Made by a program: the position numbers and the translations under genes. From a candidate division WOR-1 bacterium RIFOXYB2_FULL_46_45 (GTDB lineage: Bacteria > Margulisbacteria > WOR-1 > XYC2-FULL-46-14), in assembly GCA_001771585.1 (NCBI GenBank), contig MEUE01000003.1:62001-126000 (forward strand): a stretch of 64,000 nucleotides of DNA, given 5' to 3'. Positions 1 through 64,000 of the stretch are shown piece by piece. A model generated the notes under the pieces. It worked only from the letters and a program-made list of their open reading frames with translations. It searched no databases and was not told the DNA's origin. Position 1 is the first letter of the stretch. Every line of letters starts with the position of its first letter.

Positions 1-45
1 TTAATTTTGAGGTCTTTCACAATAAATACTAAATCATTTATGTTT

Positions 46-85
46 GAAATATTCTATGAAAAGTGACGATATATATATAGAATGG
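46..85 (+). promoter_or_regulatory. Shared orphan-gene upstream element, copy 1
   Basis: GAAAT at 46 is followed exactly 22 bases later by GATATATA at 68. The layout recalls sigma-28-type promoters (TAAA, about 11 free bases, then xxCGATAA), but that match is my inference. About 85% of the 40 bases agree with copy 2 at 2741. The ATG of the orphan gene at 82 lies within the right end, so the transcript would be leaderless. Confidence 0.6.
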
Positions 86-1995
86 GCATATATAATACAT
101 TTCCAATTAAAGCGCCATATGGAAGACTGCCTTTGATTTGTACAAACCATGGGACCCCATTAAGCCTTTCAATTCGTTCAGGCCCAACAACTGTTATGGC
201 ACAATCTTCAATCGGAGGAGAAAGAACTTTTGAGCTAGATGGTCACACATATAAAGGCGCAGGTCAAAGAGATCCTCTTAATACTACCTTTATTAGAATC
301 GGGATTCAAGGCCCTTGCGATGAAACTCGCGTTTTAAAGCCGTTCGATATCTATCCGCAAGAAGGAGGATTGCCAACCCATCTTCTTTTGGGCGGGGCAA
401 GCCAGCCCGTATTAGAATATGAATCCGAACAAACTTCTCGCCTTAGACAAATGCTAATAGAATTAAGCCTTCCCGTATCAGGACTACCTGAACCGGTAAA
501 AATTAAACGGCTTGATTCTTTTCCTGTTATTTTCCCGGATGGCAGGGTCGTTTTTATTGACGGAGATAAGTATTTCATGGATCCAACTCTAATGACCACT
601 TCTCAAAGAATAAAAGTAGCAGGCTTTGTTTTAAGGCATGAAGCTTCAAGCCCCGAAGAAAAAAAAGGTGCTCAAACAGCCATCGCAGAATTATCCCAAA
701 ACGGAAACACATTAACCGAAGAAAAAAAACGCCTTCTTTCAGCAGCCTTTATACGCTTATTTGCGCCAGCGGTTTATCAATACAAAGGAACTCATGGCCC
801 TCGAGTCGGAAACATTTTTCAAACAGTAATTAATCATGACGGAATGCTAAGGGACAGACTGATTGAATCCGGCTCGATAGGAGAATCAAGCGCAACAACT
901 CAAGATGGAACAAACAGGATTCGATCAAAAAACACTGCGGGAGGTTTTTTGCAGAACACACTAATATCCCCTGTTGATTGGAACGCCGGGATGTCAGAAG
1001 CCAATAAGGGAAAGATCAAAAGCATTTTAGATGCAATGATATCAGAAATGTATGAAAAAGAAGGAATTGCAATTCAATTACCAGAAGATACGCAACAAAA
1101 CCTTCTTCAGGAAGAAGGAAGGATGATGTATTTGAGAGAAATTGCCCAATTAAACCTGGCCAAGGCCACCGAATTAAGGGAAATGACAGTAAAAAGAATA
1201 GCTGAACAACTCGGGGTAATCCATGGAAGCGGAGGCCATGCCGGAGGAGGACAAGATAATGCGCGGCTTGGGATATGGAAATTTAATTTTACTAGTGCAA
1301 TGGGTGCGAAATACTCCCTCCTTATTTCGACACAAAATTATTCAACAAAAGATAAAGAGTGGATAGAAAGAAAAGAAAAATGGATTGGACCTTCCCCCGC
1401 CCCTTACGAATTAGACAGTCTGAAGATAGAAAGTATTGAAACAACCTCAAGCGGAGACAGATTCGCCGAAATGGGCCCGCCAGGAGGAGGAAGCACCAGA
1501 AGCGATAACGTTGGAAGCTTCGGCTTAAGGGACTTTGATACCCTCTCTCTGCAAGGTGAAGATACAGAGATCGATAGCTTTCTTAGAAAATATTATCTAA
1601 CCCAATATACCGATATAGACCAGATAAGACATTTTCTTATCATCTACAAACAGATTATAGATTTGGAACATCTTTTTATAACCAAGCCGCGACTATCCCC
1701 ATATCCATATCCGGGAACACTAATGCATTTTACTATTATTACCGGAGGGGATATACAGGACTATTTAAGAATCAAATATGTATTTATGGAAAACTATTTA
1801 AGAATAAGAAAAATGGCCATGAGAAAACTAGCTCCACTATGGTTTAAAGCTATTGAATCAGAAAAAATCAGCTATAAATTTATTGATGACAAAGATCCTC
1901 TTGGCCGTCGGGAATGCACCTATCCATTTCCTGATGAGATTAAGTCTCTTTATAATCAAGCAGAACTTGCCCTAGCAAATATAACTATAATCTAA
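82..1995 (+). CDS. Orphan protein of unknown function (637 aa), cassette gene 1
   Basis: I do not recognise this protein family. It is a long soluble protein with no signal peptide or membrane segment. Visible patterns are a TYKGAG stretch near residue 58, a KGTHGPRVGN stretch near 235, and a glycine/histidine-rich IHGSGGHAGGGQDNA stretch near 380. The first and last faintly recall SelO/kinase-like folds, but this is weak. The gene lies tail-to-tail with pcm, 42 bases apart, and carries the upstream element shared with three other orphan genes. The ATG at 82 sits directly after the AT-rich -10-like run, with no Shine-Dalgarno site. Codon use looks more AT-rich than in pcm or efp. The gene is complete, and its left border may lie outside the window. 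Confidence 0.75.
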   Translation: MGIYNTFPIKAPYGRLPLICTNHGTPLSLSIRSGPTTVMAQSSIGGERTFELDGHTYKGAGQRDPLNTTFIRIGIQGPCDETRVLKPFDIYPQEGGLPTHLLLGGASQPVLEYESEQTSRLRQMLIELSLPVSGLPEPVKIKRLDSFPVIFPDGRVVFIDGDKYFMDPTLMTTSQRIKVAGFVLRHEASSPEEKKGAQTAIAELSQNGNTLTEEKKRLLSAAFIRLFAPAVYQYKGTHGPRVGNIFQTVINHDGMLRDRLIESGSIGESSATTQDGTNRIRSKNTAGGFLQNTLISPVDWNAGMSEANKGKIKSILDAMISEMYEKEGIAIQLPEDTQQNLLQEEGRMMYLREIAQLNLAKATELREMTVKRIAEQLGVIHGSGGHAGGGQDNARLGIWKFNFTSAMGAKYSLLISTQNYSTKDKEWIERKEKWIGPSPAPYELDSLKIESIETTSSGDRFAEMGPPGGGSTRSDNVGSFGLRDFDTLSLQGEDTEIDSFLRKYYLTQYTDIDQIRHFLIIYKQIIDLEHLFITKPRLSPYPYPGTLMHFTIITGGDIQDYLRIKYVFMENYLRIRKMAMRKLAPLWFKAIESEKISYKFIDDKDPLGRRECTYPFPDEIKSLYNQAELALANITII

Positions 1996-2037
1996 AATAA
2001 AACCACAAAACGGTTAAGACTAGTCGCCCCATTAACC

Positions 2038-2649
2038 CTACTCAAACCCAAACCTCCCAACCAGCGGCACAAAAACGCACTGGATAGAATCTTCAATATT
2101 TAATTTACTGCCCCGTTTCTCAACAACCTTCAAAGTCTGCACCCATCGGTCTCCCACCGGAATAACCAGTCTCCCGCCATCTTTTAATTGTTCCGTAAGC
2201 GGGGGTGGTATATCCGGCGCGGCGGCGGTTACGATTATCCCGTCATAAGGCGCTTCATCGGGATATCCCAGCGCTCCATCACCGCTTACCGTTGTAATGT
2301 TTCTATATCCCATCTTTTTAAATTTTTCACCGGACTGCCTGGCCAAAGATGGAATCCTCTCCATAGTTATTACATTTTTATAGAGCAGCGAAAGTATCGC
2401 CGCCTGATAGCCCGAACCGGTACCGATCTCCAAAACCCTCCCATGTTTTTTCGGCTCCAAAAGCTCAGTCATCAGTGCAACCATATAGGGCTGGGAGATA
2501 GTCTGGCCTTCCCCAATGGGCAAAGCACCGTCGTAATACGCGTCGGGCTTATATTCTTCGGGAACAAAATCTTCGCGGGGAATTTTTAAGAACGCGTTGA
2601 GGACGTCACGGTTTTTTATGCCGCGGGCTTCAAGCTGACCCTCAACCAT
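2038..2649 (-). CDS. pcm: Protein-L-isoaspartate O-methyltransferase
   Basis: SAM-dependent cytoplasmic enzyme that methylates isoaspartyl residues in damaged proteins so that they can be repaired. The family signature GQTISQPYMVALM is followed by the SAM-binding motif I, VLEIGTGSGYQAA, and by a DGIIVTAAAP stretch. I place the start at the ATG at 2649 (MVEGQLEARG). The frame is open to a TTG at 2712, but those 21 extra residues are read from a leftover copy of the tyrA 3' end. In the inferred ancestral order this ATG overlapped the tyrA stop codon (ATGGTTGA). The gene is therefore probably the former downstream partner of tyrA, now separated from it by the orphan cassette at 2.7-3.9 kb. Confidence 0.9.
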   Translation of the reverse strand: MVEGQLEARGIKNRDVLNAFLKIPREDFVPEEYKPDAYYDGALPIGEGQTISQPYMVALMTELLEPKKHGRVLEIGTGSGYQAAILSLLYKNVITMERIPSLARQSGEKFKKMGYRNITTVSGDGALGYPDEAPYDGIIVTAAAPDIPPPLTEQLKDGGRLVIPVGDRWVQTLKVVEKRGSKLNIEDSIQCVFVPLVGRFGFE

Positions 2650-2665
2650 TTTCCGGCGTTGTTCT

Positions 2666-2697
2666 AAAAAGTCCGTCCCTAAACTCCTTCGCTTTCT
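2666..2697. repeat. Left direct repeat: leftover tyrA 3' end
   Basis: 32 bp matching 3921-3952 at 29 of 32 positions, including the 20-base block CGTCCCTAAACTCCTTCGCT/C. Read on the minus strand in the tyrA frame it gives KAKEFRDGLF, continues for a few codons, and stops inside the pcm start. It is the probable original tyrA terminus. Confidence 0.8.
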
Positions 2698-2740
2698 TCG
2701 ATAATGCGGCAATTTGGATATTACTATATCATCTTCACCT

Positions 2741-2780
2741 GAAATTTTCTATGGAAAGTGACGATAAATATATAGAACGG
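2741..2780 (+). promoter_or_regulatory. Shared orphan-gene upstream element, copy 2
   Basis: GAAAT at 2741 and GATAAATA at 2763, again 22 bases apart. It is nearly identical to copy 1 across the spacer as well (CTATGGAAAGTGAC against CTATGAAAAGTGAC). It lies inside the cassette bounded by the tyrA-end repeats and about 30 bases before the ATG at 2810. Confidence 0.65.
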
Positions 2781-2809
2781 AATTAAGTTAAAGGATAAAA
2801 TAGATAGAA

Positions 2810-3878
2810 ATGACATATATTCAAAATGTTACAAACGGATATAAAAGAGTTTGGTCATCCACTGGACCATTAATTACAAAAAAAAATAAGCACGTGGACA
2901 AGGATTGAGCTGGGAACAATCAAGGCAATTGACCTTTTAGCCGTTCCAATGTTCCCTAACGGAAGAAAATTAGAGGGTTTACGAAACAAGATATTCACAA
3001 AAGAACTTACAACTCAATTAAAATCTGTTCTGGATCAATTCAAAATACCTAATTTTTATGTCGGAGTCAAATTAAGCAATTTTAATGAATATAATCCTCC
3101 TAATCGTAATAATTTCATGGTCCGACCAATCTTTTCACAACCAAGCTTTTTCTTGGGAACCGAGCGACAGAATAACCCTCTAGCCGGCACTGTAAAAACC
3201 CATCCCCAATTTATTTCATCAAATGGCCAACCCCTTCCAATCGACAAAAACCTAATCGAAAGATTGTTTAAGGAAAGTTTGCCGGAACATTTGCGGTCTT
3301 ACGCAAATTTGGGCATTTTAAGTAGATATGAAATTCCTGAAGTTGATGGAAGAAAAGCAGGAAGATTTGCTCCTTCAGATGAAATGGTTGAAAATAAAAC
3401 AAGATTCGCCCTTGATAAAGGATGGATAAGTCCCGAAAGAGATCTTGTTGTCATGAACAACGGCGGACCACACAGTATAGCCACCGCACGCGCCTTGGCA
3501 CAAAGAGGATACTTTGTTATCCCTCATTTTAATTCCAAAAACGGCGTATCAAATGAACAACGTGTTGCAACCCTGGCATTCTTCGTTTATGAATTGACAG
3601 AATTAAACAAGATCACAAAACAAAACAACCCAAATGCCCCTTGGGCATTGATCTTAGATGGTCATAGAGATTATAGATTGGAAGAGAAAGACCTTCCGCC
3701 AATTCCTTCAAACTATCGGCTAGTAATCGTTACCGAAGGAGAAGATTTATTGCTTCCCAGGCAGCTCCACACTTCTCATCCTGAATACCCTGTTTTTACT
3801 TCTCTTTTTAAAGCGTCAGATTTATTACACGCAAGATTCGATCCTTATTCAGTGTTGGATGAAGAAAAAAAAAGATAA
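2810..3878 (+). CDS. Orphan protein of unknown function, cassette gene 2, with a frame break at an A9 run
   Basis: I do not recognise this protein. An unbroken frame runs from the ATG at 2949 (309 aa), but that codon has no ribosome site and sits mid-sequence. Reading from the ATG at 2810, just after the shared upstream element, gives MTYIQNVTNG and onward to the A9 run at 2878-2886. Removing one A joins this frame smoothly to the long one (ITKKISTWTRIELG). The full product would be about 355 aa. The A9 run could be a sequencing error, a phase-variable tract or a slippage site. The protein is soluble, with a Rossmann-like alternation around LVVMNNGG and ALILDGHRDY. It lies tail-to-tail with tyrA. 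Confidence 0.65.
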
Positions 3879-3911
3879 GGCAAATGACACTAACATTAGA
3901 ATCAATAAAAA

Positions 3912-4766
3912 TTATCCCTGAAAAACCCCGTCCCTAAACTCCTTCGCCTTCTGAAGAAAAGCCAGGATCTGGTCGGGATTATTCGCTTTGATCGCGGATT
4001 CGAGCTGGCTTAAAGAATTTTTGAAGCCCTTGATCATCTTCAGCACCGCTTTTTTGTTGGTGGTAAACATCCCCACCCCCAGCTCCGGGTCGCCGGAAGC
4101 AATCCGGGTGGTATCTCGAAAGCCGGAAGAGGCGCATTTTTTCATCTCTTCCACCCCATCTTTTGAAAAAGCGACCGCGTTGACCAAAGCGGCAGAAATC
4201 GCCAAAGGCATGTGAGAGACCCCCGCCACCGCCAGATCGTGAAGCTTCGGATCCATTATTAAAACGCTTGATCCCATCTCCGCGATAAGAGAAGTTAAGG
4301 TTTCAATCGCCTTTTTGGATGTGCGGGTGGTTTCAGTCAGGATCCAGCTTCGACCGATAAAAAGCTCCGCCTCGGCGGAAACCAGCTTCGCTTTCTCCTT
4401 CCCCGCCATCGGATGCCCGCCGACAAAAAAGGTCCCTTTGGGCATCAAGGACTGTGCTTCTTTCACAATCTCATATTTTGAACTCCCGACATCGGTAACA
4501 ATTACCCCCTTTTTCAAATGGGGGATGCTCTCTTTTAAAGCGTGGATGATTTTATTGAGCGGCGTCGCAATAAAAACAATATCTGCCGTCGCGATCTGGG
4601 AAAGATCGAGCGTCCCCTCATCCACCGCCCCCAGCATCAGCGCCTGGGCAATTGTCTCTTCCCTGTGCGGAAACCCTATGACCCTAACCCCTTGCCCCTT
4701 GGTCTTTTTTATTGCCAAACCGATTGAACCGCCGATCAAACCGAGTCCGATGATAGCTATATTCAT
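3912..4766 (-). CDS. tyrA: Prephenate dehydrogenase
   Basis: NAD(P)-dependent oxidative decarboxylation of prephenate to 4-hydroxyphenylpyruvate in tyrosine synthesis. The N-terminus carries the dinucleotide-binding motif IAIIGLGLIGGSIG. Conserved stretches DVGSSK, GGHPMAG and a downstream SHMPLAISAALV follow. At 284 aa it is the monofunctional type, without chorismate mutase or ACT domain. Its last codons (KEFRDGVFQG) lie in a direct repeat also found inside the pcm 5' region, so the present terminus was probably supplied by the inserted cassette. A -10 hexamer TAGAAT ends 9 bases before the ATG with no Shine-Dalgarno site, which suggests a leaderless transcript. Confidence 0.93.
   Translation of the reverse strand: MNIAIIGLGLIGGSIGLAIKKTKGQGVRVIGFPHREETIAQALMLGAVDEGTLDLSQIATADIVFIATPLNKIIHALKESIPHLKKGVIVTDVGSSKYEIVKEAQSLMPKGTFFVGGHPMAGKEKAKLVSAEAELFIGRSWILTETTRTSKKAIETLTSLIAEMGSSVLIMDPKLHDLAVAGVSHMPLAISAALVNAVAFSKDGVEEMKKCASSGFRDTTRIASGDPELGVGMFTTNKKAVLKMIKGFKNSLSQLESAIKANNPDQILAFLQKAKEFRDGVFQG
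3921..3952. repeat. Right direct repeat: current tyrA 3' end
   Basis: Partner of the repeat at 2666-2697. It encodes the present tyrA terminus on the minus strand. Together the two copies frame a segment of about 1.26 kb holding only cassette gene 2 and its upstream element. Confidence 0.8.
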
Positions 4767-4791
4767 AATAAAGTTATTCTAGCGGTATCTA

Positions 4792-4820
4792 TTGCCCAAG
4801 TCAAACAGCTATGCTAAAAT
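4792..4820 (+). promoter_or_regulatory. efp promoter
   Basis: TTGCCC at 4792-4797, a 17-base spacer, then TAAAAT at 4815-4820 preceded by TGC (extended -10). The predicted transcript start falls 1-3 bases before the ATG at 4829, so the message would be leaderless. Confidence 0.7.
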
Positions 4821-4828
4821 TTTACTTT

Positions 4829-5383
4829 ATGGCAATAGCAATCACAGACATTAAACCCGGGGTAACCTTTGAGTGGAAAGGGAACATCTTCCGTTGCGTC
4901 AAATACGATCACATCAAATGGGCTCAGCAGGCACGTATTCGGCTGAAGATGAAAAACCTTCGCACCGGAGCGATCTTTGAAGACACTTTTAACGTCGGCG
5001 AACGGTTTGAGCCGGCGCATATCTCCTACCGAAAAATGCAATACCTCTACCACGACAACGAACTCTACCACCTGATGGACCAGGAAAATTTTAACCAGAT
5101 CGCGCTGACCAAAGATCAGATCGGCAACTCTTCAAAATATCTGAAAGAAGGGATGATCGTCGATATCGCCATGTACGGTGAAGAGGCGCTGGAAGTCAAT
5201 CTTCCCGCGACGGTGGAATTGACGGTCACCGACACTGCGCCGGGATTCAAGGGAGACACCGTCTCCGGAGGGAAACCGGCCACGCTTGAAACCGGAGCCG
5301 TCATTTCTGTCCCATTTCATGTTAAAATCGGGGATGTCTTGAAGATCAATACCCAAGAAGATAAATATCTAGGGAGGGCTTAA
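4829..5383 (+). CDS. efp: Elongation factor P
   Basis: Ribosome-binding factor that relieves stalling at proline stretches. The three-domain length (184 aa from this start) and the C-terminal signature DTAPGFKGDT...GGKPATLETGA are typical. I start at 4829 (MAIAITDIKPG) because the upstream ATG at 4811 lies within the -10 hexamer. The loop that normally carries PGKG with the modified lysine reads YDHIKWAQQARIR here and is one residue shorter. The usual lysine/arginine at the tip is therefore missing or displaced to Lys30. It heads a run with accB, recJ, purD and rdgB; accB starts at the very next base after its stop. Confidence 0.93.
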   Translation: MAIAITDIKPGVTFEWKGNIFRCVKYDHIKWAQQARIRLKMKNLRTGAIFEDTFNVGERFEPAHISYRKMQYLYHDNELYHLMDQENFNQIALTKDQIGNSSKYLKEGMIVDIAMYGEEALEVNLPATVELTVTDTAPGFKGDTVSGGKPATLETGAVISVPFHVKIGDVLKINTQEDKYLGRA

Positions 5384-5839
5384 ATGGTAAACTTCGACTT
5401 GATTAAAAAATTGATACAGATTGTGAAGGATGAAAACATCAGCGGCCTGGTAATCGAAGAAGGCGGAACAAAGTACGAGATCCGCAAAGAGTTCGGAGGG
5501 ACCGTTTCGGCCAGCACATCCGCTCCTATTCCGGCCGCGACTTCTTCCCAGCCGGCCGTCGCGGTAAAAAAAGAAGAACCAAAAAACGAAGATGATGGAT
5601 TGGTAGCCATAACTTCTCCGATGGTCGGAACATTCTACAAATCCCCTTCTCCCGATTCTCCTCCTTTTGTCAATGTCGGCGACCAAGTGGCTTCGGGAAA
5701 AGTGGTCTGCATCGTTGAAGCGATGAAGCTTTTTAACGAGATTGAATCCGAAATTTCCGGAAAAATTGTCAAGATCCTGGTTGAAAATGGGAAACCGGTT
5801 GAATACGGCCAAAAACTAATGCTCGTCAAAAAGGACTAA
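5384..5839 (+). CDS. accB: Biotin carboxyl carrier protein of acetyl-CoA carboxylase
   Basis: Carries biotin between the carboxylase and transferase subunits in the first step of fatty acid synthesis. It has the usual layout: an N-terminal region, an Ala/Pro-rich linker near residues 45-65, and a C-terminal biotinyl domain with [10 protein letters not shown], whose lysine takes the biotin. The thumb motif [18 protein letters not shown] is present. A strong GGGAGG site lies inside the efp end. Its usual partner accC is not adjacent but lies at 34.2-35.6 kb on the other strand. Confidence 0.95.
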
Positions 5840-7467
5840 TGCGGAAAGAATGGAAACTCTTTCCGCAAACTCCGGGACTATCGATCCTTGAACAGATTTT
5901 AAAGAACCGGGGAATTACCGAAACCGCTTCCTTTCTTAATCCCCGCCTCGCCAACCTCAAAGACCCCTTTGACATCCCAAACATAGAAAAAGCGGCGGAA
6001 CAAGTTCTTTTGGCAATCGGTAAAAACAGAAAGATCCTCGTTTATGGCGACTATGACGTCGACGGGGTGACCGGGACCGCGATCCTTCTTGAAACGCTTC
6101 AGTATCTGGGCGCCACCGCCGGCCACTATATCCCTTCCCGTTACGGAGAGGGGTATTCGATGAACCTGGAAGCGGTAAAAAAAGCCAAAGAAGAAAAGGT
6201 GGAGCTGATCATCACCGTTGACTGCGGAATTAGCAATCTGAAGGAGATCGAGCTGGCCAATCGGCTGGGAATAGATGTTGTTGTAACCGACCATCACAAT
6301 GTTCCGGAAACTCTTCCACCCGCCCTGGCGATTGTAAACCCGAAAATGATCCCTGCCTCCCATCCATCCAAAAATCTGGCCGGAGCGGGAGTGGCTTTCA
6401 AATTCGCCTGGGTCCTTTTGAGAAAAGCGGAAAAAAAAGACAACGCATTCTTAACCGACCTGCTCGACCTGGCCGCCCTTGGGACCGTCGCCGACGCGGT
6501 CCCCTTGACCGAAGAAAACCGGATCATCGCTTACGCCGGATTGAATATTTTAAACCAAAAAAAGCGGCTGGGAATAAACCATTTGATTGAAGCGGCTTCA
6601 TTGACCGGAGAGATCAATATCCATCACGTCAACTTTGCCCTGGCGCCGCGCATCAATGCCGCCGGGCGGCTTGAACATGCCTCCATGTCTCTTAACCTCT
6701 TAAAAGCGGACAACGCGGAAGAGGCAACTAAAATCGCCAAAGAGCTGAATTCCATTAATATCCGCCGGCAGAACATCGGCTCCTTGATCCAAAAAGAGGT
6801 TTTCGCGAGGATTGAAAGCGAAAAACTCGATCAAAACAAAGTCATAATTCTGAAGGGGGAAAACTGGCACCCGGGGGTGATCGGAATTGTCGCGTCGCAG
6901 GTGGCCGACAAATATTACCGGCCGGCGGTGCTGATCTCTAACGGACGCGGCTCTGCCCGATCCATTGATGAAATTAATGTTTATGAGATTTTGGCGGCCT
7001 GTCGGGACCTTTATTCTTCTTTTGGCGGACACGCCGGCGCGGCCGGCTTTGAATTGAAGGAAGGGAGCTTTGACGAATTTTGCAAAAGAATAGAAGAACG
7101 GGCAAACGAATTGATCAAAGATTTAACGCCGCACATTATGATCGACCGCGAACTTTCAATCTCGGAGATGACCCTGGCGCTGGCGCATGAGATCAATCGC
7201 TTGTCTCCGTTTGGCGAAGGAAACCCTCCTCCGGTTTTTATGACGGGAAATTTGCCGCTTGAAGAGATCCGACAGGTCGGGAGCGACAAGAAACATTTAA
7301 AACTGAAACTTGGCGGTCTCGATGCGATTGGCTTTAACCTCGGCACGCTGGCCCCGACACTCACACTTTCAAAAAAATATGACATGGTATATAATTTAAA
7401 AAACGACGAATGGAACGGTTTTGACCGGCTCCAGGCGAATTTGATAGACATCAAGGAGAAAGAGTGA
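5839..7467 (+). CDS. recJ: Single-stranded-DNA exonuclease RecJ
   Basis: 5'-to-3' exonuclease used in recombination and mismatch repair. The DHH phosphoesterase motifs are clear: VYGDYDVDGVTGTAIL, IITVDCGI and the signature VVTDHHN. A DHHA1-type region with SSFGGHAGAAGF follows near residue 395, and then the OB-like C-terminal part. At 542 aa it is near the normal length. The start overlaps the accB stop (TAATG), and its stop overlaps the purD start, so translation is probably coupled. Confidence 0.95.
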   Translation: MRKEWKLFPQTPGLSILEQILKNRGITETASFLNPRLANLKDPFDIPNIEKAAEQVLLAIGKNRKILVYGDYDVDGVTGTAILLETLQYLGATAGHYIPSRYGEGYSMNLEAVKKAKEEKVELIITVDCGISNLKEIELANRLGIDVVVTDHHNVPETLPPALAIVNPKMIPASHPSKNLAGAGVAFKFAWVLLRKAEKKDNAFLTDLLDLAALGTVADAVPLTEENRIIAYAGLNILNQKKRLGINHLIEAASLTGEINIHHVNFALAPRINAAGRLEHASMSLNLLKADNAEEATKIAKELNSINIRRQNIGSLIQKEVFARIESEKLDQNKVIILKGENWHPGVIGIVASQVADKYYRPAVLISNGRGSARSIDEINVYEILAACRDLYSSFGGHAGAAGFELKEGSFDEFCKRIEERANELIKDLTPHIMIDRELSISEMTLALAHEINRLSPFGEGNPPPVFMTGNLPLEEIRQVGSDKKHLKLKLGGLDAIGFNLGTLAPTLTLSKKYDMVYNLKNDEWNGFDRLQANLIDIKEKE

Positions 7468-8723
7468 AAGTATTAATTATCGGCTCGGGCGGCAGGGAAC
7501 ACACCCTGGCCTGGAAAATCAGCCAAAGCCCCAAATTGACCAAATTATATTGCGCTCCCGGCAACGCGGGGACGGCAATCGTTGCCGAAAATGTCCCGAT
7601 CGCGGACAACGATATCGCCGGCCTCAAGGATTTTGCCGTTAAAAACTCGATTGACTTAACCATCGTAGGTCCGGAAATTCCTCTGGTCATGGGAATTGTC
7701 GACGAGTTTGAAGCGGCGGGGTTAAAAATCTTCGGCCCTTCCAAAGCGGCCGCCAAGATTGAGGGCTCTAAAATTTTTGCCAAAAACCTGATGCATAAAT
7801 ACAATATCCCGACCGCCGAAGCGATTGTCTACGAAAAAGTTGAAGACGCCCTAAACTTTGTTAAGAAAGTCGGGACTCCTATTGTAATAAAAGTTGACGG
7901 GTTGGCGGCCGGAAAAGGGGTCTTTGTGGCAAAAGACCAAAAAGAGGCAGAAGAAGCGGTCAAGCGCATCTTGGTTGATAAAGAATTCGGGGCCGCCGGC
8001 AATAAAATTATCGTTGAAGAGTGTTTGAAGGGGGAAGAAGTGTCGATCCTTGCAATAACCGACGGGGAGACGATTCTTCCTCTGGCCAGCGCTCAGGACC
8101 ACAAGCGGGTCTTTGACCGGGACGAGGGACCGAATACCGGCGGGATGGGTGCCTACTCCCCTGCCCCGATCGCAACCTCCGAACTTTTAAATATGGTTCA
8201 AGAGAAAGTGCTTAAGAAAACTGTCGCGGCTTTAAAAGAGGCCGGGATAATTTATAAAGGTATTTTGTACTGCGGCTTGATGATGACCGCTTCCGGTCCG
8301 ATGGTTTTGGAATTCAATTGCCGCTTCGGCGATCCGGAGACGCAGGTGATTCTTCCAAGAATGAAAAACGATCTACTTGAAGTCATTTTGTCCACACTCG
8401 ACTCTCGCCTTTCGACTATCGCTCTTGATTGGGATCCTCGCTCGGCGGTCTGCGTGGTCCTGGCGGCGGGGGGCTATCCGGGGAATTATGAAAAAGGAAT
8501 TGAGATTAAGGGCCTTGATAATGTAAAAGACGGAGTGGTCTTTCATGCCGGGACCAAAGCGGTTGACGTAAAAATCACAACCAACGGCGGGCGGGTGCTG
8601 GGGGTGGTTGGGCTCGGCGCTCCGCTTAAAGAAGCGATCAGAAAAGCCTATGATGCCGTCAAGCAAATTAATTTTGACAAGATGCACTTCAGGAAAGACA
8701 TCGGAGCGAAAGCTCTCAAGTGA
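7464..8723 (+). CDS. purD: Phosphoribosylamine-glycine ligase
   Basis: ATP-grasp enzyme that joins glycine to phosphoribosylamine in purine synthesis. It begins with a GTG at 7464, overlapping the recJ stop by 4 bases, and opens with the family signature LIIGSGGREHTLAWK. ATP-grasp residues appear in VIKVDGLAAGKGVFVA, and the signature FNCRFGDPETQ is present. Length 419 aa is standard. No other purine genes are visible nearby, so it is a lone pathway gene within this run. Confidence 0.96.
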   Translation: MKVLIIGSGGREHTLAWKISQSPKLTKLYCAPGNAGTAIVAENVPIADNDIAGLKDFAVKNSIDLTIVGPEIPLVMGIVDEFEAAGLKIFGPSKAAAKIEGSKIFAKNLMHKYNIPTAEAIVYEKVEDALNFVKKVGTPIVIKVDGLAAGKGVFVAKDQKEAEEAVKRILVDKEFGAAGNKIIVEECLKGEEVSILAITDGETILPLASAQDHKRVFDRDEGPNTGGMGAYSPAPIATSELLNMVQEKVLKKTVAALKEAGIIYKGILYCGLMMTASGPMVLEFNCRFGDPETQVILPRMKNDLLEVILSTLDSRLSTIALDWDPRSAVCVVLAAGGYPGNYEKGIEIKGLDNVKDGVVFHAGTKAVDVKITTNGGRVLGVVGLGAPLKEAIRKAYDAVKQINFDKMHFRKDIGAKALK

Positions 8724-9280
8724 TCGTCGTCGCCACTTCGAACGAGCATAAACTGCGTGAGATTCGTGATATTTTAAATGGAGGGACAGGTCATCGACCT
8801 GTCCGTACTTGTCAATTATCGGTCATAGAAAACGGAAAAACCTTCGAAGAGAACGCGATAAAGAAAGCAAAAGCGGCGTGTAAAAAGACCGACCAAATCG
8901 CGATCGCGGATGACTCGGGGTTGGAAGTAAAATGCCTCAATGGAAAACCGGGAGTGAAATCGGCTCGCTTCGCCAAGCCCCACCTGCTCTGCCAAAAACT
9001 CTTGCGGGTTATGAAAAATTGTTCCGACCGCTCCGCGCAATTCGTCTGCGTGATTGCGATTGCTTATCCAAGCGGTAAAATAAAAATAGTAAAAGGAATC
9101 TGCAAGGGAAAGATTATCCATGAAATGCGAGGAACAAACGGCTTTGGCTACGATCCGGTCTTTGTCCCGAAGGGATACAAAAAAACTTTTGCACAGATGT
9201 CAGCAACTATGAAAAACAGGTTGAGTCATCGGGGGAAAGCGTTGAGGAAATTAAAATCAACCCTGGCAGACGCCGAGTGA
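8720..9280 (+). CDS. rdgB: Inosine/xanthosine triphosphate pyrophosphatase (RdgB/HAM1)
   Basis: Removes non-canonical purine nucleotides (ITP, XTP) from the pool by hydrolysis to the monophosphate. Recognisable parts are VVATSNEHKLREI, TFEENAIKKA, ADDSGLEV and GTNGFGYDPVFVPKGY. The start is a GTG overlapping purD by 4 bases. Residues around 22-30 (GTGHRPVRT) are encoded by a perfect palindromic repeat inserted between the first helix and the TFEENA motif. The 3' end overlaps the convergent EamA gene by 24 bases. Confidence 0.93.
   Translation: MIVVATSNEHKLREIRDILNGGTGHRPVRTCQLSVIENGKTFEENAIKKAKAACKKTDQIAIADDSGLEVKCLNGKPGVKSARFAKPHLLCQKLLRVMKNCSDRSAQFVCVIAIAYPSGKIKIVKGICKGKIIHEMRGTNGFGYDPVFVPKGYKKTFAQMSATMKNRLSHRGKALRKLKSTLADAE
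8784..8810. repeat. Palindromic repeat inside rdgB
   Basis: GGACAGGTC (8784-8792), ATC, GACCTGTCC (8796-8804), followed directly by GTACTT. The same layout of perfect arms and then GTACTT occurs in ogt at 53502-53528 on the other strand with different arm sequences. It is read in frame. Confidence 0.75.
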
Positions 9281-10093
9281 AGAAGTTTTAAATAGATAGA
9301 AGATGCCGGCCAGGATTAAGAGTGTACCGGCAAAAAAAGTAATGCTGACGCTGTCCCCCAAAAAAATTACCGCCAAAACGACCGTGGTTGGGACCGTTAT
9401 CATCGAAAGAGTCGCCCCTTCCGCAACCGAGCAGGTTTTATAAGAATAAGCCAGCAAAAGCTGCGCTATAGTCGCAAGCCCCGCCATTGCCAAAAGTAAA
9501 AGCCAGGAATTAAAATCGGGAAAAACCAAACTTTCAACCGCCGCCGCCCCGCAAATAATCGTCCCAAAAAGCATCAAGGACATGGTGATTGACCAGGTAT
9601 TATCGTCTCGGCCAAGATAGCGGATGATAACGACCACCCCTCCGGCACAGAGAGCCGACAAGATGCCGTAAATATAACCGATATTAAAAGCGGAAAAGAC
9701 CGGGCTTGAGACCAGAAATATCCCCGCAAAAGCGGAGAGAAGGGCAAAAACCGCCCCTCGTCTTAGTTTTTCTTTTAAAAACAGGGCGGAAAAGACCGAG
9801 CCAAAGATCGGATAGGTAAATTGCAGAACGACCGCGTCGGAGATCGGGATCAATTGCGCCGCTTTAAAGTAAAACAGAATCGCGAACGCGCCGATTATTC
9901 CTCTTGCTCCCAGCATAAACCAGTTGCCGATGGTAAATTTTACTGTCCTTGCCAAAAACAAAACCAATAAGATTAAAAATCCGATCGCAAAGCGCCCGAA
10001 GGCCAGAAGTTCGGCGGAAAAAGAGAAGGACAAGACCTTGATCAACAAGGCCATCACGCCGAATAATATCGCGGAGAGGATCATGGTGTACAT
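9257..10093 (-). CDS. EamA/DMT-family transporter
   Basis: Inner-membrane permease of the drug/metabolite transporter superfamily; the substrate cannot be told from sequence. At 278 aa it has about ten hydrophobic segments in two repeated EamA halves, with the typical AAQLIPISDAVVLQFTYPIF in the first and CSVAEGATLSMI in the second. A -10 TAGAAT ends 8 bases before the ATG, with no ribosome site. It is convergent with rdgB, which it overlaps by 24 bases, and divergent from tRNA-Arg. Confidence 0.88.
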   Translation of the reverse strand: MYTMILSAILFGVMALLIKVLSFSFSAELLAFGRFAIGFLILLVLFLARTVKFTIGNWFMLGARGIIGAFAILFYFKAAQLIPISDAVVLQFTYPIFGSVFSALFLKEKLRRGAVFALLSAFAGIFLVSSPVFSAFNIGYIYGILSALCAGGVVVIIRYLGRDDNTWSITMSLMLFGTIICGAAAVESLVFPDFNSWLLLLAMAGLATIAQLLLAYSYKTCSVAEGATLSMITVPTTVVLAVIFLGDSVSITFFAGTLLILAGIFYLFKTSSLGVCQG

Positions 10094-10137
10094 TGCTCTT
10101 TATTCTAACACAATAATTTGCTACACTAACAAAAGAT

Positions 10138-10211
10138 GAGCCCGTAGCTCAGTTGGATAGAGCAACAGATTTCTAATCTGTAGGTCGGAGGTTCGATTCC
10201 TCTCGGGCTCG
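10138..10211 (+). tRNA. tRNA-Arg (anticodon TCT)
   Basis: Full cloverleaf: acceptor arms GAGCCCG / CGGGCTC, D-arm with AGTTGG, anticodon stem ACAGA/TCTGT with loop TTTCTAA giving anticodon TCT, and a T-arm GGAGG TTCGATT CCTCT. CCA is not encoded. An extended -10 (TGCTACACT) ends at 10127. The orphan gene at 10330 faces its 3' end. Confidence 0.95.
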
Positions 10212-10329
10212 CTTTAAACCTGCTTACCTACCTACGCCTCTCCGCGTACAAAACGGCAAAGATTTGTCTACTAACAACGCACTTCTGTCGGATTTAAATT
10301 AATTATGGTTTCACCGCGCACTAATTGTA

Positions 10330-11697
10330 TTATATTTGCGGACATAATTCGTTTAATGAATATGCTCTTACATCCATATCTGTGCTTATTATGTGCCTGC
10401 CTATCCGATTTCGAGTCGGTTCTAAATTAAGCCCGTCAAGAGCAAAAATTAAGCGTGCTTCTTGTACCGCTTCGAGCACAGGAAGAAGGACAACATTTAA
10501 ATATTCATCCCTGCCGGTTAAGTTATATTTAAATCTATCAAACAAATTTTCAAAAAATTGGGGAGTTCTAGCTAAAGTATCAGCAGTTCCCAAAAATCCC
10601 ATCTGCTTCAAACATGCTTCGACTCTTTCTCTGCCGCAGAATCCGTCATAAAACATTGCCGCAATTACAGGATTCACATTAAACAAGCCTTCCAGCGCAG
10701 TCATAAAGTCAAACAATAATATTTCTATTTGCAAATCGCTGGGAAGATCTTGAATATAATCAAGAGTTTCTAAATCATGCAAAATAAAAGTATTGGGATA
10801 TGCTTCTCCGGAAATCGGATTTACCGCCACCGATGCCTGGTCTGCTATCGGCATTCCATGATGGAATCCCAAGGCGTAAATAGTCTTTAAGGCATCGGCA
10901 AAAATATATCCGATACGCCCCTCAATTAAAGAATATAACCACTGCTTCGTTGCCCATTTGGCCAGGATCTCTCTTTGGTCTTTATGTTCTACCCAAGAAA
11001 GCCTTCTTCTTGCGCCAATATGATCCAGTAAATAAAGGGAAGCCCCTTGAGCCAAGCCGCCTGAACCCAAAACCGGAACAACAATAAATCCAATACTCAA
11101 CGGAAACGAACCAATAGCTCTATTCAATAAAAAAGAATACCATTCGACAATAGCATTGTCGATCGACAAAAAACCCTGGCGGGATGGAGCCGTTTTCTTC
11201 CAAACAATTCTTCCATCCTCTATAGCTCTGTTTGTAGACGGAATGCCTATTCCATTATAAGGCATTCCGCTGGCCGGCATAGTAATTGTCGAGTCAATTG
11301 CCCGATCGCATACTCCTTTTGCCGCCAATCCGTCAAAAGAATGTCCGGGAGCGCTAAAGGGAGCATCTAATTTAAATATCGCGGTTCGCTGTCCGCTATA
11401 CCAGTCCGGTCTTTGGGAACTTGACGGATCATTGAGAAAATCACATGCCCTAATAGCCGCGTTAAGTATGCTTGGATTAATTTGGCCGTCATCCAATACT
11501 AAACATGATAAAAAAAGAAAGGCTTCTCCCTGTCCTCTAAACTCAAAAGGAATTACTCTTCCCAACGAAAGTTGCCTTTCGCACGCTTTGAAGTTATTCT
11601 CTCCCAAACGCGCCTTGACATATGGCAGAGCCTCGCCAAACCCCGACACTTTTTTAAATTCTTGAAATCCCTTCAAAAATCTTGGATGTATAGTCAT
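10330..11697 (-). CDS. Orphan protein of unknown function (455 aa), cassette gene 3
   Basis: I do not recognise the family. It is soluble, with no signal peptide. A central block EDGRIVWKK, then PSRQGFLSID, and later FHHGMPIADQ followed by FILHDLETLDYI resembles the catalytic-loop and metal-aspartate spacing of kinase-like folds. That is a hint, not an assignment. It lies tail-to-tail with tRNA-Arg across 118 bases that hold no gene I can see. Its 5' side carries the shared upstream element (copy 3), about 40 bases before the ATG. It separates the tRNA from lexA. I found no second copy of the tRNA 3' end on its right side. Confidence 0.7.
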   Translation of the reverse strand: MTIHPRFLKGFQEFKKVSGFGEALPYVKARLGENNFKACERQLSLGRVIPFEFRGQGEAFLFLSCLVLDDGQINPSILNAAIRACDFLNDPSSSQRPDWYSGQRTAIFKLDAPFSAPGHSFDGLAAKGVCDRAIDSTITMPASGMPYNGIGIPSTNRAIEDGRIVWKKTAPSRQGFLSIDNAIVEWYSFLLNRAIGSFPLSIGFIVVPVLGSGGLAQGASLYLLDHIGARRRLSWVEHKDQREILAKWATKQWLYSLIEGRIGYIFADALKTIYALGFHHGMPIADQASVAVNPISGEAYPNTFILHDLETLDYIQDLPSDLQIEILLFDFMTALEGLFNVNPVIAAMFYDGFCGRERVEACLKQMGFLGTADTLARTPQFFENLFDRFKYNLTGRDEYLNVVLLPVLEAVQEARLIFALDGLNLEPTRNRIGRHIISTDMDVRAYSLNELCPQI

Positions 11698-11719
11698 AAT
11701 TTAAATTTATGAAAGCATA

Positions 11720-11759
11720 CCTCTCTATTTATTTATCTAAAAGAAAATCAGCCAATTTC
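11720..11759 (-). promoter_or_regulatory. Shared orphan-gene upstream element, copy 3
   Basis: On the minus strand GAAAT begins at 11759 and GATAAATAAATAGAGAGG at 11737, 22 bases apart as in the other three copies. The spacer itself is not conserved with copies 1 and 2, which supports the two end motifs as the functional parts. Confidence 0.55.
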
Positions 11760-11773
11760 ATTCTTTTTTTACT

Positions 11774-11851
11774 TGACATAAATCTTATTTATGGTAAATT
11801 TATGGTACGGCGTTATTATGGATATCAGGATATCGGAATATCCGGACATCA
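11774..11851 (+). promoter_or_regulatory. lexA promoter and repeat-rich leader (candidate operator)
   Basis: TTGACA at 11774-11779 with TAAATT 16 bases later. Downstream, 11820-11851 is four near-repeats of eight bases (GGATATCA, GGATATCG, GAATATCC, GGACATCA), of which the middle two form the palindrome GGATAT-CGGA-ATATCC. It lies between promoter and start codon, as expected for an autoregulatory LexA site. That role is inferred. Confidence 0.45.
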
Positions 11852-11871
11852 GAGAAAGGAGGGTATTATAT

Positions 11872-12471
11872 ATGGAACCATTAACAAGTAAGCAAAGGGT
11901 TTTGTTTCATTGGATCAACGGCTATATAAAGGAAAACGACTATTCCCCCACCCTTGAAGAGATCCAGCGCCGATTCAATTTCAGGTCGATCGGAACCGTC
12001 CAGGACTATGTGAAAACATTGGAAAAAAAAGGATACCTGTACCGCAATCCCAACATGGCACGCAGTATGCAAACGATTGAAACTTCAACTACGCAAGTGG
12101 TAATTTTGCCGCTTCTGGGCTTCATCGCCGCCGGAGCACCGATTGAGGTCATCGAGCAAAAAGAAGAGATGGAAGTTCCGGCTTCTCTGGTCGGCCGAAA
12201 GCCGTGCTACATCCTGCAAGTAAAAGGGGACAGCATGATTGAAGACCACATCTTAAACGGCGACTTTATCGTCGTTGAAAAATCACAGACCGGCGACAAC
12301 GGCGCGGTTTGCGTCTGCATTTTAAATCAAAACGAAGCGACCTTGAAACGGGTTTTCAGGGAAAAAAGCCGGGTGCGCCTCCAGCCGGCCAATGCACAAA
12401 TGAAGCCGATCTACGTCAAAGATGTCGCGATCCAGGGAGTGGTGCGCGGACTCTTCCGCCGATTCGACTAA
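11872..12471 (+). CDS. lexA: LexA-type SOS repressor
   Basis: Transcriptional repressor of DNA-damage genes that self-cleaves with activated RecA. The N-terminal winged helix (MEPLTSKQRVLFHWINGYIK, then YSPTLEEIQRRFNF) is followed by the cleavage region IAAGAPIEV with the Ala-Gly bond. The peptidase dyad is Ser in GDSMIEDH and Lys in ATLKRVF. I start at 11872 because AAAGGAGGG lies about nine bases upstream; the frame stays open to 11791 but crosses the promoter. At 199 aa it has normal length. It leads an operon with the radical SAM protein, DUF4130 and uracil-DNA glycosylase genes. Confidence 0.93.
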   Translation: MEPLTSKQRVLFHWINGYIKENDYSPTLEEIQRRFNFRSIGTVQDYVKTLEKKGYLYRNPNMARSMQTIETSTTQVVILPLLGFIAAGAPIEVIEQKEEMEVPASLVGRKPCYILQVKGDSMIEDHILNGDFIVVEKSQTGDNGAVCVCILNQNEATLKRVFREKSRVRLQPANAQMKPIYVKDVAIQGVVRGLFRRFD

Positions 12472-12472
12472 A

Positions 12473-13630
12473 ATGGAGACCGAGAAGAAACTCGAAATTC
12501 TCGGAGCCGCCGCCAAATACGACGTCTGTGCCTCCACTTGCGGCCCGGTCATCAATTCAAGAGGAAGAGATACCATCGGTTCCGTCACCAGAAGCGGGAT
12601 CTGCCATAGTTTTACCCAAGACGGAAGATGCGTTTCCCTGTTAAAGGTCCTTTTAACCAACACCTGCAAGAATAACTGCCAATATTGCGTAAACAGAAGA
12701 TCAAACGATTTTCAGCGGACCGAATTCGAATCCGAAGAGCTGGCTCATTTGTTTATAGAAATGTACAAGAGAAATTATGTGGAGGGGCTCTTTCTAAGTT
12801 CGGGGGTAAAAAATTCAACCGCCCACACGATGCAAAAGATGATCGAAACGGTTGAAATTTTACGCTTCAAATACCGCTATATCGGCTACATCCATCTTAA
12901 AATGCTCCCCGGGACATCGGAAGACCTGGTCAACCGGGCGGCTGAACTATCGGATCGATTATCTATCAATCTGGAATGTCCAAATCCCGACCGCCTGCAG
13001 TTAATAGCAAAAGAAAAGGATTTTAAGAAAGATTTGATCAAGCCGATCACCCACGCCCAGCACGCCCTGCGAGCGGGAAAACTTAAATCCGGGATTACCA
13101 CCCAGTTTGTAGTCGGCGCGGCCAAAGAGTCGGACTCGGAAATACTCTTTACCTCCAACTGGCTTTACAAGCAGAGGGACTTGCGGCGGGCCTACTTTAG
13201 CGCTTATATTCCGCTTGATACGGAAACCCCACCCCCGCTCATCCGCGAGCACCGGCTCTACCAGTCGGACTTCCTGATGCGGTTCTACGGATTTGAGTTG
13301 AAGGATTTTATCTTTGAAGCGAACGGGAACTTAAACTTAAAATACGACCCAAAATTCGTCTATGCCGTTAAAAACCGCGATAAGTTCCCGGTTGAGATAA
13401 ACAAGGCCCCTTTTGAAAATCTTTTAAAGGTTCCGGGGATCGGGCCGACCGCGGCGAGGCGAATTTATCGGGCGCGGAAAGAATACCGCTTTACCCAAAA
13501 CTCGGAGCTAAAAAACCTGGGGGTAGTGATGAAACGGGCCGCGCCGTTTCTTTTGATAAACGGCCGGAAGGCGGGAGAATTTTATGAGCAGATCTCTCTC
13601 GGAGAGCATTGCGCTGGCTTTGCGGCATAA
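12473..13630 (+). CDS. Putative DNA repair radical SAM protein (UDG-linked)
   Basis: Radical SAM protein of the type known to co-occur with a DUF4130 protein and uracil-DNA glycosylase; its chemistry is not established. The cluster-binding motif is CKNNCQYC (CX3CX2C) near residue 65. After the barrel, a helix-hairpin-helix DNA-binding element VPGIGPTAARRIYRA lies near residue 330. The start is the ATG two bases after the lexA stop. The 3' end overlaps the next gene by 47 bases. Placement directly behind lexA suggests SOS control. Confidence 0.88.
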   Translation: METEKKLEILGAAAKYDVCASTCGPVINSRGRDTIGSVTRSGICHSFTQDGRCVSLLKVLLTNTCKNNCQYCVNRRSNDFQRTEFESEELAHLFIEMYKRNYVEGLFLSSGVKNSTAHTMQKMIETVEILRFKYRYIGYIHLKMLPGTSEDLVNRAAELSDRLSINLECPNPDRLQLIAKEKDFKKDLIKPITHAQHALRAGKLKSGITTQFVVGAAKESDSEILFTSNWLYKQRDLRRAYFSAYIPLDTETPPPLIREHRLYQSDFLMRFYGFELKDFIFEANGNLNLKYDPKFVYAVKNRDKFPVEINKAPFENLLKVPGIGPTAARRIYRARKEYRFTQNSELKNLGVVMKRAAPFLLINGRKAGEFYEQISLGEHCAGFAA

Positions 13631-14123
13631 TGACCCGAACAAAGAATTCATAATTGAGCGGGTTTTGAAGCAGGCAAAAGAAAAAGGGCTGAGTTATGTC
13701 CTTTGCAAAGTGTCGCCCGAAGCAAAATTATTCGGCAACATGTGCCGGCAGGTTTTGAATGAGGTCCACCGCGCCCGGATGTTTATCCGGCTCAATGAAG
13801 TGAAAGAGCGAAAAGTTTTATACGGCGAATTCCTGCTGGAGCACGACACCATCGACATGGTGATGCGCCACTACACCGGCCGCTTCCCCCAACATACGAT
13901 TATGCTAATCATCCGCCCCTATGTTTATATTTCAAGAGGGAAAGAGATATTCAAAGAAGAGATCGGCGATCGGGAAATTAATCTTCCGGTCGTCCATGAC
14001 GAATTCAAGCAATACTGGCTTGATTTTTACAAGAACCAATACATCCCCGAGCGGCGGAATATGAAGCTTTTTCAAAAAAATGTGCCGAAGAAATATTGGA
14101 AATACATGTGTGAAATATGCTAA
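13584..14123 (+). CDS. DUF4130 / TIGR03915-type putative DNA repair protein
   Basis: 179-aa protein of the family that accompanies the preceding radical SAM protein. The uracil-DNA-glycosylase-like C-terminal half is recognisable from HYTGRFPQHTIMLI and the closing YWKYMCEIC. Biochemical activity is unknown to me. The ATG at 13584 follows GGGAGAAT and overlaps the upstream gene by 47 bases, so the two are translationally coupled. The glycosylase gene follows after 10 bases. Confidence 0.82.
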   Translation: MSRSLSESIALALRHNDPNKEFIIERVLKQAKEKGLSYVLCKVSPEAKLFGNMCRQVLNEVHRARMFIRLNEVKERKVLYGEFLLEHDTIDMVMRHYTGRFPQHTIMLIIRPYVYISRGKEIFKEEIGDREINLPVVHDEFKQYWLDFYKNQYIPERRNMKLFQKNVPKKYWKYMCEIC

Positions 14124-14133
14124 CATAAAAGAC

Positions 14134-14748
14134 ATGGATCTCTGCAACTTAAGCTACGAAGAAGTAAAAGAAATCGCCTCCAAATGCCAAAAATGCGCTC
14201 TTTCACAAACCAGGATCAATGTCGTTTTCGGCCACGGTCCGGTCCCGTGCGACATAATGTTAATCGGCGAAGCGCCGGGAGCCGATGAAGACGAACAGGG
14301 GCTCCCCTTTGTCGGACGGTCGGGAAAACTTTTAACCCAAATCTTAGAATCAATCAACATAAAAAGGCCGGATGATATTTATATCGCCAACACCCTAAAG
14401 TGCCGCCCACCTGGAAACCGCACCCCCAACCCCTCCGAACAGGAGGCCTGCTGGCCGTATCTTGAAGCGCAATTAAATCTGGTGAAACCGAAAATACTGT
14501 TGCTGTCCGGGACCCCCTCCGTCAAAAGGGTCCTAAAGATAGATGAACCGATCTCAAAAATAAGGGGACAATGGTTTAAACTCCCGGGATACCCCGACAT
14601 TTCGGTGATGCCGATCTTCCATCCATCGTATCTTCTGCGCAACCCGCAAAAGACCAAAGGATCCCCCAAGTGGCTGACCTGGCAGGATATGATCGAGGTC
14701 AAGAACGCCTTGGAATACTTAAAGAAAGTTAAAGAATTAAGTGAGTAA
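14134..14748 (+). CDS. Family-4 uracil-DNA glycosylase
   Basis: Iron-sulfur glycosylase that excises uracil from DNA. Four likely cluster cysteines are visible: CQKC near residues 18-21, [10 protein letters not shown] and EACWPYL. The active-site motifs [17 protein letters not shown] and HPSYLLRNP are intact. I start at 14134 ([10 protein letters not shown]) rather than 14080, since the upstream part overlaps DUF4130. An extended -10 TGCTAACAT ends 7 bases before this ATG, so it may also have its own leaderless promoter. Length about 204 aa is usual. Confidence 0.92.
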
Positions 14749-15652
14749 GGTTTATTTTACTAAAGATACCGGCAAGGCCGCCGAGTTGTTTGAAGCCTCC
14801 GGGATTCAAAAAATAATTTCTGCAAATGATTTGGTTGCCTTAAAGATCCATTTTGGAGAACCGGGGAACACCGCGTATTTAAAGCCGAACAGAGTAATAT
14901 CTGTTTTTGAAAAAATAAAAGCACTCGGAGCCAGGCCTTTTTTTACCGACTGCAACACACTCTATCCCGGTCCGCGCAGTAACAGTATTGAACATCGCAA
15001 GGTCGCGGCCGACCACGGCTATACCGATGTTTTTATCCCCGAAGAGGACGATTTTGAAACGGTTCCGGTCAACCTCAAGCATTTCAAGAGTGTTTTTATC
15101 GGGAACAATGCCAGGAAATCGGACGCGATTATCGCCCTAACCCATTTTAAGGGGCACAGCGTTACCGGTTTTGGCGGGGCGATCAAGAATTTAGGGATGG
15201 GCTTTGGCAACAGGAAAGGGAAATTAAAGATGCATCAGGAGTGCAAGGGGTGTCCCAAAGCGCCAACTTGCAGAAAAAACATAACGCTTGAGGCCTGCTG
15301 GGTCGGATCCCCTGCACTGGTCCAGGAAAAGATTGCCGAGTACGCATATGGCGCGGTGAAAGACAAAAAGTGCGCTTATATAAATTTTATAACCGATGTC
15401 TCGCCCGACTGCGACTGCTACGACCACAACGATCCGCCGATTGTTCCGGATATTGGAATTCTAGCCTCTTTTGATCCGGTGGCAATCGACCAGGCTTGTG
15501 TCGATTTAGTTAATCAGACCGAAGGACGAATCAAAAGCCGCAACAAATTCCGCGCCCTTTATCCCAATGTCGACTGGGCGGTGCAATTAAAGTATGCGGA
15601 GGGGATTGGGCTGGGGACAAGAAAATACGAACTTATCGATAGCGGCGCTTAA
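14741..15652 (+). CDS. DUF362 family protein
   Basis: 303-aa cytoplasmic protein with the DUF362 core: VALKIHFGEPGN, a cysteine-bearing block CKGCPKAPTC near residue 165, and DVSPDCDCYDHNDPP near 225. Cysteine spacing suggests metal or Fe-S binding, but the role of the family is not settled. There is no separate ferredoxin domain. The start is a GTG overlapping the glycosylase stop by 8 bases, so it belongs to the lexA operon at least by position. The 3' end overlaps the convergent beta-lactamase-like gene by 20 bases. Confidence 0.85.
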   Translation: MSKVYFTKDTGKAAELFEASGIQKIISANDLVALKIHFGEPGNTAYLKPNRVISVFEKIKALGARPFFTDCNTLYPGPRSNSIEHRKVAADHGYTDVFIPEEDDFETVPVNLKHFKSVFIGNNARKSDAIIALTHFKGHSVTGFGGAIKNLGMGFGNRKGKLKMHQECKGCPKAPTCRKNITLEACWVGSPALVQEKIAEYAYGAVKDKKCAYINFITDVSPDCDCYDHNDPPIVPDIGILASFDPVAIDQACVDLVNQTEGRIKSRNKFRALYPNVDWAVQLKYAEGIGLGTRKYELIDSGA

Positions 15653-16580
15653 CAATTTTCTTGCGGTAAACTTTTTTCTTCTTTTTCTTCTTGTAAACAA
15701 CTTTCTTCTTCACCGGCTCTTTGATCTCCGGAACTTTTTCTCCGGTATATTCCTCATAAACTACCCTTGAAACATTGTTTATCAAGACCCGCGCGTTATG
15801 CTGGCTTGAAAATCCCCAGGTAAAAATCGAAAGGACATAGGCGCCGGATTTTGTATTGACAATCCCGACATCGTTTAATATCCGGCTCAAATTACCGGTC
15901 TTGTTCGCCACATAGGTCCCGGGCGGGACCCCCTTCCATATCCCCCATTTGTAGCGCTGGTTGTGCATGAAATAAAGCATGTCGCTGGCGCTCTCGTCGT
16001 TAAATCCGCTCCTTTTCGCGATCTTGGCGGCCAGGTAAGCCATCTCATAAGGAGTGGTCATATTAACATTCGGATCGGGCGGCTCGGAGAGCATCGTCGG
16101 ATTGGTCACTCTGGTCTTGAGCATCCCGATTGAAGACAAATAATTGTTGATCGAAGCTAATCCGACCGAATCCTCGACCATTTTGGTGGCGGTATTGTCG
16201 GAAAAGGAGATCATATAGCCAATCAAGCTCAAAAGCGAATAGCTCAAGCCCGGCTTTCTCCACTGCAAAACTCCCGATCCCCCCAACTTGTCGTTTTGCC
16301 GAAGGACTACCATCTTCCCCAGATTAATTTTCCCCTGCTCTTTCAGATGATAAGCGGCCGCCATGATGGGAAGTTTGATGGTGGAAGCGGCCGGAAAAGC
16401 GTTAAAACCGTAAACCTGCGCTTCAAAAGTGGAGTTCATGTCAAGAAAATAAATTCCGATCTTCCCTTTATGCGGCGCCGTCAACTGCAAAAGCTTTCCC
16501 TGTAAAGCGGGCAATCCGGCTTCGCATCTTGAAACAAACAAAAAAAGCAAAAGAAATAAAAAAAAGCGTTTCAACATCAC
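15633..16580 (-). CDS. Exported class A beta-lactamase-fold serine hydrolase
   Basis: Periplasmic penicillin-binding/beta-lactamase-fold protein. A signal peptide (MMLKRFFLFLLLFLFVSRCEA) precedes the catalytic SXXK (ASTIKL), SDN (SFSDNTATK) and KTG (NKTGNLS) boxes. The omega loop between SDN and KTG is short, and I do not see the usual ExxLN glutamate, so deacylating lactamase activity is doubtful. A carboxypeptidase-like or binding role is possible. The C-terminus is an unusual Lys/Arg tail of about 35 residues. It overlaps the upstream CDF gene by 4 bases. Confidence 0.85.
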   Translation of the reverse strand: MMLKRFFLFLLLFLFVSRCEAGLPALQGKLLQLTAPHKGKIGIYFLDMNSTFEAQVYGFNAFPAASTIKLPIMAAAYHLKEQGKINLGKMVVLRQNDKLGGSGVLQWRKPGLSYSLLSLIGYMISFSDNTATKMVEDSVGLASINNYLSSIGMLKTRVTNPTMLSEPPDPNVNMTTPYEMAYLAAKIAKRSGFNDESASDMLYFMHNQRYKWGIWKGVPPGTYVANKTGNLSRILNDVGIVNTKSGAYVLSIFTWGFSSQHNARVLINNVSRVVYEEYTGEKVPEIKEPVKKKVVYKKKKKKKVYRKKIVKRRYR

Positions 16581-17440
16581 TGTTTATACGGCTCAACGTG
16601 GATAATCACATCGGTAACCCCGGGAATACTCCGCTTGATATTTTCCTGTAGCAGATGAGACAACGCGTGCGCTTCGGCAACCTCCATTTTTGAATTGACT
16701 TTGATGTGCAAGTCAACATGGATGTCGTCTAATCTCCCCCGGGTCCGGATTTTGTGGCACTTTTTAACCGTCGAATTCTCCAGGACAACTTTTTCTACCA
16801 ATCCCCTGTCGATGACCGACCGATCAACCAGGACATCAAAAACATGGCGTGAAATATTTATGGCCGAAGATAAAATAAAACCTATGATCATAAAAGAGAC
16901 CGCCGGATCGATCAGCGGCCAGCCCAGCCGAATGCCGACCAAAGAAACCAAAACAGAAAGGGAAACAAAAATATCGGCCCGGGTGTGCATGGAATCGGCG
17001 ATTAAAATATCGCTCCCCAGCTCTTTCCCTTTCCTATACTCATAAAACACCACCCAGCCGTTGACCGCCAGGGTAATAAACATGACCGCAAAAGTAATCG
17101 GGCTGGCATCCGGGACCGTCGGGCGCGTTATCCGCGAGATCGCCGATTCAAAAATTTCGTAGCAGACCAAAAGCAGAAGCATGCTTATCCCAAGGGAAGT
17201 AAAATTTTCTATTTTTTTGTGCCCGTAGGGATGTTCCGGATCAACCGGCTTTGACGCCGCGGATAAGCCGACCAGCCCCACAAGGTTGCTGGCTCCGTCC
17301 GAAAAAGAATGAATGCCGTCCGCCACCATCGAAACAATTCCAAAGAACAAACCGACCGCGACTTTTGCCGCGGCTACCAGCCAGTTTAACGCCAAAACAA
17401 ACAAGAGAACAAATCTTTTTTTCTTGAAATTTTCTTCCAT
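16577..17440 (-). CDS. Cation diffusion facilitator transporter
   Basis: Inner-membrane exporter of divalent metal (Zn, Fe, Mn or Co class unresolved). It has six hydrophobic segments, the metal-site motifs DGIHSFSDG in TM2 and DSMHTRADIF in TM5, and a C-terminal cytoplasmic domain with VDLHIKV and HVEPY. I prefer the ATG at 17440 because TATAAT lies 7 bases upstream; the alternative ATG at 17449 falls within that hexamer. It is divergent from the exonuclease gene and shares a very short promoter region with it. Confidence 0.9.
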   Translation of the reverse strand: MEENFKKKRFVLLFVLALNWLVAAAKVAVGLFFGIVSMVADGIHSFSDGASNLVGLVGLSAASKPVDPEHPYGHKKIENFTSLGISMLLLLVCYEIFESAISRITRPTVPDASPITFAVMFITLAVNGWVVFYEYRKGKELGSDILIADSMHTRADIFVSLSVLVSLVGIRLGWPLIDPAVSFMIIGFILSSAINISRHVFDVLVDRSVIDRGLVEKVVLENSTVKKCHKIRTRGRLDDIHVDLHIKVNSKMEVAEAHALSHLLQENIKRSIPGVTDVIIHVEPYKQ

Positions 17441-17466
17441 GTCTGTCATTATATAAAAATAAAAAA

Positions 17467-18105
17467 ATGATTACAAGTTTATTAGAAAGTACCGAATTTC
17501 AAAAACTCGAAAAGGAATACAAGTTCCTCTCCCGCGCGCGCGAAAAACTCGACGAACTGCCAGCCCTTCCATATATTATCTTGGATGTTGAGACGACCGG
17601 TCTTGATCCGCAAAAACACGAACTGACCGAGATCGCGGCCCTGAAAATAGAAAAGCAGGAGATTGTCGACGTCTTTAACACCTTGATCAAGCCAAAACAA
17701 AAAATTTCCTACAAAATCACCCAATTAACCGGCATCACAGAAGAGATGGTCTCCGGCCAACCCTCTTTTTCCGATATCGTGCCAAAGTTTTTACAATATG
17801 TTAAAGGCTACAACCTGGTGGCGCACAACGCCGAATTTGACCTCTCTTTTATCCGGCACCATCTCTCTTTAAATAAAAAAGAAATCAATAATCCAGTCCT
17901 ATGTTCGCTGAAGCTTTCCCGCTTTCTGCTCAAAACCCACAACCATAAGCTACACACCGTGGCGGGACATTTCGGGATAACCGCCCAAAACCGCCACCGC
18001 GCGCTGGGGGACGTTGAGACCCTCTACCAGGCCTGGTTCAAGCTGCTCGAACTTGCCAAAACCAAAAACATCTACGACCTGGAAGAGCTCCGTAAAATAT
18101 GTTAG
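17467..18105 (+). CDS. DnaQ-like 3'-5' exonuclease
   Basis: DEDDh-type exonuclease resembling the epsilon proofreading subunit of DNA polymerase III. Motifs are ILDVETTGLDP (Exo I), HNAEFDLSFI (Exo II) and HRALGDVETLY (Exo III). A 35-residue N-terminal extension precedes the domain. Whether it serves replication or acts alone cannot be read here. AT-rich sequence with TATAAA precedes the ATG. The pta gene follows after 10 bases with its own -10. Confidence 0.88.
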   Translation: MITSLLESTEFQKLEKEYKFLSRAREKLDELPALPYIILDVETTGLDPQKHELTEIAALKIEKQEIVDVFNTLIKPKQKISYKITQLTGITEEMVSGQPSFSDIVPKFLQYVKGYNLVAHNAEFDLSFIRHHLSLNKKEINNPVLCSLKLSRFLLKTHNHKLHTVAGHFGITAQNRHRALGDVETLYQAWFKLLELAKTKNIYDLEELRKIC

Positions 18106-18115
18106 GATTTAAAAG

Positions 18116-19111
18116 ATGAATTTCATAAAAGACATCTGGACTAAAGCCAAAGCTCTCGACAAAAAAATCGTCCTGCCCGAATCATACGACCCGCGCGTGC
18201 TGAAGGCGGCGGCCATAATTTTGCAAAGCAAGCTGGCAAGGGTGGTTTTGGTCGGCAACGAAAGCAAGATCAAAAACCTGGCGATTCAAAACAACGCCGA
18301 TATTTCACGGGCCGAAATTGCCAACCCGGCGACTTTTTCCAAGTTTGAAAAATATGTCGAAGCATTTAAAAAGAAACGTGAACACAAGGGAATGACCATA
18401 GAAAAAGCGCGGGAAATATTAAGCGAGGATCCGGTCTTTTTTGCCGCCATGATGGCCGATCAATGCGATGCCGACGGGGTCGTCTCCGGTGCGATCAATT
18501 TTACCGCGAACACCATCAAGGCGGCCGCCTATTGCATCGGTTTGGCGGATGGAATTTCGATCATCTCAAGTTTCTTTGTGATGCTGACCCCCAAGCACGA
18601 ATTCGGAGAAGACGGGATGCTCTTTTACGCCGATTGCGGGGTGATCCCCAATCCCAATTCCCAGCAGCTGGCGGAAATCGCCATCTCAACCGCCGATTCT
18701 TTTGTCAAATTGACCGGATTGGAGCCGAGAGTCGCGATGCTCTCTTTTTCAACCAAAACTTCGGCCGAACATCCGGACGCCAGCAAGGTGATCGAAGCGA
18801 CAAAAATCGCCAAAGAGAAAGCCCCCCAGCTTATCTTGGACGGGGAGTTGCAGGTTGACGCGGCACTTGTCCCGTCAATCGGAAACCGCAAGGCGCCGGG
18901 AAGCCCGGTCAGCGGCAACGCCAATATTTTAATTTTCCCCGACCTTGATGCCGGCAATATCGGCTACAAACTGACCGAACGGCTCGGAGGAGCGACCGCT
19001 TTGGGCCCAATACTGCAAGGATCAAAAAGACCGATCAACGACCTTTCTCGCGGCTGTTCGGTCGACGACATCGTCAATGTAACCGCAATCACAGCCGTGC
19101 AATGCCAATAA
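18116..19111 (+). CDS. pta: Phosphate acetyltransferase
   Basis: Converts acetyl-CoA and phosphate to acetyl phosphate, usually for ATP via acetate kinase. The 331-aa single-domain form has the family stretches [22 protein letters not shown]-like [36 protein letters not shown] and [19 protein letters not shown]. No ackA is in this window. An extended -10 (TGTTAGGAT) ends 7 bases before the ATG. Its 3' end overlaps pmbA by 10 bases. Confidence 0.94.
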
Positions 19112-20391
19112 TCAAACAACTGATCCAAAAAGCGAAGAAGCTGGGGGCAGATGAAGTTGAAGTCGTTTATTCAAGCGGGACATCAACCTCCATCAGCGTC
19201 TTGAACCGGGCGATTGAAACCTTTGATACCGCCAAGACCAATGGGATCGGGATCAGGATAATAAAAGAAAAGCGGCTCGGTTTTGCCTACACTTCCAATT
19301 TTGAACAGCTGGATGAAACAATTGAGCAGGCGATCGCAAACTCAAAAAATACTACGCCCGACGAGTTCAACCTTTTGCCAACGCATAAGGCTGTCCCGGC
19401 TTTTAACGAAAAAATACATGACCCAAAAATCAACCGGGTAACTCCGCAGGAGAAAATCGATTTCGCGTTGCGGGTGGAAAAAGCGGCCTATCAGGCCGAC
19501 CAAAGAGTCAAGAAAACCCAGGATGTCTCTTATTCGGATTCGGAATATAATGTTGAGATCGCCAATTCGCACGGTTTGAATTTAAGTTACAAAGGGAACC
19601 ACTGTTCCGCTTCGGCCGATGTCATTGCCGAAGAGAACGAAAACGCCGAATCGGGCTTTGGGTTTGACGTAAATTTGAAGTGGGACAATCTGGACGCCCA
19701 AAAAATCGGGGAAGAGGCGGCTAAAAACGCGGTGCAGAACCTGGGAGCCAAGCCGCTCCCGGCACAAAAACTTTCTTTAATCCTGGAACCAAAAATCGCG
19801 GTGCAAATTTTGGGAATAATTGCCGGAATGGTTTCCGCCGACGCGGTGCAAAAAGGGCGGTCGCTCTTCATCGGAAAATTGGGAGAGCAAATCGCCGGAG
19901 CGGGATTGACAATTGAAGACAACGGAAGATTAAAAGGAGCGATCGGTTCCGCCCCTTTTGACGGCGAAGGGGTCGCAACGCAGCAGACAATTGTAATAGA
20001 AAACGGGATTTTGAAATCTTACCTTTACAACACTTACACCGCGGCAAAGGACAAAGTGAAATCAACCGGGAACGCTTCCCGCTCCTACTCAAGCACCCCG
20101 TCAATCGGTCCGACAAACATCTTGATCTGTCCCGGCGATTCATTTACCCCTCCATCAAAAACATTACGCGTCACCCGCCTGATGGGCCTGCATACGATCA
20201 ATCCGATCTCGGGCGACTTTTCGGTCGGGGCGGTGGGGATTTTCGATAATCAACCGGTCCGCGGGATCACTATTGCAGGAAATCTGATCGATCTTTTGAA
20301 AAAGATCGAAGCGGTCGGATCGGATTTACGCTGGTTCGGCAGTATCGCTTCTCCCACCCTGCTCGTTTCCGACATTAGTGTCAGCGGATAG
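19102..20391 (+). CDS. pmbA: PmbA/TldE-type metalloprotease subunit
   Basis: TldE/PmbA partner of the TldD peptidase, known in peptide maturation and quality control. The 429-aa protein lacks the HExxxH zinc motif of TldD, and has the family features [26 protein letters not shown] and the C-terminal [19 protein letters not shown]. No tldD is present here. Its final 22 codons lie within a 65-bp sequence repeated at 21293-21357. The two copies differ mainly at synonymous positions, so the present terminus probably came in with the inserted segment. Confidence 0.9.
20326..20390. repeat. pmbA 3'-end repeat, copy A (functional end)
   Basis: 65 bp matching 21293-21357 at about 55 positions. Differences fall mainly in third positions (GGC/GGA, AGT/TCA, GCT/GCC, ACC/ACT), so both encode [18 protein letters not shown]. 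This fits two diverged pmbA lineages rather than a recent duplication. Confidence 0.85.
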
Positions 20392-21156
20392 TATTCCTAA
20401 ATTAATTAGAAATCTAGCAGCCCCTTCTCTAGTCCCTTCCGGCAATTTAGCCAAAATATCATTTTTGCTTTTGCCACAAGAAAAATTATTTCTTACAATT
20501 CTTTTTAAATCTTCAATATGTGAAGTTAAAATTCCTTGCGCAAAAGGAAGATTTTGTAGTTCTTGCGCCGCCGAAAATAACGGAATAAATTCTTCAAGAA
20601 TTCTGTCTTGTTGCTCTTGAGTAGCTCTCTCATATTCATGCAATGCCGCCCGACTGTTCTCCCCAGAAACAGTCAAATCATATAACAAGATTAAGAACCT
20701 GATTTTTTGTTCGTCACCGGCGGCTTCGGCCATACTAAGATCAGCCAACAGCGCTTCTTCTTGCGGAGTATTTTTCCTTTTTAAATCAGGGTGGATAGCC
20801 CTTCTAACTCTTTTCATCGCGGTTTTTAAATCCCCTGGCAGATTTGGCTTTTTAAACTCGGCCCATTCCTCCATGGGACGAAAAACTTTTTTCAAAATAT
20901 TCTCTGCGGTCGGGCGGGTAATATTCCCTATTGAACGACCATCAAAAACACTGATTAAGCATTTTAATATGGTTATTTCGGCGTGGATTCTTGGCATCCA
21001 GTCAAATTCACTAGCGGCTACCCTTAATTCCCTTAATTCTCTTAAATCTTTATCGCATCTTAACCTTCTAAAGTGAAAACTTAGGAAGGCGTTGGGATCA
21101 ACAAAAGGCTTCCCTCTAACTAATGCTGTACAAAGATTTTTGGTTTGAACCCTCAT
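20326..21156 (-). CDS. Orphan protein with J-domain-like segment (276 aa), cassette gene 4
   Basis: Unknown soluble protein. Residues about 120-165 resemble a DnaJ J-domain: LKTAMKRVRRAIHPDLKR carries the HPD tripeptide, followed by a charged helix. Whether it works with an Hsp70 is unknown. Its last 22 codons are the antisense strand of the pmbA 3' end, so the natural stop was probably changed by insertion. It faces pmbA tail-to-tail and carries the shared upstream element (copy 4). It is the only gene in the segment framed by pmbA-end copies A and B. The start ATG at 21156 has no clear ribosome site. Confidence 0.7.
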   Translation of the reverse strand: MRVQTKNLCTALVRGKPFVDPNAFLSFHFRRLRCDKDLRELRELRVAASEFDWMPRIHAEITILKCLISVFDGRSIGNITRPTAENILKKVFRPMEEWAEFKKPNLPGDLKTAMKRVRRAIHPDLKRKNTPQEEALLADLSMAEAAGDEQKIRFLILLYDLTVSGENSRAALHEYERATQEQQDRILEEFIPLFSAAQELQNLPFAQGILTSHIEDLKRIVRNNFSCGKSKNDILAKLPEGTREGAARFLINLGILSADTNVGNEQGGRSDTAEPA

Positions 21157-21182
21157 AATAAGATTGCTGATTGCTTAATCAG

Positions 21183-21222
21183 CCCCTCCGGATATATATC
21201 CCATTGATTTCAGGGAAATTTC
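21183..21222 (-). promoter_or_regulatory. Shared orphan-gene upstream element, copy 4
   Basis: On the minus strand GAAAT starts at 21222 and GATATATATCCGGAGG at 21200, again 22 bases apart. The start codon follows about 45 bases after the second motif. Confidence 0.55.
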
Positions 21223-21292
21223 AGTCTTTTTTTTCTTTTGATTTTTTTCTTTTGAATGCAAAATAAAACATTTTGAAATTATCGTATTTGTA

Positions 21293-21357
21293 TTATGCTG
21301 GTTTGGATCAATCGCCTCCCCCACTCTGCTCGTTTCCGGCATTAGTGTCAGCGGATA
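21293..21357. repeat. pmbA 3'-end repeat, copy B
   Basis: Leftover pmbA terminus, still readable as [19 protein letters not shown] plus stop. It marks the right border of the J-domain cassette and the left border of the following toxin-antitoxin segment. Confidence 0.85.
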
Positions 21358-21378
21358 ATTTTGTGATATAATTACTTC

Positions 21379-21639
21379 ATGCAGGAAAAAAAATTGCCCC
21401 CTGAATTCAAAAAATACTTTTGGGATATCGATTTTGACAAGTTATCCGTTTCAAAGCACATCAATAGTATCCTTAGTCGATTGCTTAGTTTTGGGAATAT
21501 GCAAGCCATTCGCTGGGTAGTCGGCAATATCGGAACACCCCGGATAAAACAATATGTTTTGGGTTTTGGCGAAAAGCAGCTTGACAAAAGAAGCTTAAAT
21601 TTTTGGAAAATTTACTTAAATATCTCCAGGAGGATTTGA
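21379..21639 (+). CDS. DUF6922-type small protein, probable antitoxin
   Basis: 86-aa protein with LPPEFKKYFWDIDFDKL, HINSILSRLLSFGN and AIRWVVGNIG, the layout of DUF6922 proteins that precede AbiEii-type nucleotidyltransferases. By analogy it would be the antitoxin or DNA-binding partner; this is inferred from pairing. An extended -10 (TGATATAAT) ends 6 bases before the ATG, so the transcript is probably leaderless. The partner gene follows after 7 bases. Confidence 0.75.
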   Translation: MQEKKLPPEFKKYFWDIDFDKLSVSKHINSILSRLLSFGNMQAIRWVVGNIGTPRIKQYVLGFGEKQLDKRSLNFWKIYLNISRRI

Positions 21640-21646
21640 ATTTTTA

Positions 21647-22282
21647 ATGTTCAAAGCCCACTTTGAAATACTTGATGAAAAAAGGCAAAAAATCCTGCCG
21701 TTATTCAAACCCTTTAAGAACCGCTTTTATCTGGCCGGCGGCACCGGATTAGCCTTACAGATAGCGCATCGTGATTCGATTGATTTTGATTTTTTCACTG
21801 CTGAAGATTTTGATCCGGAAGAATTATTAAGAGAAGTCAGGAATGTCTTTTCCGGCTATTCCATTGATTTAATCCAGACCGGCAATAAAACATTAAATAT
21901 TATAATCGGCCAGGATATTAAGGCCTCTTTTTTCTGCATTAAGGAGCAACTTTTGGCTCCTCTTCTGGATATGGAATATTTTAACGTTGCCGGCCCAACC
22001 GACATCGCCTGCATGAAAATCGCGGCCTTGCTTAGGGCGGCCTTTAAAGACTACGTTGATCTTTATTATATATTCAAGCAACAACCACTTGAACTTGTTG
22101 TTGAAAATTGCAAAAAGAAATATCCGGGCTTTGATGAGGCTGTTTATCTCAAGGCGCTGGTAAGTCTTGATGATATTGAAGATTCGGATATCTTGTTTGA
22201 AAAAGGGCAAAAAATAACTAAAGACCAGATCAGAATAGATTTTGAGAGAAGAGTTAAAGAGTATTTAAGCAGTAAAATTTAA
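21647..22282 (+). CDS. AbiEii/AbiGii-type nucleotidyltransferase, probable toxin
   Basis: Nucleotidyltransferase-fold protein of the AbiEii toxin family. The catalytic pattern LAGGTGLALQIAHRDSIDFDFF has the GG[ST] and DxD elements, and DIACMKIAALLRAAFKDYVDLYYI supplies the conserved Lys and a D/Y-rich helix. Such proteins act in phage defence and as toxins; here that is by homology only. With the small gene before it, it makes a two-gene unit framed by pmbA-end copies B and C. Length 211 aa is somewhat short but within the family's range. Confidence 0.8.
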   Translation: MFKAHFEILDEKRQKILPLFKPFKNRFYLAGGTGLALQIAHRDSIDFDFFTAEDFDPEELLREVRNVFSGYSIDLIQTGNKTLNIIIGQDIKASFFCIKEQLLAPLLDMEYFNVAGPTDIACMKIAALLRAAFKDYVDLYYIFKQQPLELVVENCKKKYPGFDEAVYLKALVSLDDIEDSDILFEKGQKITKDQIRIDFERRVKEYLSSKI

Positions 22283-22288
22283 TTGGCC

Positions 22289-22311
22289 TTCGATATTAGC
22301 ATTAGCGGATA
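22289..22311. repeat. pmbA 3'-end repeat, copy C (short)
   Basis: The last 21 bases align with copies A and B with 4 mismatches and still encode DISISG plus stop in the pmbA frame. It directly precedes the leuA -10. It suggests a second, earlier insertion at the same spot. Confidence 0.65.
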
Positions 22312-22324
22312 AATGTGCTAAAAT
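22296..22324 (+). promoter_or_regulatory. leuA promoter
   Basis: TTAGCA near 22296, a 17-base spacer, and the extended -10 TGCTAAAAT ending at 22324. The ATG follows 9 bases later, so the transcript would be leaderless. The -35 lies within the pmbA-end remnant. Confidence 0.5.
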
Positions 22325-22333
22325 AATCTTATT

Positions 22334-23839
22334 ATGACCCGCAAAATCAAAATCTTCGACACCACCCTTCGTGACGGGGAGCAATGCCCCGGCGCGTCGC
22401 TTAATATTGAAGAGAAATTGGAAATCGCGAAGCAGCTGGCCCGCCTTAACGTTGATATAATCGAGGCGGGGTTTGCCATCGCCTCCCCCGGTGATTTTGA
22501 ATCGGTAAAACAGATCGCCGAAAAGATCAAAGGGCCGGTAATCTGCTCACTGGCCCGTGCCAAAAAAGAGGACATCAAACACGCCGCCGAAGCGGTTAAG
22601 CCGGCCGAAAAAAGCCGGATCCACACTTTTATCGGCACCTCCCCTATCCATATGGAAAAAAAATTAAGGATGACCCCCGATGAAGTCCTGAAAACCGCAG
22701 TTGAAATGGTAAAGTACGCAAAATCATTCTGTCCCGATATCGAATTCTCGCCCGAAGACGCCGGACGGTCGGAGAAAGAATTCCTTTATAAAATTATCAG
22801 AGCGGTGATCGAAGCGGGAGCAAAAACGATCAATGTCCCCGACACCGTCGGCTACACTACCCCATGGGAATTCGGGGAACTAATTGAAGACATAATTAAA
22901 AATGTTCCTGAAATAAAAAATATCGACCTTTCGGTCCATTGCCACAACGATTTGGGATTGGCGGTCGCCAATTCCCTGGCCGCGGTTCGGGCCGGAGCAA
23001 CTCAGGTTGAATGTACCATCAACGGGATCGGGGAACGGGCGGGCAACGCTTCGCTTGAAGAAATCGTCATGGGACTTAAGACCAGAAAGCCCTTTTTTAA
23101 TGTCGATACCAGCATAAAAACCGAAGAGATCCATAAGACCAGCCGGCTGGTTTCGAATTTAACCGGTATGCTGGTCCAGCCGAATAAGGCGGTGGTCGGC
23201 GCCAATGCCTTTGCCCATGAAGCGGGGATCCATCAGGCCGGAGTCATGCGGGCACGGGAGACCTATGAAATTATGACCCCCGAAAGCATCGGATTGACCG
23301 AATCAAAGCTGGTCCTTGGAAAACATTCCGGCCGGAACGCTTTTGAGAAAAAATTAAACGACATGGGTTATACCATGGAGAAAGAGAACCTTGAAAAGGC
23401 CTTCCAGAGCTTTAAGCGGATCGCCGACCTCAAAAAAGAGGTGACCGACCGCGACCTTGAAGCGATCGTCGCCGAAGAAATTTATGTGGCGGAAGAGACC
23501 TACACGCTGGATAAGATTGAGATCAAATCCGGGACAAAGGTTAAACCGTCGGCTAAACTTACCCTAATCGTAAAAGGTAAAAAGAAAGAGGCAAAAGAGA
23601 GCGGATCGGGACCAGTTGATGCGGCCTACAAAGCAGTACAAAAGATCGTCGGGCAAAGACCGAAGCTGGTTGATTACACCATTCAAGCGATTACCGGCGG
23701 AACCGACGCATTGGGAGAAGTTACGGTTAGGATTAAAAAAGACGACCGGATTTTCACAGGCCACGGGGCGCATACGGATATAATAGTTGCTTCAGTCAAA
23801 GCTTATCTTGCGGCAATCAACCGGATGGTTTCTGTCTAA
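22334..23839 (+). CDS. leuA: 2-isopropylmalate synthase
   Basis: Condenses acetyl-CoA with 2-oxoisovalerate in the first committed step of leucine synthesis. It has IFDTTLRDGEQCPG at the barrel start, the metal-site VHCHNDLGLAVANSL, GIGERAGNASLEE, and HEAGIHQAGV. Residues from about 390 form the C-terminal LeuA allosteric domain (AYKAVQKIV, then GGTDALGEV), so leucine feedback is likely. At 501 aa it is standard. No other leu genes are in the window. A homocitrate or citramalate synthase is possible but less likely. Confidence 0.92.
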   Translation: MTRKIKIFDTTLRDGEQCPGASLNIEEKLEIAKQLARLNVDIIEAGFAIASPGDFESVKQIAEKIKGPVICSLARAKKEDIKHAAEAVKPAEKSRIHTFIGTSPIHMEKKLRMTPDEVLKTAVEMVKYAKSFCPDIEFSPEDAGRSEKEFLYKIIRAVIEAGAKTINVPDTVGYTTPWEFGELIEDIIKNVPEIKNIDLSVHCHNDLGLAVANSLAAVRAGATQVECTINGIGERAGNASLEEIVMGLKTRKPFFNVDTSIKTEEIHKTSRLVSNLTGMLVQPNKAVVGANAFAHEAGIHQAGVMRARETYEIMTPESIGLTESKLVLGKHSGRNAFEKKLNDMGYTMEKENLEKAFQSFKRIADLKKEVTDRDLEAIVAEEIYVAEETYTLDKIEIKSGTKVKPSAKLTLIVKGKKKEAKESGSGPVDAAYKAVQKIVGQRPKLVDYTIQAITGGTDALGEVTVRIKKDDRIFTGHGAHTDIIVASVKAYLAAINRMVSV

Positions 23840-24078
23840 TCCTCGTCGACTACAATGCAGGTAACGGTGCGGGCTACAAAGCCGGTCGCTCTAATTTTTC
23901 CAACGACCATATCACCGACGGTTTTTAGGTCCGGAGCCTCAACATCAACGATCACATCATACGGACCGGTTACCAAATGCACATTGCGGATTCCCGGCAG
24001 TTTCCTTATTTCGGCAACCAAATCAACGCTTTTGGCAGGAAGGGCTTCAATCAATATATAAGCATGGGTCGGTTTCAT
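23836..24078 (-). CDS. Stand-alone Lrp/AsnC ligand-binding (RAM) domain protein
   Basis: 80-aa protein consisting only of the AsnC-type ligand-binding fold (THAYILIEA, then VTGPYDVIVDVEA) without a helix-turn-helix. Such small proteins are thought to sense amino acids or to modify partners of the Lrp family. It overlaps the leuA end by 4 bases on the other strand. A -10 TAGAAT ends 6 bases before its ATG, back to back with the DUF502 promoter. Confidence 0.85.
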   Translation of the reverse strand: MKPTHAYILIEALPAKSVDLVAEIRKLPGIRNVHLVTGPYDVIVDVEAPDLKTVGDMVVGKIRATGFVARTVTCIVVDED

Positions 24079-24131
24079 ACCTAAATTCTATGACTTGATT
24101 GAGTAGATGTCAAGTGTTACAATAAAAGTGA

Positions 24132-24761
24132 ATGGATAAGTTTTGGAACAATTTGAGCTCGAATTTTTTCAGGGGTCTCATTATCCTGCTACCGCTTCTG
24201 GTCACCCTCTGGCTGATCGTCCTAATCTTTAATTTTTCAGACAGCATCCTGGGAACCTTCCTGACGATCCTCCTTGGCCATCACGTACCGGGTTTAGGAC
24301 TTCTGGTAACCATCGTCATTGTCCTTTTGGCCGGCTATTTTGCCACCTACCTGATCGGAGCAAGGATGTTCAAGCTGGGAGAAGAACTGCTCTATCGTGT
24401 CCCGATCGTAAAGAGCATCTATTCGGCCGCCAAGCAGATCAACGACATCCTCTTCACCCACGGGGAGACCTCGGAAAAATTCCGCCACGTCTGCATGGTG
24501 GAATACCCGCGCAAAGGAATTTATTCGATCGGGTTTATAACTTCCGACGCCGCTTTGGAGATTGAAAGCAAGGCCAAGACCAAATTAATCAACGTCTTTG
24601 TTCCCAACACCCCCACCCCCGCCACCGGATTTTTGATCCTGGTCCCGGCGGAAGACGTAATCATGCTTGATATGAAGACCGACGAGGCCTTTAGGTACAT
24701 CGTTTCCGCGGGAGTTCTGCAATCCCAAAAGCCCCAGGAGCATCTGGGGACAACAAACTAA
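24132..24761 (+). CDS. DUF502 family membrane protein
   Basis: 209-aa inner-membrane protein with two N-terminal transmembrane segments (around residues 12-35 and 50-75) followed by a cytoplasmic domain. The family stretch YRVPIVKSIYSAAKQI and the closing TPTPATGFLILVP are diagnostic. Function is unknown. An extended -10 (TGTTACAAT) ends 8 bases before the ATG. Its stop overlaps the convergent AmrS-like gene by 4 bases. Confidence 0.88.
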   Translation: MDKFWNNLSSNFFRGLIILLPLLVTLWLIVLIFNFSDSILGTFLTILLGHHVPGLGLLVTIVIVLLAGYFATYLIGARMFKLGEELLYRVPIVKSIYSAAKQINDILFTHGETSEKFRHVCMVEYPRKGIYSIGFITSDAALEIESKAKTKLINVFVPNTPTPATGFLILVPAEDVIMLDMKTDEAFRYIVSAGVLQSQKPQEHLGTTN

Positions 24762-25630
24762 ACATTCCCGATATGCACGTATTTTAACCCGCAATCCAAA
24801 CCGATCTTTTTTGCTTTTTCAAGCGTTTCAATCGGCGTCGGCGACAGGTGCCGGAAATCAAGACAAGGAAAAAAGCGGGTAACATGCCATGGGACATCTT
24901 CGCCCAACTTATCATGAATAAAGCGGGCAATGCCGGTCAATTCTTCGTCCGAATCGTTTAAGGTCGGGACCACATTGGTTATGACTTCAACATGCATCTT
25001 TAATTGGTTTTTGGCGTGAACGGCCGCCTCAAAAACTTTTTCCGGATAGTTAATTTTACAAAGTTTTTTATAGGTCTCCGGATGATACGCCTTAATATCA
25101 ACCCTGTAGACATCAAGATACGGGGCGATCATTTCAAGCGGCGGGATATTTATATAACCGTTGGTAACATAGACCGTGTAAAGATTATTTTCTTTCGCCA
25201 GTTTGGCGCAATCTAACGTATATTCAAACCAGATCGTCGGCTCGTTATAGGTCCAGGCAACCCCTTGAGCGTTCTCCGCCAAGGCAACCTCTATAAATTT
25301 TTCCGGAGAAATATAGTTCCCTTCAAAATTTTTCCGCTCCTGCGAGATCCGCCAGTTCTGACAATGGCCGCAGAACATATTACAGCCAAAGGTCCCCGCC
25401 GACATAACATGGGTGCGGGGCTGAAAATGATAGACCGGTTTTTTTTCGATCGGATCAAGGGCCAGGGAAGAAACAATCCCGTAAATCAAGCTGTAAAGTA
25501 TCCCGTCCTCGTTTCTCCTGACTCCGCAAACACCGTTTTTTCCGTTCGCTATCACGCAGTCCCAGGGACAAAGCAGGCAGTGGACTTTTTGGTCTTCCAG
25601 TTTCTCATAGAACAATGCTTCTTTTCGCAT
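24758..25630 (-). CDS. AmrS-type radical SAM protein (AmmeMemoRadiSam family), shortened C-terminus
   Basis: Radical SAM enzyme of the AmmeMemoRadiSam group, whose physiological role is not firmly established. It has an N-terminal CLLCPWDC cysteine block, the cluster motif CNMFCGHC (CX3CX2C) near residue 75, and WTYNEPTIW. The protein ends at YVHIGNV, where relatives usually run on into a cysteine-bearing tail of about 40 residues. The end coincides with the overlap with DUF502. I use the ATG at 25630 (MRKEALFYEK), about 11 bases after AAGGGGGG; a GTG at 25642 is possible. No AmmeMemo partner genes are visible. Confidence 0.85.
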   Translation of the reverse strand: MRKEALFYEKLEDQKVHCLLCPWDCVIANGKNGVCGVRRNEDGILYSLIYGIVSSLALDPIEKKPVYHFQPRTHVMSAGTFGCNMFCGHCQNWRISQERKNFEGNYISPEKFIEVALAENAQGVAWTYNEPTIWFEYTLDCAKLAKENNLYTVYVTNGYINIPPLEMIAPYLDVYRVDIKAYHPETYKKLCKINYPEKVFEAAVHAKNQLKMHVEVITNVVPTLNDSDEELTGIARFIHDKLGEDVPWHVTRFFPCLDFRHLSPTPIETLEKAKKIGLDCGLKYVHIGNV

Positions 25631-28442
25631 CGCCAGGAACACCCCCCTTGGTAATCTTCTGCCCGTAAGAAGAAATCCCGAAGTAAAGCTTCCCTTCTCC
25701 TCCCGGATCCATCCCTACGGCATACCCGAGCGTTAAAACGATCGGGACATAACCGAAACCGTTGACGGTGCTCAAGCTGATCTCCCCTCCCGCCGACTTG
25801 CTCAAGTATATATTGGAAACGTTCCCAAAGGTAGACCCCCCCACATCAAAAAAGAACTTGCCGAAAGCACGGTCAAAGAAAGTCAAACCGTAAGATAAGC
25901 CGTTCTCCATATAGGCCACAGGGAAACGGTATTCAAGGGTCGCCTTTCCCCCTTTGCTCCCTGAAAAATAAGTGGTCGGATAGCCGCGCAGGGTCAAATA
26001 GCGCCAGGTAAAATCACTCTGCGAAAGTTGTTCTCCCCGGCTCAAAAATCCGGTTTCAGAAAAAGCCAAAATGTGGTGCGGAACCGGAGTCGGCAGGTAT
26101 TGGTTTGAAGAAATCGAGTAGTTCGTAAAACTGTAATCGCTTCCAAGCGCTTTGGAATAAAATTTGGATGAAAGGTAAAGATCGATCCCGTCTTCCGGGG
26201 AGATCGAAACGGCGTAAGTCCTGGAATTGGAATAGCTGTAGCCCAATCCGACCCCGCGGACGTTTCCGGTGGCGGGGATAGCGGTTAAGGCATCAAGGGA
26301 TGTGATGTTGTTTAGGTTTATGTTTTCAAAAGAACAGGTAATTGCCTGCGAATCGTATTCCGAAAAAAGGGCGTATTTGGGAAAAGAAGCATAAACCGCC
26401 TGGCTCAAGTAGCGCTCCCAATAGATTTTACTGTTGTTATCCCACCGGTAATTGACCGGAAAATCGATTGCCTCAAGAAAAATCTGCGGAAAGAGCTGGT
26501 TGTTTGCGTAATAAATCTCATAAATCGGCCGCTCAGCCTTGGCATCGTAGCTCAACTGCATCTCATAGGCATGATGGGTCAGCGAATCAAAGCTGGTGGT
26601 AAAAATGCTGGTGTGCCGTCCGTTTTCGTCGACTACCGAAAGGGGCATCCAGAGCTTGGGTAAAAGGGCCGGAAAGGGATAATATCCCTTGGGAGAGACC
26701 GAAAGCTCAAGCGGCTTTATATCGGCAACCGCAGGCGGCCGATACCTTTTTTCATCCGGCTCCACCCATTGCAGAGGATCAAGCGGGACCACCGCAATAT
26801 CATAACCGCGCGAAGAATAATTCACGTAAGCAAGCTTCTTTCCGTCGGGAGAAACTTTGGGCATGATCGCCATCCCGGGAACATCGGTGACCTGAAAGAT
26901 TTTTTGGTCGCTTAGGCGATAGGCATAAATGTTCCCGGTTCCGCTCCGATCGGAATCAAAGAGCAAATACTCGCCGTCGGGGCTAAAAAAAGGATTCCCG
27001 CACAGACCAAAATCGGCGATTTTTTTCTCCCAACCCTTGGTGTAATCAAGCAAATAAATTGACTGGTCGCCGGACGATTTTTTAGCCGCCGCAATTTTTT
27101 TCCCGTCGGGCGAAAAAACCGGGGCAAAATAGGAAATCGAGGGATCTTCATCCCCAATTTGACGCCTGATTTTTGCCTTCAGATCATACAGCCAGAGCGA
27201 CCGCCCCCCCTGGTTTAGCTTGGTAAAAACAAATTCATCCTCTAAAGGCGAAAAAGCCGGATCGGCGGTCCGCTCACCAAAGGTCAAACGGCTGATCTTT
27301 GAAGAAGCAAGGTCCATCAGATATAAATCCTTATAATAGTAGAAGTTGTTGTAATACTGCGGCTTGGAAAAGAGGAGCCGGTTTTTCAAAATCGACATGC
27401 TGTCGTCAAAGGCGGAAAGCTCGGCCACCTTGGTGTCTTTACCGGAAGAGAGATTGAGCCGCCGGATCAATGGATACGAACCGAAATCGCGGTGAGTATA
27501 ATACAGATCGTCCGAATTGTCGCTCCAGGCCGGCTGGAGATTGTAGTAGCCGCTTGAGGTAAAAGTCGGGACAATCTCCTTTGTTTTATAATCCGCGTAT
27601 TTTTTATCCAGATCGGCCAGCCAATCCTGCCAGAGGTCGGCAAGCTTTTTACCAAAAATCACCCTAAAACAGCTCTCAATCCCATCATAGAGAATATAGT
27701 CGCCGTACTCGCGGCTTAGGCGAAAAAGTTTTTCTTCACCGTACTTCTCAGCCAGATACTCGATAAAATAAGCTCCGTAAATATAGGAAAGATTCCCTCC
27801 CGGCCAGTAAATTGTCGTCATCGAGGCCTGCTCAATCGTCTTTAGTTTTTTCTCCAAAATATCTACCCGCATCTGTGCTTCAAAGCGCGGGTTAAAAACC
27901 CTCCCGCCGCTCCCGTAATGGCTTTCCATGTAAACGGCCAGTCCTTCCACTATAAACCGCGGAGAAAGGGCGTTTGGAAAAAGGATCCGTCCAAAAAGGA
28001 GCTTTGTCAGCTGTGCCCCGCCCTCAATCGTATCAAGATGTAAGACGTGGGTGTATTCGTGGAGAAAAACATATTTTAACCACTCTTTATAACTGTATGG
28101 GCTCAAATTGGAGCCAAGGTCGGTTACATAAAGGATGACCAGCGGATTGGGAATCACGGTCGTCATCCCGTTGCCATAATCGTAGTTGTCGACCAAAACA
28201 ACATTGGTCTTCCACTCGGGAGTGTGGCGAAAAAGCGGAGAGAGCCGATTATGGATCCCCTCCGCCTCCGGGGCAAACCCCTTCGCGATCTCTTCCAGCT
28301 GTTTAGGATAGTGGATTGAGAAATGCGGGGTCTCTATCGTCTTCCACTTATATGATGGATCGAGCCAAGTGGCACCGTGGGACGAAATGACAAATGTCAA
28401 ATGACAAATGACAAATAAAATCCCAATCTTTAAAATTCGCAA
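25605..28442 (-). CDS. Exported HEXXH peptidase-like / TolB beta-propeller protein with probable outer-membrane barrel
   Basis: 945-aa multidomain protein. A signal peptide (ends near SSHGA) precedes a peptidase-MA-like domain with VFLHEYTHVLHLD (HEXXH) and a downstream glutamate in FIVEGLAVY. Residues about 300-600 contain several TolB/WD40-like propeller repeats (FSPDGKKIAAAK, FSPDGEYLLFDSDR, VSPDGKKLAYVN). The last 330 residues alternate polar and aromatic strands and resemble BamA-type surface-antigen barrels (LTLRGYPTTYFSG). I infer a surface or periplasmic protease. Its signal peptide is encoded across a heptanucleotide repeat array. Confidence 0.8.
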   Translation of the reverse strand: MRILKIGILFVICHLTFVISSHGATWLDPSYKWKTIETPHFSIHYPKQLEEIAKGFAPEAEGIHNRLSPLFRHTPEWKTNVVLVDNYDYGNGMTTVIPNPLVILYVTDLGSNLSPYSYKEWLKYVFLHEYTHVLHLDTIEGGAQLTKLLFGRILFPNALSPRFIVEGLAVYMESHYGSGGRVFNPRFEAQMRVDILEKKLKTIEQASMTTIYWPGGNLSYIYGAYFIEYLAEKYGEEKLFRLSREYGDYILYDGIESCFRVIFGKKLADLWQDWLADLDKKYADYKTKEIVPTFTSSGYYNLQPAWSDNSDDLYYTHRDFGSYPLIRRLNLSSGKDTKVAELSAFDDSMSILKNRLLFSKPQYYNNFYYYKDLYLMDLASSKISRLTFGERTADPAFSPLEDEFVFTKLNQGGRSLWLYDLKAKIRRQIGDEDPSISYFAPVFSPDGKKIAAAKKSSGDQSIYLLDYTKGWEKKIADFGLCGNPFFSPDGEYLLFDSDRSGTGNIYAYRLSDQKIFQVTDVPGMAIMPKVSPDGKKLAYVNYSSRGYDIAVVPLDPLQWVEPDEKRYRPPAVADIKPLELSVSPKGYYPFPALLPKLWMPLSVVDENGRHTSIFTTSFDSLTHHAYEMQLSYDAKAERPIYEIYYANNQLFPQIFLEAIDFPVNYRWDNNSKIYWERYLSQAVYASFPKYALFSEYDSQAITCSFENINLNNITSLDALTAIPATGNVRGVGLGYSYSNSRTYAVSISPEDGIDLYLSSKFYSKALGSDYSFTNYSISSNQYLPTPVPHHILAFSETGFLSRGEQLSQSDFTWRYLTLRGYPTTYFSGSKGGKATLEYRFPVAYMENGLSYGLTFFDRAFGKFFFDVGGSTFGNVSNIYLSKSAGGEISLSTVNGFGYVPIVLTLGYAVGMDPGGEGKLYFGISSYGQKITKGGVPGDAKRSIVL
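28387..28414. repeat. Heptanucleotide tandem repeat (ATGACAA x4)
   Basis: Four units, one with a T for A (ATGTCAA). It is read in frame as part of the signal peptide of the HEXXH/TolB protein (FVICHLTFVI). A change of one unit would shift the frame. Confidence 0.8.
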
Positions 28443-29077
28443 TTAAGTCTCTCCGTAAATCCTTGTTTAAGCGCGTCGGCAATTTCGTCAAAGGCCGGCA
28501 CACGGCCAAGAATTTCTTCAATCGTTATTGCCTCGGCGGGATATGAATTCTCGTCGTCTTTAACCAAAATCGATCCTTGCTGGAGCAGGGTTCGTTTCCC
28601 TCTTTTTTGCGCCGAGCCGACCAGCTTGCGGCCGGCAAACACTATTTCATATTCGGCGGGATATGAAAAGCATAAATCATTCCGGCGAGAATTCGAATTC
28701 TCGCCTTCAGAAACCTCCGCCTTTATTCCCAATTTTTGCAATCCCGCTACTATCGCCTTCGAAATTTTTATATATGACGGGATCAGTTTCTCCCCAAAAG
28801 CATTAAGGTCCGTTACAATCGAATAAGTAACTTCGCTTAAGTTATGAAAGACAATTCCTCCTCCGGTTGGCCGCTTCACCGCCTCCCATCCTTTGGGAAT
28901 CAATTCTTTCTTGATCTCCTGCGAATAACCGAAAGAGACGCAGGGTGGATCCCAGGCATAGATCCGAAGGGTTGAAAGGTTGTTTCCCTCTTCGTGGTCT
29001 AAGAATAGCTGTTCATCCAGCCGCATATTGTTTGAGCCGGAGGTGGGAAGGGACTTGGTTAAGCGCCAGCCAGCCAT
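28430..29077 (-). CDS. Lipoate-protein ligase A family protein
   Basis: Cytoplasmic enzyme of the LplA/LipB/BirA fold that attaches lipoate, or an octanoyl group, to carrier proteins. It has [16 protein letters not shown], the binding loop [11 protein letters not shown], and [11 protein letters not shown] with the catalytic lysine. At 215 aa it lacks the extra C-terminal domain of E. coli LplA. It overlaps the gcvPB end by 19 bases, so the glycine cleavage H-protein is the likely target, though gcvH is not in the window. Octanoyltransferase activity is an alternative. Confidence 0.85.
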
Positions 29078-30360
29078 TTCAAAACCGGCTCTCTCGCCGC
29101 CCTCGTCTCATCCACTCTCTTAACCGGTGCATTGCAAGGGGCGTTTTTGACCAGCTCGGGATTGGTTTCGCACTCTTTGGCGATTGAGATCATCGCATCG
29201 CAGAAAGCATCAAGGGTCTTTTTAGATTCGGTCTCGGTCGGCTCAATCATCATGGCTTCTTCCACGATCAGCGGAAAATAGATTGTCGGCGGATGGAAGC
29301 CGTAATCGATCAACCGTTTGGCAATATCCAAAGTTTTTACGCCATACTTTTCTTTCTGCCAAATGCCCGAGATCACAAATTCGTGCTGGCAGGTTCGGTC
29401 GTATTTTAAATAATAATGATCTTTCAGCCACTTCATCATGTAATTGGCGTTTAAGACCGCGTTCTCCGATACTTCTTTTAATCCTGCTGCCCCAAGTGAT
29501 CGAATATATGTATACGCTTTAATAATGACACCGACATTGCCGTGAAAAGCATGGACGCGGGGTAAAAACTGAGCAAGCTTTTTTTTGAAACCGACCGGAC
29601 CTGATCCCGGACCGCCTCCCCCATGCGGCGTGGAAAAGGTCTTGTGCAGATTAAAATGCGCCAGATCAAATCCGAGATCGCCCGGACGGCAGATCCCAAG
29701 ATTCGCGTTGGCATTGGCCCCGTCGTAATAAAGCAAGCCGCCGACTTTATGGATAATTTCGGCAACTTTTAAGATATGTTCGTCAAACAAGCCCAAAGTG
29801 TTCGGGTTGGTAATCATAAGGCCCGCTGTATCTTCCCCCGCCGCTTTTTGCAAAGCATCAATATCGATATTCCCATGGGGATCGGATTTTACGACAACCG
29901 TCTCATATCCGACCATCGAAACCGAAGCGGGATTGGTCCCATGCGATGAATCGGGAACTATTATTTTGGATTTTGGATTTTGGATTTTGGATTTATCCTT
30001 ATGATAAGCTTTCATCATAAGGAGCGCCGTCAATTCCCCATGCGCCCCTGCACAGGGCTGTAAAGTAAACGCGTCAAATCCAAAAATAGCGCAAAGATAT
30101 TTTTCGAAGTTGGCAAGGAGTTCAAGTATCCCTTTGACCGTCTCATCCTCCTGATAGGGATGGATTTTTTGGAAACCGGGAAGAGCGGCAACATCTTCGT
30201 TGACCTTGGGGTTGTATTTCATGGTGCAGGAACCAAGCGGATAAAAATCGGAATCGACCGAAAAATTCTTTTTGGACAAATTGGTAAAATGGCGGACCAG
30301 GTCAATTTCCGCCATCCGCGGCAACTTCAACTCTTCACGCAAAAGAGCGGCAGGAAGCAT
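29059..30360 (-). CDS. gcvPB: Glycine dehydrogenase (decarboxylating) subunit 2
   Basis: PLP-dependent P2 subunit of the glycine cleavage complex. It shows [25 protein letters not shown]-like [13 protein letters not shown], and the PLP-lysine motif [19 protein letters not shown]. At 433 aa it begins about 30-40 residues later than usual homologues, and its ATG overlaps the stop of the preceding ABC ATPase gene (TAATG). No gcvT, gcvH or gcvPA is adjacent. A loop near residue 125 ([11 protein letters not shown]) is encoded by heptanucleotide repeats. Confidence 0.92.
29963..29990. repeat. Heptanucleotide tandem repeat (ATTTTGG x4)
   Basis: Four exact units plus a partial one inside gcvPB. They are read on the minus strand as KSKIQNP-type residues in a surface loop before VPDSSHG. 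Confidence 0.85.
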
Positions 30361-31466
30361 TAGATAACTGCTTTCAGGGTTTTGGGATCAAAAATATGGA
30401 TCTTGCGCAAATCAAAGACCAGCGGAAAGGTACTCCCCGGAGTAACATCGGTTAGGGAGCCGACTCTCGCAACAATCGGATTGTTGTGGATCTTGACATA
30501 AATATAGGTATCGGAGCCCATCAGCTCCCTGAAATCAACTTTGGCCTCGTACTGCGCCTTCTCGTCTTCTTTCAGCCATTTGGAAGATCCAATCTCCCAA
30601 ATGTTTTCCGGACGGATGCCAAAGATAACTTCTTTTCCGGCGTAATCACGGATATATTCTGAAAGCTCCTTTAAAATCTTAGTTTTGAGCCCTTCCGCTT
30701 CAAAATAAAAATCATCTCCGCTCTGTTTAATATTCCCTTCCACAAAATTCATCGGTGGGCTCCCGACAAACCCGGCCACAAAACGGTTGATCGGCTTATC
30801 ATAAACGGTAAGCGGAGCTTCGGCCTGCTGGAGCTCTCCGTTTAGGATCACCGCAATTCTCTGACCAAGCGTCATCGCCTCCACCTGGTCGTGAGTTACG
30901 TAAATAACGGTGGTCTTTAACCTCCGGTGCAATTTTTGCAGTTCGGCCCGCATTTGAACCCTCAATTTCGCGTCCAGGTTCGAAAGCGGCTCGTCCATCA
31001 AGAACACTTGCGGATGCCTGACGATCGCCCGTCCGACCGCCACCCTCTGCCTTTGACCGCCCGAAAGCTGTTTGGGAAGACGATGGAGCAGAGTCCTTAA
31101 ATCCAAAACTTCGGCCGCCTCCGCCACCCGCTCGTCAATTTCCTTTTTCTTTATTCCGCTAAGGCGCAAACCAAAGGCCATATTCTCATAAACCGTCATG
31201 TGCGGATAAAGGGCGTAGGACTGAAAAACCATCGCAATGTTGCGGTCCTTGGGAGGAACATCGTTAACTTCGCGGTCGCCGATAAAAATTTTACCCTCCG
31301 AAATTTCTTCAAGTCCCGCGATCATCCTCAAGGTGGTGGTCTTCCCGCAGCCGGAAGGCCCAACCATTACCAAAAACTCCTGATCCTGAATCTCCAGGTT
31401 GATATCTTTAACCGCCTCCACATCCCCGAAACGCTTGCAAATTCCTTTTAAAACTACTTTTGCCAC
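30360..31466 (-). CDS. Sugar-type ABC transporter ATP-binding protein (UgpC/MsmX family)
   Basis: ATPase that energises CUT1-type carbohydrate import; one such subunit often serves several transporters. It has Walker [11 protein letters not shown], the signature [15 protein letters not shown], Walker [13 protein letters not shown], and a C-terminal TOBE/OB region from about residue 240. The start is a GTG at 31466 with AAAGGAGC upstream. No permease or binding protein is nearby, so it probably acts in trans. The ribH gene ends 18 bases upstream. Confidence 0.92.
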
Positions 31467-31484
31467 AAAAGCTGCTCCTTTCTC

Positions 31485-31946
31485 TTATATTTTTTTGGAA
31501 AGATTAGCCAGTTCAATCGCCGAAAGAGCGGCATCAAACCCCTTGTTCCCCGCCTTTGACCCGGATCTTTCAATCGCCTGTTCCAGCGTATCGGTCGTTA
31601 AAACTCCGAAAACAACCGGAACTTCAGATTCGAGTGAAACCTGCGCGACTCCTTTGGAAACTTCCGCCGCGACATACTCGAAATGCGGCGTCCCTCCGCG
31701 GATAACCGCCCCCAAACAAATTACCGCGTCAACTTTCGAAGCAGCCATTTTTTTTGCAATTTGTGGAATTTCATACGCCCCCGGGACCCAGACTACTTTG
31801 ATCGCGTCGGGATCCGCTCCATGGCGCTTTAAGCAATCGATCGCGCCGTTTAAAAGCGAATTGGAAACGACCTCGTTAAACCGGCTCACCACGATCGCGA
31901 ACTTTAATTTGCCGGCCGTCAACTCTCCTTCAATAATCTTCACCAT
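31485..31946 (-). CDS. ribH: 6,7-dimethyl-8-ribityllumazine synthase
   Basis: Joins the ribityl-aminouracil and dihydroxybutanone-phosphate intermediates of riboflavin synthesis and assembles as icosahedral or pentameric shells. Motifs include [38 protein letters not shown], and [16 protein letters not shown]. Length 153 aa is standard. It ends a run ribE-ribBA-ribH in which ribD is absent. It starts 5 bases after ribBA with an AGGAGG site. Confidence 0.95.
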
Positions 31947-31951
31947 AAAAA

Positions 31952-33154
31952 TTAAACCTCCTTTAAAATATGACCCATTTTTTTCGACTTGGTCTCAAGA
32001 TATTTTTTGTTATATTCGTTCGGCTTGATCTGCAGGGGAACCCGCTCATTGATCGTCAAACCGTAACCTTCCAGGCCGATCACTTTTCTCGGGTTGTTGG
32101 TCAAAAGCCGGATCGTTGAAAGTCCCAAATCCGATAATATCTGCGCCCCGATCCCGTAGTCCCTCAAGTCGGCCTCAAAGCCAAGCTTGTGGTTCGCTTC
32201 AACCGTATCAAAACCTTTTTCCTGAAGGGAATAGGCCTGAATCTTGTTGGCCAGTCCGATCCCCCGGCCCTCCTGGCGCATGTACAGCAAAACCCCCTCC
32301 CCCGCGAAATTGATTTTTTCAAGCGCGGCGGCAAGTTGTTCGCCGCAATCACAGCGGCAGGAGCCGAAAACATCTCCGGTCAAACACTCCGAATGCACCC
32401 TGACCAAAACATTTTTTTTGCCGGCGACCTTCCCTTTGACAAGTGCGATATGCTGTTCGGAGCTTATGCTGTCCTCATAAACTATTGCCTTGAATTCTCC
32501 GCGCGTAGTCGGGATCCTGGCTTCGGAAACTTTGCGAACCAGCTGATCGCGCTCCAATCGGTATTTGATGAGATCGGCGATGGAAATTATTTTCAGGTTG
32601 AACTTTTTGGAAAAACCAAGCAGGTCGGGAAGCCGCGCCATTTTTCCGTCTTCTTTTATGATTTCGCAAATGACCCCCGCCGGACTTACCCCCGCCAGGC
32701 GGGCCAGGTCAACCGCCGCTTCGGTGTGGCCGGCTCTTTTTAAGACCCCCCCTTCTCTGGCTACAAGAGGAAAAATATGTCCGGGACGGTTTAAGTCTCC
32801 CGGTTTTGAATCGCTATTGACCAGAACCTCGATGGTGCGGCAGCGATCGGCCGCCGAAATCCCGGTTGAAACACCGCGCGCCGCGTCAACCGATTCGGTA
32901 AAAGCGGTCTTCATCGCTTCACTGTTTTTTGAAACCATCGGTGACAAAGAGAGTTCAAGGGCGCGCTTGCCCGTGATCGGGACGCAAACCAGTCCTTTAC
33001 CGTTGGTAATCATGAAATTAATTTTTTCGGGAGTGACTTTGGAAGCGGCCATCACCAGGTCGCCTTCGTTTTCTCTCTTTTTGTCGTCCACCACAATCAC
33101 CATCCGGCCGCCGGCAATTTCACGCAGAGCTTCTTCAATTTTGTTTAATTTCAT
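31952..33154 (-). CDS. ribBA: Bifunctional DHBP synthase / GTP cyclohydrolase II
   Basis: Supplies both precursors of riboflavin. The N-terminal RibB half shows [25 protein letters not shown] and [13 protein letters not shown]. The C-terminal RibA half shows [21 protein letters not shown] with the zinc cysteines, and [13 protein letters not shown]. At 400 aa both domains are full length. It begins 2 bases after the ribE stop. Confidence 0.96.
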
Positions 33155-33156
33155 TT

Positions 33157-33816
33157 TCAGTTGTTCACGATGCCGATGGGGATAAAACCGACGCGCTGCA
33201 TCATTTCCTCCGTAACTCCGACCGGCTTTTCGTTGAAAAGGAGCCCTTCAACGTATTTACCCAAAACGTCAAATTCGAGGTTTAGTTTTTCTCCAATGTT
33301 TTTTGCGCTCAAGGTTGTGACCTTCAAAGTGTGCGGAACAACCTGCACCCTAAAACGATTGTTGTCAAGGTGAGAAACGGTTAAAGAGACCCCGTCAATA
33401 GCGATTGATCCTTTATGCACCAGGTATTGATTGAATTCGTTCGGAAATTCGATCTCGTACTCAAAGTGCGAACCGCGGTCGATTTTCCCCTTTAGTATGC
33501 CGACTACATCAATATGCCCGCTGACCAGGTGCCCGCCCAACCGCCCCATCACCGGCAGGGCGCGTTCCAGATTTACCCGGTTGCCGATTCTTAATTCGGA
33601 AAGGTTGGAGAGCATCAAACTTTCGGGAACCGCGTCAACCGTAAAATGGTTGCGCCCCCGCTCCGTAACGGTCAAGCAAACTCCGTTTACAAGTATGCTG
33701 TCGCCGATCTTTAAATCAAGGAGGACTTTTTTGGCAAGAACCGAAAAGGTCTTGTGCTGGCCGTTATTGATGACCGAGGAGACGGTCCCAATCTCTTCAA
33801 CAATTCCGGTAAACAT
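33157..33816 (-). CDS. ribE: Riboflavin synthase alpha chain
   Basis: Dismutates two lumazine molecules to riboflavin. The two internally repeated lumazine-binding domains are visible: [10 protein letters not shown] with GVCLTV near residue 45, and [13 protein letters not shown] with GVSLTV near residue 145. It is the first rib gene of the run. A TATAAT ends 7 bases before the ATG and the leader is too short for an FMN riboswitch; none was seen. Confidence 0.94.
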
Positions 33817-33837
33817 ACATTATATTATACTAATAAT

Positions 33838-34236
33838 CTAGCTCTTCTTCAAGTACGCGCCGAGTATCCCGTTGATAAATTTGATCGATTCGACCGAAGA
33901 ATACTTCTCGGCCAGGCCAAGCGCTTCGTTAACGACCACGTTTTGAGGAGTTTCTCCCATTTCAAGCTCCAAAATCGCGATCCTTAAAATACTTAGGTCT
34001 ACTCCGCTTAGGCGTTCCAGCGACCAGTCCTTTAGGAATGATTTGATTACCGCGTCAAGCCGCTCGCGTTCGGAATGAGCTTTGCGCGCTAGGCGCCGGG
34101 CAAAGTCTTTGGTTTCGGACAGGAATTTGTCATTGTCAAACAAGCCGGAAAGGGCCTCATTGATCGGGAAGCCTCCCTGTTCAGCCTGGAAAACCGCCTG
34201 CATCGCCAGCCGGCGAGAGGTTGCTCTTTTACCCAT
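33838..34236 (-). CDS. nusB: Transcription antitermination factor NusB
   Basis: All-helical RNA-binding factor of the rRNA antitermination complex. Recognisable parts are [15 protein letters not shown] near the N-terminus, the central [33 protein letters not shown] core, and [26 protein letters not shown]. At 132 aa it has normal length. It overlaps the accC end by 8 bases, so the two are probably co-transcribed. Confidence 0.94.
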
Positions 34237-35572
34237 GAAAATATTTCTCTATAAAATTGGTGGAAATATCCCCGGAAATAAACGCGTGGTGATCCAGCAC
34301 TTTTTGATGAAACGGGATGGTGGTATGAATGCCGTCAATAACAAATTCTTCAAGCGCCCTTTTCATGCGGGCGATCGCTTCAGTGCGGTTCTTTCCCCAG
34401 ACGATCAGCTTGGCAACCAACGAATCATAGTTTGGCAGGACTTTGTAACCCGGATAAGCGTGGCTGTCGACCCTGACCCCCGGACCTCCCGGAGGAAGAT
34501 AAATTGAGATCTCCCCGGGAGAAGGCATAAAATTCTTGTCCGGGTTTTCGGCATTGATGCGGCATTCGATTGAATGCCCCTTGAAAGTTACATCCGACTG
34601 CCGGTAACCCAGTTTTTCTCCGGAAGCAGCCCTGATCTGGTCTTTCACTATGTCGATATCGGTCACCATTTCGGTGACCGGATGCTCCACCTGAACCCTG
34701 GTGTTCATCTCCATAAAATAAAATTTACCGCCCGGCTCAAAAATAAATTCAATTGTCCCGGCGCTGGAATATTTGACCGCTTTGGCGGCACGGATCGCCG
34801 CTTTGCCAAGGTGCTCCCTAAGCCGCCGGTCAACCGCCGGGGAGGGTGATTCTTCAACCAACTTCTGGTGCCGGCGCTGAATGGAACAGTCACGCTCTCC
34901 CAAATGGACAATATTGCCGTGTTCGTCCGCCAGAATCTGTACTTCGATGTGGCGGGGATTTTCGATAAATTTTTCGATGTAAACTTCGGGATTGCCAAAG
35001 GCCGCTTCGGCCTCAACCTTGGCACTTTTTAATAGGGAAAGCAGTTCGGATTCTTCCCTGACTATCCGCATCCCCTTTCCGCCTCCACCCGCCGAGGCCT
35101 TGACTAAGACCGGGTACCCGATCTTTGCGGAAATCTTTTTTGCCTCTTCGTCTGTTTTGACAACACCATCCGATCCCGGGACAACCGGAACCCCGGCCGC
35201 CTGGACCGTCTTCTTGGCGACCGCTTTATCTCCCATCTTTTGGATCGCGTCGCTCATCGGCCCGATGAATTTGATGTTATGCTCTTTACAGATTTCGACA
35301 AACTTGGCGTTCTCGGCCAAAAAGCCGTAGCCGGGATGGATGGCGGAGGCCCCGGAAATTTCCGCGGCGGAAATGATCGAATGGACATTTAAATAACTTT
35401 TGGCGGATACGGCCGGCCCGATGCAATAGGACTCGTCGGCCAGTTTGACATGGAGCGAATCGGCGTCCGGCTCGGAATAAACCGCCACCGATTGGACTCC
35501 CAATTCGCGCAGCGCGCGAATGATCCTAAGCGCGATTTCCCCTCTGTTGGCGACCAAAACTTTTTTAAACAT
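34229..35572 (-). CDS. accC: Biotin carboxylase of acetyl-CoA carboxylase
   Basis: ATP-dependent carboxylation of biotin carried on AccB. ATP-grasp elements are [48 protein letters not shown] and [14 protein letters not shown]. At 447 aa it is the stand-alone subunit. It is far from accB (5.4 kb), unlike the common accBC pair. The region before the ATG is AT-rich without a clear Shine-Dalgarno site. Confidence 0.96.
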
Positions 35573-35588
35573 ATAAGATAAAATTCCC

Positions 35589-35617
35589 TTGCAAAAGCTT
35601 TTTCATTGTACTATAAT
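35589..35617 (+). promoter_or_regulatory. Consensus-type promoter for the 51-aa SWIB-like gene
   Basis: TTGCAA at 35589-35594, a 17-base spacer, and TATAAT at 35612-35617. Unlike most operon heads here it is followed by a leader of about 30 bases with a full GGAGGTG site at 35641. Confidence 0.8.
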
Positions 35618-35654
35618 AAATCGAAAGTTTCAATCTATGAGGAGGTGAAAATAA

Positions 35655-35810
35655 ATGCCAAGAGGTGGATTAAAAAGCATGACGGTTAACTTCAAAGGGC
35701 GTGATGAAAGCCTGGAAGATATTTTCGGCGCGAAGCCGATTCCGGTTACTCAAATGACCAAATTGATTTGGGGAGTCGTGAAAAAGCACAAGCTTCTGAA
35801 AAAGAACTAG
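35655..35810 (+). CDS. Small SWIB/MDM2-domain-like protein (51 aa)
   Basis: Complete small gene with strong promoter, strong ribosome site and terminator, so it is very probably expressed well. The sequence from residue 24, FGAKPIPVTQMTKLIWGVVKKHKL, follows the SWIB pattern (GxKPLPRTExTKKLWxYIKKxxL) closely, but the protein stops where SWIB domains normally continue with another 25-30 residues. SWIB domains occur in chromatin remodellers and in some bacterial DNA-binding proteins. A nucleoid or topoisomerase-linked role is a guess. The length suggested ribosomal protein S21, but the sequence does not fit. Confidence 0.7.
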   Translation: MPRGGLKSMTVNFKGRDESLEDIFGAKPIPVTQMTKLIWGVVKKHKLLKKN

Positions 35811-35819
35811 TCTCTAAGC

Positions 35820-35857
35820 AAAAAAGGCGGTCCGATCTATTCGAATCGCCTTTTTTC
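35820..35857 (+). terminator. Rho-independent terminator, probably bidirectional
   Basis: AAAAAAGGCG and CGCCTTTTTT form a stem around a 17-base loop, with a T-run on the plus strand and the matching A-run upstream. It can serve both the SWIB-like gene and the converging NRAMP-like gene. Confidence 0.85.
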
Positions 35858-35871
35858 TTTGGTTATAACTA

Positions 35872-37107
35872 CTACAAAAACGCCGAAACCAGAAGGATCC
35901 CCGTCAAAACAATCAGAGCAATGACGGTGAACCAGGCCATCACATTATAAAACCGGGAATTGACATGGGTTCCCATAATTCTTTTGTTGTTCACCAGCAG
36001 AATCATGAAAACAAGTATAAACGGCAGAAGTATCCCGTTTATCTCCTGTGAAAGCAACATAACAAAAATCAGCGGCAAACTGGGCAAGAGAACAACCGAT
36101 GCCGCCAGGATAATCAAAAAAGTATAAAGCCCGTAGAAAACCGGCGCCTCGCGGAACTGCTTGTTGATCCCGTTCTCCCAACCGAACGCTTCGCAGATGG
36201 CATAGGCGGAAGAGAGGGAGACGATCGAAGCGGTCAAGGTCGACGCGCCAAAGAGTCCGAGCGCAAAAAGGGTTTCGGCAAAGTTTCCGGCAATCGGACC
36301 CAGGGCGATCGCCGCGTCTTTCGCGCTGTTGATGTTCACACCCATTTTATAAAGTGTGGCGGCACAGGAAACAATGATAAAGAAAGAGATGAAATCGGTA
36401 AAGAAGGCGCCGAAAAGCACCCCCGCCCTTTCATATTTATATTGGCGGACCGTTATCCCCTTGTCTCTCACCGCCGACTGGATGTAAAACTGCATCCACG
36501 GGGTGATAGTGGTTCCGATAACGCCGATAAAGATCAAAAGGTAATGAGAATCAAATTGGAAGGAAGGGACAAAGGTGCTTTTTAACGCCAGCCCCCAGTC
36601 CGGATTCGCCAATATCCCGGAAAAAACGTAGGCAAACTGCGCTAAACAAAAGACCAAAAAAATCCTTTCAACGGTTTTATACGAACCCTTTAAAACGGTG
36701 TACCAGATAAGAAAGGCCACCACCGGAACCGAAAGCCATTTTGTAAAACCAAAAATTTCAAGCGAGGCGGCAATCCCGGCAAAATTGGCGATCAATGTAA
36801 AAATATTGGCGATCAAAAGAATCGTCATGGCAAAGAAGGTCCACTTCAAACCAAAATTTTCACGGATCAGGTCGGACAAGCCCTTGCCGGTAACCGCCCC
36901 CATCCTGGCGCAGATCTCCTGAACCACCGCCAGACAAAAAGTAGTGATTAAAAGCATCCACAAGAGACTGTAGCCAAAATGCGCGCCGGCAATCGAATAG
37001 GTGGTGATGCCGCCGGCATCGTTATCCGCGCAGGCGGTGATGATTCCCGGCCCCAGGATCGCAAAAAAGATCCAATATTTCTTGGTGTGGTTTAATAATC
37101 TTTTCAT
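35872..37107 (-). CDS. NRAMP-related divalent metal transporter (Mg-type motif)
   Basis: 411-aa membrane protein of the NRAMP/APC fold with about eleven hydrophobic segments. The TM1 site, DPGN in Mn/Fe transporters, reads CADNDAGGITT here. The TM6 site, usually MPH, reads GTTITPWMQFY, without the metal-selective methionine. These changes recall NRAMP-related magnesium transporters (NRMT). Specificity is inferred. The next gene upstream on this strand encodes an MgtE-N/CBS regulatory protein, ending 3 bases before its start region, which fits magnesium handling. Confidence 0.88.
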   Translation of the reverse strand: MKRLLNHTKKYWIFFAILGPGIITACADNDAGGITTYSIAGAHFGYSLLWMLLITTFCLAVVQEICARMGAVTGKGLSDLIRENFGLKWTFFAMTILLIANIFTLIANFAGIAASLEIFGFTKWLSVPVVAFLIWYTVLKGSYKTVERIFLVFCLAQFAYVFSGILANPDWGLALKSTFVPSFQFDSHYLLIFIGVIGTTITPWMQFYIQSAVRDKGITVRQYKYERAGVLFGAFFTDFISFFIIVSCAATLYKMGVNINSAKDAAIALGPIAGNFAETLFALGLFGASTLTASIVSLSSAYAICEAFGWENGINKQFREAPVFYGLYTFLIILAASVVLLPSLPLIFVMLLSQEINGILLPFILVFMILLVNNKRIMGTHVNSRFYNVMAWFTVIALIVLTGILLVSAFL

Positions 37108-37110
37108 AAA

Positions 37111-38367
37111 TCAACCCAAAGTCGGCTTTTTTCTCCGGGATATCGGCGGCAGAATAAAATCGATCACATCGTCAACCGTTATGATCCCCAGGATTTTCCT
37201 ATCCGGGTCAAGGACCGGAAGGGCCAACAAGTTGTATTTTGAAATTATTTGAGCGACCTCCCGCTGATTCATCTCGGGAGTGGCACTGATAAAATGCTTG
37301 ATCATTATTTCGGAGATCAACCGGTCAGGAGAAGAAACAATCAAACTCCGCAAGCTCAAGATGCCAACCAAATGCTCTTCTTCGTCAAGCACATACACAT
37401 AATAAATCGTCTCCGCGTCGGGAGCCGATTTTCTCAACCGTTCGATGGTCTCGTTGACGGTCAAGTTTTGCGGAAGGGCAATATATTCGGTCGTCATCAA
37501 CCCCCCAGCCGATTCGTCTTTGTGCTTGATCAGTTTTTTGATCTCATTTGCTTTTCTGACCTTGATCAGGCGGAGCAGTTCCTCGGATTTTTCCGGCGGC
37601 AGGTCGCCAATGATGTCGGCCGCTTCGTCAACCGGCATCTTTTCAAGTATCGCTACCGCTTTCTTGGTATCGATCGCGGCAATCAGCATGGCGCCGATAA
37701 ACGGCTCCAGCTCATGCATCGCTTCCGCCGCGGTATTTTCGGACAAGGCCGAAAATACCGCGGTCTTATCTTCGGTCTTAAGCTGGGAGATGATTTCCGC
37801 CACATCCGACGGATGAAGCTCCGCGATTGCCTGGCCCGGGATTAAAACTTTTCCTCCGGACAAGCTCTGAACATGGTCCCAGCCGATCAGTTGTTCGGGT
37901 ATTTTTTTTCCAAAAATTCCAAAAATTGCCCCTAAAAATTTTTCAAGCCCCAGCCGCCGCACCATTCCGGCAAGACCGACATCGGCGGCGATCAGCCGGA
38001 TATCCTGGCCGACTTTTGCCAATTTCAGGTCGTTAACGCGAATGACTCTCGCCCCGTCCAAATCGACCACCTGCTGGTCGACCACATCGCGCATTAGAAG
38101 GAGATCCCCCTCTCTTAAATTCGCCCAGGCAATTCGATCGGATGTCACTCTGGTGGCAATAAATTGTTTTCCGACCAGTTCGATTTCGCCGATCAAAAGG
38201 ACCTTTTTTTGTCCGCCGGAGAACTCAACCAAAAGCCCGGATACTTTTGGAAAAGTTTCGCCAAGGGTTATTAGTATATCTTTGACCTTGCCGACGCTTT
38301 CTTGCAAAACATCAACGACCGGGTCATTGATCAGCTCGGAAACAAACATTTCGGAAAAAAGCACCAT
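37111..38367 (-). CDS. PRC-barrel / MgtE-N / CBS-domain protein without channel domain
   Basis: Soluble protein of about 418 aa. Domains in order: PRC-barrel-like strands (residues about 1-170), an MgtE N-terminal superhelical domain with LHPSDVAEIISQL and LPPEKSEELLRL, and a CBS pair with MTTEYIALPQNLTVNETIERL and GIITVDDVIDFI. The membrane pore of MgtE is missing. It probably senses Mg and partners the neighbouring transporter; this is inference. I start at 38367, just after TATAAT at 38378-38383; the frame runs open to 38547 but overlaps dprA. Confidence 0.85.
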   Translation of the reverse strand: MVLFSEMFVSELINDPVVDVLQESVGKVKDILITLGETFPKVSGLLVEFSGGQKKVLLIGEIELVGKQFIATRVTSDRIAWANLREGDLLLMRDVVDQQVVDLDGARVIRVNDLKLAKVGQDIRLIAADVGLAGMVRRLGLEKFLGAIFGIFGKKIPEQLIGWDHVQSLSGGKVLIPGQAIAELHPSDVAEIISQLKTEDKTAVFSALSENTAAEAMHELEPFIGAMLIAAIDTKKAVAILEKMPVDEAADIIGDLPPEKSEELLRLIKVRKANEIKKLIKHKDESAGGLMTTEYIALPQNLTVNETIERLRKSAPDAETIYYVYVLDEEEHLVGILSLRSLIVSSPDRLISEIMIKHFISATPEMNQREVAQIISKYNLLALPVLDPDRKILGIITVDDVIDFILPPISRRKKPTLG

Positions 38368-38377
38368 GATTTTTGGA

Positions 38378-38405
38378 TTATAGCACGGGGAAATTTCAGG
38401 GGCAA
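38378..38405 (-). promoter_or_regulatory. Promoter of the MgtE-N/CBS gene, inside the dprA end
   Basis: On the minus strand TTGCCC (38400-38405), a 16-base spacer and TATAAT with a preceding TGC (38378-38383). The start codon lies 10 bases downstream, so the transcript is nearly leaderless. Confidence 0.65.
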
Positions 38406-39430
38406 ACGGCAAAAAATTTGCCTGGAAGCTGCTTAATGGTCTTTTTGATTTCAAGCATTGCCAAAAGCCCCCCCGTTTCGGAAGCAGAAAACCCGATTTC
38501 TTCGGCAATTTTGTCGATATGCTTTGGCTCCCGGATAATACAATCAATGATTTTTCGTTCTTTTTCGTTTAGATTTGAATAATCCCTAATCTCTACTATC
38601 GCCTTTCTACTTTCTACTCTCTCCGGTAGTATCATTTTTAATTCTTCCAATATATCATCTGTCGTTTCCACCAGCTTCGCTCCTTGTTTGATAAGCGAAT
38701 GCGGTCCCCTGGTTTTTATATTCTGAATATTCCCCGGCACCGCAAAAACTTCCCTCCCCTGCTCTGCCGCGATCTTTGCGGTGATTAAAGCTCCGCTGTC
38801 TTCTTCTCCCTCCACCACAATAACCCCAAGCGACAATCCCGAAATAATTCTATTCCGTTGCGGGAAAGTCCATTTTTCGGGAGTCATGCCGATTGGAAAC
38901 TCCGATACCCAGGCTCCTTTGGTCAAAATCTGATCCGCCAATTTTCGATTGGATGGCGGATAAACCTGGTTGACCCCCGCGCCAAAAACGGCAATCGTCC
39001 GCGTAGCCGCCGCGTGCGCCGCCGCGTCAATTCCCAAAGCCAGACCGGAGACGATCGTTATTCCATAAGATGAAAGCTCGCGAGCCAAAGTGCCGGCAAT
39101 TTCATGGCCGTAAGAAGTCGCGGCACGGGTCCCGACAATTGCCAGCGCTTTTTTGTCTTGGGGAAGAATATCCCCTTTCACATAAAGCGCCAGAGGGGGA
39201 TCATAGATGTTTTTTAAATTCTCTGGGTAATCCTCGTCCTCGGCGCAGTAGATTTTGATCCCTTTTTCATCTGCCCGTTCGATTTCCGCCTCCACCCAGG
39301 AAAAATCGGTCTCAACCATTGAACAGGCCGCTTCGATCGAACCGGTTTTTTCTATCAATTGCCGCGCTTTTACCGGTCCGATTTTGTCGACATGGGAGAG
39401 GGCCAGGTAATATTTTAGACGAGGGTGCAT
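38396..39430 (-). CDS. dprA: DNA processing protein DprA
   Basis: Loads RecA on incoming single-stranded DNA during natural transformation. The Rossmann-like core is clear: ALAIVGTRAATSYGHEIA, IVSGLALGIDAAAHAAA, FPIGMTPEKWTFPQRNRIISGLS, and EDSGALITAKIAAEQGREVFAVPG. An N-terminal SAM-like helix-hairpin region (HVDKIGPVKARQLIE) and a C-terminal winged helix are present. At 344 aa it is full length. It overlaps the transposase-like gene by 16 bases. Competence is possible, but no com genes are in view. Confidence 0.94.
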   Translation of the reverse strand: MHPRLKYYLALSHVDKIGPVKARQLIEKTGSIEAACSMVETDFSWVEAEIERADEKGIKIYCAEDEDYPENLKNIYDPPLALYVKGDILPQDKKALAIVGTRAATSYGHEIAGTLARELSSYGITIVSGLALGIDAAAHAAATRTIAVFGAGVNQVYPPSNRKLADQILTKGAWVSEFPIGMTPEKWTFPQRNRIISGLSLGVIVVEGEEDSGALITAKIAAEQGREVFAVPGNIQNIKTRGPHSLIKQGAKLVETTDDILEELKMILPERVESRKAIVEIRDYSNLNEKERKIIDCIIREPKHIDKIAEEIGFSASETGGLLAMLEIKKTIKQLPGKFFAVCP

Positions 39431-39972
39431 TTTGCCGCCTTATTGGGATTATTTCTATCCCTACCCCATTGTATTGGATTATTAACAATATATTGTCTGA
39501 TGCGATCCAATGATCCGTCATTGCGGATAATTGAATCATAATATCGATTCTGCCAGGCAAAATCGTTAAACCCTGCCGACCAAATCCGTTTGGTGCATAT
39601 GGATTTAAATTGGCATATGATAGAACCCAATGAATTTGGTTTTAATGTTTCTGTAGAAACGCCCCGTCGGGGCGTTTCTACCACCGCATTGGTTATGACA
39701 ATAATCCCATGTAAATGGTTGGGCATAACAACAAATTCATCCAATTTTACATTTTGCCTGACCTGTTCGGTTTTATACCATTCGTCATTAACAATTTCAC
39801 CAATGGGTGATAATTTCATTTTGCCATCCGCCACATCCCCAAAATAACAAACCCGGTTCCCTGTGCAAATGGTCACAAAATATCTACCGGCACCGGAATA
39901 ATCCCATCCTTTCAACCGTTTTGATCCAATGCGATATTTATTTTTAAATAATTCCATTCGCAACACATCCAT
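39415..39972 (-). CDS. REP-associated tyrosine transposase-like protein (RAYT, Y1 HUH)
   Basis: 185-aa IS200-related single-strand transposase of the RAYT type. The HUH metal motif is MPNHLHGIIVI, and the catalytic tyrosine is probably in QNRYYDSIIRN. The N-terminus SKRLKGWDYSGAGRYFVTICT is typical of the family. No second transposase gene or IS ends were seen, so it is probably domesticated for moving palindromic repeats. A perfect 29-base palindrome lies inside the gene and is read in frame (VETPRRGVSTET). It sits between dprA and a set of small accessory genes. Confidence 0.87.
   Translation of the reverse strand: MDVLRMELFKNKYRIGSKRLKGWDYSGAGRYFVTICTGNRVCYFGDVADGKMKLSPIGEIVNDEWYKTEQVRQNVKLDEFVVMPNHLHGIIVITNAVVETPRRGVSTETLKPNSLGSIICQFKSICTKRIWSAGFNDFAWQNRYYDSIIRNDGSLDRIRQYIVNNPIQWGRDRNNPNKAAKCTLV
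39653..39681. repeat. Perfect palindrome inside the RAYT gene
   Basis: GTAGAAACGCCCCG, one T, CGGGGCGTTTCTAC. The 14-base arms match perfectly. It is probably a substrate-type REP element inserted into the transposase gene itself. Confidence 0.85.
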
Positions 39973-40043
39973 GTATCATTTTATATCCCTTTGAACCGGA
40001 TCGACCGGCGGTGGTGGCGGGCTGGGTTATAGGTCATTTTTTA

Positions 40044-40772
40044 TCATCCAATAAAGACATGGATAATCTGTAATAAAAATCCAATTGCTATTAATGCAAA
40101 TCCTTTTTTCTGCCAACCATTAAGACGGTTTTTTTCTTTTTTATCTTTTTCTATGGTTTCTTCGGCAGTAAAACAACTTGCATTTCCTCTGTATGGATTA
40201 TTAAAAACAAAAAGAATAGACGCTCCCAAAAAACTAAAAAACAAACCGAACAAATTAAAATTAATAGACCTTACAAGACTACTAAAATCAATTTGCTGAA
40301 TCATTTTGACCTGATAAATAAAACAAAAAGATATTACTAGTATTGCTATAACCAACCAAAAACTGATCTTCCCATAAAACCCTTCGAGCCAAGACACTGA
40401 CCGCGTATTCATATGGATTGCCTCCTTCTGTTTATCCTCTACTCCGTCAAGAAAATCCAGTTGCATCTTATCCCTAATAAAATTTATTTTATTGAGGTTT
40501 TTTGTTATATTTAGATGTTCCTTAAAAACAAGAAAGGCTATCAGAACTCCAATAGCAAAGGCACCAATACATAATAGGTCTCGAGACAACTCTGGTATTT
40601 CCTTAAATATATAAGTGGTGGAAATAGCAGAAATAATAGCAATAATTAATGTTGAATAAAACTTAAAAATATTATACCTTCGTTCGCCAACCAACCTAAT
40701 CTCCGCATGTGCGGCATCATACTCATGCAAAAGAAATTCAAAATCCTGTTGTTGCTTCCTTTCGTAACTCAC
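40044..40772 (-). CDS. Hypothetical membrane protein (242 aa)
   Basis: I do not recognise it. A charged N-terminal 25 residues precede four to five hydrophobic segments (around 36-58, 65-85, 135-155, 170-190 and 222-242), with a helical, charged stretch between the second and third. The start is a GTG with GGAGAA upstream. Low GC and no homology cue mark it as accessory. It follows the small secreted protein by 18 bases and may share its transcript. Confidence 0.6.
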   Translation of the reverse strand: MSYERKQQQDFEFLLHEYDAAHAEIRLVGERRYNIFKFYSTLIIAIISAISTTYIFKEIPELSRDLLCIGAFAIGVLIAFLVFKEHLNITKNLNKINFIRDKMQLDFLDGVEDKQKEAIHMNTRSVSWLEGFYGKISFWLVIAILVISFCFIYQVKMIQQIDFSSLVRSINFNLFGLFFSFLGASILFVFNNPYRGNASCFTAEETIEKDKKEKNRLNGWQKKGFALIAIGFLLQIIHVFIG

Positions 40773-40790
40773 AATCCATTCTCCTCTACA

Positions 40791-41075
40791 CTAAAAACAC
40801 CTAGAACAAGGAAAATACCCCTGCTGCTTTGCTTCATTTAAAGAAATTGACCTCTGGCTCTTGCGTAAATAACTACAACCGGCTTTATGGTATTTCTTCC
40901 CACTCTTTGTAATATATACTGCTTGCTCTTTTTTTGCCTCTTTAGGCACGTCTTTTTCTGTTTTTTTAATAGATAGAGCTTCTTTTGTAGCGTAAACTGG
41001 AGACTCAAAAAGGATAATCCCACTCATTCCAAAAATAACAATCAAGATTAGTAAAAACAATTTTATTCTTTTCAT
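40791..41075 (-). CDS. Small exported protein with HxxxC...CxxC metal-binding-like end
   Basis: 94-aa protein with a hydrophobic N-terminus (signal peptide or anchor, residues 1-29), a lysine-rich linker and the C-terminal pattern YITKSGKKYHKAGCSYL ... EAKQQGYFPCSRCF. That pattern (H-x3-C, then CxxC) is found at the ends of various secreted nucleases and similar proteins, probably as a zinc-binding knuckle. No catalytic domain is present. A strong GGAGGAA site precedes the ATG. Confidence 0.7.
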   Translation of the reverse strand: MKRIKLFLLILIVIFGMSGIILFESPVYATKEALSIKKTEKDVPKEAKKEQAVYITKSGKKYHKAGCSYLRKSQRSISLNEAKQQGYFPCSRCF

Positions 41076-41151
41076 AATAATTCCTCCTTCATAACTGCCC
41101 TATTAGCTGTTTTTATTTTTGTTTTTTTGTCAGAAAACATCAATCTCAACC

Positions 41152-41168
41152 CGTGACAAAATGTCACG
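41152..41168. promoter_or_regulatory. Perfect inverted repeat CGTGACA-AAA-TGTCACG
   Basis: 7-base arms around AAA, between the folE stop and the small exported gene. There is no T-run, so it is more like a dimeric repressor or CRP/FNR-type site than a terminator. It lies upstream of the start at 41075. Confidence 0.4.
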
Positions 41169-41222
41169 ACCTCGCTCCCCTCTTCCTAAAAATCGCGATA
41201 TGGGTATTATTGTTATTCATAA

Positions 41223-41792
41223 CTACCGATTAACCGATCTAATCAGCGACAGTGCTTCCTGGCGGGTCTTGGCATTTTTTTGGAAAACGCCGCGCACGGC
41301 AGAAGTAATAGTAAAGGTCCCCGGTTTTTTTACTCCGCGCATGGACATGCAGAGGTGCTCCGCTTCGATAATTACCAGCACCCCGCGCGGTTTTAGTTTT
41401 TCCATCAAAGTATTCGCGATCTGCGAGGTCAGCCGCTCCTGCACCTGCGGCCGCTTGGCGTACGCCTCCACCACCCTCACCAGTTTGGAAAGGCCGGTCA
41501 CACGCCCGGTGGTCGGGATATAGGCGACATGGGCGCGGCCGATGAAAGGGACCAGGTGGTGTTCGCACATGGAATAGAACGGGATATCTTTGACCATTAC
41601 CATCTCTTCGTGGTCTTCTTCGTGAAAAACGGAAATTTCTTTGGCCGGATCTTTAGATAGTCCGGAAAACAATTCGGCATACATCCGTGCTACCCGCTTG
41701 GGCGTATCTTTTAATCCGGTCCGGTTCGGATTCTCCCCGATGGCAAGAAGAATCTCTTTAACCGCTTTTTCGATTTTGGATTGGTTGATCAT
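41223..41792 (-). CDS. folE: GTP cyclohydrolase I
   Basis: First enzyme of tetrahydrofolate (and tetrahydrobiopterin) synthesis, forming dihydroneopterin triphosphate. It has [38 protein letters not shown] with the zinc-site Cys and His residues, and [12 protein letters not shown]-like [12 protein letters not shown]. At 189 aa it is a standard type IA enzyme. Its ATG overlaps the fhs stop by one base, which links it to folate-dependent C1 metabolism. Confidence 0.96.
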
Positions 41793-43357
41793 TAAAACAA
41801 CCCCGTGATCACGCCGTTTTCGGTGATATCCATATTCTCCGCGGCGGGGTGCTTGGGGAGACCGGGCATAGTCATTACATCTCCGGTATAGACGACGACA
41901 AAGCCGGCCCCGGCGGAAGGAGAGAGTTCTCTCACCGTGATTCTAAATCCGGTCGGCCGGCCGGAAAGCTTGGGGTTATCGGACAAAGAATACTGGGTCT
42001 TAGCAATGCAAACCGGACATTCCCCCATCCCCGCCTTTTCTAAAATTTCCAGATCGGCCAATGCCCTGTCGGTAAAATCAACCCCGTCTGCCCCATAAAT
42101 ATTTTTGGCGATAGTTTCGATCTTCTCCCGCAGAGGAAGCGTAAGGTCATATAAAAAATTAAAGCGGCTCTTGGTTTGGCAGGCGGCCACTGTCGCTTTT
42201 GCCAAATCCAATCCCCCTTTTCCGCCTTCTCCCCAAATTGAAGAGATGACCACCCGGTCATTTAGTTTTAAGCATTGGTTTTTAATTTCTTCCAGTTCCT
42301 GTTTGGTATCATTTTGTTTTTTGTTGACGGCAATCACAACCGGCAGGCCGAAGAGCTTAATGTTCTCAACGTGCTTGGCCACATTGTCGTAACCATGCAT
42401 CTCAATCGCCTGCTTGGTGACAACCAGAACGACCGCGGCCGGTTTCAGCTTGCCAGCCCGGCATTTGATGTCAAAAAACTTTTCGGCCCCCAAATCACTC
42501 CCAAAGCCGGCTTCGGTCACGACATAATCGGAAAGTTTGAGAGCAAGCTTGGTGGCGATTAAACTGTTGCAGCCGTGCGCGATATTGGCAAAAGGGCCGC
42601 CGTGGACAAAAGCCGGACCGCCCTCCAGGGTCTGTACCAGATTGGGTTTGATGGCGTGCCAAAGGAGAAGCGCCATCGCCCCTTCCGCTTTAATTTGGCC
42701 GGCGCGGACCGGGTTCCCTTCTTTATCATAGGCAATAATAATATTCCCCAACCTCTTTTTCATGTCGGTTACATTTTTGGCCAGGCACAAGATCGCCATG
42801 ACCTCCGAAGATGCGGTAATATCAAAAGTTCCTCTTAAAGAGCGGTCGTTCATATCCATAACCCGTTTCCAACGGATCCGGCTCTCATCAATATTTAATT
42901 CGTTCCCTTGAAAGATGTGGTTGTGGAGCATTGCCGCCAAAAGATTGTGGGCGGAGGTGACCATGTGCATATCGCCGGTCAGATGGAGATTGATATCGTC
43001 CATCGGAAGGACCTGGGAATACCCCCCTCCAGCGGCTCCCCCTTTCATCCCCATTACCGGTCCCAAAGATGGTTCCCTGATACAGACAAAAGCTTTCTTG
43101 CCGATTTTTTTAAGCGCCTGCGCCAGGCCGATGGTGGTGGTCGTTTTCCCTTCTCCCTGGCGGGTGGGAGTCATGGTGGTTACTAAAATTAATTTTCCGT
43201 CTTTTTTATTTTTTAATTTGCGTTCAACATCGATACAAACTTTGGCTTTGTAGCAGCCATGGAGATCAATATCGGAAATATTTATTCCGGCCTTGCGGGC
43301 AATCTCGGTAATTAATTTTAATTTGGCTTTTTGGGCAATTTGGATGTCGGTTGGCAT
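41792..43357 (-). CDS. fhs: Formate-tetrahydrofolate ligase
   Basis: ATP-dependent formylation of tetrahydrofolate, used in C1 assimilation. The P-loop-like [16 protein letters not shown] and the blocks [23 protein letters not shown] and [21 protein letters not shown] identify it. At 521 aa it is slightly shorter than the usual 550-560. I start at the ATG at 43357; a TTG two codons earlier is possible. With gcvPB and folE in the window it fits an active folate C1 network, though a full Wood-Ljungdahl set is not seen. Confidence 0.95.
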
Positions 43358-43363
43358 GGGCAA

Positions 43364-43576
43364 TTAGACCGAAACTGGTTTTTCGGTTTTAGAGGTCATA
43401 GATGCTTTCATCAGATTTGTCAAAAATTTGCTCGCGTCCAAAATCTCCAACATAACCGGATCGTCATCTTTTGATAAATGGATAATTACGTTTTCCGCCT
43501 CCTGCGCGTGGTCGATTTTCTGCCGGCCCAACTCAATGGTCGCGATATCGTCTTTCCTGTTATAACTAATTCTCAT
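43364..43576 (-). CDS. DUF2283 family protein
   Basis: 70-aa protein with the DUF2283 pattern MRISYNRKDDIATIELG followed by ENVIIHLSKDDDPVMLEILDASKF. It overlaps the DUF4258 gene by 11 bases and has a strong GGGAGGAGG site. DUF4258/DUF2283 pairs often behave like toxin-antitoxin modules, with this one as the likely antitoxin; that is by genomic association only. Confidence 0.8.
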   Translation of the reverse strand: MRISYNRKDDIATIELGRQKIDHAQEAENVIIHLSKDDDPVMLEILDASKFLTNLMKASMTSKTEKPVSV

Positions 43577-43823
43577 AATAACTCCTCCTCCCGGGATAAA
43601 ACGTCACTACAACAATCTTACCATTATTTTTCTCGCAAATCACCCTCAAAACATGGTCTTCATCAAAGATCTTCTGGAAAACCACCCTATTGTCCTTGCC
43701 TTTCTCTTTGCTGTCGTACTCCTTTATGGTATTAATTACTTGTTTTTTAGTAATGAGGAATCCGTGTTCTTTTAGTATTTGAAACTTAGCCTCCGCATGA
43801 CTGCAGAATTTAAAGTTGGGCAT
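43566..43823 (-). CDS. DUF4258 family protein
   Basis: 85-aa protein of the BrnT/RelE-like DUF4258 family: SHAEAKFQILKEHGFLITKKQV, then RVICEKNNGKIVVVTFYPG. Probable toxin-like partner of the following DUF2283 gene, unproven. A TATAAT ends only 5 bases before the ATG, so its transcript should be leaderless, while the partner has a strong ribosome site. Confidence 0.78.
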   Translation of the reverse strand: MPNFKFCSHAEAKFQILKEHGFLITKKQVINTIKEYDSKEKGKDNRVVFQKIFDEDHVLRVICEKNNGKIVVVTFYPGRRSYYEN

Positions 43824-43839
43824 AAATTATTATATCACA

Positions 43840-45012
43840 CTACTCGTATCTCAACGCTATGACCGGATCGAGCGAAGCGGCGCGTATGGCGGGGTAAACC
43901 CCAAAGAATATCCCGACCGCGGCGGAGACGCTGGTCGCCAAAACAACCGCCCAGACGGCAATGACCAAAGTTCCCTTGATAAACCACATAATTAAAAACG
44001 CCCCAAGCAGACCGAAGAAAATCCCCAGCATCCCGCCAATCAGGCTGATCAGCATCGATTCGATTAAAAATTGCAGGATGATATCCTTTTTCTTAGCACC
44101 GATCGCCTTCCTGATCCCGATCTCCCGCACCCTCTCGTTCACCGCCACCAGCATGATATTCATAATACCAACCCCGCCGACCAGAAGAGAAATCGCCGCG
44201 ATCCCGGAAACAAACCCCGTCAAAGCAGTCAAAATATTGGTGACGATATCAAGCAATCCTTTTTGGGTCACAAAACGGAAATCGTCGTCGTGCAAACGTT
44301 TAATCAAAGCCAGCCGCACCTTTTCCTGCGTCTCTTCCATCTTTTTTACGTCTTTGGGAAAAATATTCATCCGCATAATGTAATTGGTCCCCATCATATT
44401 CTGCGCGGAAGTGACAGGAACAACCACGCGGCTGTCCATATCCACCGGCCCGATGCTTCCCAAGGATTGGGACACCCCGACAATCAAATATTTGTTGCCG
44501 CGGATTTTTATCTTTTCTCCCAGAGGCGACATCTCCCCAAAAAGTTCCCGCGCAACTTTTGGCCCCAGCACCGCCACTTTTTTCCTTCCTTCGACCTCCG
44601 CCTCGGTAAAGAAGCGACCGTCTTTTACGCCCCTATCCATCAGCCTCACAATGTTCGCGGTGGTTCCCAAAATCACCGGCGATTCGTATTTTTTCTTACC
44701 GTAATATACGTCGCCGGAACCGGGAGTAAAAGGGACAATATCGTCAATTTCCGGAATACGTGATTTGAGATACGCAATATCGGAATAAAGAAATTTCGGA
44801 TTGGGAGGGGTTGTGGCATCCCTTCCCGCCGCAACTATAAAAGAGTTGTAGCCGGCACCGATACTCTGGATCTGGTCGGTGACATAAAGCTTGGCCCCTT
44901 CGCCGATGGTAACCAGTGTTATGACCGAAAAGATCCCGATTACAACTCCCAGCATGGTCAGAAGAGACCGGACCTTGTTTGCCAAAAGCGCCGCCAGTGC
45001 CTGCCTTATCAT
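43840..45012 (-). CDS. MacB/FtsX-type ABC permease (second of two)
   Basis: 390-aa permease with an N-terminal transmembrane segment (VRSLLTMLGVVIGIFSVITLVTIG), a large periplasmic MacB_PCD domain (residues about 45-240), and three C-terminal membrane segments of the FtsX type with the signature GGVGIMNIMLVAVNERVREIGIRKAIGAKKKDI. The ATPase is encoded separately upstream. It overlaps the other permease gene by 4 bases, which suggests a heterodimer in a tripartite exporter. Confidence 0.92.
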   Translation of the reverse strand: MIRQALAALLANKVRSLLTMLGVVIGIFSVITLVTIGEGAKLYVTDQIQSIGAGYNSFIVAAGRDATTPPNPKFLYSDIAYLKSRIPEIDDIVPFTPGSGDVYYGKKKYESPVILGTTANIVRLMDRGVKDGRFFTEAEVEGRKKVAVLGPKVARELFGEMSPLGEKIKIRGNKYLIVGVSQSLGSIGPVDMDSRVVVPVTSAQNMMGTNYIMRMNIFPKDVKKMEETQEKVRLALIKRLHDDDFRFVTQKGLLDIVTNILTALTGFVSGIAAISLLVGGVGIMNIMLVAVNERVREIGIRKAIGAKKKDIILQFLIESMLISLIGGMLGIFFGLLGAFLIMWFIKGTLVIAVWAVVLATSVSAAVGIFFGVYPAIRAASLDPVIALRYE

Positions 45013-46199
45013 GTTTCAAACCTCAGTGCCTCAACAGGATCAAGCCGCGCCGCACGCATCGCCGGATAGACCCCGAAAAAAACACCGACCAAAAGCGCCC
45101 CGAAACAGGCAAGAGCGGCTGCCCCGTAGGCGATCACCGCCTGCAGTTTAAGGTAGGTCATAATTCCCCACGCGGCTCCCGTTCCGATCACAACGCCGAT
45201 CAATGCTCCGCTCATAGTGATCATCACCGATTCGATGACAAACTGCAAAAAGATATCGTTTCGCTTGGCCCCGATCGCTTTTCTGATCCCGATCTCGCGG
45301 GTCCGCTCTGTAACCGAAACCAGCATGATGTTCATAATGCCGATCCCGCCGACCAAAAGCGAAATCGCCGCGATGGCGCTGACAATCCCGGTTAAGGCAT
45401 TTAAAATATTATTGTAAATATCAATAATCCCTTCCTGGGTATGGATATGAAAATCCTTCTTTTTGTGGCGGGCAAGCAAAGTATTTTCAACCTGTTTCAT
45501 CGCCAGCGGAACATCTTTTTCCGATTCAAGGGTCAAAAAGATTTCCCAAATCTTGCTTGTTCCCAAAACCAGGGGCGCAAGGGTGGCGGGAATCAAAACC
45601 ATATCATCCATATCAAAGGTCATCATTGCCCCTTTTTCTTCAAGGACCCCGGTCACAAAAAAGCCGGTCCGGTTAATCTTTATCCTTTCGCCGACCGGCG
45701 AAGCTTCTCCAAAAAGTTTCCGGGAAACGGTTTTCCCGATTACCGCCATCCTTTTTCTTCCCGCCTCATCCGCCCTGGAAAAAAAACGTCCCTCCGCCAC
45801 CTTCTGGTTTATCGCCAGAGGATAATCGGAAGAGACCCCCATAGTAAAAGATGGTTTGTATTCTTTCTTCCCGTATTTTAACTGCCCTTTGCCGATAAAT
45901 TCGGGGACCAGGTAAACAATCGAATCAACCTTGTTGCGCAAGGCAATCGTATCTCCGTAGGTTAAAGTCAATTCCGGCATCGTGGAATCGGATTTTCCTG
46001 GATGAATCGTCAGGCTGTTGGCACCAACTCCCCACCCGCTCACCTGATTTAAAATATAGGACTTGGCCCCTTCCCCCATTGAAACCAATGTTATAACCGA
46101 AGAGACCCCGATAATCACCCCAAGCGTAGTCAAAAAAGAACGGAGTTTATTGGAAAACAGGGATTTTAGCGCCAGTTTGGATGGCTCAAGCAGGTTCAT
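45009..46199 (-). CDS. MacB/FtsX-type ABC permease (first of two)
   Basis: 396-aa paralogue of the next gene with the same layout: N-terminal TM with LTTLGVIIGVSSVITLVSMG, MacB_PCD domain, and FtsX-type end with GGIGIMNIMLVSVTERTREIGIRKAIGAKRNDI. Its periplasmic part differs clearly from its partner, so the pair probably forms an asymmetric membrane dimer. It overlaps the ATPase gene by 4 bases. Confidence 0.92.
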   Translation of the reverse strand: MNLLEPSKLALKSLFSNKLRSFLTTLGVIIGVSSVITLVSMGEGAKSYILNQVSGWGVGANSLTIHPGKSDSTMPELTLTYGDTIALRNKVDSIVYLVPEFIGKGQLKYGKKEYKPSFTMGVSSDYPLAINQKVAEGRFFSRADEAGRKRMAVIGKTVSRKLFGEASPVGERIKINRTGFFVTGVLEEKGAMMTFDMDDMVLIPATLAPLVLGTSKIWEIFLTLESEKDVPLAMKQVENTLLARHKKKDFHIHTQEGIIDIYNNILNALTGIVSAIAAISLLVGGIGIMNIMLVSVTERTREIGIRKAIGAKRNDIFLQFVIESVMITMSGALIGVVIGTGAAWGIMTYLKLQAVIAYGAAALACFGALLVGVFFGVYPAMRAARLDPVEALRFET

Positions 46200-46888
46200 T
46201 TTACCTTTTCGTCTTCGATAATCAAACCGTCTTTCAAGCGCACAATCCTTTTACTGTTTCTCCCTATATCCTGGTCGTGAGTTACCATAATCAGCGTGAT
46301 CCCCTTCTCATTCAATTCTTTAAAAAGATGGATAATCTCCGCTCCGCTTTTTGAATCAAGGTTCCCGGTCGGCTCATCCGCCAGAATAATCGAAGGGTTG
46401 TTGATCAACGCCCGCGCGATCGCGATCCGCTGGCTTTGTCCGCCCGAAAGTTCCGAGGGACGGTGATTGGCACGGTCTTTTAATCCGACCAATTCCAACA
46501 GTTCAAGCGCCCTTCTCCTTCTCTCTTCAAGTGATATGCCGGCATAGATCAGCGGAAGCTCAATGTTTTCAATCGCGTTCAATTTTGGAAGAAGGTTGAA
46601 AGTCTGAAAGACAAATCCAACTTTCTTGTTGCGAATATCAGCCAGCTGGTTGTCGTCCAGTCCGCCGACATCAACCTCGTCCAAAAAAATCTTCCCTTCG
46701 GTCGGACGGTCAAGACAGCCCAAAATATGCATCAGGGTTGATTTGCCGCAGCCGGAGGGGCCCATAATCGAAACAAATTCACCGCGTGAAATATCGACGC
46801 TGACCCCGTTTAAGGCCGCCACCTCCATCTTCCCCATACGGTAGATCTTTTTTACATCTTGGATTCTTACAACATTATTGCCGCTCAA
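46196..46888 (-). CDS. MacB-type ABC transporter ATPase
   Basis: 230-aa ATPase of the LolD/MacB class that powers the two adjacent permeases by mechanotransmission. Walker A MGPSGCGKSTLMHILG, signature LSGGQSQRIAIARALI, Walker B IILADEPTGNLD and the H-loop VTHDQD are intact. Type VII ABC exporters move drugs, peptides or lipoproteins; which one cannot be read here. It overlaps the adaptor gene by 14 bases. Confidence 0.93.
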   Translation of the reverse strand: MSGNNVVRIQDVKKIYRMGKMEVAALNGVSVDISRGEFVSIMGPSGCGKSTLMHILGCLDRPTEGKIFLDEVDVGGLDDNQLADIRNKKVGFVFQTFNLLPKLNAIENIELPLIYAGISLEERRRRALELLELVGLKDRANHRPSELSGGQSQRIAIARALINNPSIILADEPTGNLDSKSGAEIIHLFKELNEKGITLIMVTHDQDIGRNSKRIVRLKDGLIIEDEKVK

Positions 46889-47759
46889 TTTTAATCCTCG
46901 CTTTATCTTTCAACTTGGAAAGATTGGAAATCGCGACCGTATCACCACCGGAAAGCCCGGACAAGGCCTCAACGCTTGAAAAAGAGCGGATCCCTATTTC
47001 AAATTTGGTTTCATAAACCCGATTCCCTTTGAGGCGATAAACAATTGAAGCGTCGTCTTTGGTGGCGATCGCTTCACGCGGGACCAAAAGAACCCCCTCT
47101 TTTTGTTTTGTAATTATATCGGCATTGACCGACATGTTGACCTTGAGATCGGAATGGTCACCTAAAAATTTTATTTTACAAGGAAAAACATAGGATTCTT
47201 CGTCAATTTTTATCCTTCCGCCGACTTTGCGCAGTTCGGCTAAGGGGGCAATCCAGGTTACCTCTCCCGAAAAAATCTTGTCGGGATAGACGTCCGAAGA
47301 TACTTTTACCTGATCGCCCAACTTTACATCCGCGATATCGATCTCGTCGATCTGCGCGTCAACCCATGAATTTTTATAGTTTACGATTGTAACAATATTT
47401 GATCCAGGAACAACCGTCTCCCCTTCGTCGTAATTTACTTTCGCGACCACACCATTGGCCGGAGCTACAATCCGCGTCGTGTCGTCGTATTCCGCCAGGG
47501 TTGCGCCCTTTTGAACCATGTCCCCCTCTTCAACGTTCCAAAAAGCGATGCGCCCGCCAACCCTGCTCCCCAGTTCATAGACCGGAGCATCAATCACTCC
47601 GCTGGCGGAGACGACCGCTTCGATTTGGCCGGGGGTAATTTGCGCGGCTTTTATCGTCACCACATCCTTGTTCCACCACTTGATGCCGATGTAAACGGCA
47701 AGGATAATAACCGCTATAATTAATACCGAAAACCATTTACCGTCCCTTACTTTTTTCAC
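46875..47759 (-). CDS. MacA/HlyD-type periplasmic adaptor without long hairpin
   Basis: 294-aa membrane-fusion protein. One N-terminal membrane anchor (residues about 8-26) is followed by the first lipoyl half (GGRIAFWNVEEGDMVQKGATLAEYDD). The second half (IVAPANGVVAKVNYDEGETV) comes directly after, so the coiled-coil hairpin that normally spans the periplasm to TolC is missing. Beta-barrel and membrane-proximal domains follow. It may reach the outer-membrane factor through a longer TolC tunnel or another partner. It abuts the tolC-like gene. Confidence 0.9.
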   Translation of the reverse strand: MKKVRDGKWFSVLIIAVIILAVYIGIKWWNKDVVTIKAAQITPGQIEAVVSASGVIDAPVYELGSRVGGRIAFWNVEEGDMVQKGATLAEYDDTTRIVAPANGVVAKVNYDEGETVVPGSNIVTIVNYKNSWVDAQIDEIDIADVKLGDQVKVSSDVYPDKIFSGEVTWIAPLAELRKVGGRIKIDEESYVFPCKIKFLGDHSDLKVNMSVNADIITKQKEGVLLVPREAIATKDDASIVYRLKGNRVYETKFEIGIRSFSSVEALSGLSGGDTVAISNLSKLKDKARIKIERQ

Positions 47760-49063
47760 TACGACACCTCCTTGCCGATAATCTTGTTGAGTTTGGCTTT
47801 CGCGGTAAAAATATCGTAAACCGCCTTAATATGATTGATTTTTGCCTGGGTCAAGCCGACCTGAGCGTCGATGACATCCAAATTTGTCGCAAAGCCGGAA
47901 TAATAGCGGCGTTCGGAAACCTTCCGGTTTTCTTCCGCAAACTCAACCGCCTTTTTTACCGAATCGAGGCTTTCAAGCGCGTTTTTTAAATCAAGATAAG
48001 CGGTTCGGACTTCAAGCGCCACGTTGTTTTTAACCTGGGACTCACTAACTTTCTGGCTGTCGTACGTTTCGTTCGCTTCACGGACTTTGTTTAAGACCTG
48101 GAAGCCGTCAAAAATAGTCCACGAGGCCGCTCCGGCCACCGTCCAGGAATTCGTATCGGATTCATAGGCGGGATATTTGATTACGCTGTTTCCCATCTGC
48201 CCGGAAAGAAAAATGCTTGGAAGGTATCCGGTACGGGCGACCGAAACGTTTTCCGCCGCAATATCTTTATTCAATAAAAACTGCCTCCACTCCGGCTTGT
48301 TGTCAAACGCGATCTTTAAAAGCAAATGGTAATCCGGCAAAGCAACCGGTATAATTATTCCCTCCGCCGAAAACTCCGCCGCCGTTTCAAGCGGCCGTCC
48401 CAGAGTATTGTTAAAGGAACTCTTGGAAAGCTCCAGGGTATTGCGCGCTTTGGTCAATTCGACGTCCGCATTCATTAGACGCACCTCGGTGCGCAAAAGA
48501 TCCGCCCGGGAAGCGGAACCGGAATCGTACATTCTTTTTACCTGCGCAAGGTGCGTTTTGGCCATCTCAAGCGATTCTTTCGACAAATCAACATATCTTT
48601 CGGCCGCGATCACACCGGCATAGGCAACCGTGGTATTGTATGTGGTCTCAAGTTTAATTTTGCGGTAATCCTGCTCGGCCAGTTCAACCCCCTTTTGGGC
48701 AATCTGGTAGCCGGGGAAAAGAGCCGGGACAAAGACCGGCTGGTTTAATGAGGCGCTCCATTTCCTGCTTTGAGCCTGGGCCTCGGTGCCAAAAGTTAAA
48801 ATCTGGGTCGCGCCTCCGCTTGAAATCTGAACCGAACTCGGCTGCGAATACGATCTGCCGTAACTGCCGTCCAGTTTTATGGCCGGAAGAAATGCTCCCA
48901 CCGCCTGGCTGAATTTCGCTTTCGCCGCTTCCAGCTTCTTTTCGGTTGAGAGAACCATCTGGTTGTTTTTGAGGGCGTAATCGACGCTCTCCCGCAAAGT
49001 CATGGCGTAAGAGAGGGATGTGAAAAGCAGGAGAATAAAAAGTGAAGATCCAATCTTTCGCAT
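47759..49063 (-). CDS. TolC-family outer-membrane factor
   Basis: 434-aa outer-membrane efflux channel. The signal peptide MRKIGSSLFILLLFTSLSYA is followed by two long alpha-helical coiled repeats of the TolC type (MTLRESVDYALKNNQMV..., then DNKPEWRQFLLNKDIAAENVSVARTGYLPS). It is first in the export operon and direct evidence for an outer membrane. A -10 TAGAAT ends 6 bases before the ATG, with no ribosome site. Confidence 0.92.
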   Translation of the reverse strand: MRKIGSSLFILLLFTSLSYAMTLRESVDYALKNNQMVLSTEKKLEAAKAKFSQAVGAFLPAIKLDGSYGRSYSQPSSVQISSGGATQILTFGTEAQAQSRKWSASLNQPVFVPALFPGYQIAQKGVELAEQDYRKIKLETTYNTTVAYAGVIAAERYVDLSKESLEMAKTHLAQVKRMYDSGSASRADLLRTEVRLMNADVELTKARNTLELSKSSFNNTLGRPLETAAEFSAEGIIIPVALPDYHLLLKIAFDNKPEWRQFLLNKDIAAENVSVARTGYLPSIFLSGQMGNSVIKYPAYESDTNSWTVAGAASWTIFDGFQVLNKVREANETYDSQKVSESQVKNNVALEVRTAYLDLKNALESLDSVKKAVEFAEENRKVSERRYYSGFATNLDVIDAQVGLTQAKINHIKAVYDIFTAKAKLNKIIGKEVS

Positions 49064-49094
49064 GAAGATATTCTACTGGATTATGAGTAGTATT

Positions 49095-49688
49095 TCAAGC
49101 CAGGGTACTAAACGAAGAAGCGTCCCATCCAAAGTCCCCTTTTCTTCCCGATTCGGTCTCTTCGCGGATCACTCGCTTGATGTACTCGTGGAAAAGATGC
49201 AGGTTTTCCGGAGTCAACTTGCTTTGCCTGTTTCCGGAAGAGAAAAGGTCCATCACCACAATCCCCTTGTCGGAAACGACCCGGATCGGGATTTCAACAA
49301 CCCCTCCTGAAATGGTGTAGACCCTAAGATCCGGCTTGTAGCGATCGGCCATCCCAATGATAAACATATATTTCATCCGCTTTTGAGAGGTGGCCTTAAT
49401 ATCCTGATCTGATGGATAGGCAATCCCCCCCGGATGGGTATGATAAACACCGGCCAGTTCAAGATTGTGTTTTTCAAAAAAAGTATAGGCGCGGCCAAAA
49501 TCGTCTTCCCACAAAGAAAACTCGTCGCGGCCACCGACCTTCTTGTTGGGAACCGGAAGGACCCCGAGGATATTGTTTTCTTTCCCTCCCAAAAATCCTC
49601 CCGCCTCGTACGGAAAACAGGCCTGCGCCTGATGCATAATTATTTCATACTGATGTTCGGTGATTACAAATTCTTGATTGTCTGGCAT
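49095..49688 (-). CDS. JAB1/MPN (JAMM) metallopeptidase-like protein
   Basis: 197-aa protein with the JAMM zinc motif: a glutamate in PYEAGGFLGG and H-x-H-x(8-10)-D in VYHTHPGGIAYPSDQD. Bacterial relatives cleave sulfur-carrier or ubiquitin-like protein tails. No such partner is adjacent. Its 5' end overlaps the dxs 3' end by 25 bases. The last 50 residues, rich in charge, have no recognised function. Confidence 0.86.
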   Translation of the reverse strand: MPDNQEFVITEHQYEIIMHQAQACFPYEAGGFLGGKENNILGVLPVPNKKVGGRDEFSLWEDDFGRAYTFFEKHNLELAGVYHTHPGGIAYPSDQDIKATSQKRMKYMFIIGMADRYKPDLRVYTISGGVVEIPIRVVSDKGIVVMDLFSSGNRQSKLTPENLHLFHEYIKRVIREETESGRKGDFGWDASSFSTLA

Positions 49689-51481
49689 ATTTTTTCGGCG
49701 GATAAACCGTAAAGGTCCAAAATTTCACGGCGGGCGCCGTGTTCTATAAATTGATCCGGCAAACCGATCCGCTTAACCGGAATTTTTATCCCTTCGTCTT
49801 CCAAAAGCTCCGCCACCGCCGATCCAAAGCCGCCTTCGATGGTCCCCTCTTCAACCGTTACGATCTGCTTTGCGTTCTTGACCGACTCCAAAATTAATTT
49901 TTTATCGAGCGGCTTTACAAACCGCGCGTTGACCACAAAAGCATCTCCAAACATTTTTGCCGCTTCAATCGCCGGATAGACCATTGAGCCGATCGCGATG
50001 ATACAAACTGAACCGGTTCCGGACGACTTGGCCGCCGAATAACCGCTCCCCCGGGGATAACGGATCGCCACCGGCCCCTTATATTCCGAAGCGGTATGGA
50101 GCATAGACTGGAATTCTTTCTCGTCTTTGGGAGCCATCACCGTCATATTTGGAATTGCCCTCAAATAGGCCATATCAAAAGCTCCGTTGTGGGTCGCCCC
50201 ATCCTCCCCGACAATCCCCGCCCGATCGATCGCGAAGACCACCGGCAGGTTCTGCAGGCAGACATCATGGATGATCTGGTCGTAGGCCCTCTGCAAAAAA
50301 GTGGAATAAATCGCGACATAAGGGCGAAAGCCCCCTTTCGCCAAACCGGCCGCGAAAGTGACAGCGTGTTCCTCCGCAATCCCAACATCAAAAAAACGCT
50401 CCGGAAATTTTTGCGCGAATTCAACCAGGCCGGTCCCATCGGTCATGGCCGCCGTGATCGCGACTACTTTCGGATTCTGTTCCGCCAGCTCCAGCATCGT
50501 CTTTCCAAAAATCTCGGTATAGGTTGGTCCGGTCCCGTTGGTCTTTGACTTGCCGTTCTCGATATAATAAGGGGGAGCGCCGTGGAACCGGGTCGGATCA
50601 TCCTCCGCGTGCGAATACCCCTTCCCTTTTTTGGTCAAAACATGAATCAGGATCGGCCCCTCGATATCTTTGGCGTGGTGGAGGGTACTCATCAAAAGCG
50701 GGATGTTGTGTCCGTTAATCGGACCGAAATATTTAAAACCGAGCTCCTCAAAAATCACATCGACTTTAAAGTTCAGCACGATCTGACGGGTACGATCCTT
50801 TAATTTTTTGGCGCTTTCAAAAAGCGAAGTCCCGATGCGGGGAAAGTGCCTTATCAGCTTTTCAATCCGCCCCACGATATCAACGTAAAAATTGGAGGTC
50901 CTGACCGCGGTCAAATAATTCGAAAAAGCGCCGACGCTCTTTGAGATCGCCATCTCGTTGTCGTTTAGGATCACAATCAGGTTGGTCTTAAGCCCCCCCG
51001 CATTATTCATCCCCTCAAAAGCCAATCCTCCCGAAAGAGAGGCATCGCCAATCACTGCGATGACCGAATGTTTTTCGCCGTTTAAATCCCGCGCCTTCAC
51101 CAGCCCGAGCGCCTGAGAAATCGAAGCGCTGGCGTGACCGACGGTGAAAGGATCGTGAGGGCTTTCGGCGGCATTGGGAAAACCACTAATGCCGCCGTGC
51201 TGTCTTAAAGTGTTGAAACGGTCCAGCCGCCCGGTCAATAATTTATGGGCGTAGGATTGGTGGCCGACATCCCAAATAATTTTATCAACCGGCGAATCAA
51301 AAGTGGCATGGAGCGCGACTGCCAGTTCAACCGCCCCTAAACTGGAAGCGAGATGGCCGCCGCTTTTGGAGGTTATACTGATGATTTTTTTTCTGACCTC
51401 GTCGGCAATCTGATCCAGCTGTTTGGAGGAAAGTTCCTTAAGCGTCTCCGGGAGTTTAATTTTATCAAGAAGAGCTGTCAT
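49664..51481 (-). CDS. dxs: 1-deoxy-D-xylulose-5-phosphate synthase
   Basis: Thiamine-diphosphate enzyme that starts the MEP isoprenoid pathway from pyruvate and glyceraldehyde 3-phosphate. It shows SSLGAVELAVALHATFD, DVGHQSYAHKLLTGR, the cofactor motif GDASLSGGLAFEGMNNAG, and the pyrimidine/transketolase C-terminal half with DVGIAEEHAVTFAAGLA and PRGSGY. At 605 aa it is full length. It is clustered with a polyprenyl synthase gene, which uses the pathway products. Confidence 0.96.
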   Translation of the reverse strand: MTALLDKIKLPETLKELSSKQLDQIADEVRKKIISITSKSGGHLASSLGAVELAVALHATFDSPVDKIIWDVGHQSYAHKLLTGRLDRFNTLRQHGGISGFPNAAESPHDPFTVGHASASISQALGLVKARDLNGEKHSVIAVIGDASLSGGLAFEGMNNAGGLKTNLIVILNDNEMAISKSVGAFSNYLTAVRTSNFYVDIVGRIEKLIRHFPRIGTSLFESAKKLKDRTRQIVLNFKVDVIFEELGFKYFGPINGHNIPLLMSTLHHAKDIEGPILIHVLTKKGKGYSHAEDDPTRFHGAPPYYIENGKSKTNGTGPTYTEIFGKTMLELAEQNPKVVAITAAMTDGTGLVEFAQKFPERFFDVGIAEEHAVTFAAGLAKGGFRPYVAIYSTFLQRAYDQIIHDVCLQNLPVVFAIDRAGIVGEDGATHNGAFDMAYLRAIPNMTVMAPKDEKEFQSMLHTASEYKGPVAIRYPRGSGYSAAKSSGTGSVCIIAIGSMVYPAIEAAKMFGDAFVVNARFVKPLDKKLILESVKNAKQIVTVEEGTIEGGFGSAVAELLEDEGIKIPVKRIGLPDQFIEHGARREILDLYGLSAEKICQTIKNL

Positions 51482-51487
51482 TTTTTA

Positions 51488-51943
51488 TTAATAGGCGATA
51501 AAGTAGGTAAAAATCGCCACAATAATTCCAAGCGTCAGCCCGCCTAAAACTTCGGTCGGAGTATGGCCGATCAATTCTTTGAGTTTTTCTTTTTCACCCG
51601 CTTTTTCAGAGTAAATATCTTCAATAATTTTATTAAGAATCAAGGCCTGCTGTCCGGCGGCAAAGCGAACCCCCATCGCGTCGTACATGACGATGATCGC
51701 AAAAACTACCGCCAGGGCAAAAGAGGGGGAAGCAAACCCTTCAACTATCCCAACCGACAAGGTCATCGCCGAAGCCATCGCCGAATGGGTGGAAGGCATT
51801 CCGGCCGCTTCGCAAAAGTGCCAGAGGTTTAATTCTCCGTCCTTAAAATAATACAGGATAATCTTTAAGGTTTGTGAAAGAAGAAAGGCGACTCCGGCCG
51901 CGACCAGCGGCTCATTGGAAAAAAGGGCGACAAAAAAACTCAT
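51488..51943 (-). CDS. DUF212 / divergent PAP2-family membrane protein
   Basis: 151-aa membrane protein of the divergent PAP2 (DUF212) group. The family blocks GMPSTHSAMASAMTLSVG and MYDAMGVRFAAGQQA and a closing GHTPTEVLGGLTLGI are present, with three to four membrane segments. It may act on lipid or isoprenoid phosphates, which would suit its place between dxs and a polyprenyl synthase, but activity is unproven. It overlaps that synthase gene by 4 bases. Confidence 0.87.
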   Translation of the reverse strand: MSFFVALFSNEPLVAAGVAFLLSQTLKIILYYFKDGELNLWHFCEAAGMPSTHSAMASAMTLSVGIVEGFASPSFALAVVFAIIVMYDAMGVRFAAGQQALILNKIIEDIYSEKAGEKEKLKELIGHTPTEVLGGLTLGIIVAIFTYFIAY

Positions 51944-52752
51944 TTTATCCTCCTAACGGAATATTCAGCCAGCTCTGCCAGCTGTAACGCTTTTTTGCCA
52001 AAAACCTCAAGTTCAGACAGCGCTTTTCGCATATGCCTTCCCGCCAATCTTTTGGCTTCTTCAAGCCCCAGAATCAACGGATAAGTGCTTTTATTGTTGG
52101 AACTGTCGGCGCCGGCCGGTTTTCCCAAAGTTTTGGCATCCGAAACAAAATCCAGTATATCATCTGCGATTTGAAATGCCAATCCCATCTCCTCTCCGTA
52201 GCAGCTTAATGCCAAAACTTCTTTCGGTTTTGCTCCCGATAAAATTGCCGCGATTTTTGCCGACACCTTAATCAAGGCGGCGGTTTTGAGAAGGTGGATA
52301 CGTTTTAATTGCGATAACGAAGGCGACGATATATAACCCAAATCCAGAACCTGCCCTTTAACCACATCAAGCAACGCTTCGGCCAGTTCCGCGACAACTT
52401 GCGGCGGGCAGATTTTAAACGCCAAAGTATTTAAGGCATCTCCGGCCAGAAGGGCGATATCTTCTCCGAATTTTTTGTGGCAGGTTAACACTCCCCTTCT
52501 TAGGTCCGAATTATCCATGCAGGGGAGGTCATCATGAATTAGTGTAAAAGTGTGGATCATCTCAACCGCCGCCGCCGCCGGTAAAATGTCTTTAGCTTTA
52601 CCGTTTAACATCTTAGCGACCAGAAGCATCAAGCCAGGGCGGAATCTTTTTCCTCCGGCAAAGACAGAATAGCGCATCGCGCGCGAGAGAATCAAGTTAT
52701 CTTTTGGGAGATGTTTTTTAAGCTCCCGGTCTATCATTTTAGAGTCGAACAT
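51940..52752 (-). CDS. Polyprenyl (farnesyl/geranylgeranyl) diphosphate synthase
   Basis: Chain-elongating prenyltransferase. The first aspartate-rich motif is in [15 protein letters not shown], and the second is in [27 protein letters not shown] and the helical core fit the IspA type. At 270 aa it is slightly short because the C-terminal end is trimmed. Product length is not clear from sequence; short-chain FPP or GGPP is likely. It overlaps hisF by 14 bases. Confidence 0.9.
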
Positions 52753-53482
52753 TTACCCCCTTGTTGGCCAGATAATCTTTTATCTGTTTGATCGTCATCT
52801 GTTTGTAGTGCAGCAAAGAGGCCAGAATCGCGGCTTGCGCCCGCCCGGCGGTCAAAGCTTCATATATATGTTCCAGTGTCCCCGCCCCCCCCGACGCGAT
52901 CACCGGGACATTTACCGCTTTGGCGATTGCTAAAGTCAGCTCGATGTCGTAGCCGATCTGTGTCCCGTCGCGATCCATTGAGGTCAATAGAATCTCTCCG
53001 GCGCCAAGCTCCGCCACCCGCTTAGCCCACTCAATCGCGTTTAATTCGGTCGGATTCCGGCCGCCGTGGGTAAAAACCTGTTTCGCTTTCGCGTCGATAG
53101 CGACAACAATGCATTGCGATCCGAATTTTTCTGCCGCTTCTTTTATAAAGTTAGGATTCTTAATCGCGGCGGTATTGATTGATACCTTATCGGCACCCGC
53201 TTTTAAAATTTCACGGATCGTTTCAATATCATTTATCCCTCCGCCGACGGTAAAGGGGATATGAACCCTTTCGGCGGTCTTGGCGACGACATCGAGCATG
53301 ATGTAGCGTTTTTCATGCGAAGCGGTGATATCGAGAAAAACCAGCTCATCGGCCCCCTCTTTGGAATAAAATTCGGCTAGCTCCACCGGATCGCCGGCAT
53401 CTTTCAAGTCCAGGAATTTTGTCCCCTTAACTACCCGCCCTTCGGCGACATCGAGGCAGGGAATGATTCGTTTGGCTAGCAT
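52739..53482 (-). CDS. hisF: Imidazole glycerol phosphate synthase subunit HisF
   Basis: Cyclase subunit that joins ammonia from HisH to PRFAR in histidine synthesis. The (beta-alpha)8 barrel has [40 protein letters not shown], and VIASGGAG. Length 247 aa is standard. No hisH or other his genes lie in the window, and it sits in a tight unrelated run with ogt and the polyprenyl synthase. Confidence 0.95.
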
Positions 53483-53775
53483 ATTTTTTCCTTATTCACA
53501 TAAGTACGGGCAGAACAGTGTTCTGCCCCTTCCCTTTTTAACAATTCTACCTTTTTTCCGGCCCCCGATGCAAATCCGCCGATCGATCCATCTTTCCTAA
53601 TCACCCGATGGCAGGGGACAATTGGCGCATAGGGATTTTTATTGAGGGCATTTCCAACCGCCCTAACGGACTTGGGACGCCCGATTTGCTTCGCCACCCA
53701 TTCGTAACTGCGGACTTCACCCTTGGGAATCTTTTTGACTGCTTTATATACTTTTTCTTCGAATTTAGTTGGCAT
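53476..53775 (-). CDS. Methylated-DNA-cysteine S-methyltransferase (short, Ogt-type)
   Basis: Suicide repair protein that takes alkyl groups from O6-alkylguanine. The catalytic [25 protein letters not shown] is intact, and a winged-helix part [18 protein letters not shown] precedes it. I start at [10 protein letters not shown] (53775), which gives 99 aa, the C-terminal active domain only; the longer frame runs into the neighbouring PHP gene. The last 16 codons ([10 protein letters not shown]...) come from a palindromic repeat, so the natural end has been replaced. Confidence 0.85.
53502..53528. repeat. Palindromic repeat at the ogt 3' end
   Basis: On the plus strand AAGTAC then GGGCAGAACA, G, TGTTCTGCCC; on the minus strand the palindrome is followed by GTACTT, as in rdgB. 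Ten-base arms match perfectly. It encodes the last residues of the methyltransferase. Confidence 0.8.
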
Positions 53776-54484
53776 TTCTCTTAAGAAGATACTTATCAAT
53801 CTTCTCAACCGAAGTATTAACCACATGCTCTTCGGATAGCTCAGCTTCTTCAATTAATTTTAGCGCCGAGCGGAAATCACCGAGCATAGGAGAGATGTGA
53901 GAATCGGTTCCGAGAACAACCATCCAATCCTGCCTTTTTACCTCTTTGGCAATCCTTATACAACGCTCATAGGAACCGGGACGGGAAAACTGGGAGCTGT
54001 TGTTTATCTCAAGAACCACTTTGTTTTCTTTGGCGATCGCAACGATCCGTTCCGGATCCAAGGGATGGGTCGGAGATCCCGGATGGGCAATCACATTGAT
54101 TCGGGGATATTTTTTTAGCGCCTTCCCCATCACATCGGTATTCTTTTCTTCTCCCTGATCTTCATATCCGCAGCGGATATGCATACCGACCATTAAAATA
54201 TCCATTATTTTAGTTTCGTTTTTTTGCAAATCTATGTCGCCATCGGCATTTATGATGTTCGCCTCGCACCCCCGCAAAATTTTGATTCCGTCAATCTCGC
54301 GCGGGATCATTCGCATATTAGAAAAGTGGTAATAATGGGGAGCGCCGGGCATTGAGGGACCGTGATCGGTAATTGCCAACATCTCAAGACCAATTTTTTT
54401 GGCCCGGGCTACATATTCCTCCAGAGTGGAATAAGCATGTCCGGATGAAACCGTGTGGACGTGGAGATCAGCCGCTAATTTCAT
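53765..54484 (-). CDS. PHP-domain phosphoesterase (YcdX type)
   Basis: 239-aa metal-dependent phosphatase-like protein. The PHP motifs are [47 protein letters not shown] and [14 protein letters not shown]. coli YcdX relatives bind three zinc ions; the natural substrate is uncertain. It overlaps yebC by 17 bases upstream and ogt by 11 bases downstream. Confidence 0.88.
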
Positions 54485-55040
54485 TGATTAAACTTTCCGG
54501 AATGTCAAAGTTGGCGTGAACATTCTGGACATCGTCGTTATCTTCCAGTATTTCCATTAATTTTAAAACCTTTTCGGCGGTCTCTTTGTCTTCCACTTTT
54601 ATAGTGTAAGACGGTTCCATAGTGTCGTTCACCTTTTTAAACATCCAGGCAACACAGCCTTCCGAACCGAGGTTGCCACCGTGTTTTGAAAAAACATTCC
54701 GCAGTTCGGAGACGGTGCGGGTCGGGTTGTCGGTCATTGCCTCAACCAAGATAGCGACCCCGGCCGGACCATATCCTTCATAAGTTATTTCATGATACGA
54801 AACGCCTTCCAACTCTCCGGTCCCTTTTTTTATCGCCCGTTCGATATTGGCCGCCGGCATGTTATTTTCACGGGCCTTGTCAACCGCCAGCCGCAGGCGA
54901 GCGTTGCCGGCAGGATCCCCTCCGCCGATTTTAGCGGCAGTGGTTATCTCTTTTAATAGTTTGGTAAAAATCTTACCGCGAACTGCGTCGGTCTTGGCCT
55001 TTTTGTGCTTGATGGTGGCCCATTTGGAATGTCCTGACAT
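54468..55040 (-). CDS. YebC/PmpR family protein with an internal deletion
   Basis: YebC-type protein, known as a transcriptional regulator and recently as a helper against ribosome stalling. The N-terminal signature [27 protein letters not shown] is kept, shown here only as a family mark: [13 protein letters not shown] and [12 protein letters not shown]. The usual C-terminal [22 protein letters not shown] is also kept. Between CVAWMFKK and this end only about 20 residues remain where homologues have about 70. At 190 aa against the usual 240-250, part of the third domain is missing in frame. A -10 TAGAAT ends 6 bases before the ATG. Confidence 0.9.
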
Positions 55041-55052
55041 AGTACTATTCTA

Positions 55053-56084
55053 TCACATAATTTCGCGAAGAAACTTGGCAGCCTGTTCGGGTGACATCGG
55101 ATTAATATAAAGTCCCGATCCCCACTCAAACCCCGCCTGGCTGGTTAACCGCGGTATAATTTCAATGTGCCAGTGGAAATCAAGCTTCAAGGTTCCCCAA
55201 TAGGCCGGCTTCCCCGGACGAGGAACCGGGTTGGGAGTGGTATGCAAAACATAATTGTACGGTGGATCGGAAAGGGTGTTCTTTAGCCGCAACATGACAT
55301 CTTTCAAACAGACCGCCAGCTGCATTCGCTCTTCCTCTGCCGCCTCCTGAAATTGGGCGTGATGCTGGCGCGGAAAAATCCAGGTTTCAAAAGGAAAGCG
55401 TGAAGCGAACGGAGTGAAGGCGACAAAAAATTCATTCTCATAAACCAGCCGATCCCCCACCCCCAGCTCCTGCCGGATCAGGTCGCAAAAAAGACAGCGC
55501 TCTTTCTCTTGGAAATATTTTCTTGAATTCTGCAGTTCCATCTTGACGTAACGCGGAGTGATCGGGGTGGCAATCAACTGCGAATGGGGATGATTAAGCG
55601 ACGCCCCTCCCGCTTTACCGTAATTTTTAAAAACCAGAACGTATCTGAAGCGCGGATCCGATTCGATCGCGGTGATCCGTTCTTTGTACGCCCACAGCAC
55701 CTTTTCAATCTGAGAAACTTCCATGTCTCCCATTGTGGCAAAATGGTCGGGCGTTTCAACCATAACCTCATGCGCGCCAACACCAGACATCATATCGTAG
55801 ATCCCGATTCCGGTCCGGTTTACCTCCCCCTCTGAAATCAAAGCCGGGAACTTGTTTGGAATAACCCGCACATCCCAACCGGCGGTGTTCGGGGCGGAAT
55901 TGGCCGGCCGCCAGGCCAAAACTTCCGGAGGGGTCATCCCCTCGTGTCCCGCGCAAAGCGGACATTTTGATGTATCTTTGTCTTTCTCTTCTTTGTGGCC
56001 GCCAAAATCGGTCGGGCGTTTGCTGCGCTCGGTCGACAAGACCACCCAGCGTTCGGATACCGGACACTTTCTTAATTCTGGCAT
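55053..56084 (-). CDS. galT: Galactose-1-phosphate uridylyltransferase
   Basis: Leloir-pathway enzyme exchanging UMP between UDP-glucose and galactose 1-phosphate; some relatives act on ADP-sugars. It has a zinc-binding CPLCAGH near residue 40, the nucleophile motif GGASLNHPHSQLIATP, and a second CLFCDLI. I start at 56084 (MPELRKCPVSERW) because AAGGAGG lies just upstream; the longer frame to 56159 runs through a genomic repeat (FDGLRTR). Length 343 aa is standard. The adjacent GH57-like gene suggests storage-polysaccharide metabolism. Confidence 0.92.
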   Translation of the reverse strand: MPELRKCPVSERWVVLSTERSKRPTDFGGHKEEKDKDTSKCPLCAGHEGMTPPEVLAWRPANSAPNTAGWDVRVIPNKFPALISEGEVNRTGIGIYDMMSGVGAHEVMVETPDHFATMGDMEVSQIEKVLWAYKERITAIESDPRFRYVLVFKNYGKAGGASLNHPHSQLIATPITPRYVKMELQNSRKYFQEKERCLFCDLIRQELGVGDRLVYENEFFVAFTPFASRFPFETWIFPRQHHAQFQEAAEEERMQLAVCLKDVMLRLKNTLSDPPYNYVLHTTPNPVPRPGKPAYWGTLKLDFHWHIEIIPRLTSQAGFEWGSGLYINPMSPEQAAKFLREIM

Positions 56085-56097
56085 CGTTTTCCTCCTT

Positions 56098-56118
56098 GTC
56101 CTGAGCCCGTCGAAGGAC
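56098..56118. repeat. Imperfect palindrome GTCCTGAGCCCGTCGAAGGAC
   Basis: A 21-base element just before galT, of a sequence type that recurs as interspersed repeats in many bacterial genomes and reads as SFDGLRTR or VLSPSKD when translated. Only one copy is in this window. Confidence 0.5.
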
Positions 56119-56122
56119 TCCT

Positions 56123-57868
56123 TTAAACCTCGATCCTCGCAGTAATCTGCGTTGACCAACTCTGGTTTGCGCCAAGCTTGACGTACCAGATCGGAATCAA
56201 CTTTGTCCCTTCATGTTCCCTCCGATAGCCCTCTTCGTCTTTCACCAGTTTTTCAATGGGAAAATGGTTTAGCATCCCTTCCCGTTCAAACGACAATGAT
56301 ATACCAAAGCCCTTCCGATCGTCAACCAATTCAACTTCCGAAACCTTATACAAGATCCCCGAACTGTCGCTTTTGATCTTGCGCCCCGAAATATTATAAA
56401 AGAGTCCCCCATTAAGTGTAAAGACAAATTCGGGTCCAAACCACAAGATTTTCTCTTTTTCTTCCAGATTTGTTATCTCGTATTGAATATGGAAAATGCT
56501 CTGTCCGGAAAAAAGCCATACTTTCTTCGAAAGCTTCAGTCCCGCGGAGGTCCGCGAAAGTGTCACTCCCACTTCTTCTTTTTTGCGATGGAGCATAAAA
56601 GAATATGCCCCCCCGATAAAATCACCGCACTCGGAAAAAGAATAGCTCTTCAGATCATGCCCTGTTAAAGAAGGAGAAAAAAAGTGATCCTTCAAGGAAG
56701 GATGCTGGCAGAGATTGGCCTGCTTGGGCTTAAAATCAATTTCAAAAACCGAACCGCCGTTAACGGGTGAAAAATAAAGGTTGAGCTGGTCGTTCCCCAT
56801 TAAAACCTCTTCGTGGCCATCCTTATCAAAGTCGGTTACCAAAAGTTCGGTGTAGCCCCCCGCTCCGTGGTTCAACCGGCTAAGCGCCGTTTCGGCGACA
56901 ATTAACTGCCCGTAAATTTCGGACCGCTCGTCAACCGATGAAAGGTCATGTAAGGCCTGTCCGCGAAAAAGGGACTCCCGCGCCTCTTCGATTAACGGAT
57001 GCGACGACTTTGATAACGCTTCCATACGGGAACTGACATGGAGCATTTTTTTGTGGAGATTGTGAAGCTTATATTCATTCAATCCCGCCGTCGGCGGAAG
57101 ATAAATTTTACCTCTTGGGACATTCTCCTCAAAGTGTTCGGAAAAGGTTGAAAGATTGATCCAGGACGCGTTCTCTTCAATCAGGGACAAAAGATTGTCA
57201 AGATATCCCTGATCATAGATCCAAACGTCGCTCCCCTTGTCTACCCCGAAACTTTCCCCTCTTCCCCAAAAGACAATCGAATTTGCCCCTTCGCTCAAAA
57301 CCTTTTCCAGATAGCCGGAAAGCTCCTCCGGCTTGCGGCAGGGAATATAATAATCAAGGGCGGATGAGACCGGAAAAAGATTGGTGACCTGCCCTTCTTC
57401 CTCGGTCACATAGTAGCCGTGCGGATCCTGAAAATCCCGATCGGGAACCAGAGCGTAATCGATCTCAAGCCGGGATAAAATTTTTGGAAGATGCGGATCC
57501 CAAACATGGTTTGTGAGGTATATCCCGCGGCAATCGGCTCCGAAAATATTGTTCATGTAATCGCGGTGTTTTTTTATCTGCGCGATCTTGTCGTGGTCGG
57601 GAATAAGCGGAAGGATGGCATTGGAATAGGCCCCGCAAAAGACCTCCGCCTGCCTCCTGGCGACCATTTGCCTTACCATCTGCAAAAGTTCCGGGTGGTT
57701 TTGTTTAAGCCAGGCGCAGAGCAGGCCGCTCATGTAAAAAGAAAATTTGAAGCGGGGGTGGCTTTCCATCGTCTTAAAAAACGGAAGGTACGCCCGGCGG
57801 TAATGCCTTTCCAAATCACCTTTCGGGTTGCCAAAATGGACCCCAAAGAGAAGATTTAGTCTGTTCAT
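56123..57868 (-). CDS. GH57-like protein with altered catalytic residues
   Basis: 581-aa relative of GH57 4-alpha-glucanotransferases/alpha-amylases: a seven-stranded-barrel N-terminal half and a DUF1926-like beta-sandwich C-terminal half. The family regions are recognisable but changed: HxHQP reads VHFGNPKG, GQxEIV reads RQAEVFCG, the nucleophile region LTERVW reads LTNHVW (Asn120), and DDGEKFG reads GRGESFG (Arg203 near the acid/base). It is probably not a hydrolase and may bind glucans or have changed chemistry. TATAAT lies 12 bases before the ATG. Confidence 0.8.
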   Translation of the reverse strand: MNRLNLLFGVHFGNPKGDLERHYRRAYLPFFKTMESHPRFKFSFYMSGLLCAWLKQNHPELLQMVRQMVARRQAEVFCGAYSNAILPLIPDHDKIAQIKKHRDYMNNIFGADCRGIYLTNHVWDPHLPKILSRLEIDYALVPDRDFQDPHGYYVTEEEGQVTNLFPVSSALDYYIPCRKPEELSGYLEKVLSEGANSIVFWGRGESFGVDKGSDVWIYDQGYLDNLLSLIEENASWINLSTFSEHFEENVPRGKIYLPPTAGLNEYKLHNLHKKMLHVSSRMEALSKSSHPLIEEARESLFRGQALHDLSSVDERSEIYGQLIVAETALSRLNHGAGGYTELLVTDFDKDGHEEVLMGNDQLNLYFSPVNGGSVFEIDFKPKQANLCQHPSLKDHFFSPSLTGHDLKSYSFSECGDFIGGAYSFMLHRKKEEVGVTLSRTSAGLKLSKKVWLFSGQSIFHIQYEITNLEEKEKILWFGPEFVFTLNGGLFYNISGRKIKSDSSGILYKVSEVELVDDRKGFGISLSFEREGMLNHFPIEKLVKDEEGYRREHEGTKLIPIWYVKLGANQSWSTQITARIEV

Positions 57869-57886
57869 AACTGTGCAGCTATTATA

Positions 57887-58145
57887 CTACTCAATTCTGA
57901 AAGCGGCAAATGCTCCTAACGGTTCCTCAAAAGATTCAATTTTTGAAACTTGGAATTCTTTCTTCAACGCTTCTACAAAAAGATCGATATTGGTTTTTTT
58001 ACCCTGCGCGACCAGCTCTACCCGATCACCGGCAATATTTTTGACCCAACCGGCCAAGCCGAATTTACGGGCAAAATCCTGCGCGGTAAAACGGAAACCG
58101 ACCCCGGTTACGGAACCGTGAAAGGTGAAATGGAATTGTTTTGCG

Positions 58146-58153
<8 letters not shown>
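57887..58153 (-). CDS. Acylphosphatase
   Basis: 88-aa enzyme that hydrolyses acyl phosphates such as acetyl phosphate. The active-site loop GSVTGVGFRFTAQDFA carries the catalytic arginine, and GWVKNIAGDRVELVAQG with the catalytic asparagine follows. It overlaps the atpC end by 8 bases at the tail of the ATP synthase operon. The pta product acetyl phosphate would be a natural substrate. Confidence 0.92.
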
Positions 58154-60557
<2,404 letters not shown>

Positions 60558-62039
60558 TTAAAAACTTTCCTTAAATTTCAAGATCAGCCCTTTCAGCTCT
60601 TCTTCCGTTTCGGTGGAAAATTCGGGAATCCGGCCGACAATTGCCGGGGCGGCTCCGCGGATATAAGAGATTAATTTATCTTCAAATTCCTTAACCCGGC
60701 GGCTCTGCAGGCCGTCCATAAAGCCGTTGATCGCGGCATAAATTATGATTATCTGGTCGGAGATCTCCATAGGCAGGTGCTTATCCTGTTTCAGCATTTC
60801 GGAAACAACCGCTCCGCGCTGGAGCTGGGCCAGGGTCTCTTTGTCGATTTCTCCGGCAAAAAGTGAAAACGATTTCTTTTCCCGGTATTGCGCCAGGTCC
60901 AGGCGCAGGTGCCCGGCAATTTTGCGCATCGCTTTAACCTGGGCTTTGCCTCCGACGCGGGAAACCGAAATCCCGACATCGACCGCCGGACGAAAACCGG
61001 AGTTAAAAAGATCGTTCTGCAGAAAGATTTGTCCGTCGGTGATCGAAATCACATTGGTCGGTATGTAGGAACTTATATCTCCCAGCTGTGTTTCTATGAT
61101 CGGAAGAGCAGTTAAAGAGCCGCTCCCGCGGTGGTCATCCAGTTTGGCAGCTCTCTCCAAAAGGCGGGCGTGCAGGTAGAAGACATCTCCCGGGTAGGCC
61201 TCTCTTCCCGGCGGCCGCCGCAAAAGAAGAGAAATCATCCGGTAGGCCTGGGCGTGCTTGGTTAAATCATCGTAAATGATCAGCACGTCCCGGCCGGAAT
61301 ACATAAAATATTCGGCCATAGCGCAGCCGGCAAAAGGAGCAATGTACTGCATCGCCGCCGGGTCCGATGCGGAAGCGGAAACCACAATGGTGTAATCCAT
61401 GGCTCCGGCTTCCATAAGTTTTTGGGTGATCTGGACAATGTTCGACTCTTTTTGACCGATCGCTACATAGACACAAAAAACATTTTGTCCTTTCTGGTTG
61501 ATAATGGTATCGATCGCGATCGTCGATTTTCCGGTGGAGCGGTCGCCGATGATCAGCTCGCGCTGGCCCCGTCCGATCGGAATCAAAGCATCAATGATTT
61601 TTAAGCCGGTCTGGAGCGGCTGGCAAACCGGTTTGCGGTCGACAACTTCCGGCGCCATCCTCTCAATCGGCATGAATTTTTCGGTCTTAACCGGTCCTCT
61701 CCCGTCAATCGGGTGCCCCAGAGCATTCACGATCCTTCCCAGCAAAGCCTCCCCTGCCGGGACCTCCATAACTCTTCCGGTTAAACGGGCGTGATCACCC
61801 TCTTTCACATCGGTATGCGCCCCCAAGATCACCACTACTACCTGGTCCAGTTCTAAATTGAAAGCAATCCCGTAAACCTTGTTCGGAAACTCGATCATTT
61901 CAAGATACATCGCGGAAGGGAGCCCACTGATATACACAATTCCATCCCCCGATTCAATAACCGTGCCGACCTCTTCCGCTTTTGAAACCGGCGTAAAATC
62001 CATGATCCGTTTTTTTATTATTGAACTTATCTCTTCCAT
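60558..62039 (-). CDS. atpA: F-type ATP synthase alpha subunit
   Basis: Non-catalytic nucleotide-binding subunit of F1. The P-loop [34 protein letters not shown], and [13 protein letters not shown] are present. It is 493 aa. The ATG overlaps the atpH stop by one base, so translation is coupled. Confidence 0.97.
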
Positions 62040-62533
62040 TACAGTAACACTTCCTCTTTCATTTTATTCAGTTTTCCCGCCATACTGCAGTCCAAAACGC
62101 TTCCTTTCATGCTTTTTAATATGAACCCTCCCAAAATCTTCGGATCAACCCTGAAGTTATAGCGAAACCCTTTCCGGTCAAAAGCGGACAATTCCTCAGT
62201 GCTCGGCTCGGAAGAAAAGATGATCTCATAACTTTCTTTTCCGCTCTTTTTGGCCAGCAAGCCGCGGTATTCCCTCGCGATCCGCGGAATCATACGACAG
62301 GCATCCTGTTCGATCAAAAGGCCAGCCAGAGCCAAAAAGGTCCGTGATGCCCCGGGAAAAAGATCGGCCACCACCTGTTTCTTGATTGAACGCGGAATCT
62401 TTTCGTTTTCCAAAAAAAGATTAAGCTCAAAACTGGAAGCTGTCTTATAAGAGAAAGCATAAAGCTCCTTTTCAAGCTTTTCACTCTCATCTCCGGCCAG
62501 AGCCAAAAGTTTTGGCACATCTATTTTTATCAT
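62039..62533 (-). CDS. atpH: F-type ATP synthase delta subunit
   Basis: Peripheral-stalk subunit linking b to alpha. At 164 aa it has an N-terminal helical bundle and the conserved C-terminal block [18 protein letters not shown]. Sequence is weakly conserved as usual; the assignment relies on this block and on its place between atpF and atpA. It overlaps atpF by 4 bases. Confidence 0.9.
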
Positions 62534-63000
62534 TTTATAAACTCTTCGACGATCTTCCGGTTGTCCGCGGACGAAACGTTCCGGCCGATCACCTTCCCCG
62601 CCGCCAGGAGCGCCATTTCGGTTATCTCCTTTTTGGCCGCGCTTAATATCCGGTTTTTTTCTTCCGCCAGTTCAAACTTGGACTGGTCAATTATGATATT
62701 GGCCTGTTTCCCGGCCCGAAGAACCATATCGGAGCGGATCTTCTCCGCATCCGATTTGGCCCTTTGCGTTATGGCCAAAGCCTCATCCTGCGCCTCCCGC
62801 ATCTTTTTTTTATGCAGTAAGAGCAGCTCCTCCGACTTTTTACGGCTCTCCTCGGCCGACAGAACCGCCCGAGCGATCGTCTCCTCCCGGTTTTTTATCG
62901 CCGCCAAAAGAGGAGGAAGCGCCCACTTCCGCATAATAAAAAGCAGGAGCAGAAAAGATACTATATTCCAAAAAATAAGTCCGGTTTCAACTTCAAACAT
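62530..63000 (-). CDS. atpF: F-type ATP synthase b subunit
   Basis: Peripheral-stalk b subunit: one N-terminal membrane segment (TGLIFWNIVSFLLLLFIMR) and a long charged coiled coil (NREETIARAVLSAEESRKKSEELL). I start at 63000 (MFEVETG), with AGGAAA upstream; the frame remains open to 63060 but that part is read from two hairpins. The length is 156 aa. Confidence 0.93.
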   Translation of the reverse strand: MFEVETGLIFWNIVSFLLLLFIMRKWALPPLLAAIKNREETIARAVLSAEESRKKSEELLLLHKKKMREAQDEALAITQRAKSDAEKIRSDMVLRAGKQANIIIDQSKFELAEEKNRILSAAKKEITEMALLAAGKVIGRNVSSADNRKIVEEFIK

Positions 63001-63028
63001 TTTATTTATTTTGTTATTTCCTACAACC

Positions 63029-63074
63029 CCCATACTGAAGTATAGGGAATAATTCCCCACACTTTAGTGTGGGG
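63029..63074. repeat. Two tandem hairpins between atpE and atpF
   Basis: An imperfect palindrome at 63029-63047 (CCCATACT with AGTATAGGG) and a perfect one at 63055-63074 (CCCCACACT-TT-AGTGTGGGG). No T-run follows on the minus strand, so they are mRNA hairpins or REP-like repeats rather than a terminator. Confidence 0.75.
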
Positions 63075-63086
63075 TGCTACCCAAAC

Positions 63087-63311
63087 TTATTTTGTAATTA
63101 GAATCAAAGAAACAACCAAAGCATAAAGACAGATCGCTTCAATAAAAGCGATCGCGATGATCATTGAGGTTCTGATCGTGTTGGCCGCCTCCGGCTGTCT
63201 GGCCATCCCCTCCATCGCCTTTCCGGCCAAAAACGCGATTCCCACCGCGGTCCCTATCGCCGCCAGCGCGATCCCGAACCCTCCCGCAAGATATGCCGCT
63301 ACTTTTTCCAT
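63087..63311 (-). CDS. atpE: F-type ATP synthase c subunit
   Basis: 74-aa rotor ring subunit with two membrane helices and the polar loop ARQPEA. The ion-binding glutamate is in AIAFIEAICLYAL. The residues that mark Na-coupled rings (Gln in helix 1 and Ser/Thr after the Glu) are Ile and Ala here, so proton coupling is likely. An AGGAGG site precedes it. Hairpins follow it before atpF. Confidence 0.96.
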   Translation of the reverse strand: MEKVAAYLAGGFGIALAAIGTAVGIAFLAGKAMEGMARQPEAANTIRTSMIIAIAFIEAICLYALVVSLILITK

Positions 63312-63323
63312 CGTTTCACCTCC

Positions 63324-64000
63324 TTAATGTTCTTCCGTAAGTTCGGCTGTCAGATAAGTTGAAGTAAGATAGGCAAAAACAAACGCCTGGATAAAACAAA
63401 CAAAAACCTCAAAAGCGGAGACCAGCGCGTCCCCCGCGACCGATAAAGAAGCTACAACGGCACTTTTAAAAACAAAAATCAAACCGACCAAAGAGAGCAT
63501 GACCGCGTGCCCGGCAAACATGTTCGCGAAAAGCCGGAGCGCCAGCGAAAAAGGCTGGGCCAGCCGCCCGACCAATTCGATCGGAAAAAGGAACGGAACA
63601 ATAAAAACCGGAACTCCTTCGGGAATAAAAGATTTAAAATAACCGAGGAACCCTTTACGCGAAATTCCGACCGACTGAACGGTTAAAAAAACTACAACCG
63701 CCAGTGATCCTGTGGCGTTAATGTTGCTGGTAGGAGAGAGAAGCCCGGGAATAAGCCCCAATAGACTGCAAAAAAGGACGTAGCAAAAAACGGACATGAT
63801 GAAAGGGAGCCAGCGCTCCTTTTCTTTGCCGAGCGGCGCCAGCATTTCGGTATAGACAAAATCGATCGCCAGCTCGGAAACGGTCCTTAAAATCGGACTG
63901 CGGCGGGCAAAGAAAAAAAGCGCCGCGACCGCCGCGACCGCCATAAAACCGGTAATCGAGGAATTGGCAATTGAAAGATCAAGCCCAAAAAAGGAAAGCG
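63324..64000 (-). CDS. atpB: F-type ATP synthase a subunit (5' end beyond window)
   Basis: Membrane stator subunit with the essential arginine in FSLALRLFANMFAGHAVML. Helices follow the usual order, with TSNINATGSLAVVVF and PIELVGRLAQP. The reading frame is open through the window edge (GLDLSIANSSITG before the ATG at 63944), which matches the typical N-terminal region, so the real start is outside. It heads the visible part of the operon. Confidence 0.95.
   Translation of the reverse strand, partial: LSFFGLDLSIANSSITGFMAVAAVAALFFFARRSPILRTVSELAIDFVYTEMLAPLGKEKERWLPFIMSVFCYVLFCSLLGLIPGLLSPTSNINATGSLAVVVFLTVQSVGISRKGFLGYFKSFIPEGVPVFIVPFLFPIELVGRLAQPFSLALRLFANMFAGHAVMLSLVGLIFVFKSAVVASLSVAGDALVSAFEVFVCFIQAFVFAYLTSTYLTAELTEEH

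Follow-up and report, generated by a model that had tools for sequence, protein, structure and literature searches.

A GH57 4-α-glucanotransferase-like protein without its catalytic dyad beside galT in a genome of the Saganbacteria/WOR-1 class

In a genome of the class of Candidatus Saganbacteria/WOR-1 (1.70 Mb, 4 contigs), a gene next to galT encodes a protein of 581 amino acids that resembles GH57 4-α-glucanotransferases but does not have their catalytic residues. The gene is located in the window, i.e. the whole stretch of 64,000 nucleotides that was analysed (C3:62001-126000). With a probability of about 0.5, we regard the protein as a non-catalytic, folded partner or scaffold which descends from an enzyme of a glycogen locus and most likely serves the adjacent GalT.

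Identity, predicted fold and active-site region of the window protein

The reading frame starts with ATG and its product has two Pfam matches above the cut-off, PF03065 Glyco_hydro_57 (E 1.8e-31), which places it within the GH57 sequence family (110 bits versus a cut-off of 21.2), and PF09095 AmyA-gluTrfs_C (E 3.6e-29). The nearest solved relative, found by phmmer against the PDB, is TLGT of Thermococcus litoralis (PDB 1k1w, E 7.5e-54). Judged from its sequence, the window protein is a GH57 protein of the 4-α-glucanotransferase type.

The original prediction, made from the letters of the window, had named a nucleophile Glu changed to Asn, a DD changed to GR and an altered motif 1, and the alignment with TLGT, a structurally known member of GH57, shows that all of these changes are real. 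In motif 1, GIHNHQP is replaced by GVHFGNP, with H11 retained, H13 changed to G13 and Q14 to N14. In motif 3, LTERVW is replaced by LTNHVW; the nucleophile E123 is N120, R124 is His and W120 is Y117. In motif 4, HDDGEKFGVWP became WGRGESFGVDK, by which D213 is G202, the acid/base D214 is R203 and W221 is D210. Also F187 (TLGT numbering) is replaced, by Cys, and a loop with the conserved motif YWHG, which in TLGT presumably carries a substrate-binding Trp, is deleted from the middle domain. The catalytic residues of TLGT were determined by experiment to be Glu123 and Asp214 (PMC5347038). In a homologue from Pyrococcus, the Trp equivalent to W221 is described to sit between subsites +1 and +2, its exchange to Ala abolished activity, and Tyr181 and Phe185, which correspond to Y183 and F187 of TLGT, give subsites +2 and +3 their shape (PMC9582752). 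Of the features of an active GH57 4-α-glucanotransferase, the window protein lacks the motif-3 Glu (Asn120), the acid/base Asp of motif 4 (Arg203) and the acceptor-site Trp (Asp210), and we infer that the glucanotransferase activity was lost and that the present function is non-catalytic.

The fold was predicted by AlphaFold2, for which 36 sequences from the window and from named public loci served as input. The model of the window protein (mean pLDDT 91.3, pTM 0.90) matched TLGT (1k1x_A) with a Z of 36.7 and an rmsd of 2.8 over 539 residues (Foldseek TMq 0.83), and it predicts with confidence that the TLGT fold is retained despite the eroded pocket. Like TLGT (PDB 1K1W/1K1X/1K1Y), the protein has barrel, helices and C-terminal sandwich in the same order over its whole length but, unlike in TLGT, the catalytic Glu123 and Asp214 and the pocket residues H13, W120, F187 and W221 are replaced. 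The features are compiled in Table 1.

Table 1 Features of the GH57-galT locus in the window.
Feature	Position	Strand	Basis or remark
GH57 4-α-glucanotransferase-like protein without catalytic dyad, 581 aa	56123..57868	-	ORF, Pfam, phmmer, alignment
N-terminal (beta/alpha) barrel, residues 1-260, pocket eroded	57089..57868	-	PF03065 to residue 258, AF2 model
Motif 1, H13 to G13, Q14 to N14	57827..57832	-	alignment
Motif 3, W120 to Y117, E123 to N120	57509..57520	-	alignment
Motif 4, D213 to G202, D214 to R203	57260..57265	-	alignment
Acceptor-site W221 to D210	57239..57241	-	residue tally; Trp role as described in PMC9582752
Helical middle domain, residues 263-334, shortened	56867..57082	-	YWHG loop deleted beside residue 305 (about 56953)
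C-terminal beta-sandwich, residues 339-581, galactose-mutarotase-like fold	56126..56854	-	PF09095, AF2 model, structure comparison
Best kept stretch, about residues 341-386 (DFDKDGHEEV...GGSVFEIDFKPKQANL)	56711..56848	-	12/12 cluster-invariant positions
galT2, GalT family, HPH motif intact	55053..56084	-	partner of the GH57 gene, conserved
Promoter-like TTGCCG-17-TATAAT	57881..57909	-	10/12 consensus positions; unproven
Acylphosphatase-like gene, directly upstream	57887..58153	-	gene order same in relative G001

The protein could still be an enzyme, with changed chemistry, either by another Glu/Asp pair such as E75 and E205 or by a C-terminal mutarotase that replaces a missing GalM; we consider this very unlikely. 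E75 and E205 (E79 and E216 in TLGT) are indeed retained, and their equivalents are present in 28/28 proteins tallied, but since these include 17/17 intact enzymes encoded in clusters, the two Glu are not new catalytic substitutes and nothing new was gained. As for the C-terminal domain, residues 339-581 share the fold of GalM from Bacillus subtilis (3mwx_A, Z 22.7; PDB 3MWX/4BZE), and no match to the GalM family was found in 29 of 31 genomes of the class, the window genome included. Unlike GalM, to which its identity is 9%, the domain appears to have no conserved His: mutarotases use a catalytic His, and none is present among the 7 invariant columns of the C-terminal family (31 C-terminal sequences). 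Moreover, the C-terminal domain of TLGT belongs, as we assume, to the same galactose-mutarotase-like superfamily, and because TLGT has this domain as well, the GalM-like fold is no sign of a new function. Genes of the GalT family were found in every one of the 31 genomes but a galactokinase signature was absent from 30 of them, which makes a galactose pathway unlikely, and the idea that the C-terminal domain is the mutarotase of such a pathway was rejected on these grounds. Since galactokinase and GalM are missing to this extent, the GalT of the window probably serves glucan or nucleotide-sugar metabolism, not galactose metabolism.

The locus, its intact paralogue and relatives in two genomic contexts

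The adjacency of galT, part of the original prediction, was borne out: galT begins 38 nt downstream of the GH57-like gene on the same strand. A promoter of its own had also been claimed for the GH57-like gene; a promoter-like sequence is present but it is only a match to the consensus, and sites of this quality occur 8 times in 3.6 kb versus 3.9 ± 1.8 times in shuffled sequences. The match overlaps the 3' end of the acylphosphatase-like gene on the same strand and, therefore, co-transcription with that gene is equally possible. With an intact frame, a conserved operon order and weak promoter evidence, expression of the gene is plausible. A short palindrome-like element, CCTTCGACGGGCTCAGG, lies between the GH57 gene and galT (window 56100-56116); CCTTCGACNNGCTCAGG has 3 matches in the whole genome and the reversed control has 0.

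A canonical paralogue exists in the same genome. Four GH57 genes were found, three of which are located in a glycogen cluster (G000:C3:126037-137051) outside the window, just past its right end at C3:126000. The cluster encodes a GH57 protein of amylopullulanase size, an intact TLGT-type GH57, GalT1, a DUF4912 protein, a GH57 branching enzyme, an NTP-transferase/phosphohexomutase (PMM) and a glycogen synthase of family GT5; most full glycogen clusters (L054-L062 and others) have a DUF4912 gene in this place, between galT and the gene of the GH57 branching enzyme. The TLGT-type paralogue (C3:132984-134903; L035:7476-9413), about 9 kb past the window, is 40% identical to the window protein over the first 396 residues. 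Both genes are of TLGT type and are followed by galT but, unlike the window gene, the paralogue has intact active-site residues and sits in a full cluster with two other GH57 genes. The window, thus, has in GH57-galT2 an eroded second copy of the gene pair that the cluster contains in intact form.

Plant isoamylases form heteromers of active and inactive subunits, and the window protein could likewise be a subunit with a regulatory or structural role in a complex with the intact paralogue, which is encoded in the same genome with a full glycogen cluster. However, a second TLGT-type GH57 was present in only 1/11 genomes with an eroded copy, that of the window, and in G001 the eroded copy was the only GH57 found (assembly 90% complete). 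As a general explanation, the heteromer was rejected for the former reason, and also for the window protein itself we hold it to be highly improbable.

To compare TLGT-type GH57 loci, 27 relatives found by search were assigned to two contexts. In context A, the gene shares a cluster with the large GH57 gene; of the 17 proteins counted here, 16 belong to the class, one of them from the cluster of the window genome, and G053 comes from elsewhere in the phylum. In context B, the gene is paired with galT, GT5 may or may not be present, and no further GH57 gene is adjacent (11 proteins: window, G001, G010, G015, G017, G018, G019, G020, G025, G026 and G027). The galT gene of G025 is divided between two contigs, by which the assignment of this locus to context B is presumptive; the locus was left out of the galT tree and of the counts of conserved columns. 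G030, whose gene contains stretches of undetermined bases, was excluded from the residue table and the GH57 tree. The counts of conserved columns and of distances were made without G004, G022, G030 and G053 and used 14 instead of 17 cluster copies. At the thresholds used, no TLGT-type GH57 was found in the genomes G007, G008, G012 and G029. The context A gene of G004 (L048:6019-8086; genome 100% complete) is split into two adjacent frames of 331 and 355 aa, by either a frameshift or an assembly error.

H11, H13, E123, D214 and W221 were all present in 17/17 proteins of context A but in 0/11 of context B (Fisher P 4.7e-8, kinship ignored). The dyad E123/D214 was found in 17/17 versus 5/11, W221 in 17/17 versus 1/11 (G001 only) and Y183 in 15/17 versus 1/11 (window only); the pair Y183/W221 is Glu/Arg in G015, G019, G025 and G027. 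The acceptor site seems to be lost before the dyad. Independent of this tally, named genomes were scanned with an alignment and with patterns outside the motifs, and 80 of 111 loci were retained; an earlier scan of named genomes with the single window protein as query had found no relative. E123, D214 and W221 were all present at 58/58 loci outside the class and at 12/22 inside, and the 10 loci in the class without the full set are the B loci. By the residues tallied, the erosion is special to the Saganbacteria/WOR-1 class and to the reduced context B.

Within the stretch retrieved, 6/11 B loci (window, G001, G010, G018, G019 and G026) are followed by yebC, PHP and often hisF-ispA. At this same position in G009 lies a context A cluster, and the position may, therefore, be the ancestral site of the glycogen locus. 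galT is the one neighbour beside every eroded GH57 copy; a GT5 gene beside galT is absent from the window locus, G001 and G010. A second GH57 protein, of family f9 (frames of 600-845 aa), is encoded elsewhere in G015, G017, G018, G019, G020 and G027, in G015 and G020 near a second GT5.

The proteins of the window and of G001 form a pair in the GH57 tree (100/100). A single origin of the eroded B group was rejected in this tree (AU p 0.0098, with the long branch of G010 as a caveat), but the well-supported branches alone force only one change to context B in the GH57 tree; in the galT tree they force at least two. We read this as break-up and erosion that happened at least twice. In the galT tree, galT2 of the window and galT of G001 fall inside the clade of the order (99/98) and galT1 of the cluster outside of it. 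Since galT2 groups with the order and galT1 does not, the GH57-galT2 pair of the window is read as the native copy, and the trees suggest for the intact cluster either an origin elsewhere or an old duplication.

Constraint on the eroded proteins and their candidate role

In a leave-one-out comparison, GH57 proteins of context A kept a median of 0.99 of the columns invariant in context A (n = 14, 0.91-1.00), those of context B 0.71 (n = 10, 0.51-0.91) and the window protein 0.51. For galT, the values were 0.995 in context A, 0.94 in context B (10 loci, 0.89-0.97) and 0.90 for the window; galT beside eroded copies keeps its active site. The mean distance ratio of GH57 to galT was not different between the contexts (2.47 in A versus 2.60 in B, P 0.79), galT also being more diverged in B than in A, and the ratio was dropped as a test of relaxed selection. 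Since it is equal in both contexts, an erosion specific to GH57 is visible only at the conserved columns. The window protein retains 47/80 cluster-invariant positions in the barrel (residues 1-260) and 10/37 in the middle domain. In the stretch of about residues 341-386, 12/12 columns invariant in context A are kept versus 71/141 elsewhere (P 0.0005), and over the 10 B proteins 113/120 versus 1007/1410 elsewhere; this comparison does not include the loop at cluster positions 411-463. Erosion of the pocket compared with the rest of the barrel was significant for the window protein (4/14 versus 43/68 columns kept, P 0.035) but not for the other 9, and was rejected as a general pattern; the pocket positions were a hand-picked set, and those in the middle domain stayed in the pocket count.

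The main rival explanation is slow decay, i.e. an old glycogen locus is being dismantled and a functionless GH57 gene is merely not yet broken. It would account for the loss of 80/163 cluster-invariant columns by GH57 and agrees with the ratio test, which does not single out GH57. Also the state of GT5 points in this direction, since besides the three loci without a GT5 gene beside galT (G001, G010 and the window), the GT5 behind galT is eroded in G026 (274 aa, no KxGGL; L044) and the EPCGL motif of GT5 was not found in G017 (L040) and G020 (L037), which fits a general decay of the locus. However, the frames of all 11/11 GH57 genes in reduced loci are open, whereas simulated neutral drift of the window gene (substitutions only) to 46% identity gave a mean of 16.7 stops and 0/200 open frames, and drift to 80% identity likewise gave 0/200. 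Between the window gene and that of G001 (579 codons), identity at codon positions 1, 2 and 3 is 0.54, 0.71 and 0.42, with 25/66 four-fold sites identical and synonymous sites saturated. Because conservation is clearly higher at position 2 than at position 3 and the frame is open, the protein was under constraint during a large part of its divergence from G001, although this constraint may partly predate the loss of catalysis. The open frames and the constraint by codon position speak against a plain pseudogene and, together with the confidently predicted fold, make slow decay rather unlikely in our view.

The original prediction had proposed a glucan sensor. A glucan-binding role, perhaps by the C-terminal domain, could be expected of a gene that originates in glycogen metabolism and whose best kept part, the C-terminal sandwich, has the fold of the sugar-handling mutarotases. 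However, the residues of the pocket on which sugars stack are lost and neither a signalling domain nor a regulator is adjacent in the window. Since W120, F187, W221 and the YWHG loop were lost together with the dyad, the former active site is unlikely to bind glucan; the sensor found no support and we consider it improbable.

The non-catalytic partner or scaffold is our preferred reading, and its history could have been as follows. The ancestor of the window gene would be the enzyme gene of the lineage's own glycogen locus, once located with galT upstream of yebC. The glycogen cluster would then have been broken up and the GH57 gene would have remained with galT; the acceptor-site aromatics would have been lost first and the dyad next, with the fold kept. 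The present role would be that of a folded partner or scaffold, for which the C-terminal sandwich and the shell of the barrel matter, and its most likely client would be the adjacent GalT-family enzyme or, more widely, glucan metabolism. GalT as partner is a guess, made because it is the only neighbour beside every eroded copy and GT5 is lost or eroded. Against the preferred reading stand the 5/11 proteins of reduced loci that retain the dyad, and the window gene, which is shorter and fast-evolving.

A wider version for the whole class can be put forward only tentatively: after break-up of the cluster, the GH57 barrel of the Saganbacteria would have been converted more than once to a non-catalytic partner of GalT, with the acceptor aromatics replaced first (in some cases by Glu/Arg), the dyad later, and the C-terminal core and the linkage to galT kept. 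If true, this would be a repeated evolution of a pseudoenzyme together with its operon partner.

Relation to known proteins and implications

A GH57-like protein with lost catalytic residues, as originally predicted, belongs to a category that is already published. Martinovicova and Janecek (2018, PMC6037648) described 63 4-α-glucanotransferase-like sequences of GH57 in which one or both catalytic residues are missing. By its sequence features, the window protein resembles that group: it is a relative of TLGT, with PF09095 and with both catalytic residues missing. In the main text of PMC6037648, there is no mention of Saganbacteria, WOR-1, galT or operons, and genomic context and recurrence, as described here, are additions to the group. 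A detailed analysis of the 4-α-glucanotransferase-like proteins was announced there to appear elsewhere but was not found in the literature searched. Neither did the literature searched contain a paper that links GH57 erosion to the break-up of a cluster, to recurrence or to a galT partnership, nor one on GH57 with galactose-1-phosphate uridylyltransferase in a glycogen gene cluster, nor one on ADP-glucose phosphorylase with galactose-1-phosphate uridylyltransferase in a bacterial glycogen context; Saganbacteria were not mentioned among the matches listed from the glycogen and GH57 literature.

In sum, this kind of protein is already known; new is its repeated erosion, bound to a lineage and to a genomic context, with a fixed operon partner. 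Catalytically dead GH57 proteins are known from sequence surveys, but the main text of PMC6037648 gives no functions for them. Within one class of bacteria, there is a natural series of them beside a conserved galT (intact, acceptor site lost, dyad lost), which makes the role of catalytically dead GH57 proteins testable. Further, an annotation as GH57 or 4-α-glucanotransferase in genomes of Saganbacteria/WOR-1 does not imply activity.
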